64,000 bases of DNA from the NCBI GenBank assembly GCA_951799425.1, contig OX637391.1, positions 17,842,551-17,906,550 of the forward strand, read 5' to 3'. The translations under genes and the position numbers were made by a program. The notes under the pieces were generated by a model, which was not told the origin of the DNA, searched no databases, and saw only the letters and a program-made list of their open reading frames with translations. Source of the stretch: Ilex aquifolium (taxonomy: Eukaryota > Streptophyta > Magnoliopsida > Aquifoliales > Aquifoliaceae). Of this stretch, positions 1 to 64,000 are shown one piece after another; the first letter of the stretch is position 1; each line of letters opens with the position of its first letter.

Positions 1-2517
1 TTGATATCTTCAAAAGGAAATGATGGGGGTGTGCCTTACTTTTCTGAAATAAACAATGGGCAGTGCACTACACATACCAAGCATGTCAAGGTAAGGTTAC
101 CAATTTTCAATGTCAAGGTTCCTTATTTCTTGCTTTTGTTTTGTTAGAAAAAATAAAGAAGTTTTTAAAACTTCTGATTGTTTTTAAGACTATTTTATTA
201 ATTCTAATTCATAACTTTCGGTTACAATCATCTCAAGTTTAATGGGCTGTTAAACTATACTATTATTTCACTTGTCAGTTACAAATGTAATTCTGAATAA
301 TGGAATTATATATCTATTATTTATGGGATTTTATAGCATTGTCCGTTATAGCAGAGGGTGCATTGCCTACAAAAGGCAAGGTCTAACAAGTGACTTGGAT
401 ATCTACATAATAAAACATATAATAACTTGAATTTTTATCTCCTACACATTTTCTCCACTAAAAACATCACATCACTCATTTTTATCACATGTTCAATCAT
501 TTAATATTTGATTAATTTATAGTTTAACATAATTTTTGTTTCAAAAATTATCTATATACAATAGTGTATAGTTATACATGTTAAAAAATTTAATAAAGTG
601 GGATCGATTTTTTGGACGCTCGAATTGTATGTTTCATCGTACCTTCATGCACATATTATATATATATAGAGAGAGAGAGACAGAGACAGAGAGAGAAAAG
701 TGAATCTCTTTTTCCTATATAGATCTTTATGCAATCTATTTCTTTATTGTTTTTTTTCTTTAAAAAAAACTTTTACTCCTATTTCACTTTTATATTTTTT
801 ATTAAATTTGTGATTTCTTGGGCAACTACGATTCGAGTCAGATTCATCTCTACCTTCTAGTGGGCGTCACCATTGAGGATATGTTACTACGAGCATTTAG
901 GTTGAATCTTGGAGTTGTTAGTGTCTGTCAGTACCCTCACGCGGGAAGCTCAGCTGCTTTAGGACAGTGATCCCATGTCTTTCAGGCTCGCAGACCAGCT
1001 CTTTTTAATTTGATATTTTATTTTTTGGTCTAATCGCATACTATTTTATTGCACTAGCGATACCCCGTGACTAAAGTCACTATACATTAAGCTATGACAT
1101 TGCGTTTATTGGAGTATGTGTACAGTTGGAGTGTGTATATAATGTGAGTGTGTATATAATGTGAGTGTATTGGAGTGTGCAGGGTGTGTGAAATTGGGGG
1201 AAGGGGGGAATATACCCCCATAAGTTCAAAAACCTAGTTATCTTGTTAGATAGATGTGTTTATATCATTTCTATTTAGTGTTTCTAAATTTGATTTGCTA
1301 ATTTGAATTTATAATATTGTCCTAAATTCCCCAACAAGAAGTTGACAGGATGAGCTTGAAAACCTTTATAATCATTTCTTATGATATCCTATCAGAACTC
1401 TATGCTATTATTGTGATGATTTGTGTAGCACTCGCCTTGTATGGTGAGCATGTGTGTGTTTGAATATTCTACTTATGGCTTATATCATATATTTTGGGCT
1501 GGTTTATTTTATGCTAAAAATAAAAATACTAGGGAAGATAAATTTACAAGAAAGAAAAATAAAATGAGAGATGTGTAAAGCAACATAAATAGACTTCAAG
1601 TAATCCTCAAAATTTTAACCACAGGATTCAAGATTTTAAACAAAACAATGCTATACTTACCAAATCATTTACCAAATTTTGTATCCCAAATCAATGTGAA
1701 TGGTTGGATCAGTGGGGTCTACTAACTCTACCAAACATTTAATGCATATGATTTTGACACGTCATTTGGGATATAAGATTTGGTAAACAAATTTGGGCAG
1801 CATAGTTTCATCCTTTCAAAAACATTCAATTACTAACAACATTAAGATACACAAATATGTGTTCCTAGATTCAATCACTGGGGTCATATAACTAATTAAT
1901 GGCTGCTCATACCGAAATTAAGCTTCAAGAAATTAGTAGTGATCATAATGAAGGCATAGAGGATACTCTTAGGATTAAAAGAGTTCCATATAATCATCAT
2001 ACATATCTATATTTATACTACTTTAAAAAGTATGTATCTTTAAAACTCTTTTATTTTTCTCTTTTATCCTTTAACATTTCTTAATTATCTAAACTACAAT
2101 GAATAAATATATTATAAATACAATACAATAAACTTTTATCTATTATATTAATATCATTTATAACATACTCCTCATGTTCTACTTTCTCCATTAAATTATC
2201 TGTTTATGAAACAAGAGAGATGGAGGGGCACAACTCCTAAAAGACTGGTGGGATAAATATAACTGCATCAAGGACCAATGCAAAAGCAACTTATTTGACA
2301 CTATTGGGCGACAATTTGAAGAATGTGAAGGTTGCTCCATGTCGTCCAAGGATTGAAGGCAGTTATATGCTACGTTCTTATGATAACATTCCTCAGGTTT
2401 ATCTCAAACCATTCTTTTGAATTCTTGTGGTTTGGTTTTACTCAATGAATGGAGTGCAAGTGATTGAAAATTTTGTAGCATGGGGAAGAACATGCCCAAA
2501 TAATTGATGGATTGTAG
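1..2517 (+). CDS. 3' end of an unrecognised spliced host gene (exons 1-90, 2244-2396, 2479-2517)
   Basis: Three pieces read in one frame and splice in phase 0. Exon 1-90 is open from the window edge and ends AAG|gtaagg. Exon 2244-2396 follows a weak AAAAG acceptor and ends CAG|gtttat. Exon 2479-2517 follows TTTTGTAG and ends in TAG at 2515. The 93 visible residues run from ISSKGNDGGVPYFSEINNGQ through RPRIEGSYMLRSYDNIPQ to EEHAQIIDGL. The introns are 2153 and 82 bp. The agreement of frame, phase and splice sites across three separated pieces argues for a real gene. The 5' part lies outside the window. I do not recognise the family and see no catalytic motif. The long first intron is AT-rich and contains a dispersed repeat at 820-1040. 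The weakest point is the middle acceptor, which lacks a good pyrimidine tract. Confidence 0.6.
655..700. repeat. (TA)n-(GA)n microsatellite
   Basis: A short TA run passes into GA repeats with a few CAGA interruptions. It lies inside the long first intron of the left-edge gene. Confidence 0.85.
820..1045 (+). repeat. dispersed repeat, copy 1 (relative at about 20890-21110)
   Basis: The sequence shares an ordered set of words with 20890-21110: GGCAACT then GATTC near the start, CTTGAGGA/ATTGAGGA, GATCTTGAAG/GAATCTTGGAG, GTCTG..AGTA.C.TCACG, TTAGGACAGTGAT, and a closing TTTTTGGTCTAAT/TTTTTGTCTAAT. The 27127-27240 segment carries the right half only. The GATTCGAGTC word resembles a tRNA B box, which would fit a SINE, but no convincing A box or tail was found, so the class is open. 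Confidence 0.45.
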
Positions 2518-5087
2518 TAGCGGATAGAATCAAGTATGTTGACCAACATACCCTCAAATTAAGCAAAATCCTAATATAAGTGTTTTGACTCATAAAAATG
2601 AAGATTGATGTTGAGTTGCTATCTTTTTTGTTCTTGTATATTTCTATTAATTTTGTTTGTTGATTGAATGTTTCTTATTGAAAATAGAAGGACATTCCAA
2701 CTTGGGATCTATTAGAAACCTGCTTTTAGTTTTATCCAATGAATGCCATTTTGTTTAAAAATTAAACCAAGCATCATTTACCAATTTATCAGCAATGAAA
2801 GACTTGTGCGAGCTGTTTCGACTATAGTGGGTTTTCTAATGCCAAAAGTAAGTTGTTTTAGGACCAATTAAGAGTATCGATACATCTGTCATGCTTGTCT
2901 TACACTTTAGATTTTTTAATTAGAGTAGGTGATGTGTTCGGGTTTTAAATATTTATGCAATTATTTGTAGCTTAGAAACATTGTACAACATTTATGTTTG
3001 TTCAAATTTTTTGCTAACATTGTTGAGATTTACCAAAGAATGTGCTTTGAGCCACGACAGAGTATTTTATTATTGGTGTTTAGATGGTATAATAAAATGA
3101 ATGGGGGTAATACCACACATACCATAAAGAATTGATAAATATTTTCTCTCTCTTTATGTGAATCACTCCCAAGTATATTATCAATTGTTCAATAACTAGA
3201 GTAACATGACTGTTTATGATCTCCAATTAAGAATTAACACTCTTTTTGCTCATATGCTAGATAAATTTTTAAATAAAAAAATTTTCATGATTTTTATTTC
3301 AGTTTCTGGTTTAAGTGTTACAGACAAAGAAGCAATTGGACATAACAATAGAGTGATACTACTACTATCTAATTTATTTATTTGTTTATATTTTGACCCC
3401 AAAAAACTCTTTTATTTGAATTTTATTTTGTGTATTAAGTTAAGTAATGGACTTATGTTCATTTTCATTGGTATATGATGTATTCATTTGAATGAAACAA
3501 TCGTCAATTGATTCAAACATGTGAAGGACATAGTCTGTGAGGCTATTATGTTGTAATCTTGATCTTTGAACTAATATTACCAGTATAACTATAAGTTAAG
3601 ATTGTTTACGTGCAACGCACGTGTACACAAACTAATAGCCTAAGAAGTATGAAAACGAACACAAGAAATGAATAAGACATGACACGGACATAAGAAACAA
3701 AAATTTTGAAAAGTGTGGACACCTACACAAGGAGCACAAACACACGATATGAAAAAATTATTATTAGATAACATAGTTGAACGGAGAAATATGTAAAGAA
3801 ATTATAGCCAACAATGAAGGGAAAACGTGTAAAAGAGGTTATTTGCTATTCAAAAATTGAGCCAACATCCTCACTTTTACATGTACAAAAAAATGGAATA
3901 CAACTGCAGTAGCGTAAAAAAATTCAATACTATATCAAAAAATTGATCTACAATCACAAATTTTCCTTTGATTAATTTGTAACCATTGATTGTAAAAATA
4001 TTAAATTAATATACAATAATGAAATAAGAAAACTTTCAAACAAGTTTTGAATCTTGGTTTTAAGTATGTATTAAGAAATCATGTACTAGTTAGTCTAATT
4101 AAAAGGCCAAAAATATTTCACATGATATAAACTTTAATGTTGCTAATAATGGAGTTTAAACACTTTCTAGAAATTCTGGACCGCAAGTATTTTCAGGGTT
4201 ATTTATATGAGTTACAATTAGTTGATGATTCTTAAACGTCGAGGGTTTGAAATAGATTAGTCAAGGGTTCTATGTTTGGCCTCTACGGCCAATCATGCGC
4301 CATACCCCAAAGGGATTGAGTTTTGGTTTGTAAACAATATAATTATTCCTCTCTTATTTAGAATCTTTTATTTGGGGGGAGGAACATGCTTTTGGTCTAC
4401 CCCTTTATCTATCTGCCCAAATTCTATGTTAACTTGGCTGTCACAAATTTATCTAGTAGTATCTTGTGACCTACTAGCCTTTTTGTTGGTATATATCACT
4501 TTCATGTCAATCATTCATGATAATTTTTTCTGTAAATAGCAAACACTTCATGGATTCAGTCTTCAATTTTAGAAGTTAGAACTGTCACCAACCATCTAAT
4601 AGCTATTTTATCAATTATTCAACCTCAATAATTGATATTTAACAAAAGCTCATTAATCACGTAGTCAGTGCAAAAGATAAAATCTTAAGTTGAGTTTAAC
4701 TAGAAACGAAGATGAAAAAGTACTTTAAGTTTGCCGAGAACTGTAATTCTTACTAGGTTCCCTTGACAGTAGTCCTCAATTTCTTCAATAGTTTTTAATA
4801 GTAAATCTAATTTATGCACACATTTGAGGTAAAAATATTCCAATTGCAGAAGAATATATTCACGATCATCTTGACTCTGCCAAATCAACATATTATGCAT
4901 TTTAATTTTTTGGGACAAGTTCAAGGACCAAAAAATTGCCACAAAACGCATTTACTCACCACTGTATTAGCGGAAAAAATATTGGGTGTAACCTTTATAC
5001 CATGTCAGCAGTACCACGTGGTGTAACAGTCCACTAATAGATAAACAAAACAGCAAATGGGCTCCACTACAACTCATAACCACCTAG
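2518..5087. other. intergenic, no gene recognised
   Basis: AT-rich sequence with only short unsupported reading frames. At 3610-3630 there is a perfect small hairpin, ACGTGC-AAC-GCACGT, like those near Helitron 3' ends, but the terminal tetranucleotide reads CTTA on the minus strand rather than CTRR, so at most it is a decayed end. Confidence 0.5.
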
Positions 5088-5092
5088 TCATG

Positions 5093-6394
5093 TGTTGAAC
5101 CTATGCTTGGTTAAGCAATATTTTGATGATAACAAACACACTAATTTAACTAATCATCTTCGTGTTAGTTAAAGTGTTGTACATGATTGATGGAAAAGTT
5201 TAAGTGAGTAGTTTGATACACCGAACCTAACGAGCTTTTGTTATGGGAATCATATGAAATAATCTCATTAGTTTAATCTTGATGAGTAAAAAATATTAAA
5301 AGTTAATGTCACAACTATAGGATTCTTGTTCAATATTATAAAGATGAATAAGTTGATTGGTGTGAAAAATTGAAGGATTAGTGCAAATAGTAAAAGATAC
5401 AAGGCAATGGTGGTAAAATTCTAAAATCTGTCAAATTGATATAGTCTCAATAAATTGGGTATAAAATTTTACTCAGATATTCAATTTACACGATTCTTGT
5501 ATATTTGGAAAATAGACATCCATTCAAATTGTTTGATCGTCAAAGATAAGCTGCAAGTTCAGGGTAGTGCATAGATTCTCACAATCAGAGCAATCACACA
5601 GGGTACTGGTATTTTGGGCATAACGTTCTACTCCAACGTCCAAATGAATTGATTTAAATGAGGTTCACACGTAGACATCAAGGAATACAACTATTTCAGA
5701 AATATAGGTTTTCAAACTTAAATTTTTGTTGTCCAAAAACGGTCTGCAAGTTGGACTAAATGCACAAATTCGAACAGCTTGTCAAGGGGAGCATGAGACA
5801 TTAATGATGAAAGCTCCAAACGGCTAAAATGATTCAAATCTAAAACTCAAGAGACCTCAACTATAAAAAAGACATAAAGAAAATAGGAGAATATATCCCA
5901 TTGAATATTGCAAGAGTGTTAAATACATTCAAAGAGTTCTATAAATTGTGAAAATTCCGCTATAGAGCTTGTTCTTTTCGTCTCTCTTGTTGTAATCTTG
6001 TTGAGTGATCATTTTTTGTAAAGAAATGAGAAGTTTATTGTATTGAGTGAGCTTAAAGTTGTAAGGTGTGTCTTCACCTACCGAAGAAGACGATGATTGT
6101 AAATGTTTGATCTTCACCCATTAAAGAAGGTCAAAATAGTGACAATGGAGCTCAAAAAGGAGTATGAAGTGATGATGTAGGTCATCGTGGAGTGGCTGAA
6201 CCTTTATAAATCTTGTTTGTCTTTATTTTTTCCTTCAACTCTATTGCATCATTTTTATTTCATTACTTATCATATCATTATACATTTTGTTGTTGCTTAC
6301 ATTGCATAATTAATTAGAATTAAATAAATTAAAAATTAGTCACTAACAAGAACAACCTAATTCACCTCCTTCTTAGATTGCATTTGGGCCAACA
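5093..6394 (+). mobile_element. solo LTR of a Copia-type retrotransposon
   Basis: The element begins TGTTGAACCTATGCTTGGTT, with AATATTTTGATGATAACAAA just after, and ends TGGGCCAACA, so it has TG...CA termini. It is flanked by TCATG (5088-5092) and CCATG (6395-6399), a 5-bp target duplication with one mismatch. The opening (GGTTAAG...TTTTGATGATAACAAA) and the closing (AATTCACCTCC...TTGCATTTGGGCCAACA) are typical of a common plant Copia LTR type. A CTATAAAAA box near 5862 and TATAAATCTTG near 6204 fit a U3/R layout. No primer-binding site, internal coding sequence or second LTR follows, so it is a solo LTR left by LTR-LTR recombination. Confidence 0.75.
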
Positions 6395-7347
6395 CCATGT
6401 GATACATAACCACCTGTATGATAGGAAGTGACCCTTATTTTACTATTTTTGTTTTTTCTTATTGGATTGTTATGCCCAATATTTACGCGTATTAACAAAG
6501 TAATGCACTAATGCATTTCTCGCATAGTTTATAACACTCGCAGAATCCAACTGTTATTTATCCAAAATAACAGTCCATTGACCACTTGCTATTTTAATAC
6601 CTAATGCCATTCCACAAGATTTTTCGACCCAAAATAAAAGTTCAAATGATTTTGAATTATATATTTCTTATTTTTCATGAGATCCCACATCTTCTCAATG
6701 AAATTGACCTTTTCACTTTATTTAGAGTACATTGTCATCTACACACCAATCTATTGCCAAAAAATCGTTACAAAACAAATATATTGCATTAAATGTAAGT
6801 TAGAAAATGATTCTAAAAAGAATTAATATTACAGCTACACTATATTGACATGTATTTTAAATCATTACCATAAACTACGTATAACATGTAAATGCATAAA
6901 AAAATATGTTATTATAAGAAAATAAATGCAATAAAAAAAGCTTACCATGTTGCCACTTGAGATTATGTTTTCAAGCGTATTGACAAAATTCCAAATATGT
7001 CTAGGAATGAACATTTCATCATACTTTGAAAAAGGCTGAATCATTAGGGACCTAAGATCTTCTAGATCTTTAAGAACACTAAACTCAAAACTAATATGAT
7101 TGGACCTAATGTTCCCCAGTTTGGTTGTATGCCCTTAGGTGATGTAAATTTATTTCCTCAAATTTTCATGACATGTCCTTTTTTGACCCTACAAAAATCT
7201 TAAATCAACTAACACTAACTTTAAAATGCTTTTGGATTCCTTTAAAAGAAACAAAGGTTACTTGTCTGATACTCCAGTATTAAGTGTCCGTAATCTGTGT
7301 ATCTTCTCTCGACAAATCATTTTCAATCGTCGATTATCCTCAACACT
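6395..7347. other. intergenic, nothing recognised
   Basis: AT-rich sequence; the short open frames here have no family resemblance and no splice logic. Confidence 0.5.
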
Positions 7348-7900
7348 CAGGGGCGAAACTATTACTGGTCCAAGGGCACCTGCCCACCCAATTTTTTTTT
7401 TTTTTTGCATCACCTATATATATTTTGTTCTTATTCTCTAAGTGCCCCAAGTTGTGCCCACCCAAAATAAATAAAAAATGTTGATTCCACTCAAAATAAT
7501 CAGCTAAATTGGGTCCACTAACTCTTAGATTTTTTAAAATTGCAGCTTGATAAAAAAATTGGTTACGATTATAAATTGTAATTTGGTTTTTTTGTATTCC
7601 AATTTGCTTGATTTTTTGTCCATTGTGTACTTATATTTGCCTACTACTATAATTTCTCTTTTAATATATTAACGATAAAATTAAAGTAGAAATTGTATTT
7701 GTACTTGTATTTACTTCTTGTTACAATTGCTTTCTACTTATTTTTTTTATTAATTATTTGAAACAATCATGGAAAAATATTTTAAAAGAAAGTCCGAGTC
7801 AGGGTTATTACCACCTGCAAAAAGAGGTATTAATGAATTTTTAGGTGCTATATATGATTTAAAAATTATATATGAATCAAAAGTTAAAACTTGTAATTAA
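7348..7900 (+). mobile_element. relic of a TTF-type hAT element, 5' end
   Basis: The segment starts CAGGGGCGAAACTATTACTG and continues into a poly-T stretch after CCTGCCCACCCAA, the usual look of the left end of plant TTF-type hAT elements. About 420 bp inside, an ATG opens a short frame resembling the N terminus of such transposases. The rest of that transposase is missing, so the element is truncated. No convincing 8-bp target duplication was found. Confidence 0.55.
7769..7900 (+). pseudogene. N-terminal fragment of a TTF-type hAT transposase
   Basis: The 43-residue frame starts MEKYFKRKSESGLLPPAKRG and stops at TAA. The start M-E-[KR]-[YF]-F-K-R-K-S is characteristic of plant hAT proteins of the zinc-finger MYM/TTF type, which carry a short basic N terminus before the TTF zinc finger. 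Nothing resembling the TTF finger, the DUF4371 region or the C-terminal dimerisation region follows. It is non-functional. Confidence 0.5.
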
Positions 7901-8990
7901 TGCTCACTCTCATATACATTTTTGTCTTTGTCCTTGTCGACACTAGTAATCTAGGAATAGGATAGTTCTTCCTATCCAAAAAGAAAGTCTTCAAAACAAA
8001 TTTATTTTTGCACTCCAAATTGAAATCAAGCTGAGGTTTTACAATATCTGTATTTTCAAAATTCATTAATATTACTTGAACTCTTCGTTAACAGGTGTAT
8101 CCAGATGGATATTGTGTCTGAAATCCATCACAAGTGAGATATTTAAAGTCAACTTCATTATCCTATAAGAAAAAATAATTAGGTACTATATTTAGTATAA
8201 CTGATAAACCAATATATAAATTTTATAAACTAAGCAAGATTAGCATAAAGAAAACATACCACTTTTGGCGATAAAATAGTGCATCACACATCACATGACA
8301 GTCATATCCACTATCACGGATATGTAATTCTTGACACAATTGATTTTAAACCCATTCATCGTGAACATTCTCTCTACTTTCCATTTAATTTAGTCCACTT
8401 CACTTTCTAGATTTAAAAATTTTGTACATGTGATTTTCAGATATTTCATGGAAAAATCATTTATAGTATTTTTGAATATCCTGTCCTAAATCAAAAATGT
8501 CAACACGAAGTAAAGTAACCTATAATTAGAATAGATGAAACTATTAATTAGAAAAAAAAATTCTTGCAAAACCATACCTCTAAAGATGGCATTTCAAGAA
8601 AATTCGACTGAATTAGAATGCTTTTATCTCTATAAAATGACTCAAGTTTAGTAAAAACCTTTTAACGATACAAACTCGTGTATAGTTTTGCCACTTTAAG
8701 AAGATCCTTCATTGTTGTCTGTCCATAGCAAAACAACACAATTATGAAATGTTATATACAAATCTCAAATTAATCAATAAGTCATGATATTATAAAAGTC
8801 GATTTAATCCAAATAATTAAACAATAACTGAATTTGACAAATTACATTTCAATTTCAATACGATATCATTAAATAATCAATTTTTTTTATTTGACTAACT
8901 TTATTGGGGAAAATTCTAAATAATTTTCAAAATTTTCAAAATTTTACAAAAGATTTCAAAATTTTACAAAAAGTTTTAAAATTAATTTTT
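7901..8990. other. AT-rich interval, nothing recognised
   Basis: No coding signal with family resemblance on either strand. A 60-residue minus-strand frame at 7884-8066 overlaps the hAT relic and matches nothing I know. Confidence 0.4.
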
Positions 8991-8999
8991 TAAAATTAA

Positions 9000-9402
9000 T
9001 ATCTACACCCTAAAGAATACCTTGTGACCAGTGTTGTTACGATTTGGACAGAGGGATGAGAACTTGACAGGAGCCAACAACAAAGTATGCCGATTTGTTA
9101 ATGGATATACCAAATGAAGTAACCAAGAAACCAAATGAAGGATTGAAGAGAGAGCCGGTGAAGAAACGATAAAGACTGAAGCTCGAATGAAGAAGACGAG
9201 TAAAAAGCATGAAAAATGAGGGTGAGGCTGCCAAAGTTATGTTTTAATGGTTTGAAAATTACACTAATCTATCCTATACTTTATGAAAATTTCAGTGGGG
9301 GTAAGATTCAAATTTTTTAAAAATTTTACCTAGGTTCCAAAAATTTTTAAAAAATTTTTAAAATTTCAATGGGAATAGTTACCCCTAACCAAATCTGCCC
9401 TG
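9000..9402 (-). mobile_element. relic of a second hAT end, minus orientation
   Basis: Positions 9220-9402 parallel 19860-20068 of the complete hAT element: GAAAAATGAG, AAAATTACACTAATCTA, TTTATGAAAATTTCAGTGGG, CACCTAGGTCC-like text, TTCAGTGGG, and a final CCAAATCTGCCCTG against CCAAATCCGCCCCTA. It therefore represents the transposase-5' side of an element pointing leftwards. The relic at 7348 is also a transposase-5' side but points rightwards, so the two ends cannot belong to one intact element. Confidence 0.5.
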
Positions 9403-9610
9403 CTCGAACAAAAATTAGGCCCTAAAGCGAGAATTTTACACAAGCCCTTATTTAATATTTTAGGAAGATAATAATTTTTTTTAATGATTATTAGATATTT
9501 TACAGAGAGTTGTGGTATGATTTATTTTCAATGTTTTAGTGGTTTTGGAATCGGGCGAGATTAGGTAATAAATTGAGTACAGTTGTGAAACAAGTATTAC
9601 CAATAAATAA

Positions 9611-9868
9611 ATTGAATAAAGTTTTAAAGAGACAACAAGAGATTTAGAAATAAGAACAAAGAATTTGAGCAAAAAAATGAGAGTGGGAGGGAGAGAAATA
9701 GTTGGAAAGAGGTGGTAAGAGTAGAGGAAAAAAATAGGTAAATTGAATAAAGTTTTAAAGAGACAGTAAGAGAGATAGAAATAAAGACAAAGAATTAGAG
9801 CAAGACAATGATAGTGGAAGGGGGAGAAATAGTTGGAGAGAGGTGGTAAGAGTGGAGGAAAAAACAGT
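9611..9868. repeat. tandem duplication, two copies of about 131 bp
   Basis: The phrase ATTGAATAAAGTTTTAAAGA recurs at 9611 and 9742 and the copies stay aligned through GGAGAGAAATAGTTGGA and GTGGTAAGAGT.GAGGAAAAA, with scattered substitutions. Confidence 0.8.
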
Positions 9869-10706
9869 GAAAAATATTTGAGACTGATTGCTACTTTTAA
9901 AGTTAAAAGTTATTACTTTTAGATTTTTTTTAGAAGACTTTGTTATATATTAGGACTTTCACGTAGACTTGTGAAAAATATTGTAACATTTTAGGGTTTT
10001 CTATAAAGGTTTAGATAGACTTGTAAATTATATTGGGTCTTTAACTTGATCCATTCAAAAGGGCTTGAGAATATGAAGCTGAACTAAGGGCTGAAAATTA
10101 AATTAAGTTCCAGGTGACTATTTTAATGGTCGGGCCTTAAGGTTGGCCCTTCTGTTCCTCCTCTCATTCAATTTATCGAAGTGTCTATGCATCTCGCAAC
10201 AATCGTAGTCTCTACTTGTCCCTCACTATTGAGTCTTCGTCCATGGAACCGATTAAGTGAGAAAAATTAATTATTGAATGACACACAATGATTAAAAGGT
10301 AATATATGTATTACTCCATTATTTATGTATTTTTTTAATTTGTCAAAAATTATGTGTGGAACGTTACAAAGTACTGTTATAGTAAAGATGTTCAATATTA
10401 CAACGTGGTATCACATAATTATTTTTTAATAATTTAGGCACTAATATTATATTAAACATTATATATGCGTTATTTCATATCCATATTATATGCGTGCAAC
10501 TATTCGACGTGGATGACATATATTTGATCAAACCGAACAAAAAATTAGTCCAGATTTACATAAGTTAGTTCGGACACCGCTAACTGTTGAACCAAAAAAA
10601 AATTACTGTAAAAACATACAACTTCAAGCCTTCAAACTTGAGATCCCGTGTTAATTTTTTATTCTTTTTCAAGTAATTTACGTTTGCTATATTATACAAA
10701 TATTTT
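9869..10706. other. intergenic, nothing firm recognised
   Basis: AT-rich sequence downstream of the Myb/SANT gene. GGGCCTTAAGGTTGGCCC at 10133 resembles termini of some plant hAT elements, but no partner end or target duplication was found. Confidence 0.4.
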
Positions 10707-11545
10707 TTAACACTCCACACAAGTCAATGACTCACCACCACTTGCCAATTTTTTCTCGTAGTAGCTTGCCCTAAGCTTAGCAGAATCGGCTAACACAGTG
10801 AGTGCACTGGTAAGGGCACGACCATAAGTTTCTCTCTTTGGTCGTCGGCTACTAGTTGGAGTGGTAGATCGGCTTCGATTACGTTTGGTATCCACTGGAT
10901 TATCATCATCATTATCATTAGCTTCCTCATCTTTTGGGTCATAGTTGAGATCATGTTCCTCTTCATTATCAGATGGAGGTTTGGTTGATGGGTGAGCATG
11001 TTTACCGGTTGCTGTTGTGTCCTGGTAAATTCTACACAATACCTCATAATGTGGGCAACATTTTTTCCTGAATTTTTTTGCACGCTTGTTGACCTATAAA
11101 TAGATGAATGATAGGAAACTAATTAATATTAGAATTTTTATATAAATTCTTATATAAGTAATAAACATTTTTATACTTTGATCAAATTGTCCCAAACATC
11201 ATCTGGAAAAGTCACAGTCCTTCTCTCTGGATCCCAACCAGCCCCCGTGGTGTTTGTAACTAGTTTGTGAAAATCCTTCCAAACTTGCCTTAGAACATTA
11301 AATTTGTTCTTAAGTTTCTCATGGGTATATGCATAGCCAGTCCTTCGTTTCATCTCTTGAAGCATGTAGTTCCATGACTCTCGAGTGAAAGTAGTAGTTG
11401 GCCTATTTTTCAAGGCAACTTGCTCATCCATTAACTCAATAAAAATTGTCTCATTCTTAGTAGGCCACGGTTGATCAACTTTGGTTGGTTCAATTTCCAT
11501 TACATCAACATTATCCAGGTTCTTACTAGCATTCACATTGGCCAT
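10707..11545 (-). CDS. Myb/SANT-like DNA-binding domain protein (two exons: 11545-11177, 11093-10707)
   Basis: Exon 1 runs from ATG at 11545 to AAA|gtataa; an 83-bp intron ends TTTATAG; exon 2 starts GTCAACAAG in the same phase and ends in a stop at 10707. The product is about 251 residues. Residues about 28-123 form a Myb/SANT-like domain (IFIELMDEQVALKNR, FTRESWNYMLQEMKRRTGY, LKNKFNVLRQVWKDF), continuing across the splice into VWDNLIKVNKRAKKFRKKC and PHYEVLCRIYQ. A low-complexity acidic part follows (SDNEEEHDLNYDPKDEE, NDNDDDNP), then a basic RRPKRE patch and a short C-terminal helix. These proteins resemble the L10-interacting MYB group and the Myb-like partner proteins of PIF/Harbinger transposons, which bind element ends and help nuclear import of the transposase. 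No Harbinger transposase is visible beside it, so it may be a host gene, a domesticated copy or a non-autonomous remnant. The reading frame is intact. Confidence 0.75.
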
Positions 11546-12590
11546 CTACATCCACAAACAACCATAATAATTTCCCAATGCAAAGTATGGAAATCATAGA
11601 TCTAACATACATTTTTTATGCCCCAAAAAAATCAGCAACTCAGTAGATATAGAGAGCAAAAAAATTCAGCAAATATAATCAGCAGCAAAAAAAAATCAGC
11701 AACTATAATCAGCAAAAAAAATCAGCAACAACTCATTGCATAATATTAAAGGCACACACATACACAGAAGCATGCCTTTCATCATAGGTAATCAAAAAAC
11801 AATACACAATAAATTCACCTTTTATTTCTATGTAAAATACATATAGTTTTGACAATTCTTGTTCTTGATTTTCATTTGGGTTTTGCGTTGAATCTCATAT
11901 TTTTGTGCCAATTTCTGTAATCATTTTCGAAAAATTCAATTGTTTACCAGGCGTGGAAGCTGAACGAACGTTTGTAACCCATAATTGACATGAATCACAC
12001 ACACACACACACAACGGATGCTTCCTTAAATTACAGTTTTAGAACACATTTTTGGTGCATCAAGAAGCTGCAACTCACTCTGGATTGCCATTAAAAGCTT
12101 CAGAAAAATAACATAACTCAGCTCCTTTGCAATAAATAGATGGACAACCACAATCACATTAGGGAAAAAAAATTTTAAAAATGGCACTCGACACTGAAAA
12201 CTACAAGAGGGATTCGAAGGCAAGCTATGGACTGATTTTGATCATTTGGGTTTTGTACAGTGAACGATCTGGGTTTTTTGTTCTTGATTTTGGGTTTTTT
12301 GTTCTTGATTTTGATCTGGGTTTTGTACAATGACGAAGATCAAAGACAATCAAAGATCAAAGACGAAGATTTTTTACCTTGATGATGGAGAGCTTCGACG
12401 GAGATTAGAACACCTTCACCTTCACCATTCACCTTCAGCGAGAGAGAGAGAGAGAGAGAAAGAGAGAAGGAGGGGGTCTTGCGGCTGCTTGGAGAGGTTA
12501 GAGGGGCTAGGGTTTACTAAATGCTATTTATATGGGTGGCCAATAAGTGTATTTTTTTTATCCTAACAAAGTTTGATCACTTGACCTCAT
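11546..12590. other. upstream region of the Myb/SANT-like gene with simple repeats
   Basis: Contains a run of AATCAGCA repeats (11670-11730), (AC)n at about 11998-12013, a tandem GGGTTTTTTGTTCTTGATTTT repeat (about 12270-12310) and a (GA)n run in GA-rich sequence (about 12440-12475). Read on the minus strand, the 12340-12480 part is CT-rich like a plant 5' leader, but no TATA box was assigned. Confidence 0.4.
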
Positions 12591-12599
12591 TAATGTTCA

Positions 12600-12784
12600 A
12601 CGCACATTAAACGTTTGTGATTTTTTCAAAAACGATTTTTTTCCATTTTTGAAAATCATCCATCGTTTTGAAAACGATGACAATAAAAAAAAACAAAAAC
12701 AGTTACCAAACGAATTTTTTTCCCTGATTTTCTCCAAATATGAAATAAAAACGAAAAACATAAACGTTTCCAAACGGAACCTTA
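12600..12784. mobile_element. possible Harbinger-type terminal region
   Basis: The stretch ends CGTTTCCAAACGGAACC followed by TTA. Its reverse complement, GGTTCCGTTTGGAAACG, looks like ends of TWA-flanked PIF/Harbinger elements. It could be the terminus of an element carrying the neighbouring Myb/SANT-like gene, but the matching end on the other side was not found. Confidence 0.3.
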
Positions 12785-13244
12785 AATGTTGTATTTACAA
12801 CTAAAAAATTTACTAGTTTATTGTTGATTTACTATTGTTGTGGATGTTTTTACCATATTTGTAGTAACTATTTTTATCATTTTTCTTATGTACAAAAAAA
12901 ATAATTACTTTTGTGGGTGATTTATCAAATTTGTGAGTATTTTTATTATATTTGTGAATGTTTTTACTATTATTGTAGTAACTATTTTTACCATTTTTTT
13001 AAGTATTACAATAGTGATAAAAATACTCATAAATATAGTAAAAATAATTGCACATTTGATAAGTGAAAATATAATACCAAAATTATTGTTTTTGATACCA
13101 TAATCAAACCCATATAAGAGACGGTGTAAATTAACTTTCTCAAAACTCATCATAGGAAGGGATAAACAATTAAGAATTAGTCATGGCCTGCAAAAGGCTT
13201 TGATACACGTGCCGGTAAATTGCTACTTTTGTGCAAATGTGTTA

Positions 13245-14337
13245 TGCGCCTTTCGGTACGACGGAAATATTGAAGAATGAAAAGTTGGAAAGGTGAAAAA
13301 TTATAGGGATAAATAAAGCATAATATTTGGTAAGGAAGGAAAATAAGAAAGATGAAAAAGTAGATGAATGAGTTTTCCTTCAAACTCACTAAAATTAATT
13401 TTTCTAAAATCAGAAGGAAAGTGGATGAATAGTTAATTATTTGTGTTGAAATGTATCTTATTTGTCTATATATCATTTGATATATACATATATTATGTAT
13501 ATGATAAAATATATATTTATAATTTTTTAAAATAAAAAATTTAAAATAAAAAATATTTTTTTCCATCATAACTAAGGGTAGAAATTTTTGACTCAACACG
13601 ATGACACAACTCGAATTCGACATGAATTTTATGACTCGAACTTGATTATAACTCAATACGAACTTGAAAATAACTTGACACACGAACAAGAAATATAATC
13701 GGCTCATATTCAGTTCAACCCGTCAAACCTAATATTGACACCATCAACTCATTTATTTAAGGATAAATATTTTCTCTATTTTCTTGTTTGTATGGTAACA
13801 CAAAATTAACATGTTTTTACTAATATTATAGACATAAAATGTTAATTATTTGTAACTATTTATTAAGCATTGACATAATTATTATATAAAAAAAATATTT
13901 TTACTTATTATTATTATTATATTTATTTAAGGTAATTTTTAGTTTGTAGAAAAAGTATGAGAATGGATTCAATTAACTGAAAATAGAACATTAGTTTTAA
14001 ATTTTTTATTTAAAGTTTATGTGAATCAACACAAATACGAACATGACCATTACACGAAAATAAACAGGTCAACTCGACATAACACGATTAATTAAATGAG
14101 TTGAGTTAGGTTTGACTAATATTCGAAACGAACCTGTAATGACTCGACACAAACCTGACACAACACAACTCGATTGTCACACTTAATCTTAACAAGTACA
14201 AAAAAAAATTAATTATTTTTATTTTTCATCCATTCTATAAAACACAAAGGAAGAAAAATGTATTATTCATACTTTCCTTTTTTGAAGGATAGAAAATGTA
14301 TTCATACTACTTTTTATCCTTCTTATCAAACAGAACA
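13245..14337 (+). mobile_element. MITE A1, Harbinger-like, TTA target duplication
   Basis: The element starts TGCGCCTTTCGGTACGACGG and ends ...AAACAGAACA, imperfect inverted ends of the type TGCTCTGTTTGGTAtgATGGA. It is flanked by TTA at 13242-13244 and 14338-14340. The right duplicate copy has the uninterrupted site at 25098-25100 (GTGTTAGTATAC), which proves insertion. Inside lies an about 600-bp segment rich in GACACGAAC-like words (about 13575-14195) that is also present in A2, and poly-AT stretches. There is no transposase; the long minus-strand frame across its left half (13177-13707) is not a gene. Confidence 0.8.
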
Positions 14338-14510
14338 TTAATATACAATTTGATGCGGTCTCTTTTGTCTCGAGCAATGCTATAAACATTAAACCTGTGA
14401 ACCAAATCATTTGTAGTTGTTGAATCTAACTCCTACATATGATTTGCTGTGCACATAGTTTTATCCTTTGTCCTCGAAAACTTGTAAATATTTGTCTTCC
14501 AATGATAAGG

Positions 14511-14938
14511 ACTTGACTATGGTACATTCAAAAAAAATTTGGTACCATATAAAAATTTACCACATTTGTGATAACTTTTATCACATTTGTGGGTAATTTT
14601 ACCATTTGTTGAGGTATCTAAAAATATGGTAAAAATATTTATCACAACAATGATAAAAACATCCATAAATATTATAAAAATACTTATAAATGTAGTAAAT
14701 CACCCATAAAAGTGATATTTTTTTTGTATTTAAGAAATATAGTAAACATTGTTATCACAAATATAATAAAAATACCCACAGCAGTGATAAAAATACTCAT
14801 AAAAATGATAAATTAACTACAAAAATGATAAATATTTTAATTGTAAAATAATTCACAAAAGTTATAAAAATTTCATTTAAAATAATAAATTTTAGAAGTG
14901 TAGTACGAATTTTTTTTTTAATTGTACCGTAGTCAAGT
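14511..14938. mobile_element. 428-bp MITE with inverted ends, family unassigned
   Basis: The ends are ACTTGACTATGGTACATTCA and, inverted, ACTTGACTACGGTACAATTA, each followed by an A-run. The right duplicate copy lacks the element (CTTCCAATTCTATTGTCATG at about 25210-25230). The inside is AT-rich, with many TTTACCACATTTGTG and GATAAAAATACTCATAAA words on both strands that would fold back. The target duplication is unclear. The same word set fills 12790-13080 and 24780-24960, suggesting related older copies there. Confidence 0.65.
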
Positions 14939-16380
14939 ATTTGTCATGAATATCGCGGACTTTCTATTATTGATAAAAGCTTGTTGGACAGCTGGGTCTC
15001 TCAACAAAAACAATTGTATGACAGCTGGCAATTTTTTTGTTTTATTAAGGTACAGCTTGGACAACTGTCATATTGCATCAAATGACCAGCTACCGGACAT
15101 TGGCGGCTTTGTCAACTTACATAGAACCCGTGGTCAGGGACGCAACTACTTGGAGACCAAGGGGGACGATTGCCCCGACCATGTCAATGCCACTGTTTTT
15201 GGTAGGCTCTTTATGATAACATCTTGGTTCCGTTCGTACATGTGATCACTCCTAATTTTACAATTATTAATCTTAATAATGTATAATTTAATAATTTATA
15301 TTATCAATCTTTTCATTTTAATCCTCTGTTTGAAAAGAAAAATGAAAAATAAGAATAATGAAAAATATGAGGGATACACTTTTTATCCTTCAAGGAATGA
15401 AAGTAAAAATTATATATTTTCCTTCATTTGTGTTTGGTAGAATGGATGAAAAATAAAAATGATTAAATTTTTTTTTTTTTTTTGTGCTGGCTAAGATTAG
15501 GGGTGACAATCGAGTCGTGTTGTGTCAGGTTCGTGTTGAGTCATTGCGGGTTTGTTTCGAATATTAGTCAAATTTAACTCAACTCATTTAACTAATTGTG
15601 TCGTGTCGAATTGATCTGTTTATTTTCGTGTCGTGTTCGTGTTCGTATTCGTGTTGACCTACATAAACTTTGAATAAAAAATTTAACGCTAGTATTTTAT
15701 TTTCACTTAATTGAATTCATGTTAAACATATTAGTTTCGTGTTAATTTCGCGTTACCATACAAACAAGAAAATAGTGAAAGTGTTTATTTTTAAATAAAC
15801 GGGTTGATGGTGTCAATTTTGAGTTTGACGAGTTGAACTAAATATGAGCCGTTTATATTTCTTGTTCGCGTGTCAGACCATTTTCAAGTTCGTGTCGAGT
15901 TATAATCAAGTTCGTGTCATAAAATTCGTGTCGAGTTCGAGTCATGTTATCGTGTTGAGTCGAAAATTTTCATCTCTAACTAAGATGGAAAAAATATTTT
16001 TTTTAATTTTTAATTTTAATTTTAAATTTTAAAATTTTTATTTTTATTTTTTAATTTTAAAATTTATTTTTAAAATTTTTAAAATTTATTTTTAAAATTT
16101 TTAAAATTTATTTTTAAAATTTTTAAAATATATATATAAATACATATTTTATCATTGTATTTTTATATAAAATTAATTTATACATAATATATGTATATAT
16201 AAAAAGATAGATAGATAAATAAGATATATCTCAACACAAATAATTAACTTTCTATCAACTTTCCTTCCGATTTTGGAGGGATTGATTTTGATGAGTTGGA
16301 AGAAAAGTTAATCCATCCATTTTTCCATCATTCTTATATTCATTCCTTACCAAACATGATATTTTATTTATCCTTCCAAC

Positions 16381-19300
16381 CAGGGGCAGAGCCAGGATTT
16401 TATCTCAGTGGGGGCAACCTAAATTCTTAAATTTAAAAGTGTAATTGTAACATTATTTTCATCAAAATATGTATTCCTGATAAACTGTTTATAAACCTAA
16501 TTACATCAAAAGAATGTCATTTAGAGGCGTAACTCATGTATATGAGTGATGTACAAAAAAAGGCAACAAAAAGCTCCACATCAAAAGTATCCTTTAGTGT
16601 TCGAGATCCTATACAAAAGGAGCTCCCAACTCTCGAACATCCAATAAATCCTTATAATTGTTCTCGACGAGTTTTCATATTTTGGAACCGTTGCATAATC
16701 ATTTCATTTTTAATTATACTTGAAACATCTTTCTCAATATATGCAACCAAACAATCATTCATCCATTGATCTCCCATTCGATTGCGCAATCGATTCTTTA
16801 CTATGTTCATTGCTGAAAATGCTCTTTCGACGGTTGCAGTGGCAACTGGTAAAATAAGTGCTAGTTTGATGAGCAAATTTACCAACGGATATACTAAATT
16901 CTTTTTGGTCTCAACTAACTTCTCTGCAAGCCCACCAATTCCTTTAACTTCTAAAAATTCATTGGAGCGCATATCAAGTATATAAGTCTCAAGTTGATTA
17001 TCAAGTATCAAGAGTTCCATTGGGGAAAATTATGAAGGAACTTCTCCTTATTGAATGCAGAGAATGAATCCATTGGATTTAGGCATGCCACACAAAGAAG
17101 TAGCTCGGTGTTCACCTCAGTAAAACAATCATTAAGTTCTTAAAGTTGCATATCTAACACCGTAGAAAATAATTCAACATGATAACGGTGTAGATTAGTG
17201 ACTTTTTCACCACGTCGTGACCTTCCTCGAGCTATGTATATCTCATCCATATTCGGAATAATAATATCATGTTTTTCACAAAAAGAAGAGACCTCGGCGA
17301 CTAAAACATCCCATCCATCATCCCTCATCATTTGTAGACGTTGTTTGGATACTTTAACTAAACTCATAGCATTTACAATATCTTGATCTTTCCTTTGTAA
17401 TGCTTGTGATAGTTCATTTGTAATTCTCAATACACCTTTCATCAAATGTAAATTGAATACGAAATCGAAAGATTGAATTGAATCCAATAAAGCACATGTT
17501 TCACCTCTTTGCTCAGAAGTTGTACCATCCTCTGTAATAATCTCAAGCACATCAACAACAGAGGAGAACAAAACAATCACATTTATGAGAGTGCCATAAT
17601 GTGAGCCCCAACGTGTATCACCGGCCCTTTGAAGACTACTTTATTGATGCAAACCACGCCCACTTGATAACTCTCCATTGTTTAGTGCTTGAATAACCTT
17701 ACTAGCTTGCTTCTCTCTTAAAATATCTCTTCGTTTGCATGAAGCTCCAACAACATTCAATAAATTAGCAAAAATATTGAAAAGCAAAGCAATTTGATTG
17801 TGATTTTTCGCAACAGACACAAGTGTGAGTTGAAGTTGATGAGCAAAACAATGAACATAAAAAGCAGATTCATACTCTTTTATGATGAGACTTTTGAGAC
17901 CATTGAATTCTCCCCTCATATTACTGGCTCCATCATAACTTTGTCCACGTAATCTTGAAAGACTTAATCCATGCTTTGAGAACAATGATTCAATCACCGC
18001 TTTAAGTGATAAAGCATTTGTATCAGTAACATGAACTATGCCAAGAAAACGCTCAGTGATGCATCCCTTTTTATCCACATAGCGCAACAAAACTGCCATT
18101 TGTTCTTTAACTGAAATATCACGAGATTCATCTATTAAAATAGAAAATAAATCATCTCCAAGATCATTGATTATTGCGCATGTGGTTTCACTTGCAATAA
18201 CGTGGACAATATCCTTTTGAATGTTTAGTGCTGTTACTTTGAGATTTTTTGGAGCATTTTTTAAAACAACATTGTTGATGGTTTCATTGTGCTCAGCAGG
18301 AAATCGTAGAAGTTCAAAAAAATTGCCTTGATTTTTTGAATCCTCAGACTCATCATGACCACGAAATGATAACCCTTGACGTAAAAGGAATCGAACACAA
18401 TCAACTGCTGCAGTTAAACGAACTCGATACTCCTTTCGAGCTTGATTTGATTGCTTAGAATAAACAACTTCAATATGTTGTTTCTGATTCATTAGATTTT
18501 GACACTTTCTCCAATTCTCATTATGAGCACTATTTGGACCCCCAACATGAATTTGAAATCTTTCTTTCTTCTTCCAGTTACGGAATCCCTCTATAACGAA
18601 AGAGTCGCCACCCCATTGCTCACTTCCCATTAGATAGCAACATAAGCAATAAGCGGCATCTTTTTTAATGCTATACTCCAACCAACTACCAAACTCGTTG
18701 AACCAAGATGGACTAAAACGACGACACAGCTTGCCGAATTTTGTTTGGGGAAACTTATGTTCACGGGGTTGACATGGGCCTTTTTGTAGATATGCTCTCC
18801 GAATTTCATCCCGGTCATTAGGATGATAATCCAAAATTCTAATTCTTAGCCCAGGATCCGCAGGAAGATTTTCTAAGTTAAATTCTTCACGACTTTGATT
18901 AGAACAATGTCGTATGTCACCACCACGATCATCTATTTCTTGACTAGGAGGCAGTTGTTCCAATGTTGATTTTCTTATAAGAAACCTATCCATAGCTGAT
19001 TGAAAAATAAATTTGTCTAATTAGATTCAAGTTTAAGAGTTCATCATTAAGTTCGTAACAAATGAGATAATAGACTACACATAATCAAAATATAATCCAT
19101 AAAATCCAAAATATAATCCATAAATCCAAAATATAATACAAATGAGATAATGAACTACACTATGTGAATGATTATATTAAGATCCAAATTATCACAAAAT
19201 TATAATTCAAGAAAATTAAATTGAATAAATAGAAATAAACTAGAGTCTTGTAATGTTGTGCACATGGCTCATGGAAATTAGAAAAACGAACTGTCCACAC

Positions 19301-20068
19301 TTAAACACTTTGAACTTAAATTACTTCCTAAAAAAACCATTCAATAAGCTAAGTGGAAAAAAGAGTGCTCGGCAGCATAATCAATACAATAAACAAATAC
19401 ATTAAGCTTACAATTCAGTACATGGAACCATGAATCATGAATCAAATTGAGCTTACAATTCGAGGCAGAGAAGTTGAAACTCACCTTGTCCCACGAGTCT
19501 ACGACGAATACTACTGAATTTCTTCTAGGGTTTCTTTAAATTTGATTTGCACATAATCTTCTAGAGTTTCTTCTCCTTGGCTTCAACATAATCTTCTAGT
19601 TCTAGGGTTTCTTCAAATTTGATTTGTACAACGATTGAATCCACCAAAGGAACTAACAAAGAAAAGAGGCTGATTCGTTGGCTGATTTACCTTTCCTTGG
19701 CTGATTCATTGATGAATACACCAAAGGAATTAACAAATAAACTAAATAAAAGAAAGAAGAGGGGCAGGGGCTAGCGCTGGACTGGAAGTCGAAGATGGCT
19801 TAGGGGAAGACCGAAGAAGACGATGGGCAATGGGCTTACGGGAAATAACCGAAAAAAAAAAGCAGGCGATGAAAAGTGAGAGATCAGTCAAAAGTTAACT
19901 TTTAAGGTTTAGAAATTACATTAATATACCTTATATTTTAAGAAAATTTCAGTGGGCGCAAGTTTAAGAAATTTTTAAAATTTTTAAAATTACACCTAGG
20001 TCCTAAATTTTTTTTAAATTTCAGTGGGGGCAGCTGCCCCCACTGCCCCCATACCAAATCCGCCCCTA
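16381..20068 (-). mobile_element. full-length TTF-type hAT transposon
   Basis: Ends are CAGGGGCAGAGCCAGGATTT on the left and, inverted, TAGGGGCGGATTTGGTATGG on the right. The flanks CTTCCAAC (16373-16380) and CTTCCAAT (20069-20076) form an 8-bp target duplication with one mismatch, as expected for hAT elements. A subterminal palindrome GGGGGCAGCTGCCCCC lies near 20030-20046. The transposase gene is on the minus strand and is broken. The element sits inside MITE A2, so it is the younger insertion. Confidence 0.9.
16652..18993 (-). pseudogene. hAT transposase, zinc-finger MYM/TTF type, with two in-frame stops and a frameshift
   Basis: Starting at ATG 18993 (MDRFLIRKSTLEQLPPSQ), residues about 73-165 match the TTF zinc finger (KFGKLCRRFSPSWFNEFGSW, CLCCYLMG with paired cysteines, FRNWKKKERFQIHV). 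The DUF4371-like catalytic region follows (VDCVRFLLRQGLSFRGHDES, ILIDESRDISVKEQM, YDGASNMRGEFNGLK, YVHCFAHQLQLTLV). A TAA at 17641-17643 interrupts the frame just before a continuing RAGDTRWGSHYGTL motif. The frame runs on to a second TAA at 17140-17142, continues open for about 40 codons, and shifts near 17018. The C-terminal hAT dimerisation region (LALILPVATATVERAFSAMN, RNRMGDQWMNDCLVAYIEKD) is well kept. Proteins of this type are usually about 750-800 residues, and the pieces add up to that. Recently active but now inactive. Confidence 0.9.
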
Positions 20069-20418
20069 CTTCCAATTTTCCATCCTTCCAACTTTTCATC
20101 TTTCCATTTTTCCATCATACCAAACAGAGCATAAGACATGATTCAAATTTATATTTTTCCATGTAAATGTGTACAAACACCATGTCAAGGTTTTCTATTC
20201 ATATGAGTTTTACAAACATGCTTTTATCAATGTTACATACAACATTTTTCTATAATATCTTTGTACACTATCCCAATATGAACCATTAAATTAGTGGGTC
20301 TTATTAAGTTCATTGAATATATTTAACGGTTGAGATCGTGTCATATTAATAAGTTATATAGATTAAGTGGTAGACAAAGGTGGTGTGTATATCATTGTTG
20401 TTCTAATTTTTAGACTTA

Positions 20419-20617
20419 TTGTTCGTTTGGTATAATAGAAAAACAGAAATATATAAAGTTAAAAGGATAGAAAGTTAGAGAAATAGATAAAACATCATGT
20501 TTGGTAAGGAAGAAAAATAAGAAGGATGGAAAAGTGGATGTATGAGTTTTCCTTAACTCACCAAAATCAATCATTCCAAAATTGAGATGAAAATTGGACA
20601 AAAAATTAATTATATGT
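20419..20617 (+). mobile_element. truncated MITE A3 (left copy)
   Basis: Starts TTGTTCGTTTGGTATAATAG after TTA (20416-20418) and matches the first about 200 bp of the complete copy at 26483-26955. It is cut off where the sequence leaves the duplication (about 20617). It therefore predates the duplication and lost its right half in this copy. Confidence 0.65.
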
Positions 20618-20889
20618 GTTTAATTTGAATAATTGTAGTTTGATTGGTCTAAGCTCGTGAATATGTATGTATATAATTATAACCCAACTAATCACAAACT
20701 CAAACATAGTTCATTTAATCGGACGAACAATGCCAAACTAGAATCCGGGGCAAAAAAATATTGGCTAGTTGTGTTTTGACAAAGTGTTTAAAACTCATCA
20801 CAATCTCGAGCCGATCGCAAGCTCCTTTTGCAATATGCCTTTCTTTCAATCCAAGAGTTCTACTCCAGATTTCATATTTCCTATTATAC

Positions 20890-21115
20890 TTGTATTTTTT
20901 TGGCAACTCGATTCAGATCGAGCTCACCCCCGTTCTTCAGTGTATGTGAGCCTTGAGGACACTATGATCTTTGAGTCTGTGTGAGATCTTGAAGTTACAT
21001 ATGTCTGATAGTATCTTCACGTGGGGAATTATAGTTATTTTAGGACAGTGATTACACGCCTCTTAGATCTCACACGTCAGCACTTTTCAATCTTTATATT
21101 TTTGTCTAATAATTA
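20890..21115 (+). repeat. dispersed repeat, copy 2 (relative at 820-1045)
   Basis: Shares GGCAACT..GATTC, CTTGAGGA, ATCTTGAAG, TTTAGGACAGTGATTACACG and TTTTTGTCTAAT in order with 820-1045. Only its right half is in the right duplicate copy (from 27127). Confidence 0.45.
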
Positions 21116-21734
21116 TTCTTCACATGATTATATTTATATTAATCTAGCTTGATTTTCTTACTACTGTTCAAGGTTACACCAATAAAAAAATAAACAAAGC
21201 TAACAAATGGAATTTGACACGTAGTATTAATTAAACACCAATCCAAGATTAATAAACATGAATAAGTGGAATTAACAAAGTTTATATTATAATTTATAAT
21301 TAATTAATAATATCAGGTATTTTCGATTATTTATTCCTTCTTACCAAATTGCCTTCTTTCCTTTAAGTTTTTCTTTCGTGTCATCTAATCAGCAAAGCAA
21401 GGAATATGTTTTAGGGTGGACATAATAACACATTTTAAAATTTTTAATTGATCGTAGAAGTTCATAAATTTATACATACTGAGATTATATTTAATACTTA
21501 AAAGGTTATTGAACATAATTAGTTAAAAATTGACATTCGTAGGATGAATTAATAAAAAATAATTAAAATTTCTTATCAAGAATGAGATTAATTATTCTCA
21601 GTTACAATTGACTGTGATGTATTTTATCATTTGAGAGAGTTATAAGTTAATCTTATCAACAAATATGAAAAATCATGATAACAATCTTTAATTTATAACC
21701 TTATAGTTTATTACATATTGACAGTTATTTTTAT

Positions 21735-22620
21735 ACAACATATACAACATCATTGACACCCTTTATAGTTTATATTTAAACATCACTGATACCCCGTATC
21801 ATTAAACCACAATTTATAACAAAAATTAATTATCTTAAATATCAAAATTGTCCCTACATAAAATGCAAACTATCTTTCTACATAAAATTCGATTAAAATT
21901 CGAGGCGATTAAAATTTATTTTTCTACATAAAAAAATTTGAGTTGATTAAAATTCTTTTTTCTACATATTAAAATTTGAGTTTATTAAAATTCGATTTGA
22001 GCTGATTAAATTTTATATTTTTTTACATATTAAAATTTGAGTCTATTAAAAGTCTTTTTTTTTACGTATTAAAATTTGAACCGATTTGCGCTCTACTTGA
22101 GCTGTTAATCCAAATTAAAATTCTCTTCGAGTCTATTAAAATTTATATTTTTTTATTTATTAAAATTCAATTCAAGTTGATTAAAATTTATTTTTTACAT
22201 ATTAAAATTTGAGTCGATTAAAATTTATATTTTTTATGTATCAAAATTCAGGCTGATTAAAATTTAATGTGAGTTGATTAAAATTTGATTTGAGTCTCAA
22301 ATAAAATTTTAATCGGCTCAAATTTTAGTTCGTAAAAAAATATAATTTTTAATCGACTCAAATTTTAATACATAAAAAATAATTTTTAATTAACTTGAAT
22401 AGAATTTTAATCGCCCCGAATTTTAATATGTAAAAACATTTAGAAAATAGAGGGAGTTTCATTGAGAATATGCCTATTTAGGGGGGTGTGGATGAAGTTC
22501 TTCTTAAAATATGTCATGAACAATTTAGTAAAATTGCATTCTAATTAAAACTTTTAATCTGATAGGGGGTGTCAGTGATGATTCAGAAATTAAAGGGAGT
22601 GTCATTGAAGATATAATAAA
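21735..22620. mobile_element. fold-back MITE upstream of the ERF gene
   Basis: The outer arms are inverted repeats: CATCATTGACACCCTTTA and CATCACTGATACCCCGTATC on the left against, inverted, CTTCAATGACACTCCCTTTA and CATCACTGACACCCCCTATC on the right. Between them 21890-22290 holds about eight degenerate units around GATTAAAATTTATATTTTTT and CATATTAAAATTTGAGTC. From 22300 the same words appear reversed (TTTTAATCGGCTCAAATTTT), so much of the element can form one hairpin. No coding sequence. Confidence 0.65.
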
Positions 22621-22855
22621 CTAGAAAGAATGTGGTTAAAATTTTCCTTAAATACCAAGACCCATAATTAAATTAATAATAATAATTAATCAAGTTAACA
22701 TTTTAAGTTGAGACAACATTGTTAAAAAAAAAATAATCTCCATGTACTGCTAATAATAATGCTTAATCAAGTCACGCGGCATAGTCGTTAATCCTTGTAC
22801 TGTTTGATTTTTATACTGTCCAATCAAAGATTTTCCTTTTGATACTTGTCTTCCT

Positions 22856-22861
22856 ACGTGG
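22856..22861 (+). promoter_or_regulatory. ACGTGG element (ABRE/G-box-like) upstream of the ERF gene
   Basis: CTACGTGG lies about 85 bp upstream of the TATA box. ACGT-core motifs are typical bZIP-binding sites in stress-regulated plant promoters; activity here is inferred. Confidence 0.35.
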
Positions 22862-22940
22862 AGATACTTGAATCGACTTTTTATACAATCCGTGTCTTAA
22901 TAGCGTTCCTGCTGGCTGCGACGTAGACTGCTCAATGCTC

Positions 22941-22948
22941 TATAAAAG
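22941..22948 (+). promoter_or_regulatory. TATA box of the ERF gene
   Basis: TATAAAAG stands in a GC-richer island (GCTGGCTGCGACGTAGACTG...CTCTATAAAAGTTC) about 200 bp before the ERF start codon. A CCAAT word lies near 22820. Transcription would be expected to start near 22970-22980, leaving a leader of about 170 nt with a poly-T stretch at 23060-23080. Confidence 0.6.
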
Positions 22949-23147
22949 TTCACTCCCTGTTCTGCGAGGCCCGTCATCGATCTCTACAGTCCCCCTATCA
23001 CTTGTTCATGGTTTTGTTTTTGATTCCTTTTTAACTTGAATCTTTCTCGAAAAGAATAGCAATTTTTTTTTTTTTATTTCATTTCTGTCGAAGTTCGAAA
23101 AATATAAAAGATTTGTCTTTTTAACCTCTCCGAAAGATCCCTGAAAA

Positions 23148-23741
23148 ATGCAGAAATCCTATCAGAACCCCCAACCAGGAAAATTTTTAAGCCAGGAGGA
23201 ACAGCACACCATCATGGTCGATGTTCTCAAGCAAGTAATATCCGGCGGCAATGATGGTGTATACACCACCACTGAAGTGGTCCAACAACTCCTACAAACC
23301 ACCCAGAATGCCATGTCATCATCACCATTTCCAACAAGAGGGACCACCCCTAGTGCTTCTGCTAGTAGTAGCACAAGAAAGGAAGGGAAGAGAAAGAGAA
23401 AGCAGAACAAGACGTACAGGGGAATTCGACAGAGGCCGTGGGGGAAGTGGGCGGCGGAGATTTGGGACCCGCGACGGGCGGTGCCTATGTGGATTGGCAT
23501 GTTCCAGACGGAGGAGGATGCCGCCAGAGCTTATGACTTGAAGGCCGTGGAGTTCCGGGGGGAGAGAGCCAAGACCAACTTTCCGTTGTCGGACTACCTA
23601 GAATTGCCAAGCACCACTCAGCAGACAGACAATCCAGAAAGCAATCCTAATGAGATCACAAAGAATCAAGAATGTGAACCCAGTGGTACAGAGTTCTGGG
23701 ACAGATTGGAATTGGAAGATTTATACTTGAGTCCAGAATAA
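23148..23741 (+). CDS. AP2/ERF transcription factor, ERF group X-like
   Basis: The 197-residue protein is encoded by one exon, as most ERF genes are. Residues 17-34 ([18 protein letters not shown]) resemble the N-terminal CMX motif of group X ERFs such as ERF109 and ABR1. A Ser-rich linker and a basic stretch [11 protein letters not shown] (78-88) that can serve as a nuclear signal precede the AP2 domain at about 89-147 ([19 protein letters not shown] through [19 protein letters not shown]). The acidic C terminus ([16 protein letters not shown]) could activate transcription. Group X members usually act in wound, oxidative-stress, ABA and defence responses by binding GCC-box-like DNA. Two positions are unusual: Trp106 stands where EIRDP has Arg and Pro113 where DPKRATRVWLG-type domains have Arg. 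Both Arg contact DNA in the AtERF1 domain structure. WLG is WIG. The start is supported by the TATA box at 22941 and by CMX-motif placement. The gene lies in unique sequence between two direct repeats. Confidence 0.93.
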
Positions 23742-24767
23742 TGGATGATGATGATTATGATAATTCCAAGGACCCTAACGTTCAGGATTGAGAAAATATT
23801 ATACCAACGTAATGAAAGATCTAATTTAAGGTAATCATTGGGTTCAGTATACTATGAAAGATTGAGGTCTTATTACAATATGTACATGAGCTTATTATAG
23901 TACGTACGTGAGCATGTATTTGGAATTATTTCAAGCATGTGTTATCCCATTTGTTTCATTAGTATTTGGAATTATTTTAAGCATATTTGTTATCCCATTT
24001 GCTTGGGTGAAATGAATACTATGCTTGGGTGATCCACAATCAGCGTGTTGAAGAGTACTTCCCACCTGCCTTTTTCATTTCTAACGAGTCATTCCTGCTA
24101 TGTTTTGACACTTATCAGTATTTGAGTTTTTTTCGTCCCGCAGTTGGAAAAAACGACCGGCTGTGCTGAAGTTTAAACAGATTTAAGAGTTCAAAACATT
24201 ATGACTTTAGTTATTCGAATCGACGTGAGGTTCTAAAATCGTGATTGTTTAAAGGATTGAAATAAAGTATAAGATTACCTCTAAATTCTTTTTCTGTTCT
24301 GGAGATCAAGACTTAAAATTATTCCTTAAAAATGAGGCTAACAAATTAGAAAGTAAAAAAGAACTAACATAATTGGAGCGAACAATAATATAAATAATAA
24401 GGCAGAATTGTCGTATAATCTATTACGTTTAAATTGAAACCAAAAGAATTGGTCGAAGTGACGACCTAATTTTAAAGTATAATAAAAGTATAAACTAAAT
24501 AGTGCATAGAAAAACTCTAGTATGCTCTTTGTAAAAGTGTTAGATGTGGATCACTTCTCTGTTGTCTGGTGTTCTATATTTATAGACGTTGACTTCTATC
24601 ATTAGAGATCATTTTTTCTGACCATTAAGCATGTGCTAATGGCCTCTTTCTCCTTTTTCCAACAACTGTGAACCTACGACAAACGGTACCTTTAAAAAAA
24701 ACTTGCTACCATACCTTTAAAGTTTATTACTTTTTTTTTTTTGATCAAATAAAATTTATTAGTTTAA
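23742..24767. other. 3' flank of the ERF gene
   Basis: The first about 300 bp should hold the 3' UTR; repeated words occur (TTGGAATTATTT.AAGCAT.TGTTATCCCATTTG at about 23920 and 23970). Nothing else is recognised up to the right duplicate copy. Confidence 0.4.
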
Positions 24768-25435
24768 TCGGTATATTTACAACTAAAAAATTTACCAGTT
24801 TTGTGTTTGATTTACTACTGTTGTATGTGTTTTTATCATATTTGTGGTAATTTTTTTTATAACTTTTCTTATGTACAAAAAAATAATTATTTTTACCACA
24901 TTTATAAATATTTTTACTAAATTTGTGAATATTTTTACTACTGTTGTACGTAGTAACTATTTTTAACCCATATAAGAGACTGTAAATTAACTTTCTCAAA
25001 ACTCATCATAGGAAGGAACAAACAATTAAGAATTAGTGATGGCCAGCAAAAGGCTTTGATACATGTGCTGGTAAATTGCTACTTTTGTGCAAACGTGTTA
25101 GTATACAATTTGATATGGTCTCTTTTGTCTCGAGCAATGCTATAAAACATTAAACCTGTGAACCCAATCATAGTTTTATCCTCTGTCCTTGTGAACTCGG
25201 AAATTGTTGTCTTCCAATTCTATTGTCATGAATATCGTGGACTTTCTATTATTGATAAAAGCTTGTTGGACGGTTGGGTCTCTCAATTAAGGTAAAGTTT
25301 GGACAACTATCATATTGCATCAAATGACCCAGCTCCTGGACATTTGACGGCTTTTACAAGTACGTACGATTAGTCAACTTACATACAACCCGTGGTCAGG
25401 GATGAAACTACTCGGAGATCGAGGGGGACCATCCA

Positions 25436-25850
25436 AGTAGTTTCCATCCACTTTATATATATCCTTTGATATATACATATATTATGTATATGATAAAATA
25501 TATATTTATAATTTTTTAAATATATATTTATAATTTTTTTCCCATCATAGCTCGGGGTAGAAATTTTTGATTCAACACGATAACACAACTCAAACTCGAT
25601 ATGAATTTTATGACTCGAACTTGATTATAACTCAATACGAACTTGAAAATAACCTGACACACGAATAAGAAATATAATCGGCTCATATTCAGTTCAACCC
25701 GTCAAACTTAAAATTGACACCATCAACTCATTTATTTAAGGATAAATACTTTCTCTATTTTCTTGTTTGTATGGTAACACGAAATTAACATGTTTAACTA
25801 ATATTATAGACATAAAATATTAATTATTAATAACTATTTATTAACAAAGG
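25436..25850 (+). mobile_element. fragment of a MITE A1-type element
   Basis: From CCTTTGATATATACATATAT through TCAACACGATAACACAACTC to CATGTTTAACTAATATTATAG the sequence follows A1 internal positions 13470-13860, with a repeated ATATATTTATAATTTTTT. Neither end of the MITE is present. Confidence 0.7.
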
Positions 25851-26069
25851 TTCATGTGATTCCATATCAAGCCATTTGCAGTAGCAAAAATCAGCACCAG
25901 CACAACACACCATAGTAAGCCTGCAACCACGACGGCCAGCACAGAACAAAGCAAAACAGCCCAGCACAACACAGCATCAACAAACATCAAGCAATCACAA
26001 GAACAAGGGTACATGTGAATCTATAGCAAGCCATTTGCAGTAGCAAAAATCAGCACCAGCACAACACAC
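25844..26069 (+). repeat. direct repeat pair of about 66 bp, 159 bp apart
   Basis: AGCCATTTGCAGTAGCAAAA followed by ATCAGCACCAGCACAACACA occurs at about 25870-25910 and 26029-26069, each preceded by a similar CATGTGA.TC.ATA.CA. The CA-rich stretch between them repeats AGCACAACACAGCA-like words. It is unlike the AT-rich surroundings and has no recognised origin. Confidence 0.7.
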
Positions 26070-26482
26070 AAGCAGACAGCTCAAATGAGCAAGTAGGCCA
26101 GAAATAGAGTACAGAAATAGCGTGGTCATACCTAATTTTACAATTATTAATCTTAATGATGTATAGTTTAATACTTTATATTATCAATCTTTTCATTCTA
26201 AGGCATTATTCAAATTTATATTTTTCGATGTAAATGTGTACAAACACCATGTCAAGGTTTTCTATTCGTATGTGTTTTACAAACATGCTTTTATCAAATA
26301 TTACATACAATACTTTTCTACAATATCTCTATACACTCCTTTAATATGAACTATTAAATTAGTGGTCCTATAAAGTTCACTGAATATATTTAATGATTGA
26401 AATCGTGTCATATTAAATTATGTAGATTAAGTGGTACACAAAGGTAGTGTGTATATCATTATTGTTCTAATTTTTAGACTTA

Positions 26483-26955
26483 TGCTTCGTTTGGTATAAT
26501 AGAAAAATGGAAGGATGTAAAGTTAGAAAGATTAAAAGTTGGAGGAATAGATAAAACATCGTGTTTTGTAAGGAAGAAAAATAGGAAGGATGGAAAAGTG
26601 GATGTATGAGTTTTCCTTCTAACTCATCAAAATCAATATTTCCAAAATTGAGATGAAAAATTAATTATATGTGTTGAAATGTATGCTATTTGTTTACATA
26701 TTCTTTGATATATATATCATATTATGTATATATTAACTTGCTATATAGATATAATGGTAAAATATTTATTTATACTTCTTCAAAAAAAATAAAAAAATAA
26801 GTACTTTTTCCATCTTACCAAATACAAAAAATTCAACCATTCCTCTTCTTCATCTCTCTTGCCAAACACAAAGGAAAGAATGAATGATTCCTCGAAAGTG
26901 CATCATTCTCACTTTTTATGCTTCCATTTTTCCATCTATCCTACTAAATGGACCA
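26483..26955 (+). mobile_element. MITE A3, complete, 473 bp, TTA target duplication
   Basis: Starts TGCTTCGTTTGGTATAATAG and ends, inverted, TGGTCCATTTAGTAGGATAG; flanked by TTA at 26480-26482 and 26956-26958. It belongs to the same terminal-repeat family as A1 and A2 but is shorter. Confidence 0.75.
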
Positions 26956-27870
26956 TTATACATTACTCTTGTAACTTTAATTATGTATTATTATTTAAAA
27001 GTGGGATCTTATCTAATACACTTTCTCTCTATTTTTCTTAATGAATCATAAACAGTAAATTATTCGTAGGACTCATATTATTTGACAGATTGAATTGTGA
27101 CTTCGAATAAGCCAATTCACCAAATTTACATATGTCTGATAGTACCTTCACGTGGAGAATTATAGCTATTTTAAGACAGTGATTACACGTCTCTCAAATC
27201 TCACACGTCAGCACTTTTCAATCTTTATATTTTTGTCGAATAATTATTCTGCACATGATTATATTTATATTAATCTAGCTTGATTTTCTTGCTACTGTTC
27301 AAGGTTACACCAATAAAAAAATAAACAAAGCTAACAAATGGAATTTGACACGTAGTATTAATTAAACACCAATCCAAGATTAATAAACATGAATAAGTGG
27401 AATTCACAAAGTTTATATTATAATTTATAATTAATTAATAATATCAGGTATTTTCGATTATTTATTCCTTCTTACCAAGTTGCCTTTTTTCCTTTAAGTT
27501 TTTCTTTCGTGTCATCTAATCCGCAAGGCAAGGAATAAGTTTTAGGGTGGGCATATTAACACATTTTAAAATTTTTAATTGATCGTAGAAGTTCATAAAT
27601 TTATACTTACTGAGATTATATTTAATACTTAAAAGGGCATTAAACATAATTAGTTAAAAATTGATATTCATAGGATGAATTAATAACAAGTAATTAAAAT
27701 TTCTTATCAAGAATGAGATTAATTATTGTCAGTTACAATTGATTATAATATATTTTTATCATTTGAGAGAGTTACAAATCAATCTTATTAAAAAATATGA
27801 AAAATCGTGGTAACAATCTTTAATTTATAACCTTATAGTTTACTACATACAGAAACTTATTTTTATACAA

Positions 27871-29640
27871 TAATAAAATAACCCAATAGTTTTAAAAATA
27901 TTATAACTTAACTCTAATATGTCTAAAATTTATTCGGATATATTTGAAACATGTCTAAAATTTAAGAATAATGCTAGTTGCATTTAATTTGAGATTTAAT
28001 TGGTAGAGACCCAATAGTTTGTGACCACTGAATAGAGTTTGTTAAATATTAGGACTGAATATTAAGCTTAATATCACAATACTTTAGATCATTAAATTAT
28101 GTCTTAATAATATTATTCGAAAGTTAATAATTATTTAGTTAGAAATCTATTCAAATCGATATCACAAAATATAATAATACTGTAAACACAATTAAATATA
28201 TCTAAATTTTATTTCAAAAAAATTGTATCTAATATCAAGAAAAAAAAATTAAAGGTGGGTCCATGGTGGCTCCACCCGTACATCAAATAAATCATTAATT
28301 ATACATAAATCAACACGTCAAGATTTTTATAGAAGAAAAGGCCATTAGTTCCTTCTCACCCTTCTGATCTTTCTCTATTTTTATTATGCAATATGAATAA
28401 TTCAAAAATTATTGAAGTTTATAAAAAATTAAAACTAAATTTAAATAAAAAATAAATTGAATGAAGAGTGGAATCGAAAATTATGGACGGTAGGGATGCA
28501 CTTTCCTTGTGTTTTCCGTTCTCTCCTGTTTTTCTGTCCCAACCAAATAGGACAAAGTATCACTTTCCCTTCTATTTTCCATCAAATAAAAACAAAGAGG
28601 TGAGATTGATAACCGCCGTATGAAAGAGGGAATAACGTGGGTCCCTCTCTGACAAGTGTGGCTAAACTTGCACCAATGTATGGATTGGTCAAAAGTCAAA
28701 TTCCCACGTGGTCAGTAACTATGACTTGTGTAATGAGGTCAAGTGGGACAAATACAGTGATCCTTTAACCCAACTTGGCATGCCTGTTGGTTTTGGAAAT
28801 TCTCAGGCGCTTTTTCCCTTAACCCAACCTTGGTTTTGGACTTTTCTCTAGATTTGGTATATCTGTTTTTTTTTGTTATTTTAAGTTTAAGTGATTATAA
28901 ACACGAGTTCTAAACTCAAATATTTTAAATTTAAATCTTAATAATCACTTAGGATTAGATTACGAGGAATTTATTTTTTATAAATTTTTTAATCTCAATA
29001 GTACAATCCATAGGAATTGTAAATTTACATAAATCATCATGGCTAAGTATACAATTTTTAGGAAACAGATATGCACATTTGTTTGTGTCGCTCGTCTCTT
29101 GCTTGACTCGTAATTTTTGAAATATAATTTATTATTTCATTACTATTTTATGTTCTTCTTATTTGTTTTATATGTTTTTTATGAAAATTGTTGTATTACA
29201 TGATTGACTATCAGTATACATTTATAATTCTTTGTTATCTTGTTATTGAATTATTTTTATTTTCTCTGATAACAACGTTTTTGAAATTTTTGTTTGATAT
29301 TAATTAGTTTTTATTGTAGATCATTTATGAGAATGAATAATTTAATTAGTTGATGTTTTTGTATTTAAATGAGAACAAAATCGAGTTTGAGAGAAATAGA
29401 AAATGTGTTTGATTTATTTTTATTGTGGAAGAGAGAGATGCTTATTATTATACTTTTTTTATCGAAACGTTAACCCTTCTGTCTCCCACACCTCTTTCAC
29501 GTCCCCCAAAATTCAAACTCTCCCCATCTGACCTTTTTCGCTCCCTTTCCTCACCTCTCTCTCTCTCTTTCTTTACCACCGTGGAACAACACCATTGCCA
29601 TATCCCATGTACCCCTCATCTTCCTCAACCCATCACTGCC
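27871..29640. other. intergenic, no gene recognised
   Basis: AT-rich to 28460, then more balanced to about 28870. Reading frames are short and without family resemblance. 29440-29640 is CT-rich like a plant 5' leader, but the long frame in it has no known domain. Confidence 0.4.
28687..28710. promoter_or_regulatory. W-box pair next to a G-box
   Basis: GGTCAA (28687) and AGTCAA (28694) are W-box cores on the minus strand; CACGTG follows at 28705-28710. Such clusters are common in defence- and ABA-responsive promoters, but no nearby gene was identified, so function is unproven. Confidence 0.3.
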
Positions 29641-29770
29641 TTAGAGCACCTCCAAGGCTATTCGCCAGTTCAGCCTTTTAGCTATTTTGGCGAGCAAAAC
29701 TCCAAATTTGGTGCTCCAATCCACTAGTCAGTCTCCTTGTCGAAATAGCTGGAGGTCTTCATCCTAGCCA
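29641..29770 (+). mobile_element. possible left end of a PIF/Harbinger-type element
   Basis: TTA is followed by GAGCACCTCCAAGGCTATTC and CAAATTTGGTGCTCCAATCC, the style of the many plant MITEs that begin GAGCATCTCCAA. A matching right end was not settled; GAGGTTGGAGTGAATTTT near 33070 is the best candidate. Confidence 0.35.
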
Positions 29771-30467
29771 GATCTGGAGAGGCCAATTGCTCGCTAGTTG
29801 CTGCCTTCAGTCGCTCAGCCTGTCTTCCTTCCTCCATCAGTCTTTCTTCCTCCTTCAAGTATGTCTTCCTTCCTCCTCTAGCGTCCACCTCCATCATTGC
29901 TTTCCAATATGGCCGACCATTATAATAAGGTCTTTCTCTTCTCCTTCACATAAGGAACTCCACTCTCTATCTCTCAATGCTTGAGTTATTCATGTGAAGT
30001 ATTCTAAGTTAATTGGTGATTATATACATGTTTGTATGAGTATTACTCTCTGTATGTACATGTGGTGTGACTTATATGGATGGGGGTATCGATTTTAGGT
30101 TAACCTCTACTTGCCTGATGGTTTCAATCGTTCAATTTAGGATTTTGTTGTTAATAAGTTTATTCGAAATCTCATGGATATGTATTACTATTGTCTTTAT
30201 TTACATCAAATTGACCAAAAGCACAAGCCTTTGAAGTGATTTTTTTTTTGTTGAATTGATTGGTTTTGATTGTTTAGTAGTATGTGATGTGTGTATTGCT
30301 ATTTTCGAACTGCTAGACCTCAAAATTTCTTTGTTGTTTGTTCATATCCTGTGTCCTTTAACCAACTAATTATCAATTAATATATGGGGTGTGTCTTATA
30401 AGTACCATACATTTGAGCTTGTATGGATTCTATGGTAACCTGCTTTATCTTACGGCTTTTGTGCTTG

Positions 30468-30598
30468 CCTCCAAGTATATTCTTTCCCTTTTTTCAAGTG
30501 TTTTAATGGTCAATGAATGTTCAATTTGTTGTTTTCCTCCAAGTATATTCTTTCCTTTTTTCAAGTGTTTTAATGCCTAATGAATGTTCACTCTGTGG
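30468..30598. repeat. tandem duplication, two copies of about 68 bp
   Basis: CCTCCAAGTATATTCTTTCC, TTTTTTCAAGTGTTTTAATG and CAATGAATGTTCA/TAATGAATGTTCA occur at 30468 and again at 30536. Confidence 0.85.
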
Positions 30599-31547
30599 CT
30601 TTTAAAATGCTATGTCTTACTCTTGTTGGGGCACCCAATTCACCTGCAACTGTTGTTGTAAAGGAGGAATCAAGGCTGAGTCTTTGTTAGACTCTATTGT
30701 CGAACTGTTGGATCAAATTTCTGCAAGCATATTTAGTTGTTTGAGCTGGACGCAAATAACATGTTTGCCTTTTGTCTTAAATTATGAGTTAATATATGCT
30801 TAGGTCAGTTAGGTGCATACCCAGTACTTACTTCAGCTAGTGGTAGGTTGGATTCTTTGACTCAGGTGACTTGAGGCACTTTGATTGATTGGTATGGTTT
30901 GTCAATGATCTTGTGAAATTATGTCCCTTTTTATAGTTCCTCTAGACATTTTCTCAAATCCTACATGTGGTTAGCCTTCTATAATTTCAAGGTTAAAGAT
31001 ATTGGAGCTGTTCTTATGTGGACAAAATTAGGCAGATGATCCAAACTCAGTTAGCATACGACCTGTTGAACATTTGACTTTTGTGTTGCTTTATGAATTG
31101 CTAATTATCAGATCCTAGTTTTTCGTTTGAGCTTAACAATGAAAGTTGAGATAATAATTTTTACATGATGGATCAGCAAAAAAAATTTATCAGTTGATGC
31201 CAGAGAGAAACATCTGTCATTTGTGTGTGACTTCATCATAATGCTTGTTCTATTGATTTTTTGGTAAATGCATCAGCTGAAATGAACTCCTTCATCTTTG
31301 CTGTTGAGTTCAGCCCGTACACAAGTGTCTTCAATAAATAGAGTAAATCAAGAAGAGGTTGTATTCCCAATTTATCTGGATAGGAAATTGATGATAATGC
31401 ATCTTGATATTGCTTATTGTTATAGTATGCTTTGGGTTGAATTACATTAATAATGTATGTTTTGGGTTGAATTCTAGGCGTTATGTATGGAACTATTTGA
31501 ACATGTATATTACTTCACCAATCTCTTGAACGATAGAACAAACGTAA

Positions 31548-32560
31548 ATGAGTTTAACACTCAATCTAGACCAAATAAGTCATTCTTCACCAATATCACC
31601 TCAAATAGAATTCACTACAAAAAATATTCGAGGCAGCAACTTTACAGTTGAGGATGACTTAGTTTTAATCTCGGGTTGGCTTAATATTAGCGTGGATGCC
31701 GTGCATGAAAATGAGCAAAAATCTAAAACGTATTGACGAAAGAGTTTGGGAGTACTTCAACGAATACAAACCCCATTCAGATTGTAATCGCAATTAGGTT
31801 TCTTTGATGAATTGTTGGTCGACAATTCAACTAGCCACCAATAAATTTTGTGGCTGCTTTGACCAAATTAAAAGGTTGAATCAAAGTGGTTTGAAAAAGA
31901 CAAGGTATGAGTGCATTTTAATTACAAGTGTGAAAATAGGGTATTTTTCTTTTATGATACATAGTATTATTGTACAATTTTCGGTCCGTGATGCAAATAA
32001 GGTGTACAAGGAACTTCATAAATGCTCTTTTCCTTGAACATTGTTGGAATGAGTTACGGTATCAACCAAAATGGATGGAGGAATCTCAGTCTAAGAAGCA
32101 AAAAACAAAAGGTGGCGCAACTTTTAGCAGCTCTAATCCTTCAAAACTAGAATCGATAAACATAGGAGACGACAGTGGGGGCTTGGAGAGGCCAACTGGA
32201 AGAAATGTTGCGAAAGAGCGAGCAAGAAAGTCAAATAGCAAACTCTCTGAAGGCGATAATTCAAGTTCAACCTATTTCGTGAAACTGTTTGAAAAAATGA
32301 AGGGGGAGAAAAAGATGTAGACAGAGAAGAAAGTCGAATTCATGGAAAAATCATATCTTCAAGAACAAGAGAGACTAGCGCATGATAAAAAGCGATTGAC
32401 TGTTGAACAAGAGAGACTAGCTCATGATAAAAAGAAAATACAACTCAAGCAAATGAAGGAGGAATATAAAATAATGTTGATGGACATAAGTGTCATACCT
32501 CCGATTCAAGCTGAATATTTTAAGCGCCACCAGATAAAAATCATGGGAAAGAAAATGTAA
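31548..32560 (+). pseudogene. NAM-associated/trihelix-like (PIF/Harbinger ORF1-like) gene with several breaks
   Basis: Fragments in different frames follow the order of the plant NAM-associated C-terminal-domain proteins often found with PIF/Harbinger elements. They are: FTVEDDLVLISGWLNISVDA; then, one frame over, RVWEYFNEYKPHSDCNRN, a stop, and SLMNCWSTIQLATNKFCGCF plus DQIKRLNQSGL; then RDANKVYKELHKCSF; then, one frame over, EHCWNELRYQPKWMEES and a Ser/Lys-rich linker (KKQKTKGGATFSSSNPSK). A stop at 32318-32320 follows KGEKKM. The final helix has two near-identical QERLAHDKK units and ends QAEYFKRHQIKIMGKKM. At least two frameshifts and two stops make it non-functional. The family binds DNA through its Myb/SANT part and helps Harbinger transposition; a host-derived origin is possible. 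Confidence 0.8.
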
Positions 32561-35500
32561 TTTTATGAATAACATGTTCATTTTTGTAACTGTGTTCTAC
32601 TTAGTCCTGTACAATTAGTTTGATTTCATCCACTATTTTGTGGGGGGTTTTCTAGGTTAGCATTTCTGGGTTATCCTTTTGAGTTGTCTTGAAAAAATTA
32701 CTGATTATGTTAGCAGGATATCTTGTCATATAGGTTCTTCTAGTATTTGTCAGCCTCTTGGATATATTATGTTTGCCTCTATGTTAAGGCTTCTGACCAA
32801 TGATTATGCAGTGTTTTGGTGATATTATATTGTGTTATTATAACTCAAATAAAATTATTACAGTGTATGCACTGGTTGGGTACCATTTGAATAATGTATG
32901 ACCGTTGAAAATATGACATTGTAAAATTTAAAATTTAAAAATTTGATGACATGACACGACATGTTATCATGCTCCGTCATCATTATGCCGCTTACGTGTT
33001 ACGCCACATGACATTTTTTAATTATATTATTGAAAATTAGTTGAAAGAGTTAGTTAAAATAGAGAGCGAGGTTGGAGTGAATTTTAAAAAATAGTTAGCT
33101 AAAGTAGAGAACAGGGCCGACCCAACAGTATGGGAAAAAAAAAAACATGGGCTTTAGGGCCCAAATTTTTAGAAGGCCCCATAATTTTATGTACATCACT
33201 AGTCCACAAAAAAAATTAAATCCATTAAATTTTAAGTCCTACCAAAAAGCCCCAAAAAATTAAATTTAATCAAAATTTTTATTACAATAATTTGGGTCTA
33301 TAATTCAATCAATAACATTAAAAACTTAAAAATTAAAAAAATAAAAAAATACTCAAAAATCAACTCATATTTACTCCTACCCCCTCTCTCTCCGGTAGAA
33401 TAAAAAACAAAAATAAAAGTTGAAATTAAATATTTTCTCTCCCTCTTTGTGATAAAAAACAAAAATAAAAATAAAAGTTGCTTTCTCAATAACATTAACA
33501 CATCCTTCTTTTATCTCCCTCTCACATAGAAAATTAAAAATATATTAATTTTTTTAAAAAAATAATACTAAAAATAAAAAGACCTTCATTTAATGTTTTT
33601 ACTTTACACCTCAAATTGACTTGAGTTACTCCCGATAAAGAATTTAATATTTAAATATATTTTAATTAACTATTTTACAAAGTGTAATCGAAGATGCTCC
33701 AAGATCGTCTGAGGATTTCTCTGCCTCTATCACTCCTCTGTAATATACGCATTCACACGCGCAATGTGCTCACACACACAGATAACGCTAACGCGACCAT
33801 CGGAAACCTAACGACCCACCACCACGATCTTCCCAGCGAGCACCATCAAGCCCTTGCGCAGGTATCCCTCCCTCTTTCTGTGCCGATCTCTCCTTCCTCT
33901 CTCTGTCTTCAGCAACACACCTACATAGCACACAGACAACACACACCCACACCCGCACCCAAACAAAAATCCCCTCTCTCTCCCCCTCTTTCTCTTCTGC
34001 AAACCCTCCTCACACCCCTGACAGCACACAATCCAATCTCTGCCAACACACAACTCATCAGCACTCACACGCGCAACTATCTTATGGTAGTTTGTTTAAG
34101 TGTTAAGTATTGTACTATCTTTATGTTAATTTGATGGTTTGGGCCTGTTAATTTTATGAAATTCAGATTCTTAATTTCATAAGTGTATTCATATAAGAGT
34201 TAGGCAGTAAGTGTATTGCAATAAGATAACTATATTTTTTTTCTTTTTCTCAATTATGAATTGTTAGTTCAAAGGCTATTGTTAGTTTGATTCGATTTGT
34301 TTTTAACAAATTTGGTTTCATTTGGCTAATTTTTTTGATTTTTGATCTTTTATTCAATGTTATTTTTTTTTATTTGCTTATCTTTGGTTGAATTGGGGGA
34401 TGGAGTGGTGTGTGTGAATGTTGTAGGTGCTGAAGCAGTTGTGGCTACGAAGGGATTGTAAAGATGTTGGCAATGTGAGAGAAAGATAAGGGGAAGAACT
34501 GAGAGTTGTGTGGGTCTGCTTCTACCCTGTTGTGTTTAAATGCCTATGTGTTGTTAATGGGTTTTGGATCTTTCATTGCTGACCTTCTTGGTTATTTGCT
34601 TTATGTTTATTTTGCTTTTTGGGTATTTTATGAAACATGGTGATAAGTGATAGGATAAAATAAAAAAAAAAAGAAATCAAATTGAAGGGTATTGCATTGG
34701 AAGTATTTACAAAATTGAAATCAATTGTTGGGGTTGCATGGGGAAAGCTTTTGACGCCAAGACCTTAGGTAGGATTTTCGATTTCGACTTACATGGTTAA
34801 GTGTTTCTCTCGGTTTAATTGCAGAAGCTTTGCGAGAAAAGAAGAAAGGCTTAATGTTTGGAAAAAAAGAAGATAAACTCTTGCCTAGACAAAATATTGT
34901 CACACTCACGACAAGTTAAATGAGAGATGCTACTTGCTTTGATTAGTTGTATAATGTCTTTTTAATATCCACAGAGAGCAGAAGTGTTACTTAAAAATGG
35001 ATTGTTGGTTCTGCCTGGTATTAGAATTATAATTTGTCGCTTCGTTATTTTTCAACTTATTGAAATTAGAAAGACCTGGTACTTGGAATTACTAGTTGTT
35101 TAAGAATTTACATACTATCCAACACGTTTTTGACTGACAAAACTCTTCATGTCTTTGGAATTTTATTTTAGCTAAAGTGTTTCTTTACTGTTGAAGTGAT
35201 CATATGAATCATTTTTATTTGGTCGATAGTGGATTAGTGGTGTTATAGTTCTGATCATCATCAATGCATAACCAAATATACACACCAACTATTTGTTGTT
35301 ATGCTTATTAGGATTACATTTTCAAAGATATACACATGGAGATGAACTATTACACTTTACTGGTGTGAATTTGTATAGGATTGTTGTTCAGGTTGCATAG
35401 AACTCTTTTGGGTAGTATACTTTAAAACTTTTAGGGTCAAAGGCCCTTATAGATGTTTGATTTTAATCCGTTTGTTATTTTGCCTCAATGAGTAAGTTTA

Positions 35501-36650
35501 GCCCCTGAAATTAAAAAAAAAAAAATAGTTTTTCCATTTTGATAGATATAGACCAATGATAGTTTTATACTGACTGTTCATGCCTCTTTCTCTCTACCTT
35601 TTTGTTACATAAGAGAAATAATCATAGAACATTAGAATTAAATTGCTTTGAGAAGTTGGATGCTAATATGATTGGATTTGAGAAGTGGGGGATTAGGTTG
35701 TTAACTTCTTTTATGTTTTTGTGACTTTGAGAAACATTCTTTTATGTTTTTGTGACTTTGAGAAACATGAACATTTTATAAGACGGTGCCAAAAATATTA
35801 GTATATTTGTTAGTTACTAATTGGTGTACATATGTCTTGCACGTAAATTATTTTGAATTAAAATTTATTTGTATAATTAACATAAGTTCATGCTTATAAT
35901 AACTAATTCAACATCAAGCATAGGATAACCAATGAAGTTCAAGGAAAAAGGTGTCAAACAAAAATAGCCTTTTAATTTTAAGAAAGCATGAAAAATTCCC
36001 AACTAATTTTCTAACTACCAATTTGCAGTTAGAAAATCTAAACCCCAATATCTCTTTTATTGACAGCTTTATCTATTTGGACTTGAATATGTTCAATTTC
36101 CTATTCAGTAGAGGCTAAGATTTTTATGCAATCATTAAAATATCAATCAAGAGTATAATTTCATTTTCTACCTCATTCTCTTAGCACCCATTGGACTGCA
36201 TTCAAGTGGTGTTAGACACAAATATTCTAGATATTTTTCAAGTGTAATCTTTGTATGTTCAATAACATCAATTAAAAATTGTTATAGCTTTACTATATTA
36301 GGTCAAATCCAGTCTTGGCTCAAATTTTTACTTCAATTTAATTCAAGTAAAAAACTTGATTTTATACATAACACTTTAATGAAAAAATTTAAATTTAAAT
36401 GAGGACAAACTCAAATTAAAATAGTGTGAAATATGAATATTGAAATTTTAAAAGAGGATGAAAGCTAAGTATTAAAAAATTTAATTAAATATTTGAGTCT
36501 CTTTTAATTTGGGTAAAAATTTAAATTTTCTTTCTTCTGATGTAAGTGTAAGTGAAAGATTGGAGCTTATTTTTAACATGTTTTTACTCGAATTTAAATT
36601 TAAGTAAAAATTTAAACAAGAGTTGGAAATGCTTTGCTGTTGTGCTTCAA
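32561..36650. other. intergenic, no gene recognised
   Basis: Includes AT-rich sequence and a CA/CT-rich stretch (33700-34080) whose open frames on both strands are compositional. CAGGGCCGACCCAACAGTAT at 33113 looks like a hAT terminus without a confirmed partner. A 34-bp word TTCTTTTATGTTTTTGTGAC-TTTGAGAAACA is repeated directly at about 35705 and 35739. Confidence 0.4.
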
Positions 36651-36654
36651 TATA

Positions 36655-36775
36655 TAACTACTGAGGGTATTTTGGACAATAGATATTAAAATAGATTCAA
36701 TATTAAACAAGTTTTTTTGATGGACTTATCACTAAATAAGTCTACAGAGAGGGACTGGCCTCTAAATTTCTCTAA
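36655..36775 (+). mobile_element. orphan MULE terminal sequence related to the right end of the 37167-45970 element
   Basis: GAGGGTATTTTGGACA, ATGGACTTATCACTAAATAA, GTCTACAGAGAGGGACTGGC and CTCTAAATTTCTC match, in order, the MULE's right end (AAGGGTATATAGG, GGACTTATCTCCAAACAAGT, CCGTCTAGGGGAACCGGC, CTCCAAATTTCCC). It lies about 400 bp left of the complete element in the orientation of a right end. No left end was identified. Confidence 0.6.
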
Positions 36776-37335
36776 AAAAATTCATATTTCACTAAATTGG
36801 CCCAACCCCAATACACTAACCGAATCCAAATATGGCTCTTTTTACCACTATATATCTAACTTACCAAAGAGTCTAGGCAATGGGTTATTCAACTTCACTT
36901 GATTTTGAAGCTTACTCACATCAATAGAACAACTATTTTACAGTAACTTCGGGCACAAGCATTTACTAATTTTATATAATAGAGAGTTGCCTCCAAAATT
37001 GTCGTTGAAATTTGTACGAATAACGATAAATGTCTTTGATGGGCAGCGGGCACCCACTTGAAATTGCATAGGCCCTTATCCTACTCGATTGGCAAGCCCA
37101 ATAGTCCCTTAACTGTAAAAATTTAGACTGGCCTTGACGAGTCTTAAATGAAACCTGTTTATTTTAGTGAAAATTAGGTGTGAGTCTCCCTAGGTGGACT
37201 TGTTTGGACTTAAATCCAGCAAGGAAACTTATAAGGGGCTAAGTCCATTTTTAAAATTATGTCTAATGAGTTAAGTCAACTTTTTTTTTTAATCCCTAAA
37301 ACACCCTTAACGGTGTTAATTATTGTCATGTACAG

Positions 37336-37393
<58 letters not shown>
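37336..37393. repeat. (TA)n microsatellite, about 28 units
   Basis: An uninterrupted TA run lies inside the left subterminal region of the MULE. Confidence 0.95.
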
Positions 37394-37395
<2 letters not shown>

Positions 37396-37560
37396 ACCGA
37401 AACTGCGTTTTTTATGGAAACTGAATATATCTTTGGTTAAGGCTTGAATCACGGCAGTTTAATAAGATTTCATTATGATTTTAAATTCAAATTCAAAATC
37501 TGAATCACATAAAAATCGTTGAATCACAATTAACGTTTTTTCATTTTTCCAGGAAATAAC

Positions 37561-38065
37561 CGCTGCTTTGTTTCTCCATATCACACGGATACTTCATATT
37601 GTGTTTGGCAGGAGTTCGAAGGTCATAGCAGTAGGATTTTCGTCGGAGATCAAGCAGTAGTAGATACGAAGGTGATACCAGCAGGAGTTTCGGGTTGATA
37701 CCAGTGAGAGTTTGATTTTTCCTATGGCTGCTGTTTATTCTTCTGGTTCGGATTGTGATTTCTGATGTATTTTCATTTTAATTTTATTAGATTACATAAT
37801 GTGATTAACGTTGATTCTCTCACAGGAAGATACATTTGAAAGTTATTTACCGGAATTATTATTAATTAATTTTAGTTTTTTTCCTTTTTACTTGCTGAAA
37901 TTCAATGTTACAAGCATTGAATGTATTGTGATGTTCATCAATCGTTTTGTTTTTCAAAATTATGGTTTAAGTTATTTTTCTCATGTTACTGTTTTGTTAT
38001 AATGAAATTAGAATTTTTTTCATATTTTCATTTTACCTTTATATTGGTTTTCTTGGTTTTAACAG
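37561..38065 (+). promoter_or_regulatory. leader region of the MULE transposase with probable 5'-UTR intron
   Basis: GTAGTAGATACGAAGGTGATACCAGCAGGAG-like repeats (about 37610-37705) precede an AT-rich stretch. That stretch ends TTTTCTTGGTTTTAACAG directly in front of the ATG at 38066, a good acceptor placing a non-coding exon upstream. The donor was not fixed. Confidence 0.4.
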
Positions 38066-40318
38066 ATGGAGGATAACATATTGGTTTGTTGCAAGTATTG
38101 TTCTGAGACTGTTGTGCTAAGAATTACAATGAATTCCACATATGATGATGTGTTACTTGGTTGCCGTGACAATTGGAATGGGTTGAGTTCTAATTGTGTT
38201 GTACTGTCGTACGCTATTCCTGGACATCCGAATTGTGTTTTGCAAAATGATCATGATGTGAGAAACATGTTTTTAATTGCACAATCTGTACAGTTGAATT
38301 TTGTTGAAGTTACTGTTGCTGTTAAAGGGAATGTGGTTCATAATTTTGAGGGTGGGGAAGTGGTGGAAAGTTCAGAAATTATTGTTGACCCTATTGGTTG
38401 CGAGGTTGATCTTCTACCTCGTTTTTGTTCTCACAATAAGAAGGTTTTGTTGACTGATGGATGGTCGAATGGAATAGTAGAGGTTGGTCAGAAGTTTGAG
38501 GGAGGAGTAGTTGAGTTTCGGAATGCTTTATGCAAATATGCAATAGAGGTTGGTTTTCAGTTTAATTATGTGAAGAATGAAAAAACAAGGGTGAAGGCTG
38601 AATGTGCCATGAAATATTCTGCTGGGTGTGAATGGTTTGTTGTTGCTACTCTCCAGCGGATGAATGGATGGTTTTACATTAAGAAACTAAACAATCAGCA
38701 CACATGTGGTGTGGCTGCACGTACTACAAAGAACAAAAGATTGACTTCTAAATTGGTTGGAGGTCTTATTGTTGATAACGTCAGGCAAAAACCTGACACA
38801 CGACCAGTTGATGTGAAAAATATGTTTCATACAGATTATGGGCTGACCATATCGTATGACCAAACTTGGATGAGTGTTGAAAAAGCAAGGGGTATGCTGT
38901 TTGGGGACCATTCATTGTCATACCAGCAATTACGGTGGTATGTACAGACTGCTAATGAAAGCAATCCAGGTAGTCATTTTGTGTTGGAAGGTGATGCAGA
39001 ATCACAGCGTTTTAGTAGGTTGTTCATGTCATTTAAGGCATGTATACATGGATTTAACTACTGTCGACCCATATTGTTTATTGATGGTACATTTTTAAAG
39101 GGTTGATATAAAGGCATTATTTTGTCTGTAACAGCAAAAGATGGCAACCAAGGTAAATTTGATGTCGGGTTATTTTGGTGTTACTGATTTCATGTTACTG
39201 TTAAATTTTCATATTTTGCTTGTATGTTACTGTTTGTTGATGTTACTGTTTGTGTTTGTAAATGTATTGCAGGTTTGTTCCCCTTGGCTTTTGTTGTTGT
39301 TGATTCAGAGAATGAGTGTAATTGGCGTTGGTTTTTAGAGCAATTATCTGAGATTGTTGATAATACTAGGGAACTAACCATTATGTCGGATCGCAACGTT
39401 GGTTTAATGGAAGCAATGCCAAAGGTGTTCCCAACGGTGCACCATTCTTTCTGTCTACAATACCTAAAAGCAAATTTGAGAGATAAGTATAGTGGGGGTC
39501 GCTTTACACATGCGTTTAGCGAGCGTATGGTTTTTTTGTTTACACTGTGTGCTTATGCTCCAACAGATACATTTTTCAATGAAAAGCTTGATGCGTTTCG
39601 AAGTGAAGGAGGAGCCATTGCTGACAAGTTCCTTGAAAACCTACCGTTTGAGAAATGGACGAATGCTTTTTTTAAGGAGCGACGTTATGGGGAGATGTCT
39701 TCAAATGCGGCGGAGTCATTCAACGCTTGGATCACAAAGTCACGTCACCTACCTGTCACAAGTATGATTGACACAATAAGGGGGCAGATCATGAACCAAA
39801 TGGGGTGCCGCTTGAATGCATCGTCACAGTGGAACGGCATTAATTGTCCAAATATTGAAACCAAACTTCAAGCTGCTTTCACTGAGTGTCGTTCCTGGTT
39901 TGTTAGGGTGTCATCAAGTCATGTTTACGAGGTTAATTCACATCCTTCAGTGACTGTAGACATTGAGAGTTGCACGTGCTCATGCCACCAATGGCAGATC
40001 AACGGTTTAGCATGTGTGCATGCTGTTGCTGCAATTCAAAAGAGTGGAAGAAACATCAATGAGTTTGTTGATTACTTTTATCAGGTTACTACTTACAAAT
40101 TGTGTTATTCTGAGCCTATACACCTAATTCCAACACTCGATCGTCCTGACTTTTCAGCGGTTGACGTTGATATGTTGCCACCATTGTCAAAAAAACAACT
40201 AGGTCGTCCAAGGAAGCGTAGATTTAGGTCTAGGGGTGAGTTTGTTAGAAAAATTCATTGTGGCCGTTGTGGCCGTTTATGTAGTCATAATAAGAAGACT
40301 TGTAACGAGCCATTGTAA
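38066..40318 (+). pseudogene. mudrA-like: mudrA-like MULE transposase (exons 38066-39152, 39273-40318), one in-frame TGA
   Basis: Exon 1 ends CAAG|gtaaat and exon 2 starts GTTTGTTC after ATTGCAG; joined in phase they give a frame of 710 codons. Residues 1-90 look like the PB1-like N-terminal domain of plant MURA proteins. About 149-215 is the MuDR DNA-binding domain (FRNALCKYAIEVGFQF, CEWFVVATLQRMNGWFYI). The DDE region starts at FIDGTFLKG (Asp340) and continues with AKDGNQG/LFPLAFVVVDSENECNW and TIMSDRNVGLMEA. A SWIM zinc finger (CTCSCHQWQINGLACVHAVA) and a C-terminal zinc knuckle (CGRCGRLCSHNKKTC) follow. A TGA at 39104-39106 replaces the residue after FLKG, where relatives have Arg (CGA to TGA). 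Otherwise the gene is complete. The protein would bind the element ends and cut and rejoin DNA in the nucleus. Without read-through this copy is inactive. Confidence 0.9.
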
Positions 40319-40859
40319 TATTCCGTATGTTTTTTTAGGAATAAGATGTTACTTTATTTTCCATGTTATTTGAGTTTATCATGTCACACATTGGAATTAT
40401 CATGGTTTATAATGTATGATTTTTTAATACTGTAGTGTTATCATCACATGTTCAATATTTGCCTTCATGTTACTGTTAATGTTACTCCAATGTTACTAGT
40501 TAATGATCATGTGGCAATTAAATATTATTACTTTTTAACAAGTATTTGGTGTGATCACTTGCTTTGGATAATTTTAAAAAATTTAATACACATGTTACTG
40601 TTTGAGTGATTATTTCAATAAGAATGTGGACAGAGTTTCCTTTGTTCGGCAAACATTCCATTAAAATCAAATATCAACCTGTCAATAATTACAATAAATT
40701 TCTCACCAAATATCAAACACCCAACAATTACAACCAATTTATAGGGCTAATATCAACCACCAACCAATTACAACCAATTTTATAACCTATCTTGCAATTA
40801 GTCTAACCAATCCTGCAATCAGCCTACAAATGAATAGCTACCACCCACAACAGAACTGC
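40319..40859. other. intergenic stretch between the two convergent MULE genes
   Basis: Holds five ATGTTAC motifs (from 40344 to 40600) and then repeats of ATATCAA.C..C.AA.AATTACAA in front of the Ulp1 gene stop codon. Both genes must end transcription here. Confidence 0.5.
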
Positions 40860-41689
40860 CTATTTGTTGCGGTATCTCTTTTTCAATCTTGATCTTGTCT
40901 TGTACTCTTCAACACTCCATGCATTCCTATGGTTTATGAAGGTAGACACCATATCGATCCGTAGAGCATTAAGTTGCGGTGGTTTCAATTTATCTTCTAT
41001 GTTTTGTCCACGAGCAAGCTGCTGCATTAAGTAACACACGTACAATCCGCAGTCGACCCTGCATTCATGCTTTTTCGTTAATGATATTAAATTCCGAGAC
41101 ATTAAATGTACACTATTTTTATTATTTACATACGTGTCAGCTCGTTGTTGAGGGCATTTCTCAAATGAAGATATTGGACATTTGATGTCTTGTGTACTGA
41201 CAACAATTTCATCCTTTGTCTTCAATGACTTCCTTTGTCCTTCTTTTGATGCCGACTCCACATAGTTTTTCTGCCATAATACTGTTCTGTTAATTTTGTA
41301 CAACGAAAATATATCACACAATATGGGTTGTTCAGATTTTAATAACTTACCAATATTTTTGCATCCTCCAAAAACTTGTCTATAATTCCACTTCGCGGTT
41401 TCAAAGAGTTGAAATGGATCCATTCACCTGCTTCTGTATCTAGTACAAGCAAGGTCCAGTGGAATGGCGTGGGTTGGGTGCCCTGTGCATCTGAATTCAT
41501 TGGAAACACTAGGAATGGAAAAAATTTCCCCATGTTGAGGTTGTTGTCTATCTCAACTTGCCGTGATGGTTCTTGTTCGTCAATCGTTACGAATGTCTAC
41601 ACTCCAATCAATGGTAACCCATAAATTTTATATATATACCAATGTCAATATATATCAATGTCAATATATAATAAGATCACATATGTTTC

Positions 41690-42025
41690 TTATACAGTAA
41701 CATTCATGTTACTATATTAACATGTGAAATTCTGAACTTTTCAAAGTAACACAAATGTTACTGGGTTTGAGGTAGTATAGTAACATGCATGTTACTATAC
41801 TCACTGTGTCTGATTTGGTAATCCAGTAACCAATAAATTAATGTATGTTACACAATATCACCCAGCACAGACTGTTTTCTTACATATTATCATAGTAACA
41901 CAATCACATCAATGTTAAAATAGTTTTATTCCTAGTAACCCGAAATTATACTGTGTTAATGTTACAGTAGAAACATGTATGTTACAGTAGTAACATGTAT
42001 GTTACTATAGTAACAAATATGTTAC
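41690..42025. repeat. GTAACAT/ATGTTAC motif cluster inside a Ulp1-gene intron
   Basis: At least sixteen GTAAC or GTTAC words lie here on both strands, often as the near-palindrome AGTAACATGCATGTTACTAT or CAGTAACATTCATGTTACTA. Similar clusters occupy the other introns and flanks of this MULE (39170-39260, 40340-40600, 43520-43820, 44980-45400), and they are sparse in the coding exons. Confidence 0.8.
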
Positions 42026-43524
42026 TACAATCGTCATTTCTTTTCAAAATTCCTTCTATTAAGAATTCAAACATAAAATCAAAACAAACTCACCCAGCAA
42101 AGACTGTTGAAAAAGAAACATTTGCAAGTTGCTTCCTCCATCAAAATTTCACCCCAACAATCAATCACCTGTGTGATAATATGCTCTGTGTATTAACAAA
42201 TATTAAAGTATTCATAATTTTGTTTAAATTGAAAAGAGGCATGGTACATTACATTGTTGTGCAGCTTTTCCCCGTTCATGAATTTCAACACATCATCAAC
42301 ATCAAGAGTATTTCCATACTTTCTTCCACACCATAAGGTAGCCCTTTTAATTAAAAAATGACAATGTTAATAACATAGAGAATAAACAGTAATATATATA
42401 AGGTGTTCAATAATGGGGAATTTAGTTACTTACGTTTTCCCCTCAGCCTCAAACATTTGAACCAATTTGGCGTACACTTTTGGGGATAATTTCTTGCATG
42501 CCTTCCATCGTCTAGCTTCAACTCTTTTACTCTCTGGCTTTTCACTAGGCATTTTAATATCCAAATCATCAACATCAATGTAGCTTTCTGATATCTTCTC
42601 CTTCCCTTTAACTTTGTCGGGTTGATCCTGGATTTCAACTTGTTTCATTTTTTTCTTTCCTCCCTGTTTTTTCACCATATACTCAAATTTGTCATCTATC
42701 TATCTTTTTCTTTCTTTCCTTTTGATTTTCCTCACCATTGATGTCTTTTCAACAGCTTCGGTGGGCTGAGGTTTTGGTGGAGTCCCTGTTAACCTTTGAG
42801 TAACGGAATGAACAGCCATATCAGCTACAGTATCATGTAGGGAATTGTTCTTTTCCTCTAATTCATACACCCTAGATTTCAGTGTTTTAATTTGTTCATC
42901 TTGTGTTTCTTTGTTTCTCTCCAATAGATCAACCAAAACCCTTAATTCAGAAATTTGGTTTTCCCTGTCAACTAGTTTCACCGAATAGTTTTCAATCTCT
43001 TTCAATTTATCCTCCCTGTGGTTGCCCCCAAGATTCTTGATGACTGTTCTAAGTGCTTCGTTCTCAACAGTCAACATTTGGATGGTTAATTTTTGAACCA
43101 CATTCTCAGCAATCAATCCAGACTCACCTTCATTGTCATGGGAAGGCTGTTGTGATTTTTCCTCTCGAGGTTCCACTTCATCTGGTTCCAAACATGTTGA
43201 TTCTCGGATGACCACATCAACAAATGCATCAAATGGATGCTTGTTATCATTCTCCTTTTGGACAGGATCATCGTTTGTTGGAACCGAAACTGCATCAGTA
43301 TTTTCAGGAACATCTTCATGAACCACAAGATAATCATCAGCAGTCACATTAGGTTCATCACCTCCAAGTTCCAATTCTGAATTTAAATCAGTCTTGCATG
43401 AAACAGTGTTTTGTTGTGGAACCTCCACTCTATGATGTACATCGTTGCCATTTTTTCGATTTACTTTTTGTAATCTTTTCTCAGCACGTGTTTTCTTAAG
43501 TCTCATTTGGACAACCTGACAACA

Positions 43525-43820
43525 TCATTAGTAACATTTTAAAAATGTATTCAATTATGGTTCAAATTTAATTGAATCAAATGAATGTGCATTACACAGT
43601 AACATCCAAAGTAACATGCATGTTACTATAGTAACATTCACAGTAACATATAATTTAAAAGCTCAATTAACCAATACGTACCCAATAAAAGCTCAATAAT
43701 CATTTTTAAATCAAATGTCTGTGAGTTATACAGTAACTTGCACAGTAACATTAATTACATAGAAACATGCATAGTAACATTTAGGTTTGGACTATTGACA
43801 TCAACATTTTTTGATAGTAA
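43525..43820. repeat. second GTAACAT motif cluster in a Ulp1-gene intron
   Basis: Words include ACAGTAACATCC, AAGTAACATGCATGTTACTA, CATAGTAACATTT and GATAGTAACACT, about ten GTAAC/GTTAC cores within 300 bp, almost all within AGTAACA or its complement. Confidence 0.75.
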
Positions 43821-44840
43821 CACTGAACAACAAAATTAACACTCCCATGCAATTAACAAATTGTCAAAATTAATAGAAATAATTTTACCCAACTTTTAAA
43901 TAATACCTGATCATCTGTGATGTCGGCGAGTGTGTTTTGTCCGAGATACATCCATAGCTTTCTTAAATCCCATTTCATCCAACGGGGGAAAGCATCCGCA
44001 TTCTCGGCCACAACAATAGATGTGTGTTCACATATCAAATACTGCAAAATAAGTTTAGTTACATTATTCTGAACATATATTGGGGAAATTTTTTTTAAAA
44101 TCACTTAATGAAAAATAACAATGAAAAACTTACAGGTAATAGTACTACGCAACCGGTTACTGCACTCGGTGTGTGAATCTTCAACCGTATAGAATTAAAG
44201 ATTGCATCAATTGTTGCTTGACACCAGTCATATCTTTTGATTTCATCTAAATTCTCAATATATGAGACATACCCCCACCCAATTGTTTGACCCATATTTG
44301 TAATCAGCAATGTCACTAAGACATATAATGAGAATAACCTAGCAAAGTCTTCACAATCATCCTTAGCATCACTCCTGGCAGCATCCTCCAATTTGCTTTT
44401 TATAATTGGTGCATTCAATTTTTTTGTGTTATTGAATCTCCTCCTTACAAAATCTGACAGTTTCTTTGCACTTTGAGGGGACAAAATTGGATCCACACCA
44501 TTTTCTATACCAAAAATCAGGGATACATCACTCTTCCTTATCTTTAAATTTTTCCCACCAATTCTAAATGTTGATGTTTCAACATCAAATGTGTTAATGA
44601 TATCCACAATAATTTTGTCATTCTTCTTGAACCATTCCTTATCAACTTCATATTTTGATATTGCCTGATACAAATACCAAAATGGGGTTCTCCTCAATTG
44701 TTCTTCGTGAACTTCTTTGATGTTTAGTTCACTAATAACCTTCACCAATGGCAGTAAGTTGGACCTGAATTGGTGAAATGAGGATGTTTTTGGAGCCATC
44801 AACCTATAATATGACAGTTACATATAAATAACTGTGTAGG

Positions 44841-45182
44841 AGGTATAATAACATTACACCAATTCACTAGACTTAATGGATATATAACAATTAATCAAAA
44901 AATCAACAACAACCCCTTCACTCTTCATCAACTACATAAGATTCATTAAAAGTTAAAAAACAGAAAGGGGTTGATCAGTAACATGTTCATAGTAACACCA
45001 ATAATTTAGTAAGGTATAATAACATTAGACCAATTCACTAGACTTAATGGATATACAACAATTAATCAAAAAATCAACAACAACCCCTTCACTCTTCATC
45101 AACTACATAAGATTCATTAAAAGTTAAAAAACAGAAAGGGGTTGATCAGTAACATGTTCATAGTAACACCAATAATTTAGTA
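44841..45182. repeat. tandem duplication, two 171-bp copies, in the MULE
   Basis: The unit begins AGGTATAATAACATTA at 44841 and 45012 and ends ACACCAATAATTTAGTAA. The copies differ at only a few positions, so the duplication is young. Each carries one AGTAACATGTTCATAGTAAC motif pair. It lies just upstream of the Ulp1-gene start codon, where its promoter would be expected. Confidence 0.9.
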
Positions 45183-45970
45183 ATACCCACAGTACCAAAT
45201 CAAATCCATACATTTGAAATTATAAAATCACATAGTAACCTGAATAGGTTCAGTTAACATATTTTGTTAGTAACGAATAATGGTTTTGGGAATTTTTTTT
45301 TCCTATCACAGTAACATTAGATTATCCAAAGAAACCACATAAATTCCATGAAAAAACAAAAATAACAATATCCCATTTTTTTATAAAGTAACATGATCTC
45401 ACAGTTTATTTTCAATAAATTTTTAACAAAAAAAAATTACACATTATGAACGATATTGGGTGTAAATGATGTTTTAAAACCCTAAAACAACTTCAAAGTT
45501 TATGTAAAATCACATACCTCTAAAATCTTTTAAAGAATCCCAAAGATTTGTGAAGATTTCAAGAATGCCGAGAACACAAATAGATTTTCGCCAATGAATG
45601 TTGAACGGTAAAACCGATTTCGGTTTTCTTGTTTGAAATAATTTTGAAATTTGAAAAAAGAGTGGGTTTGGGGTAAATGTAGTGTTTTAGGGTTTTTCGG
45701 AGAAGGCTAAAGAGAAGGAATTGATGTCTATCGCCGGATTTGTCGCCTGGTTTGATGTTTATCGCCGAATTCGTCGCCTGTGTAGCCGAAGGAAATGAAG
45801 CGGCAGTTCAGTATTGAAACAAACGGAAACTTTGACGTCGTTTCGTGTTTTCCACAAAATAAGGGTATATAGGTAAAAAGAGCAAAAAATGGACTTCAAA
45901 CCAAATAAGTTTTCTCTTAGGACTTATCTCCAAACAAGTCCGTCTAGGGGAACCGGCCTCCAAATTTCCC
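45183..45970. other. right subterminal region of the MULE
   Basis: AT-rich with several more AGTAACAT motifs up to 45400, then GCCGGATTTGTCGCCTG and GCCGAATTCGTCGCCTG direct repeats (about 45735-45782), then the right inverted end. Probably the Ulp1-gene promoter and leader. Confidence 0.5.
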
Positions 45971-45979
45971 TTTATTTTA

Positions 45980-46878
45980 TTGTTTACATTAAATATTTAT
46001 GTGTATTGTTAAGATCTAAACATGTGCATCTCACATGATTTTATTCAGGGTATTTTAGACAAATTGGCGTCCCAATTTCAAACCCCAACACAAACAGAGC
46101 GACATAGATATCAATGAGCATTTGGAAAATAGAGAGAGAAATCGCAACTCTTCTACCAATGTCAACTGCACCTCCATCGAGATTGATCGTTGTCGACATC
46201 TTCAGGTGGAAAATTAGCACAATCTTCTGCAGAGAAATCATCATCATCTTCTTCTGAGCCCAATCATCATTTTCTTTCGAAGGCAAATCATCATGGTTTT
46301 CTGGAGGCGAATCATCATTGTCTTTCGAAATAGAGTTGTTTTCTCTCAAGTATAGACAAAATAAAAGGAAACAATAAAGGATTATATAATCTATTTTTTC
46401 GACTGAGGGACTTTAGGCATGCTGCGTGTATGGAACTTATGCCCATCATCTCAGTATCATAGCCTTCAGCATTCCTTGCTTCTTTATATCCAATTGCAGG
46501 TGCAACTCATCCAAGTGCAACAAGCAGGAGATTGGTTTTAGTTATTTATTATAGGATATCAAGAATAAAGGATAAAGAAGGGTACTCAAACACAATAGTT
46601 AGCCGGTTATGTCTTTTAAATTATGTACATTTAATCTTTCTTAAACTAGGCATTGACGACTGAGTCGTGTATTGTATTATCATTTTTTAAATTATGTCTT
46701 CAATTTATCAAACCCATGACCAAGTAGGGTCAAATGCTTAACTTTTTAACGTTTTAAAAAAATGATTATCATGTTTTCGATCCTCTTTGCCCACTCAGTT
46801 TGCTTCAGAGCTCAGGAAACTCTTGGATAACTAGGGAATCTGATCATTATTAAATTCCACCCTAATGGAAATAGGCGA
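45980..46878. other. intergenic between the MULE and the LTR retrotransposon
   Basis: A minus-strand frame at 46041-46349 contains short acidic repeats (KDNDDSPPENHDDLPSKEND) from a GATGATTTG-like sequence repeat. It is not recognised as a gene. Nothing else supported. Confidence 0.4.
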
Positions 46879-47971
46879 TGTAACGACAAAATTCGTGATG
46901 TAATATAACACAAAAGTAATGTCAAATTTATAATTGTTGAATGATTTGATTTGATTTAATAAAGTGGTGTTAACTCTCTTCGGCATGCTTTTCACGTACA
47001 CTGTCCTCTGATTCTCGGTGTATTTGGTGATGACAAGGGTCGGACCGACGTGTTTTTCGATCTTTGATTTGGTGTTAACTTTGGTGGATTTGGTGAAGAC
47101 AAGGACTTGATGAGCGTGTTCCTCAATCTTCGATTTGGTGATGTTTTGGTAGATTTGTTGAAGATGAGAGTCGGATTGACGTAGTTCTCATTCTTCGATT
47201 TTTTATTTGATAGATTTGTTGAAGACGAAGGTCAAATTGACATGAATTTCGTTTTTCAATCTTTGATTTGTTGGATCTTCTCACTGTTCTTTATGTTAAA
47301 TGACTTGAAGATGATTTGAATCTCTTGAAGAAGGACCTTGATAGCTTGCTCTTCTCATCTTAAGATGGATTTGCAAGACTTCGGTTAGGATTAGACTCCG
47401 ACAAAGCTTCGCTGTTGATCTTCTCTTTTTCCTCTTGAGATGGACTCGGGCAGAGTTTCTTGATCTTCCCTCCTCCTTGGCTTCTTTCCTTGGCCTCCTC
47501 CTTTGACTTCTCTTTTTGGCCTCCTCCTTTGACTTCTCTTTTCAGGCTTCTATTTATAGTGGTAGAAGTAGTTATCCATATAAGGGTGGTAGTTATCCAT
47601 ATAAGTGTACTTTTACCTGATTACCCTTATATAGGCTTTAGGTAATGAGTTACCCATAAATTTGTAAACTTTAGTTAATCTATGGAATTTAAGTTCAACC
47701 CACTTTACCTTTTAAAAGTTTATTTAATTTGGGCCTATAGAATTTAAGTCCATTTTAATTTAATTTAACAAACATGATTAATTGCATTTGAGCTTGTATT
47801 ATTTAGGCTATGGAATTTATGTCCAGTTTAATTTAATTTGACAAGCCTTGTTAATTAAATTTGGGCTTGTATTATTTAGGTTATGGAATTTAGGTCCAAC
47901 CCAATGTAATTTATCTAATTTATTTGAGCTCAATTATAGACATTAATTTGTTAATTTTTTTAATGTCTACA
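46879..47971 (-). mobile_element. LTR of a Tat/Ogre-like Gypsy retrotransposon, probably the 3' LTR
   Basis: On the minus strand the LTR opens TGTAGACATTAAAAAAATTA directly after CTCTCGAGGGCATT, the usual start and preceding tract of plant Tat-type elements. It would close ...AATTTTGTCGTTACA at 46879. A CTATAAATA promoter box lies at 47556-47548 (minus). Downstream of it are two copies of AAAAGAGAAGTCAAAGGAGG and four degenerate 70-80-bp repeats (about 47020-47280). No primer-binding site follows the ACA end, which supports a 3' LTR. The left boundary is less certain than the right. Confidence 0.55.
47548..47556 (-). promoter_or_regulatory. TATA box of the LTR
   Basis: CTATAAATA on the minus strand, in the context CCACTATAAATAGAAGCC, is a near-ideal plant TATA box and fixes LTR orientation. 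Confidence 0.5.
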
Positions 47972-50379
47972 AATGCCCTCGAGAGACTTATTTTCATATA
48001 TAATATTTTATAAATGAGTCTCGATTTGTACTTTGATTTTAAAAGAAGTTTAATTTAATTTAAATTTATTTATGGTTTCATGATCAACATGGAATTATAG
48101 TCCATGTTAAACTCGAACATAGAATTCAATTTGATTTATGTTTACCGGTTCTTTATTGATATAAAGTTCTAATCCATGTTGGGGTCAAAATAATAGTTCT
48201 CTTGTTCTACTTAAACACGTAAACCTAAAATATAGACTTCCAATTCATGTATACTTATAATAATTAAGTCTTTTTTAATTTAAATTTATGAATTTAGAAT
48301 GTTTATATATATTGGAATCAACTGAGCTTTAGTTTAGCAATTTGGTGCGCACTCAAAGATTTAGTTCAAGTCTAAAAGATAATTTTTTTTTTTTTTGTTA
48401 TTATGTTATTTTTTCCGATTCTTTATTTTTATTAGTTTTGACAACTTTGTTTATTCGTTTGAATCCAAGCAATTTTGCACGCAATATATAGATATTTTCT
48501 TTTGTCTTGCTTGGTTGTCGCCATTCAACCCCACCATTTTTCTCACATTGGTCATGCATGTTCCCTTCTATTTTATTTATTATTTATTTTTATTAATTTT
48601 CTAATATTAACAACTTTGTTCTATTTAATCTATATATTTTCTTTATAGTATTTTTGGTCATAATTTGTTTCTTGATTGCTTTTGATCAAGACATAGTTTA
48701 TTGATTACTACTTGATTTGTGTAATTTGTTGAGAATTTGATAGAGATAATTGTTTTTGCCCCAAAAAAATAATTTTGAGTACCTTTTCCTATGTGGCTTT
48801 GACCTAAGTATTTTATCTTAGGTGTCAAAGTAGCCAATTTCTATTTATTTACACACATGGTCCCACAATATAGACTTTTAATTTATCTATAATCTTTTTT
48901 TGTACTTAAACACATAGACCTAAAATTTTGACATGTGTTTTAATCGAAATAGACTTCTAATTCCTAGTTGTTTAGAATAATAAGTCTTTTTAAATTCAAT
49001 TACAATTTGTGAGATCTATGTATATTTGATCATGTGGATACTTTAGTTCTTAACCAAGCCTTGCAATTGACTATGCATGTCAAAGACTCAATTAATCAAG
49101 TGTGACAGGTAAGCTTTTATTTGTATATTTTTTAATTTTTTTAATTTATGTTTTTTTTTAATTTTAAATTTTATATACTTTTTTTAATTTTATTTTTCAA
49201 TTACAGTTTTTAAATTTAATTTTTTTAATCATGTAAATTCTTTCAAAGTTGTATTTGAGGATTGTTTAGTTCTTTTTCTCTGATTGTCAAAAGCTTCTTA
49301 ATTTGTTATTATTTTTTTATCTTTACCATCACAGTTTTTCATTCATTATTTTTAGATATTTTTTGTATTATTCTTGATCACCATCATGTGCATCTCATTT
49401 TTCTTTTAATGGCTGCCATGCGTGACCCCATTTTTCTTTATTTTGCACTATTATTATTATTATTTTTGACATGCGTTATTCCTCTTGTTATGCTATTTTT
49501 ATTCTTTTTTTTTTCTTTATTGGTTAATATTTTATTATTTTTCTTGTTATCATTTAGTTAGTTTGTTTATTATTCTTTTTTTTTTTTTTATATATACAAT
49601 ATTCTCTTCAACTTTTATTGTCATAAGTACACAAGATTGTTTTTTGTTGGTCTCGTGATAATCATGTCTTCGTTTGATCGTTTTTATTTTTTATTTAATT
49701 TTTTTTTGTGTTATTGTTTTATTTGTATATTTATTTGTGGGTCATCTTATAATTTGACAGCCTTGCTTTGACTACAAGCACCCTCGAGGTTTTTTTTTTT
49801 TTTTTTTTGTTTCATGCTTTGGCATTCTTTGGGCAGTACATGTGTTTCCTTATCTTATGAATAATGACAATGATTTCTTGGATCTTAGCTTCATATGATT
49901 TGTTCCAGTCGGAAAAAAAACGTGATTGACCATTTTTTTCTCCTTTTTATTTTTTAGCACAATTTGTCGCCCCTTCTTTAATTGTAAATAACTTTTATTC
50001 CATTCAATCAATCTTCTTTTTATCTTATTTTCGGTCACAATATGTTTCTTAATTTTTTTTTAATCAAGATAGGTTCTTGACCACAATTTGTTTTGTTTAA
50101 TTTATTTCAAATTTTAATCAAGATAATTTTATCTTAAAAATTTTAATGAGGTTGTCTTTGTCCTAAAGTCTTATTTTAGTTAACCCTTCCTATGTAGTTT
50201 TGTCATAAGAATTTTGTCTTAGGTGACTCAATTTCCGGTGATTTTTTTTAAGACCTTGACATTAGATTGATTTTGTCTTGACAACTAAGAGATTTTTTTG
50301 AAAATTTTATTTCAGGTGGTTTTGCTTTTCAAGAATTTGGTCACAGGTATTTTTTTTTTCTTTCCTTTTCTATTGTTAC
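47972..50379 (-). mobile_element. non-coding 3' region of the Tat/Ogre-like element, first part
   Basis: T-rich (on +) sequence with loosely repeated phrases such as TCCTATGTGGCTTTGACCTAAG at 48789 and TCCTATGTAGTTTTGTCATAAG at 50187, and TTTGGTCACAGGTATTTT at 50336 against TTGATCACAGGTAATTTT at 59081 beyond the Helitron. That similarity shows that the two sides of the Helitron are one repetitive host element. Open frames here (for example 49262-49561) are strings of Phe/Leu from T-rich sequence. Confidence 0.5.
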
Positions 50380-50408
50380 TAGTAATTGCCCGTGCCTGAA
50401 GGCACGGC
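50380..50408 (-). mobile_element. Helitron 3' terminus with hairpin
   Basis: Stem CCGTGCC/GGCACGG (50391-50397 with 50402-50408) with a 4-nt loop; then 7 nt and CTAG at 50383-50380 (minus), followed by T. Confidence 0.8.
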
Positions 50409-51302
50409 GTAACGAAAAATTAAATTAAAACTCGAAGAATCCTACATTACCTAAAGATTTTTTGCAACATAAAACAGCTAGTCAATTTGAAATCAAGGTA
50501 ATCCATACTATTATCCAAAAATTTCGGCATAATATTCTCTAAAAATAGGAACTCATAAAAATCTAAACTTGTTTACAGAATTTACAATCATCATAATTCA
50601 CCAATGTGTTTGTGGCACTTATCCAACTACCAAAACATCAAGCTAGTCCCTACTAATTTCAAGAAATTTGGGCAGAATTTCATCTAAAAATAGAAGTCCA
50701 AAAAAATCTAAACCTGTCTATAAAACTTACAATTATACATATCACCACAATCATCATAACCATGTTTATCAAAACCACCAAAACAAAACCATTATAACCA
50801 TATATAATTAGTTAACTGTACAAAAGACGGAACACAAAAAATACACACATGCACAAATAGAGAAACACCTTCAACTTCATCTTCATCTTCATATCATTTC
50901 ATGTATACCTGAAAATATTTGAAATATAATCAATTATCGAAATATGTGAGACAAAATAAAACAATTGTAAATCCGAAACATAAGACCCCTTATTTTTATC
51001 GTTAGTTGGATTCAACATAAAATTGAAAATTATAGCACTGTCCCAAGTTTTGTCGCAAGTGCCACAAACACATTTTAGAGAAATAAGCAAGTATGTTTCC
51101 TAGAATATGAGATGAAAAATGCGAGTGGAAAACCATCTCACTCAGCAAGACTTTGGAATCAAATATGACCCAATAAACCCACAATCTCTTTCCCAACTGT
51201 CAAACAAAAACCAACTATTTTTTAGTGAATCACCAACAACTTGGGGCTTTAAGGGAAAAGAAATTAAATGAGAGGGAAAATTGTCTTACTTGTGTAGTGG
51301 TG

Positions 51303-51388
51303 TCATGTGAAATTGTTAGCGGCATCTTTGCTGGTAATGAGTTCTTCGGCAACAGTCGGTGCACGGGCAATATACAGTTCCGAGCTTA
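51303..51388 (-). pseudogene. exon-like piece inside the Helitron, unrecognised
   Basis: After the acceptor GTTTTTCAG, one frame reads SSELYIARAPTVAEELITSK and nine more residues to TGA. It looks like a last coding exon. It does not join in phase with the exon at 52304-52204. The source gene is not recognised. Confidence 0.35.
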
Positions 51389-52203
51389 CTGAAAAACTAC
51401 TATCAATTTTAGCATTCATATGGGAAAAAATGAAACATAATTATTATTCCCAATCACTAATACTTTAATTTTGATATAATTCGTAAACCCTCAATTCAAA
51501 ACCCCCAAAAAATTCCCACATTTCAAAATTTAGCATATAACACCCAAGGCAGAAAGCAAATCATGAACATAAACAAATAGTGTGCCTCCAAAAGCCAGTT
51601 TATGAAAAATGCCAATTTACATAAACTGATTTTAGTGGTCATCTCCTTGAGCTTACATAAACTATGATGTCAATCCAACGAACTACTAAACCAAAGCTTT
51701 CTGATTTCTTGACACAAAGGACAAACTACAGCCAGCCTTGGAATAGATAAATATCCTACTTGATAGAAATTACATTAAGGAAATGCCATTTGCACTCTTG
51801 AAATCAAGATACTAAAAAATCAAATTGAAATTTAACAAACTATGCACAAACCACTTAACAATCAACTGAGACAAACAACCTAACAATCAACTGAGTCAAA
51901 TTAGTTTTATTTAATAACCAAAATGGGAGAGAAAGTTGTCTAGGGATAACACAAACAATATAAACATTCTGTCAAACTCAGGAGTTTAACCCCAAACAGT
52001 TTATTAAACACAAACATTCTAAAACTCAAATTAACCCATTTTGGTGTGAGGCAAAGAGAAAGAGAGAGGGAGAGAGAACTAACCTAATAATTTTTAAATG
52101 CACATATGACCAAAAAATTTTAAATAGCATTTGGGTTCCCCCTTTTCACACAATTTTCAAAATGTACCAAAGAGCAATAAAAAGTCATAAAAAAAGCTTT
52201 TAC

Positions 52204-52304
52204 CAGATTTGTCATGGAGACTTGTTCATCATCATTATAAACTTTGTTCCTCCACGTCTCATTTAAATCATACTGTAGCAATATCAGTCTACGTTCTGAA
52301 GGCA
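52204..52304 (-). pseudogene. exon-like piece inside the Helitron, unrecognised
   Basis: Bounded by TTGCACAG at the acceptor and CTG|gtaaaa at the donor, open throughout: PSERRLILLQYDLNETWRNK followed by VYNDDEQVSMTNL. Its composition is that of a real protein. The family is not recognised. Confidence 0.4.
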
Positions 52305-52734
52305 CTGTGCAATTAAAAAAAATTGAATATTGATTGTGGACACAAAAAATAAATCAAATAATGAACATAGACACGCATTAAGCTCAACCAAATCACCCAA
52401 TGCCTAAACTGCATCCTTAATATATCCGCACTTTACATACATTCTTAACAAAGTATTACCTATATAAAAATTATCGCAAAGACAAATTTCAATAAAAACT
52501 TTAAAATACAACAAAACTATGAAGAAATTACATTTAAGTGTCGACCTAATGCAAGCACCAGTAGTCTATCACATTCCAAGCACCAGTAATTAATTAAGCT
52601 ATGAACAAATTTAGAAAGAGAACTCTTCCCATAAATCAGCAAAACATAATACAAAGCAAATCTTAAAAAATTGTGAATAAAACCTACGAAGAAAAAAAAT
52701 TGCAATATACAAGGAATATATACAACAATTCGTG

Positions 52735-53646
52735 CTTTTGAAATCTTGTGAAGACCTAGTCTGATTTCATCGGCAACAGATCGACCAAAAGAAACCTGCA
52801 TGACTTTGGTGGATCCCAGGAAAAATCTGACACCCCAAAAATATAGATGATTGTGTTACGAAGCATATGAGTATACTACAGACTGCAGTGGTTAGCCTAC
52901 CAGAAGTTTCTACTAAAAATGCCCTCAAAACAATGTTATAACTTGTAAAAGTGCATTTCCAATATGTTCATGGGAGAAAAGTGTAAAAGGAAATTTACAA
53001 ATATTTCATTGCATTTAAAATTGCAGCTCACTGTTTCCAGAAAAAACTATCCTATAAAGTTTCCCTAACCCAAATAGAGTTTTAAACAAAAATCTATAAT
53101 TGAATGAAAACTAAATCTCCCAGTATGCAACAATATATGATAGTGCTAAATCCAAAGCCTTTTTTTCAGTTCACAGCCCAAAGTGCGCATCTTCAGTACA
53201 AAAGTTCATCCTTCACTTCTCTTAATATTAAGCCCTCTATAAGCAGGGCATGAAGTTTTTAAAAAGTGTGTAACTTTGTATATCCTACAAATTCACTATG
53301 AGCATATCCATCAGGATAGAAAAATGAACAATCCGCAATCTAACCAAGCCAAGCCTTATGTCCCAATCATTTGGGGTTGTAAATCAAGAAGAAAACCCAT
53401 AGATTTTGCAGAGTATGTAGATATGTAATTCAACCCAACATTATTACACCACATTCACTTTGTTTGGATAACAACAGAGTTTTTGACAATTACATCTAGA
53501 CATATACAATAATATGATTTGAGCACCCAAATAGATGGTGAAAAGAAAACAATATTTCCTGAAACACATTTTTTTCTAATTACCTGCTAGTGGATTTGAG
53601 CTGCTCTCTGAACTCCTTGAATTTGAGATTTCTCATGTTCTCAAAA
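52735..53646 (-). pseudogene. MRT4-like: captured fragment of the ribosome assembly factor MRT4 gene (exons 53646-53584 and 52826-52735)
   Basis: Exon 53646-53584 follows TGTTTAG and reads FENMRNLKFKEFREQLKSTS, ending AGCAG|gtaatt. Exon 52826-52735 follows GGTGTCAG, completes the split Arg codon and reads FFLGSTKVMQVSFGRSVADE followed by IRLGLHKISK. The order, phase and sequence match the N-terminal part of plant MRT4, an L10/P0-like protein that holds the P0 position on pre-60S ribosomes in the nucleolus. The start of MRT4 and everything after HKISK are absent. The second exon runs into unrelated sequence (AAAAGCACGAATTG) without a GT donor, which marks a capture boundary. It is a fragment and not a working gene. 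Confidence 0.8.
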
Positions 53647-53740
53647 CTAAACACATACACAGAATTGTACTTTTCTACAACCTCCCTTATAGAATAGGTA
53701 CACAGAATAATCTTTTACCATTTACCAAAACAAAACACAA

Positions 53741-53905
53741 AGCACTGTATTTTTACTCTATTTTCTTTTACCATGATATTCATTTTACTCTATTTTCTCC
53801 TTTTTCAAAAGTCAAAACCAAAGCACAAAGCACTGTATTTTTAATCTTTTACCATGATATTCATTTTACTCTATTTTCTCCTTTTTCAAAAGTCAAAACC
53901 AATTT
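53741..53905. repeat. tandem duplication of about 80-90 bp in the Helitron
   Basis: AAAGCACTGTATTTTTA and CTTTTACCATGATATTCATT-TTACTCTATTTTCTCC-TTTTTCAAAAGTCAAAACC occur twice in succession. Confidence 0.85.
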
Positions 53906-54166
53906 TTAGGAGACTAAAACAGTAGACAGCCCCTAAAAAATAATAGGTCCCAAAATTTTATCTTAGGCACTGTGAAACATAAAATCGAACACTAATTGCA
54001 TAATATTAATCTTTTGAATAACAAAACATAAAATCGAACACTAACTCGATTTTTTTACACAAACTGAGAAGACTAAGTTATAGATCACAGAGAAGACTAA
54101 GTAAATTATAGATCACAGAGAAGACTAAGTTCCAGCGATCAAGGAACATACCAAGTCTGCCATTGC

Positions 54167-54220
54167 CTTTGAAATGCATACTTCCACAATGCAAGTCAGA
54201 TGCAGCTGCAAAAATAAGCT
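54167..54220 (-). pseudogene. exon-like piece inside the Helitron, unrecognised
   Basis: Flanked by TATTTTTGCAG and GTATGTTCC; one frame reads ASDLHCGSMHFKGNGRL. It may be part of the captured transcript unit together with the frame MGQLGFEDQLKALETLPI at about 54535-54590. Neither is recognised. Confidence 0.3.
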
Positions 54221-54719
54221 TTCAGGAAACAGCAAAAGCTAATGTGAGAACCAACAACAACTAATGAATGAAATATATCATTTAAACAGAGGAAAGAGAA
54301 AAGCTTTTCACTTTGCATAGAGCAACCAAAATCTTCCACTTGTTAACAATATAGCTGACTTTTCGCATGGGCAACACCAGGAAAAAAATAAAAAATTGCA
54401 TTCTCCAATTAAATACATACTACTATAGGAACAAAGCATAGAACTCCGGAACATACACAAAACTTGGAACTTTGAACAACACTGAACAAAGTTCATATAT
54501 CAACAGAGAAAGAGTTGGGCACTGGTTATACCTTAGATTGGAAGAGTTTCTAATGCTTTGAGCTGGTCTTCGAATCCCAACTGGCCCATTTTTATAATTT
54601 CAAGCTCATTTAAATGATGAAAATTTTGATTATTTAATTTAAAATTAATACAATTTGCCCCAGTTTTATATCCCTAAACCCTGGATTAGAAAATTGGAAC
54701 CATAAATTGACATAAAATG

Positions 54720-55411
54720 AGCAGTGGTTGAGGAGGAGGAGGAGCTCTTAGAAATTTCAACAAACACTTCATGTGCAGGGTGGAGCAGCAGCGGGATGCA
54801 CAGGGAGGGCGAGAGAGGGAGAGATGAAGACAGAGAGGGAGGTTTGTTTGTGTGTGTGTGCAGAGATGAAGACAGAGAGGAAGAGATAAAACATCAATTT
54901 ACTCCAATTAACAGCCCTAATTTTGAATTTATTTGTGTGTGAGTGTATGGTTGATGGGTGTGTTAGCGTGTGTATGCATTGTGTGTGTGTGAAAGCAGAG
55001 GAGAGAGAGAAGCAGAGGGTCAGGGTGGAGAGAACCAGAGAAGAGGGATACGTGGGAGTGGTGTGGTTGTAGCTGACGATGTGGTGGTGTTGCTGGTGTT
55101 CCTGGTGGTGTCGCTGGAGCGTAAAAGAGAGAGATAAAGAGAGAGAGGGTATGGCTTGTTGTCGCTGGGAGTGACTGAGAGAAGAGATTTGGTCTCTGAC
55201 AGTGAAGAGCCTGAGAGAGAAGAGACTGAGATGAGAGAGAAGAGCTGTTGAGTTGGGTTGGGTTAAGTTGAATGAGATGGATTTAGGGGGAAAAGATATG
55301 GATTTTTGAATTTGAATGAGATGTATTGTGAGTCTTTGGATGTTGAAGCCTTTGGATAATGAAGACCGTAGAATCGACTTGTTGAAGCCCCGCTCTGTTT
55401 TATATTATAGA
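54720..55411 (-). mobile_element. inner Helitron 5' region (second 5' terminus at 55411)
   Basis: On the minus strand, A|TCTATAATATAAAACAGAG at 55411 repeats the outer terminus at 58928. About 240 bp inward from each end are highly similar: AGCGGGGCTTCAACAAG, ACGGTCTTCATTATCC, CTCTCATCTCAGTCTCTTCT. The rest of this stretch is GA/GT-rich on the plus strand. Confidence 0.75.
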
Positions 55412-58090
55412 TGCCCTCTGGTGGTGTAAGACTGACCATTACGACGACGACGATAAATAGGATATCCATGTTCATCCATAGTAGTACACAGGCTTGACAA
55501 TGCAATATAGAAGCCACACTTTCCACTTATTTAAACTACTCCGATTGTGAATCACATTTGAATTTAGCAAGCAACAAAAATTATCTAACCTATTTCTAAT
55601 CAATGCATTAAGGCTAAAAATAATAGAAAAATTAGCAACAAAGCTGATTCACAAATGTAAAGAAATTTGGAATCAAAGCCTTTAACTGAAACAAATAACT
55701 TATAAGAAAGATATGGCAAACAATAATAGGCAAATGAATAGTAAACTTAAGTGTGATTTGATAGCAAAGAACAAAAGAGAGGATTATATCAGAAAAGTAA
55801 AAATTCACTCATAATACATTGGGGTTCATGATGTTTGATGCAAATAAAGGATGAAGGTTTAGCTTTTGTTTTGGGTCATCAAGTCAAGGTTCAGTTCCAA
55901 CACCAATAAAATTGATAATTTGTTATAGACATACTTACGCGTATGCATATCATTATACAACACAAATTTGTTGTTTAGGACAACTCAACTAATCCTCAAC
56001 AATTAGATGTGGTAATATCAATTAATAAATATTTATACGTTTGTCATGTTCTTATCAACCAAGCGGAGCTGAAGTAAAACATGTGTATCCAATAATTCGT
56101 GGGAGGTAGATCAAAGTGAATGCATATGACAGAGCATAATTCGTAGACAAATCGATTATACATTCATTTCCAAGAGAAAGGTCAAACCCAGATCAGCAAT
56201 TATAAACTAAAACCAAGAAATAGAAAAATTATCTGTTTGTTGTGAGAAAAAACACGTCAAAAGTAGGAAAAAGAAAATGCATGAAATCCCAAAAGGTAGG
56301 GTCAATGTGGGAGGTAGATTCTAAACTCTAGCTTACTTTCTCAGTACCCAGAAAGGAGAATATCCCAAAATGAGAAGATCCCTAATCATTGTCGAACATT
56401 AATCGCTACACAAAATGAAGCTTCCTAATCGTTACACAAAGGTCTAAATTATGTTTTTCTTTCATTGAGCCAAAACAACAAATAGTTTGAAAGCATAAAT
56501 TCTTGCCACACGAACTACATCGCTTTGATACCATGTTTAAGGGCATCCAATCCAAAATCAGAAACATATATTAGTTTGAGATGTCTTTTTTTTTTTTTTC
56601 CAAAAAGTTAGATTGAGATGTGTTATTATATCAACGTGAAGCAAGATTTAACATCCCCCTTAGATAGTAAATATAGTCGATAGTGAGATTGAAACGAAAT
56701 GAATGAAATTGAAACGAATAAATTTTTGGAACGTATTATTATATCAATGTGAGACAAAGTATAATACAATTATGAAATTAAAGCAGGCAAGACCATTGTT
56801 GTCCAATTCGAAGTTACGAATCCGCATTATAAAATAAGATAATCAAACCAAGTTCACAAATCCACATTCAACCTAACCAAACGACGTTCACAAAATTGAA
56901 ATTGAACGAAGTCAAAGATGAGTGTATGGGTAAGGGAAATGGTATGTTCTAATTCTCATCCTCCTAAATCCAATAATCCCAATTACTTTAGCTCCAATTA
57001 CTCTAAAATCAAGCACAAACTAATTATAGAAATCCTAATCACATACTAATTCCAATAAACGAATATTCACCTCCATTTTAAACTCTTAACTGTATTTAGG
57101 GCTCACAACAGAATAGGAGTAAGATGTTAAATCAAAAGCCATAGAATTTACCGAATACATCAAGCATTCACCAAGTGTGGGTGTGGGTGTTTGTTTTTGC
57201 TGTGTGAGCAGCTAACAACCTGATAATCCAGAACAAAAGAAAAAGTAAGCCCATGTCCAAGTATATCCCAAGTCTGTGTAAAGCTAAGAAAAAAAAAAAC
57301 TGTTGTAACAAGTTCTTCAATTCTTTATGAAGTTGATTATATATTTAACAATGAAACCAAGAAGGTGATTACATAGTTTAAGGTTTCTGTTCAGCCCAAA
57401 AAAAAAAACCACAAATTAGAATAACGAACAATTTCTGCAGCTAAACTGATGCAAGCAGTATGAATGTGACCATCAGAAAACTGATACTTTATTTTAAAAA
57501 ATATCAATATCAACTCAAGAGAAATTATGCTTCGAAAAATCCCAATTATTACAAGGTAACATCAGGAAACATTAGATTTCGAAGAATATCAAAATCAAAT
57601 CCCAATTTGTGTGATGTGGGTGCGTGTGTGCTGGGTCTGTGTTGGGTGTGTGTGCTGGGTTTGTTTGTGTGTGTGCAATTTGTGTGTAAACCATTTTGAA
57701 TGGCAGAAATAATGCCTCCTATATGATTCTCTTCAGAATTTGAAGGTAGATATCATTAGTATTTAGATAAACAAAGTCCAATTCTTCACTCAAAAATTAG
57801 CACCACTCAAAAGTCAAAACAACAAGTTTGCCTGCTCATATAATGTCTATCTTCCTTAGAACTGTAAACCCACTCCAAAACAATAATGCATGCCTCCACT
57901 GCCCTTTTATCACGAACCCCTTCAACAATCTATAGCAATTTCACTTCAATATTTACTTTCTACTATTGAATCAGACACAATCAATAGAAGTACTGAATTT
58001 TCCCCAACCCCAACCCAGCACAAAACAATTAAAATAATTAAAAAAAATGAAACAAAATTCAAATCCTATAGAGCATTCAAAATTTGGGGT
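55412..58090. other. sequence between the two Helitron 5' ends
   Basis: Mostly AT-rich with no recognised gene. It contains a short LTR with primer-binding site (56522-56653) and TG-rich runs near 57170-57200 and 57610-57690. Confidence 0.45.
56534..56653 (-). mobile_element. short LTR (TRIM or solo LTR) with primer-binding site
   Basis: On the minus strand TGTTAAATCTTGCTTCACGT...GATGCCCTTAAACA spans 120 bp and is followed at once by TGGTATCAAAGC (56533-56522), complementary to the 3' end of initiator Met-tRNA. That is the layout of a 5' LTR. LTRs this short that end AAACATGGTATCAAAGC are typical of plant Copia-like or TRIM elements. A weak relative (ATTATTATATCAATGTGAGACAAAG) lies at about 56735-56760; a clear second LTR was not found. 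Confidence 0.5.
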
Positions 58091-58928
58091 TCAGTTTATG
58101 GATAATGCAATTTGGGGGTAACCACTGCCAAACTCTCTCACACCCAAGCGGTGGTGGCACGGTGATCCTCAGAAATGGGGTCTGTATGTGTGTATAGAGA
58201 GAGGAGAGGGGGTGCGAAACTCTTTGAGAAATTTCGTCGAACACGTGATGGTCGAGGTGGGTGTGGGGCACTGGATGTTCGCTAGGGTGGAGGCTAGGCA
58301 AAGGCAGTGGACAGAAAGAGAGATAGAGAGATATCGCAGGGTCGCTGGCAACTGGTGGTCGCTGGGCAAAGGCAGTGGACAGAAGCGACAGTGGATAGAG
58401 AGATAGAAGAGGAAAAGAGCAAAGAGAGGGGGAGTGAGAGACCTGACTGTCGTCGCTGCTCACTGGATCTGTGGTGACGACTATTGGCGGTGGGTGGGTG
58501 GAGAAAAGGTAGGTTTACGATGGAGAAGGGTGAGTGTTCTGTGTGGGTATGGGTGTTTTGCGTGTGTGTGTGCGGTTGGGATTCACAGAAGGGGGATGCT
58601 GGAGGGAGAGAAGAAGAAGAAAAGAGGGATACCTGGGAGAAGAGGGCACTGTGGCGCGGTGGCTATGGTGGCTCTGCCTCTCGCCGCCTGCTATCGAACA
58701 GTGAAGAGACTGAGAGAGAAGAGACTGAGATGAGAGAGAGGACATGAGAGAGAAGAGATTTGGGGGAAGAGCCGTTGGGTTGGGTGATATGAGATGGTTT
58801 TAGGGGGAAAATATATGGACTTTTGAATTTGAGTGAGATGTATTGTGAGCCTTTGGATGTTGAAGCCTTTGGATAATGAAGACCGTAGGATCGGCTTGTT
58901 GAAGCCCCGCTCTGTTTTATATTATAGA
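58091..58928 (-). mobile_element. outer Helitron 5' region
   Basis: GA-rich (on +) sequence ending at the outer 5' terminus. The open frames on both strands (for example 58077-58463 and 58434-58747) are compositional products of GA/CT-rich repeats. Confidence 0.6.
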
Positions 58929-59410
58929 TACAATTTTCAAGCTTTTAAATTTTCTCATGACATTATTATCAAGACTGTCTTTTTTTTTTAAAGAATCTTA
59001 TCTCAAAAAACTTTGTTACAAAATCTTGACATGGAGTTGACTTTGTGCTAAGAATTTTATTTTAGATGATTTCCCTAAAAAATTGATCACAGGTAATTTT
59101 GTATTAAAAATTTTGTTTTATTTTACTATTATTATTATTTTTGTTTACTATTCTTTAATGTTTATTTATTGTTCAATTTCTATATTTTCTTATATTTAAA
59201 TTATTTCTTATCACTTATTTCTTAAATTTTTAGATGACTTCCTTTCCAAAAGTTAGATCAATGAATACTTTGAAGATTTCAAAGATCAAGCGTACCTTGA
59301 AAACGGTGGATTGCAGATTCCAAAAACCAAGCGTACCATGAGAATGGTGGATTGTAGATTCCAAAGACCCTAGTTCCTGTAGTACTTTTGAAAGCAGCCT
59401 CAAGAATTGA
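58929..59410 (-). mobile_element. non-coding 3' region of the Tat/Ogre-like element, resumed after the Helitron
   Basis: Contains phrases shared with the left flank of the Helitron. A double unit AAGCGTACC.TGA.AA.GGTGGATTG.AGATTCCAAA occurs at about 59290 and 59329. Confidence 0.45.
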
Positions 59411-59419
59411 AGGTCATAT

Positions 59420-60300
59420 TTTTGCAGTCAGTGAAAATCTCCTCATGACAGTGTAGAATGAAGAATCAAAGAACCCAACGGTTCTCGAGCTTATTATCAG
59501 TCCATATAGCAGCTTGAAAGCAGCCCATGCTCAATCTTTGTGGTAGTTTGAAAGTAGTTTATATCACCAGTTTCTCTTCTTTTTTTTTTTGGCAGTAAAA
59601 GAATCTCGTGACGTGGTGAATTGAAGAATCAAAGTACCCAGTAGTTTCCAAGCCCATGATCAATCCTTACGACAGATAGCAAGTAGCCTACACCTCCAGA
59701 TTCCTTTCTTGCAGTAAGTAGACCTCGTGACGTGGCGAATAGAAGAATCAAATGACCCAACAATTTTCGAGCCCATGATCAATTCTTGTGGTAGTTTGAA
59801 AGTAGCCTACATAACCAGATTCTTTTTTTGTAGTAAGTGGACCTCGTGACGTGGCAAATTGAAAAATCAAAGGACCCTGCAGTTTTTGAGTCCATGATCA
59901 ATCCTTGAGATAGATTGAAAGTAGCCTACACCACTAGATTCCTTTCTTGCAGTAAGTAGACCTTGTGACGTGGTGTATTGAAGAATCAAAGGATCCAGCA
60001 GTTTTCAAGTCATGATCAATCCTTGTGGCAATTTGAAAGTAGCCTATATCACCAGATTTCTTTATTGCAGTAAGTGGACCTCGTGACATGGCAGATTGAA
60101 GAATCAAAGGATCCAGCAGTTTTCGAGTCCATGATCAATCCTTGAGGCAAATTGAAAGTAGCCTACACCACTAGATTTATTTCTTGCTGTAAGTAGATCT
60201 CGTGACGTGGTGCATTGAAGAATCAAAGGACTCAACAATTTTCAATCCATGATCAATCCTTGCAGGAGTTTCAAAGTAGCAGAAAACTTCATATCTCTAC
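59420..60300. repeat. tandem array, about seven units of roughly 119 bp
   Basis: Each unit carries CTCGTGACGTGG, TTGAAGAATCAAAGGA, CCCATGATCAATCCTTG, TTTGAAAGTAGCCTACA and CTTGCAGTAAGTAGA in the same order. Units begin near 59608, 59727, 59846, 59965, 60083 and 60201, with a more diverged one before 59600. Divergence between units is moderate. Confidence 0.85.
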
Positions 60301-60439
60301 AGCCAGTTGATATCCCTTTTTTGATGGGATGGACTGTAGAATTGAAGAAGCGATAGTTCTTAAGCTTGTGACCAGATTTTGCAACAGCTTGAAAGCAATT
60401 ATAGCATCTGGCAATAGTAGACAACAAGACCAACAGTCC

Positions 60440-63410
60440 AATAGTCCAAAAGACCAGCTTCAGTATGGTGAGGTGAGGTGAGGTTGAGTTGCTACTTTTG
60501 CATGAATTGGTGGCTTCTGTGCCAATTTTGGGTAGATTTTGTGTCAACTTTAGGTGGCTTCTGTGTCAACTTTGAGTGACTTTTTGTGTCAAATGTGACT
60601 TTTATTTCCAAGAGCTGGTGACTTCTATGCCAACTTTAGGTGACTTCTGTGCCAACTTTGGGTGACTTTCGTGTCATGTTTGGGTGATTTCTGTGACAAG
60701 AATTGGTGAATCCTGTGTCAAGAGTTGTTGACTTTTGTGTCAACTTTGGGTGACTTCTGTGTCAAGAGTTGGTAACTTCTGTGTCAAGAATTGTTAACTT
60801 TTGTGTCAACTTTAGGTAACTTTTGTGTCAATAGTTGATGACTTATATGTCGAGAATTGTTGACTTTTGTGTCAACTTTAGGTAACTTTTGTGTCAAGAT
60901 TTGATGACTCCTGTGTCAAAAGTTGATGACTTTTGTGTCAAAAGTTGATAACTTCTGTGTCAACTTTGGGTGACTTATGTGTTAAGAGTCTGTGACTTCT
61001 GTTTCAAGAATTGTTGACTTTTGTGTCAACTTTGGGTGACTTCTGTGTCAAATTTGAGTGACTTCTATGTCAAGAGTTAATGTAGCAGTCTTATGTGACT
61101 TATGTGGAAGCCTTATGTGACTTATGTGACAGTCTTATGTGACTTGTGTGTCAGTCTTAGGTGACTTCTGCGACAACCTTAGGTGACTTCTGTGACAGCC
61201 TTAAAGTGACTTCTGCGTTAAACCTTAAGTGACTTCTGTGTCAGCCTTAAAGTGACTTATGTATCAGCCTTGGGTGACTTCTGTAACAGCCTTAGGTGAT
61301 TTCTGCGTCAGCCTTAGGTGAGTTCTGTGTCAGCCTAAAGTGACCTCTCTGTCAGTCTAAAATGACTTTTGTGTCAGCCTCAAGTGACTTCTGTGGCAGA
61401 CTTAAGTGACTTCTGTGACATCCTTAAGTGACTTCTGCGGCAACCTTAAGTGACTTCTGCGGCAGCCTCAAGTGACTTCTGTGTTAGCCTCAAGTGATTT
61501 CTGTGTCAGCCTTAAAGTGACTATTGTGTCAGTCTGAAGTGACTTCTGTGTCAGCGTGAAGTGACTTTTGCGGTAGCCTCAAGTGACTTCTGCGGTAGCC
61601 TCAAGTGACTTTTGTGGCAACCTTAAGTGACTTCTGTGGTAGGCTCAAGTGACTTCTGCGACAGGCTCAAGAGACTTCTGCGGCAACCTTAAGTGACTTC
61701 TGTGACAGCCTCAAGTGACTTCTGCATCAGCCTCAAGTGACTTATGTGTCAGCCTCAAGTGACTTCTGCGACAGCTTCAAGTGACTTTTGTATCAGCCTT
61801 AAAGTAGCTTCTGTGTTAGCCTAAGGTGACTTTTGCGGCAACTTTAAGTGAGTTTGTGGCAGCCACAAGTGACTTATGTGGCACCCTTAAGCAGTGTTCT
61901 CAGAACCGGACCGGACCTACCGGTCAGACCGTGAACTGGAGCCTAGACCGGTTTGGTTCTTGAGTTGGATAGTATAGGCATGGGAATCGTTTTTGAACTG
62001 TTAAACTGGCCGGTTTTTATGAAAATTGGTGAACTGGCGGTTTGATGTTAACTGGCTGTTTGATTGAACAAATACTCAATTTGCTAAAACCATGGGGGGG
62101 GGGGAGAGAGAGAGAGAGAGAGAGGAGATGGTTTTTGGTGGAGCAGTGTTAGCATATGGGGGAGCTGGTGGTTCTCTTTGTCGTCCTCTTAAATCGTAAC
62201 GTGCGAAGATCTATATAAAGGGAGACAATATTGAAAAAAATCCCTCTTTTTTAGGGCAATTTTGCCCTAATCTAATTCAATTCCAGTCGATCCTCCAGGC
62301 AACGGTCCTCCCAGGCGACAACTCAAGCAAGTGGCGATGGCTCTGGCGAACTCTCAGGTGATCTCCTCTCTTGAGTGGTGACGGCTCAGGCAATTCTCCT
62401 CTTGAGTGGAGACGGCTCAGGTGACTGATTTATCCTTGCTTCTTGAACGGGAAGTCTCTCTCTCTCTTAGAAACGGATCGCCTCATCTCTTTTCTTCTCT
62501 TCTCTTCACTCTCTCTCACGCCTCGGCAAACAACACATAAGATGCGAGAGTATGCCATAGTTCCTGAGTCCCTTTGTCTCAAATAGTTTATGGAGTTCTC
62601 TTTTTTTGCCTTATTTACTCTCTTGCCCCTGTGTAATTTATTCCAAAGAATGTTTGATGGAAAATAGAATGAATAAATTAGAGTGAAAATATTTTATATT
62701 TTTTTAAGGTAAATTACTTATGTTTTATAATTTTTTTAATTTTTTGTTATACTATCGGTTCGACCAGTTGACCCAACGGTTGAACCATTGACTCGGTCTC
62801 TCTGCCGATTTAATGTCTGGTCTGGTTCTGATAACATTGGTCTCAAGTGACTTCTGTGGCAACCTTAAGTGACTTTTATGGCAGGCTCAAGTGACTTCTT
62901 TGGCAGGCTCAAGTGACTTCTACGGTAGGCTCAAGTGACTTCTGCGGCAACCTCAAGTGACTTCTGTGTCAGCCTTAAAGTGACTTCTGTGTCAGCCTGA
63001 AGTGACTTCTACGGCAGCCTGTAGTGACTTTTGCGGCAGCCTAAAATGACTTCTACTGCAGTCTCAAGTGACTTTTGCGACAGGCCAAGTGACTATAGCA
63101 GCAACTTTAAGGGATTTCTGTGGCAGCCTCAAGTGACTTATGCGTCAGCCTCAAGTAACTTATGCGACAGCCTCAAGTGACTTTTGTATCAGTCTTAATG
63201 TCACTTATGGGTCAGCCTTAGGTGACTTATGCGACAGCCTTAGGTGACTTATGCGTCAGCCTTAGGTGAGTGTCAACCTTAGGTGACTTCTGTGGCAGCA
63301 TTAAAGTGACTTATGTGTCAGCCTTAAAGTGACTTTTGTGGCAGCCTTATGTGACTTATGCGACACCCTTCGGTGACTTCAGTGGCTACTTTAAAGTGAC
63401 TTCTCCCAAT
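60440..63410. repeat. minisatellite of roughly 20-22-bp units, interrupted by a MITE
   Basis: The core is GTGACTTCTGTGTCA. The first part (to about 61080) alternates GTGACTTCTGTGTCAACTTTGG and GTGACTTCTGTGTCAAGAGTTG. The second part uses AGCCTTAAGTGACTTCTGTG and AGCCTCAAGTGACTTCTGCG. There are well over a hundred units. The array resumes at 62840 after an inserted element. It has no spacer diversity and is not a CRISPR array. Together with 59420-60300 and 63700-64000 it resembles the tandem-repeat-rich 3' regions known from Ogre/Tat retrotransposons. Confidence 0.9.
61892..62839. mobile_element. 948-bp non-autonomous hAT-like element in the minisatellite
   Basis: Ends are CAGTGTTCTCAGAACCGGAC and, inverted, CAATGTTATCAGAACCAGAC, with further weaker similarity inside. 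The flanks CCCTTAAG and GTCTCAAG could be an 8-bp duplication of a minisatellite CYTYAAG word with mutations. The inside holds a (G)n(GA)n run at about 62093-62125 and CAGG.GA.GGCTCAGG-like repeats (62290-62420). No transposase. Confidence 0.75.
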
Positions 63411-63740
63411 AGGTGGATTGTAGAATCGGATAAATAGAAGTTTTGAGGCCTTAATCAGTCTCTTATGATCAATCCCTACATCAATTTGAGAGCATTTTAC
63501 AACTCACAAGACACTAAAAATTAAAGGATCAATATGGTAGTCCGTTGTTGCTCCGTTGACAAAGTGATGTAGTCCTTCACCTAATTGTCATCAAATGCAA
63601 GATTTTTGTCAACTAGCAAGTCGAAGAATTTGATGTTTGATAAAACTTCACTGATAATTCAAAGTTCTTCTCATTTTTTTCTTTTGGTTGAACTCATCAT
63701 AGTTTTGGTTTATTAGACCAAAGAGCAAAAATAGATTTTT
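63411..63740. other. non-repetitive spacer in the retrotransposon 3' region
   Basis: No gene or repeat recognised. Confidence 0.4.
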
Positions 63741-64000
63741 TTTTTGGTTATGTCGTACATAGTTTTTACTCATGCGGGTTAGGAGTAACATGTAGTTTAG
63801 GCTCATGCGTCAAGGAGCACATAGACCTTTATTTTTGGTCAAGCCATACACAGTTTTAGCTCATGCGAGCCAGGAGCAACAAGTTTTTTTTTGTTTTTTT
63901 GTAGGTTGAGTCGTGCACAGTTTTAACTCATACAAGCCAGGAGTAACATGCAGTTTAGGCTCGTGCGTAAAGGAGCGCATAGACCTTTATTTTTGATCAA
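63741..64000. repeat. start of another tandem array running off the window
   Basis: GTAACATGTAGTTTAGGCTC, AGGAGCACATAGACCTTTAT and TTTTTGGTCAAGCCATACAC recur about 157 bp later as GTAACATGCAGTTTAGGCTC, AGGAGCGCATAGACCTTTAT and TTTTTGATCAA, with an extra half unit between. Confidence 0.75.

Follow-up and report, generated by a model that had tools for sequence, protein, structure and literature searches.

The window analyzed here, a 64,000-nucleotide stretch of the Ilex aquifolium genome, holds a Mutator-like element (MULE) of 8,804 bp at 37167-45970, which has terminal inverted repeats and is flanked by a target site duplication (TSD) of 9 bp (Table 1). The coordinates given in the original prediction, 39153-45430, are too narrow, as the TTTATTTTA duplication flanks the longer interval on both sides and two further motif cores, at 37907 and 37985, fall outside the earlier bounds. 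Its inverted repeats are 65 bp long and 75% identical between the left and right ends, whereas terminal inverted repeats are absent or degenerate in classic VANDALs. Both ends and a TSD were looked for at six other loci; these were perfect at two (L063 and L073) and had one mismatch at a third (L091), while a duplication with both ends was not found at L070, L071 or L076.

The two genes are convergent. The first encodes a MULE transposase with a SWIM finger, in which PF10551, PF04434 and PF03108 all score above the Pfam cut-off, and the second encodes a protein with an Ulp1/C48 domain (PF02902 scores 23.0 bits, the cut-off being 20.7). The window copy has an in-frame stop in transposase exon 1 (39104-39106) and another in the middle exon of the Ulp1-type gene (42700-42702). 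Comparison of the C48 core with relatives showed that the catalytic His and Cys are present in the window copy, and the position we take to be that of the usual catalytic Asp reads Asn. The N-terminal domain scores for PMD (E 3.8e-5) and DUF1985 (E 0.056) are both below the Pfam curated cut-offs, and a Pfam search of the same domain in relatives L038 and L042 gave PMD only (E 0.04 and 0.17). At least 150 relatives occur in the genome. A structure predicted from the single window sequence had a mean pLDDT of 38.5 and was not used.

Table 1. Features of the MULE and its flanks (window positions).
Feature	Position	Strand	Remarks
Left TSD	37158..37166	.	9 bp TTTATTTTA, identical to 45971-45979, 0 mismatches
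Left terminal region	37167..37310	+	Inverted-repeat core 37188-37252
Motif-like sites 5′ of transposase start	37907..37990	+	Two: ATGTTACA, ATGTTACT
Transposase exon 1	38066..39153	+	DBD_Tnp_Mut domain, PF03108 E 2.4e-12
Transposase intron	39154..39272	+	Four GTTACT, all in gene sense
Transposase exon 2	39273..40318	+	MULE domain PF10551 E 4.1e-12; SWIM zinc finger PF04434 E 1.9e-8
Spacer between convergent genes	40348..40600	+	Five GTTACT, all in transposase sense
Ulp1-type gene, last two exons	40863..41599	-	C48 protease core (HWTLLVLD ... HFNS ... DCG)
Ulp1-gene intron	41600..42092	-	Densest motif cluster, with five head-to-head pairs 12 bp apart
Ulp1-gene middle exon	42435..43517	-	By eye charged, coiled-coil-like
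Ulp1-gene intron, second motif cluster	43518..43906	-	On + strand nine AGTAAC, one GTTACT
Ulp1-gene exon 1	44135..44799	-	N-terminal domain with weak likeness to PMD/DUF1985; candidate reader of the motif
5′ flank of Ulp1 gene	44800..45949	-	Eight AGTAAC on + strand (GTTACT in gene sense)
Right terminal region	45870..45970	-	Inverted-repeat core 45885-45949
Right TSD	45971..45979	.	9 bp TTTATTTTA

It had been predicted that some 40 or more GTAAC/GTTAC cores lie in the non-coding parts of the element with few in the exons, that composition alone would give far fewer, and that a near-palindrome is formed, and the observation was confirmed. There are 49 cores in the non-coding part, where 500 dinucleotide shuffles gave a mean of 9.5 and a maximum of 18, and 9 in coding sequence (shuffle mean 6.5), and the remaining 55,238 bases of the window hold 75; the near-palindrome AGTAACATGCATGTTACT is present twice, at 41779 and 43610. 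The longer word AGTAACAT occurs 29 times in non-coding DNA of the element, never in its 4,833 coding bases and 5 times in the rest of the window. Shuffling, named beforehand as a test that could refute the idea, gave 0.42 non-coding copies on average and never more than 5 in 500 shuffles, leaving the enrichment clear. These counts used the inner bounds 37188-45949 (3,929 non-coding bases) and are unchanged for the full element (3,971 non-coding bases). Alignment of 47 sites gave A-Y-A-GTAAC-A-T as the strongest columns, with GTAAC fixed within the profile since it was the search word, and a weaker bias six bases before the G (0.35 bits) and nine after (0.52).

To examine relatives, 34 were compared by the N-terminal domain of the Ulp1-type gene, and a spelling of the motif could be assigned in 23 of the 34 rows of the tree, the other 11 fitting none of three types. 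An A-type clade of 14 rows (57-100% identical, support 100/100) favours AGTAAC(AT), a G-type clade of three rows (46-49%, support 96/89) favours AGTGAC(AT), and a T-type clade of six rows (40-42%, support 100/100) favours AGTTAC(A). Within the T clade, L059 has almost as many AGTAAC (9) as AGTTAC (10), and two of the 11 unassigned rows, L052 and L053, weakly favour AGTAAC with 4 and 5 copies although they fall outside the A clade; every copy in L052 stands within AGTAACAC or AGTAACAT. The comparison with related MULEs, also proposed as a possible refutation, found a clade-specific spelling in three clades and, like the shuffles, did not refute the idea. The match between motif and protein is partly descent, because related elements share other inheritance.

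Searches covered the whole 800-Mb genome, in which AGTAACATGCATGTTACT occurs 48 times and its reversed word never, and 46 of these copies have a transposase or Ulp1-gene match no more than 10 kb away. Direct pairs of AGTAACAT 2-17 bases apart number 7,049 against 199 for the reversed word, and by extrapolation the genome would hold very roughly two thousand AGTAACAT clusters. Pairs of the T-type word CAGTTACA number 645 against 39. The excess is clear for these two words, and weak for the G-type word AGTGACAT (only 110 against 30). The C spelling AGTCACAT, favoured by no sampled clade, has 52 pairs against 1; the reversed-word control is imperfect, being fooled for this spelling by unrelated tandem repeats.

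The motif lies mostly in one orientation. Upstream of the Ulp1 gene, the counts of GTNACT in gene sense and in the opposite sense are 139 and 9 for the 14 A-type elements, 51 and 4 for the six T-type elements and 13 and 3 for the three G-type elements, while both orientations are found in the Ulp1-gene introns of the window copy (17:7). Spacings between same-oriented motifs in non-autonomous arrays concentrate at 12-13 and 20-22 bp; we make no claim of helical spacing, since periods from 9 to 10.5 give similar Rayleigh values and these arrays are related. The orientation bias, together with the absence of all 29 full words from coding sequence, speaks against a neutral explanation, by which tandem slippage amplified the word by chance in an ancestor and inheritance then copied it. 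Part of the copies do sit in short arrays and in a 171-bp tandem repeat (44841-45183, which holds four of the eight AGTAAC of the 5′ flank), and removing the second copy of the repeat leaves 28 AGTAACAT. The signal is mostly within about 10 bases among unlike flanks, so the pattern is not one of simply copied long units. In favour of the neutral reading, turnover between copies is high and single sites were conserved beyond same-composition hexamers in only one of 10 comparisons (L035, 14/20 vs 37/131, p 0.0006), the other nine being non-significant and several having very few sites. Arrays in shorter relatives also use other spacers, and on the whole we consider a neutral origin very unlikely.

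These shorter relatives keep the word without the two genes in the stretches read. Of 23 AGTAACAT arrays sampled at other places on contig 1, outside known two-gene elements, 20 have an end homologous to that of the window MULE, and the one end match among 32 control pieces was the piece holding the window element's own left end. An end was found in three of six AGTTACA arrays, where it is closer to that of the AGTTACA element, and in all 23 arrays with any end match the type of end is the type of motif. No transposase or Ulp1 match was found at E 0.01 in the array stretches read. A splicing signal was therefore dropped as a general explanation, as stretches without genes retain the arrays. 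The same relatives speak against the reading that a factor of the host, for instance a transcription factor, recognizes the motif and drives both genes. The location of clusters in introns and 5′ regions, with gene sense prevailing, would suit such a factor, but arrays are kept where no gene was found and, within one host, spelling follows the element's own clade, making this reading highly improbable in our view.

It is also conceivable that the transposase itself binds the motifs as subterminal sites and that they serve transposition as opposed to anti-silencing, for which the internal repeats of Ac and Spm are the comparison. That shorter relatives keep both ends and motif is expected of any trans factor for movement, and the array of L063 lies about 490-910 bp inward of the left end. 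In the window, however, motifs also lie in introns and the inter-gene spacer, kilobases away from the ends. A convergent Ulp1-gene N-terminal match accompanies 88 of 117 transposase matches, and in the most distant band (31 pairs, T-type relatives among them) the transposases average 65% identity to that of the window element and the N-terminal domains 43%. Divergence among distant relatives is thus faster in the putative reader than in the transposase, the Ulp1-type protein being the one that changed more; in close copies (29 pairs) its N-terminal domain is no less conserved than the transposase (94.3% vs 93.9%). We therefore regard the transposase as an unlikely reader.

The explanation we prefer, and consider likely, sees in the AGTAACAT clusters the cis-acting part of a VANC-like anti-silencing system by which an Ulp1-carrying protein finds its own family. 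Dozens of non-coding copies, another spelling in relatives and the retention of the word by gene-less relatives suggest that it is probably a docking code for an element-encoded protein, by analogy with Arabidopsis. In the protein predicted from the second gene, a weakly PMD/DUF1985-like N-terminal domain is followed by a charged middle and an Ulp1 (C48) protease domain. Most likely, this protein binds the motifs that stand densely, and for the most part in one direction, in non-coding DNA of its own family, and strips silencing marks there. The transposase could then be expressed and family members, including short gene-less ones, would be able to move. We infer that the Ulp1-type protein is the motif reader and acts on DNA methylation, and the protease may have a role as well. 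More tentatively, and with some doubt on our part, the genome may hold several parallel, mutually blind codes differing chiefly in one letter (AGTNAC, N = A/G/T), each with its own ends and gene-less followers; ends and motif would form a two-part membership badge, with the fourth base as specificity switch of the Ulp1-type reader.

The layout of Arabidopsis VANDALs is thus seen in an 800-Mb genome with many families side by side, and the natural series of candidate readers and motifs differing at one base makes VANC-type DNA recognition, and the contribution of the Ulp1 domain, directly testable by domain and motif swaps. This kind of system is already published for VANDAL/VANC, Ulp1-carrying members included, while the families, spellings and end-by-motif match are new instances. 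A literature search found no such motifs outside Arabidopsis in the titles and abstracts listed, and one on the letters of AGTAACAT with transposable elements gave none on MULE motifs among the titles listed.

The analogy with VANDAL/VANC, raised in the original prediction, is well supported, as the motif is packed densely into non-coding DNA, largely shares one orientation, is spelled differently in related families and is kept in gene-less relatives with matching ends. In the sections consulted, VANDAL21 (Hosaka et al. 2017, PMC5735166) is likewise a Mutator-like element with a second protein and a short motif that is dense in non-coding DNA, same-oriented and in tandem repeats, and there too the motif varies between related families and the transposase is more conserved than the reader. 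Its motif is YAGTATTAY as opposed to YAGTAACAT here, the letters parting after YAGTA, and binding and hypomethylation by VANC21 were demonstrated in Arabidopsis, whereas here they are proposed. Unlike VANC21, the second protein here has an Ulp1 domain and a weakly DUF1985-like N-terminal domain, and unlike VANDAL21 the inverted repeats are clear, although such repeats do occur in part of the VANDAL clade (PMC6446971, in part). The suggestion that no such code had been described for Ulp1-carrying elements did not stand: excerpts of a 2026 review (PMC13317346, citing Sasaki et al. 2022) report that Ulp1-carrying VANDALs (KIU) recognize particular motifs in non-coding DNA and bring about hypomethylation within their own kind. 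KIU/KAONASHI elements share with ours the Ulp1-carrying second protein, together with the own-kind motif recognition and hypomethylation that are proposed here, and differ in that they are described in Arabidopsis; we liken them by the review's description. Ulp1-carrying MULEs are also reported in melon, rice and grapevine (PMC13317346 in excerpt; grapevine also PMC2528002); like the element described here, these are described as MULEs with Ulp1-type sequence.

The motifs lie in a Mutator-like element flanked on both sides by a perfect 9-bp duplication, TTTATTTTA, and the exon borders of its two genes were placed by eye, with open frames and splice signals as guides. The N-terminal domain of the Ulp1-type gene has weak similarity, below the Pfam cut-off in each case, to DUF1985 (E 0.056) and to the plant mobile domain (E 3.8e-5), and the C48 protease domain reaches 23.0 bits against a cut-off of 20.7. 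Each gene of the window copy carries one in-frame stop; many of the other genomic matches, which span one exon of each gene, contain none. The genome searched comprises 800,232,872 bases in 103 contigs, with the window at 17,842,551-17,906,550 of contig 1.

Features of the element and its surroundings (window positions)
Feature	Position	Strand	Remarks
Mutator-like element	37167-45970		Ends are inverted repeats, 65 bp at 75% identity
Transposase gene	Left part of element	+	DBD_Tnp_Mut, MULE and SWIM domains
Ulp1-type gene	Right part of element, convergent to transposase gene	-	N-terminal domain, charged middle, C-terminal C48 protease
Ulp1 domain with H[FY]N	41350-41599
Tandem duplication	44841-45183		171 bp, 98% matching, in 5′ flank of Ulp1-type gene; motif pair doubled
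Lone second end of a related MULE	36688-36782		Some 400 bp to the left of the element, right-end orientation; AGTTACA-type end matched slightly better than the element's own (47.3 vs 41.9 bits)
Short 22-bp tandem repeat	61093-61144		Holds the word AGTCACAT; member of a dispersed genomic set, apparently unrelated to MULEs

The original prediction placed about 40 or more GTAAC/GTTAC cores in the non-coding DNA of this element, and the counts bear it out. GTAAC occurs 49 times in 3,929 non-coding bases (bounds 37188-45949; the full element has 3,971, with counts unchanged), against a mean of 9.5 and a maximum of 18 in 500 dinucleotide shuffles, and 9 times in the coding bases (shuffle mean 6.5). 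The proposed restriction to non-coding DNA holds for the full word, as AGTAACAT is found 29 times there and never in the 4,833 coding bases of the by-eye exon model; when the non-coding pieces were shuffled 500 times with dinucleotides preserved, the word appeared 0.42 times on average and at most 5 times, which upholds the enrichment. The remaining 55,238 bases of the window hold 5 copies. When 47 non-coding sites were aligned on GTAAC, the strongest neighbours gave the consensus A-Y-A-GTAAC-A-T, with weaker bias in the flanking columns (largest at +9 after the G, 0.52 bits, and 6 before it, 0.35). A 12-bp spacing recurs four times between direct copies and six times between head-to-head copies. 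GTTACT lies in gene sense at 10/10 non-coding sites on the transposase side and 8/8 in the Ulp1-gene 5′ flank, and in the Ulp1-gene introns orientation is mixed, 17 vs 7 in favour of gene sense. The 171-bp duplication is a recent gain of motifs through tandem repetition.

At least 150 sequences in the genome are related to the N-terminal exon of the Ulp1-type gene, with identities from 100 down to 39% (150 scored out of 928 first-look candidates). De novo 8-mer counts on eight 6.2-kb relatives yielded AGTAACAT in L035 and L036 (84 and 74% identical), AGTGACAT in L038 and L040 (49 and 46%), AGAGTGAC in L037 and ACAGTTA(C) in L042 (41%), and no clean word over 6.2 kb in L039 and L041. Twenty more relatives were sampled at 2 kb each, and each row of a tree of 34 N-terminal domains was scored for the AGTNAC word found most often in the 1.3 kb preceding the gene. 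Related MULEs do share the motif: AGTAAC is commonest in 14/14 rows of the window element's clade. AGTTAC leads in 6/6 rows of a second clade, nearly tied with AGTAAC in one of them (L059), and AGTGAC in three rows of a third. The remaining 11 rows are mixed, sparse or apparently use other words: AGTGTAA(C) in the clade L054-L057 and AATGTCAC with GATGCAAC in the clade of L039, L041 and L049. L052 and L053 weakly prefer AGTAAC (4 and 5 copies) though they do not belong to the A clade; in L050, the sister of the G clade, AGTTAC occurs five times and AGTGAC twice. Pooling the three clades, fourth base against clade gives a chi-square of 174, a value inflated by relatedness and by clades sorted on the motif. 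Upstream of the Ulp1-type gene, gene-sense words outnumber opposite ones 139:9 in the A clade, 51:4 in the T clade and 13:3 in the G clade.

Across the genome, AGTAACATGCATGTTACT occurs 48 times, in 46 cases with a transposase or Ulp1-gene match no more than 10 kb away, and its reversed word 0 times; direct AGTAACAT pairs 2 to 17 bases apart number 7,049 vs 199 for the reversed word. The first 100 pairs listed, all within 7.3 Mb of the start of contig 1, form about 30 clusters by hand count, which extrapolates to roughly two thousand clusters genome-wide. Three lie within two-gene elements, and 23 of the other 27 were studied as arrays. An end homologous to the window element's ends was present in 20/23 (E 0.001), compared with 1/32 control pieces of the window, the one holding the element's own left end and a neighbouring relic. 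Both ends fall inside the stretch at L063, L070, L071, L073 and L076, and two of these arrays, L063 (3,430 bp) and L073 (978 bp), are closed by a perfect 9-bp duplication. Ends were present in 3/6 AGTTACA arrays, all three matching the end of L042, an AGTTACA element, better than the window element's, and the A end was preferred in 20/20 A arrays with an end match. In the stretches read for the 23 A and 6 T-type arrays, neither a transposase nor a Ulp1 match reached E 0.01; these stretches are mostly 1.5-2.6 kb, so genes could lie farther away.

Either the transposase or the N-terminal part of the Ulp1-type protein had been proposed to read the motifs. Among the matches listed for both genes, 88/117 transposase matches have a convergent Ulp1-gene N-terminal match within 12 kb. 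Within these listed matches, transposase and N-terminal domain show equal conservation in the closest band (93.9% and 94.3%, 29 pairs), identity to the window element is 65.1% vs 42.7% in the most distant band (31 pairs), and overall 69/87 pairs have the N-terminal domain as the more diverged partner, with 5 ties. This contrast resembles that between VANA and VANC in Arabidopsis (PMC5735166), and because of it we favour the Ulp1-type protein as the putative, unproven reader. Of the catalytic residues of its protease, the window copy retains His and Cys. An Asn stands at the position of the catalytic Asp of canonical Ulp1 proteases, in this copy and in 6/6 relatives with the exon visible (L035, L036, L038, L039, L040 and L041), and protease activity may therefore be changed or lost.

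The motif system is real, strongly enriched and bears several marks of function. Sasaki et al. 2022 reportedly found that the motifs diversify, that their density and helical spacing have an effect, and that non-autonomous copies are acted on as well. Our literature search, with that likeliest source outside the comparison, returned no report of the Ilex motif spellings, of sister families within a single genome whose motifs differ by one letter, or of end types that agree with motif types. In Arabidopsis, YAGTATTAY is the motif bound by VANC21, and AGTTGTCC/AGTTGTAC is linked to VANC6 (PMC5735166). These motifs crowd non-coding DNA, some of them within tandem repeats, and the VANC21 ones share a single orientation; VANC expression leads to methylation loss. 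The idea that no such code had been described for the Ulp1-carrying type did not survive: a review (PMC13317346, citing Sasaki et al. 2022) tells of Ulp1-carrying VANDALs behaving in the same way among themselves, and of an old Ulp1 capture conserved in eudicots. The suggested VANDAL/VANC analogy is well supported. VANC-like self-recognition is the best reading of the enrichment, clade spellings, orientation and arrays, and is likely to be correct; however, the inverted repeats are clear and DUF1985 stays below its cut-off, and we therefore liken the element to VANDAL/VANC in its working only and do not class it as a member. Given the published VANDAL/VANC work, Ulp1-carrying members included, the kind is already known, and the Ilex families are new instances of it.
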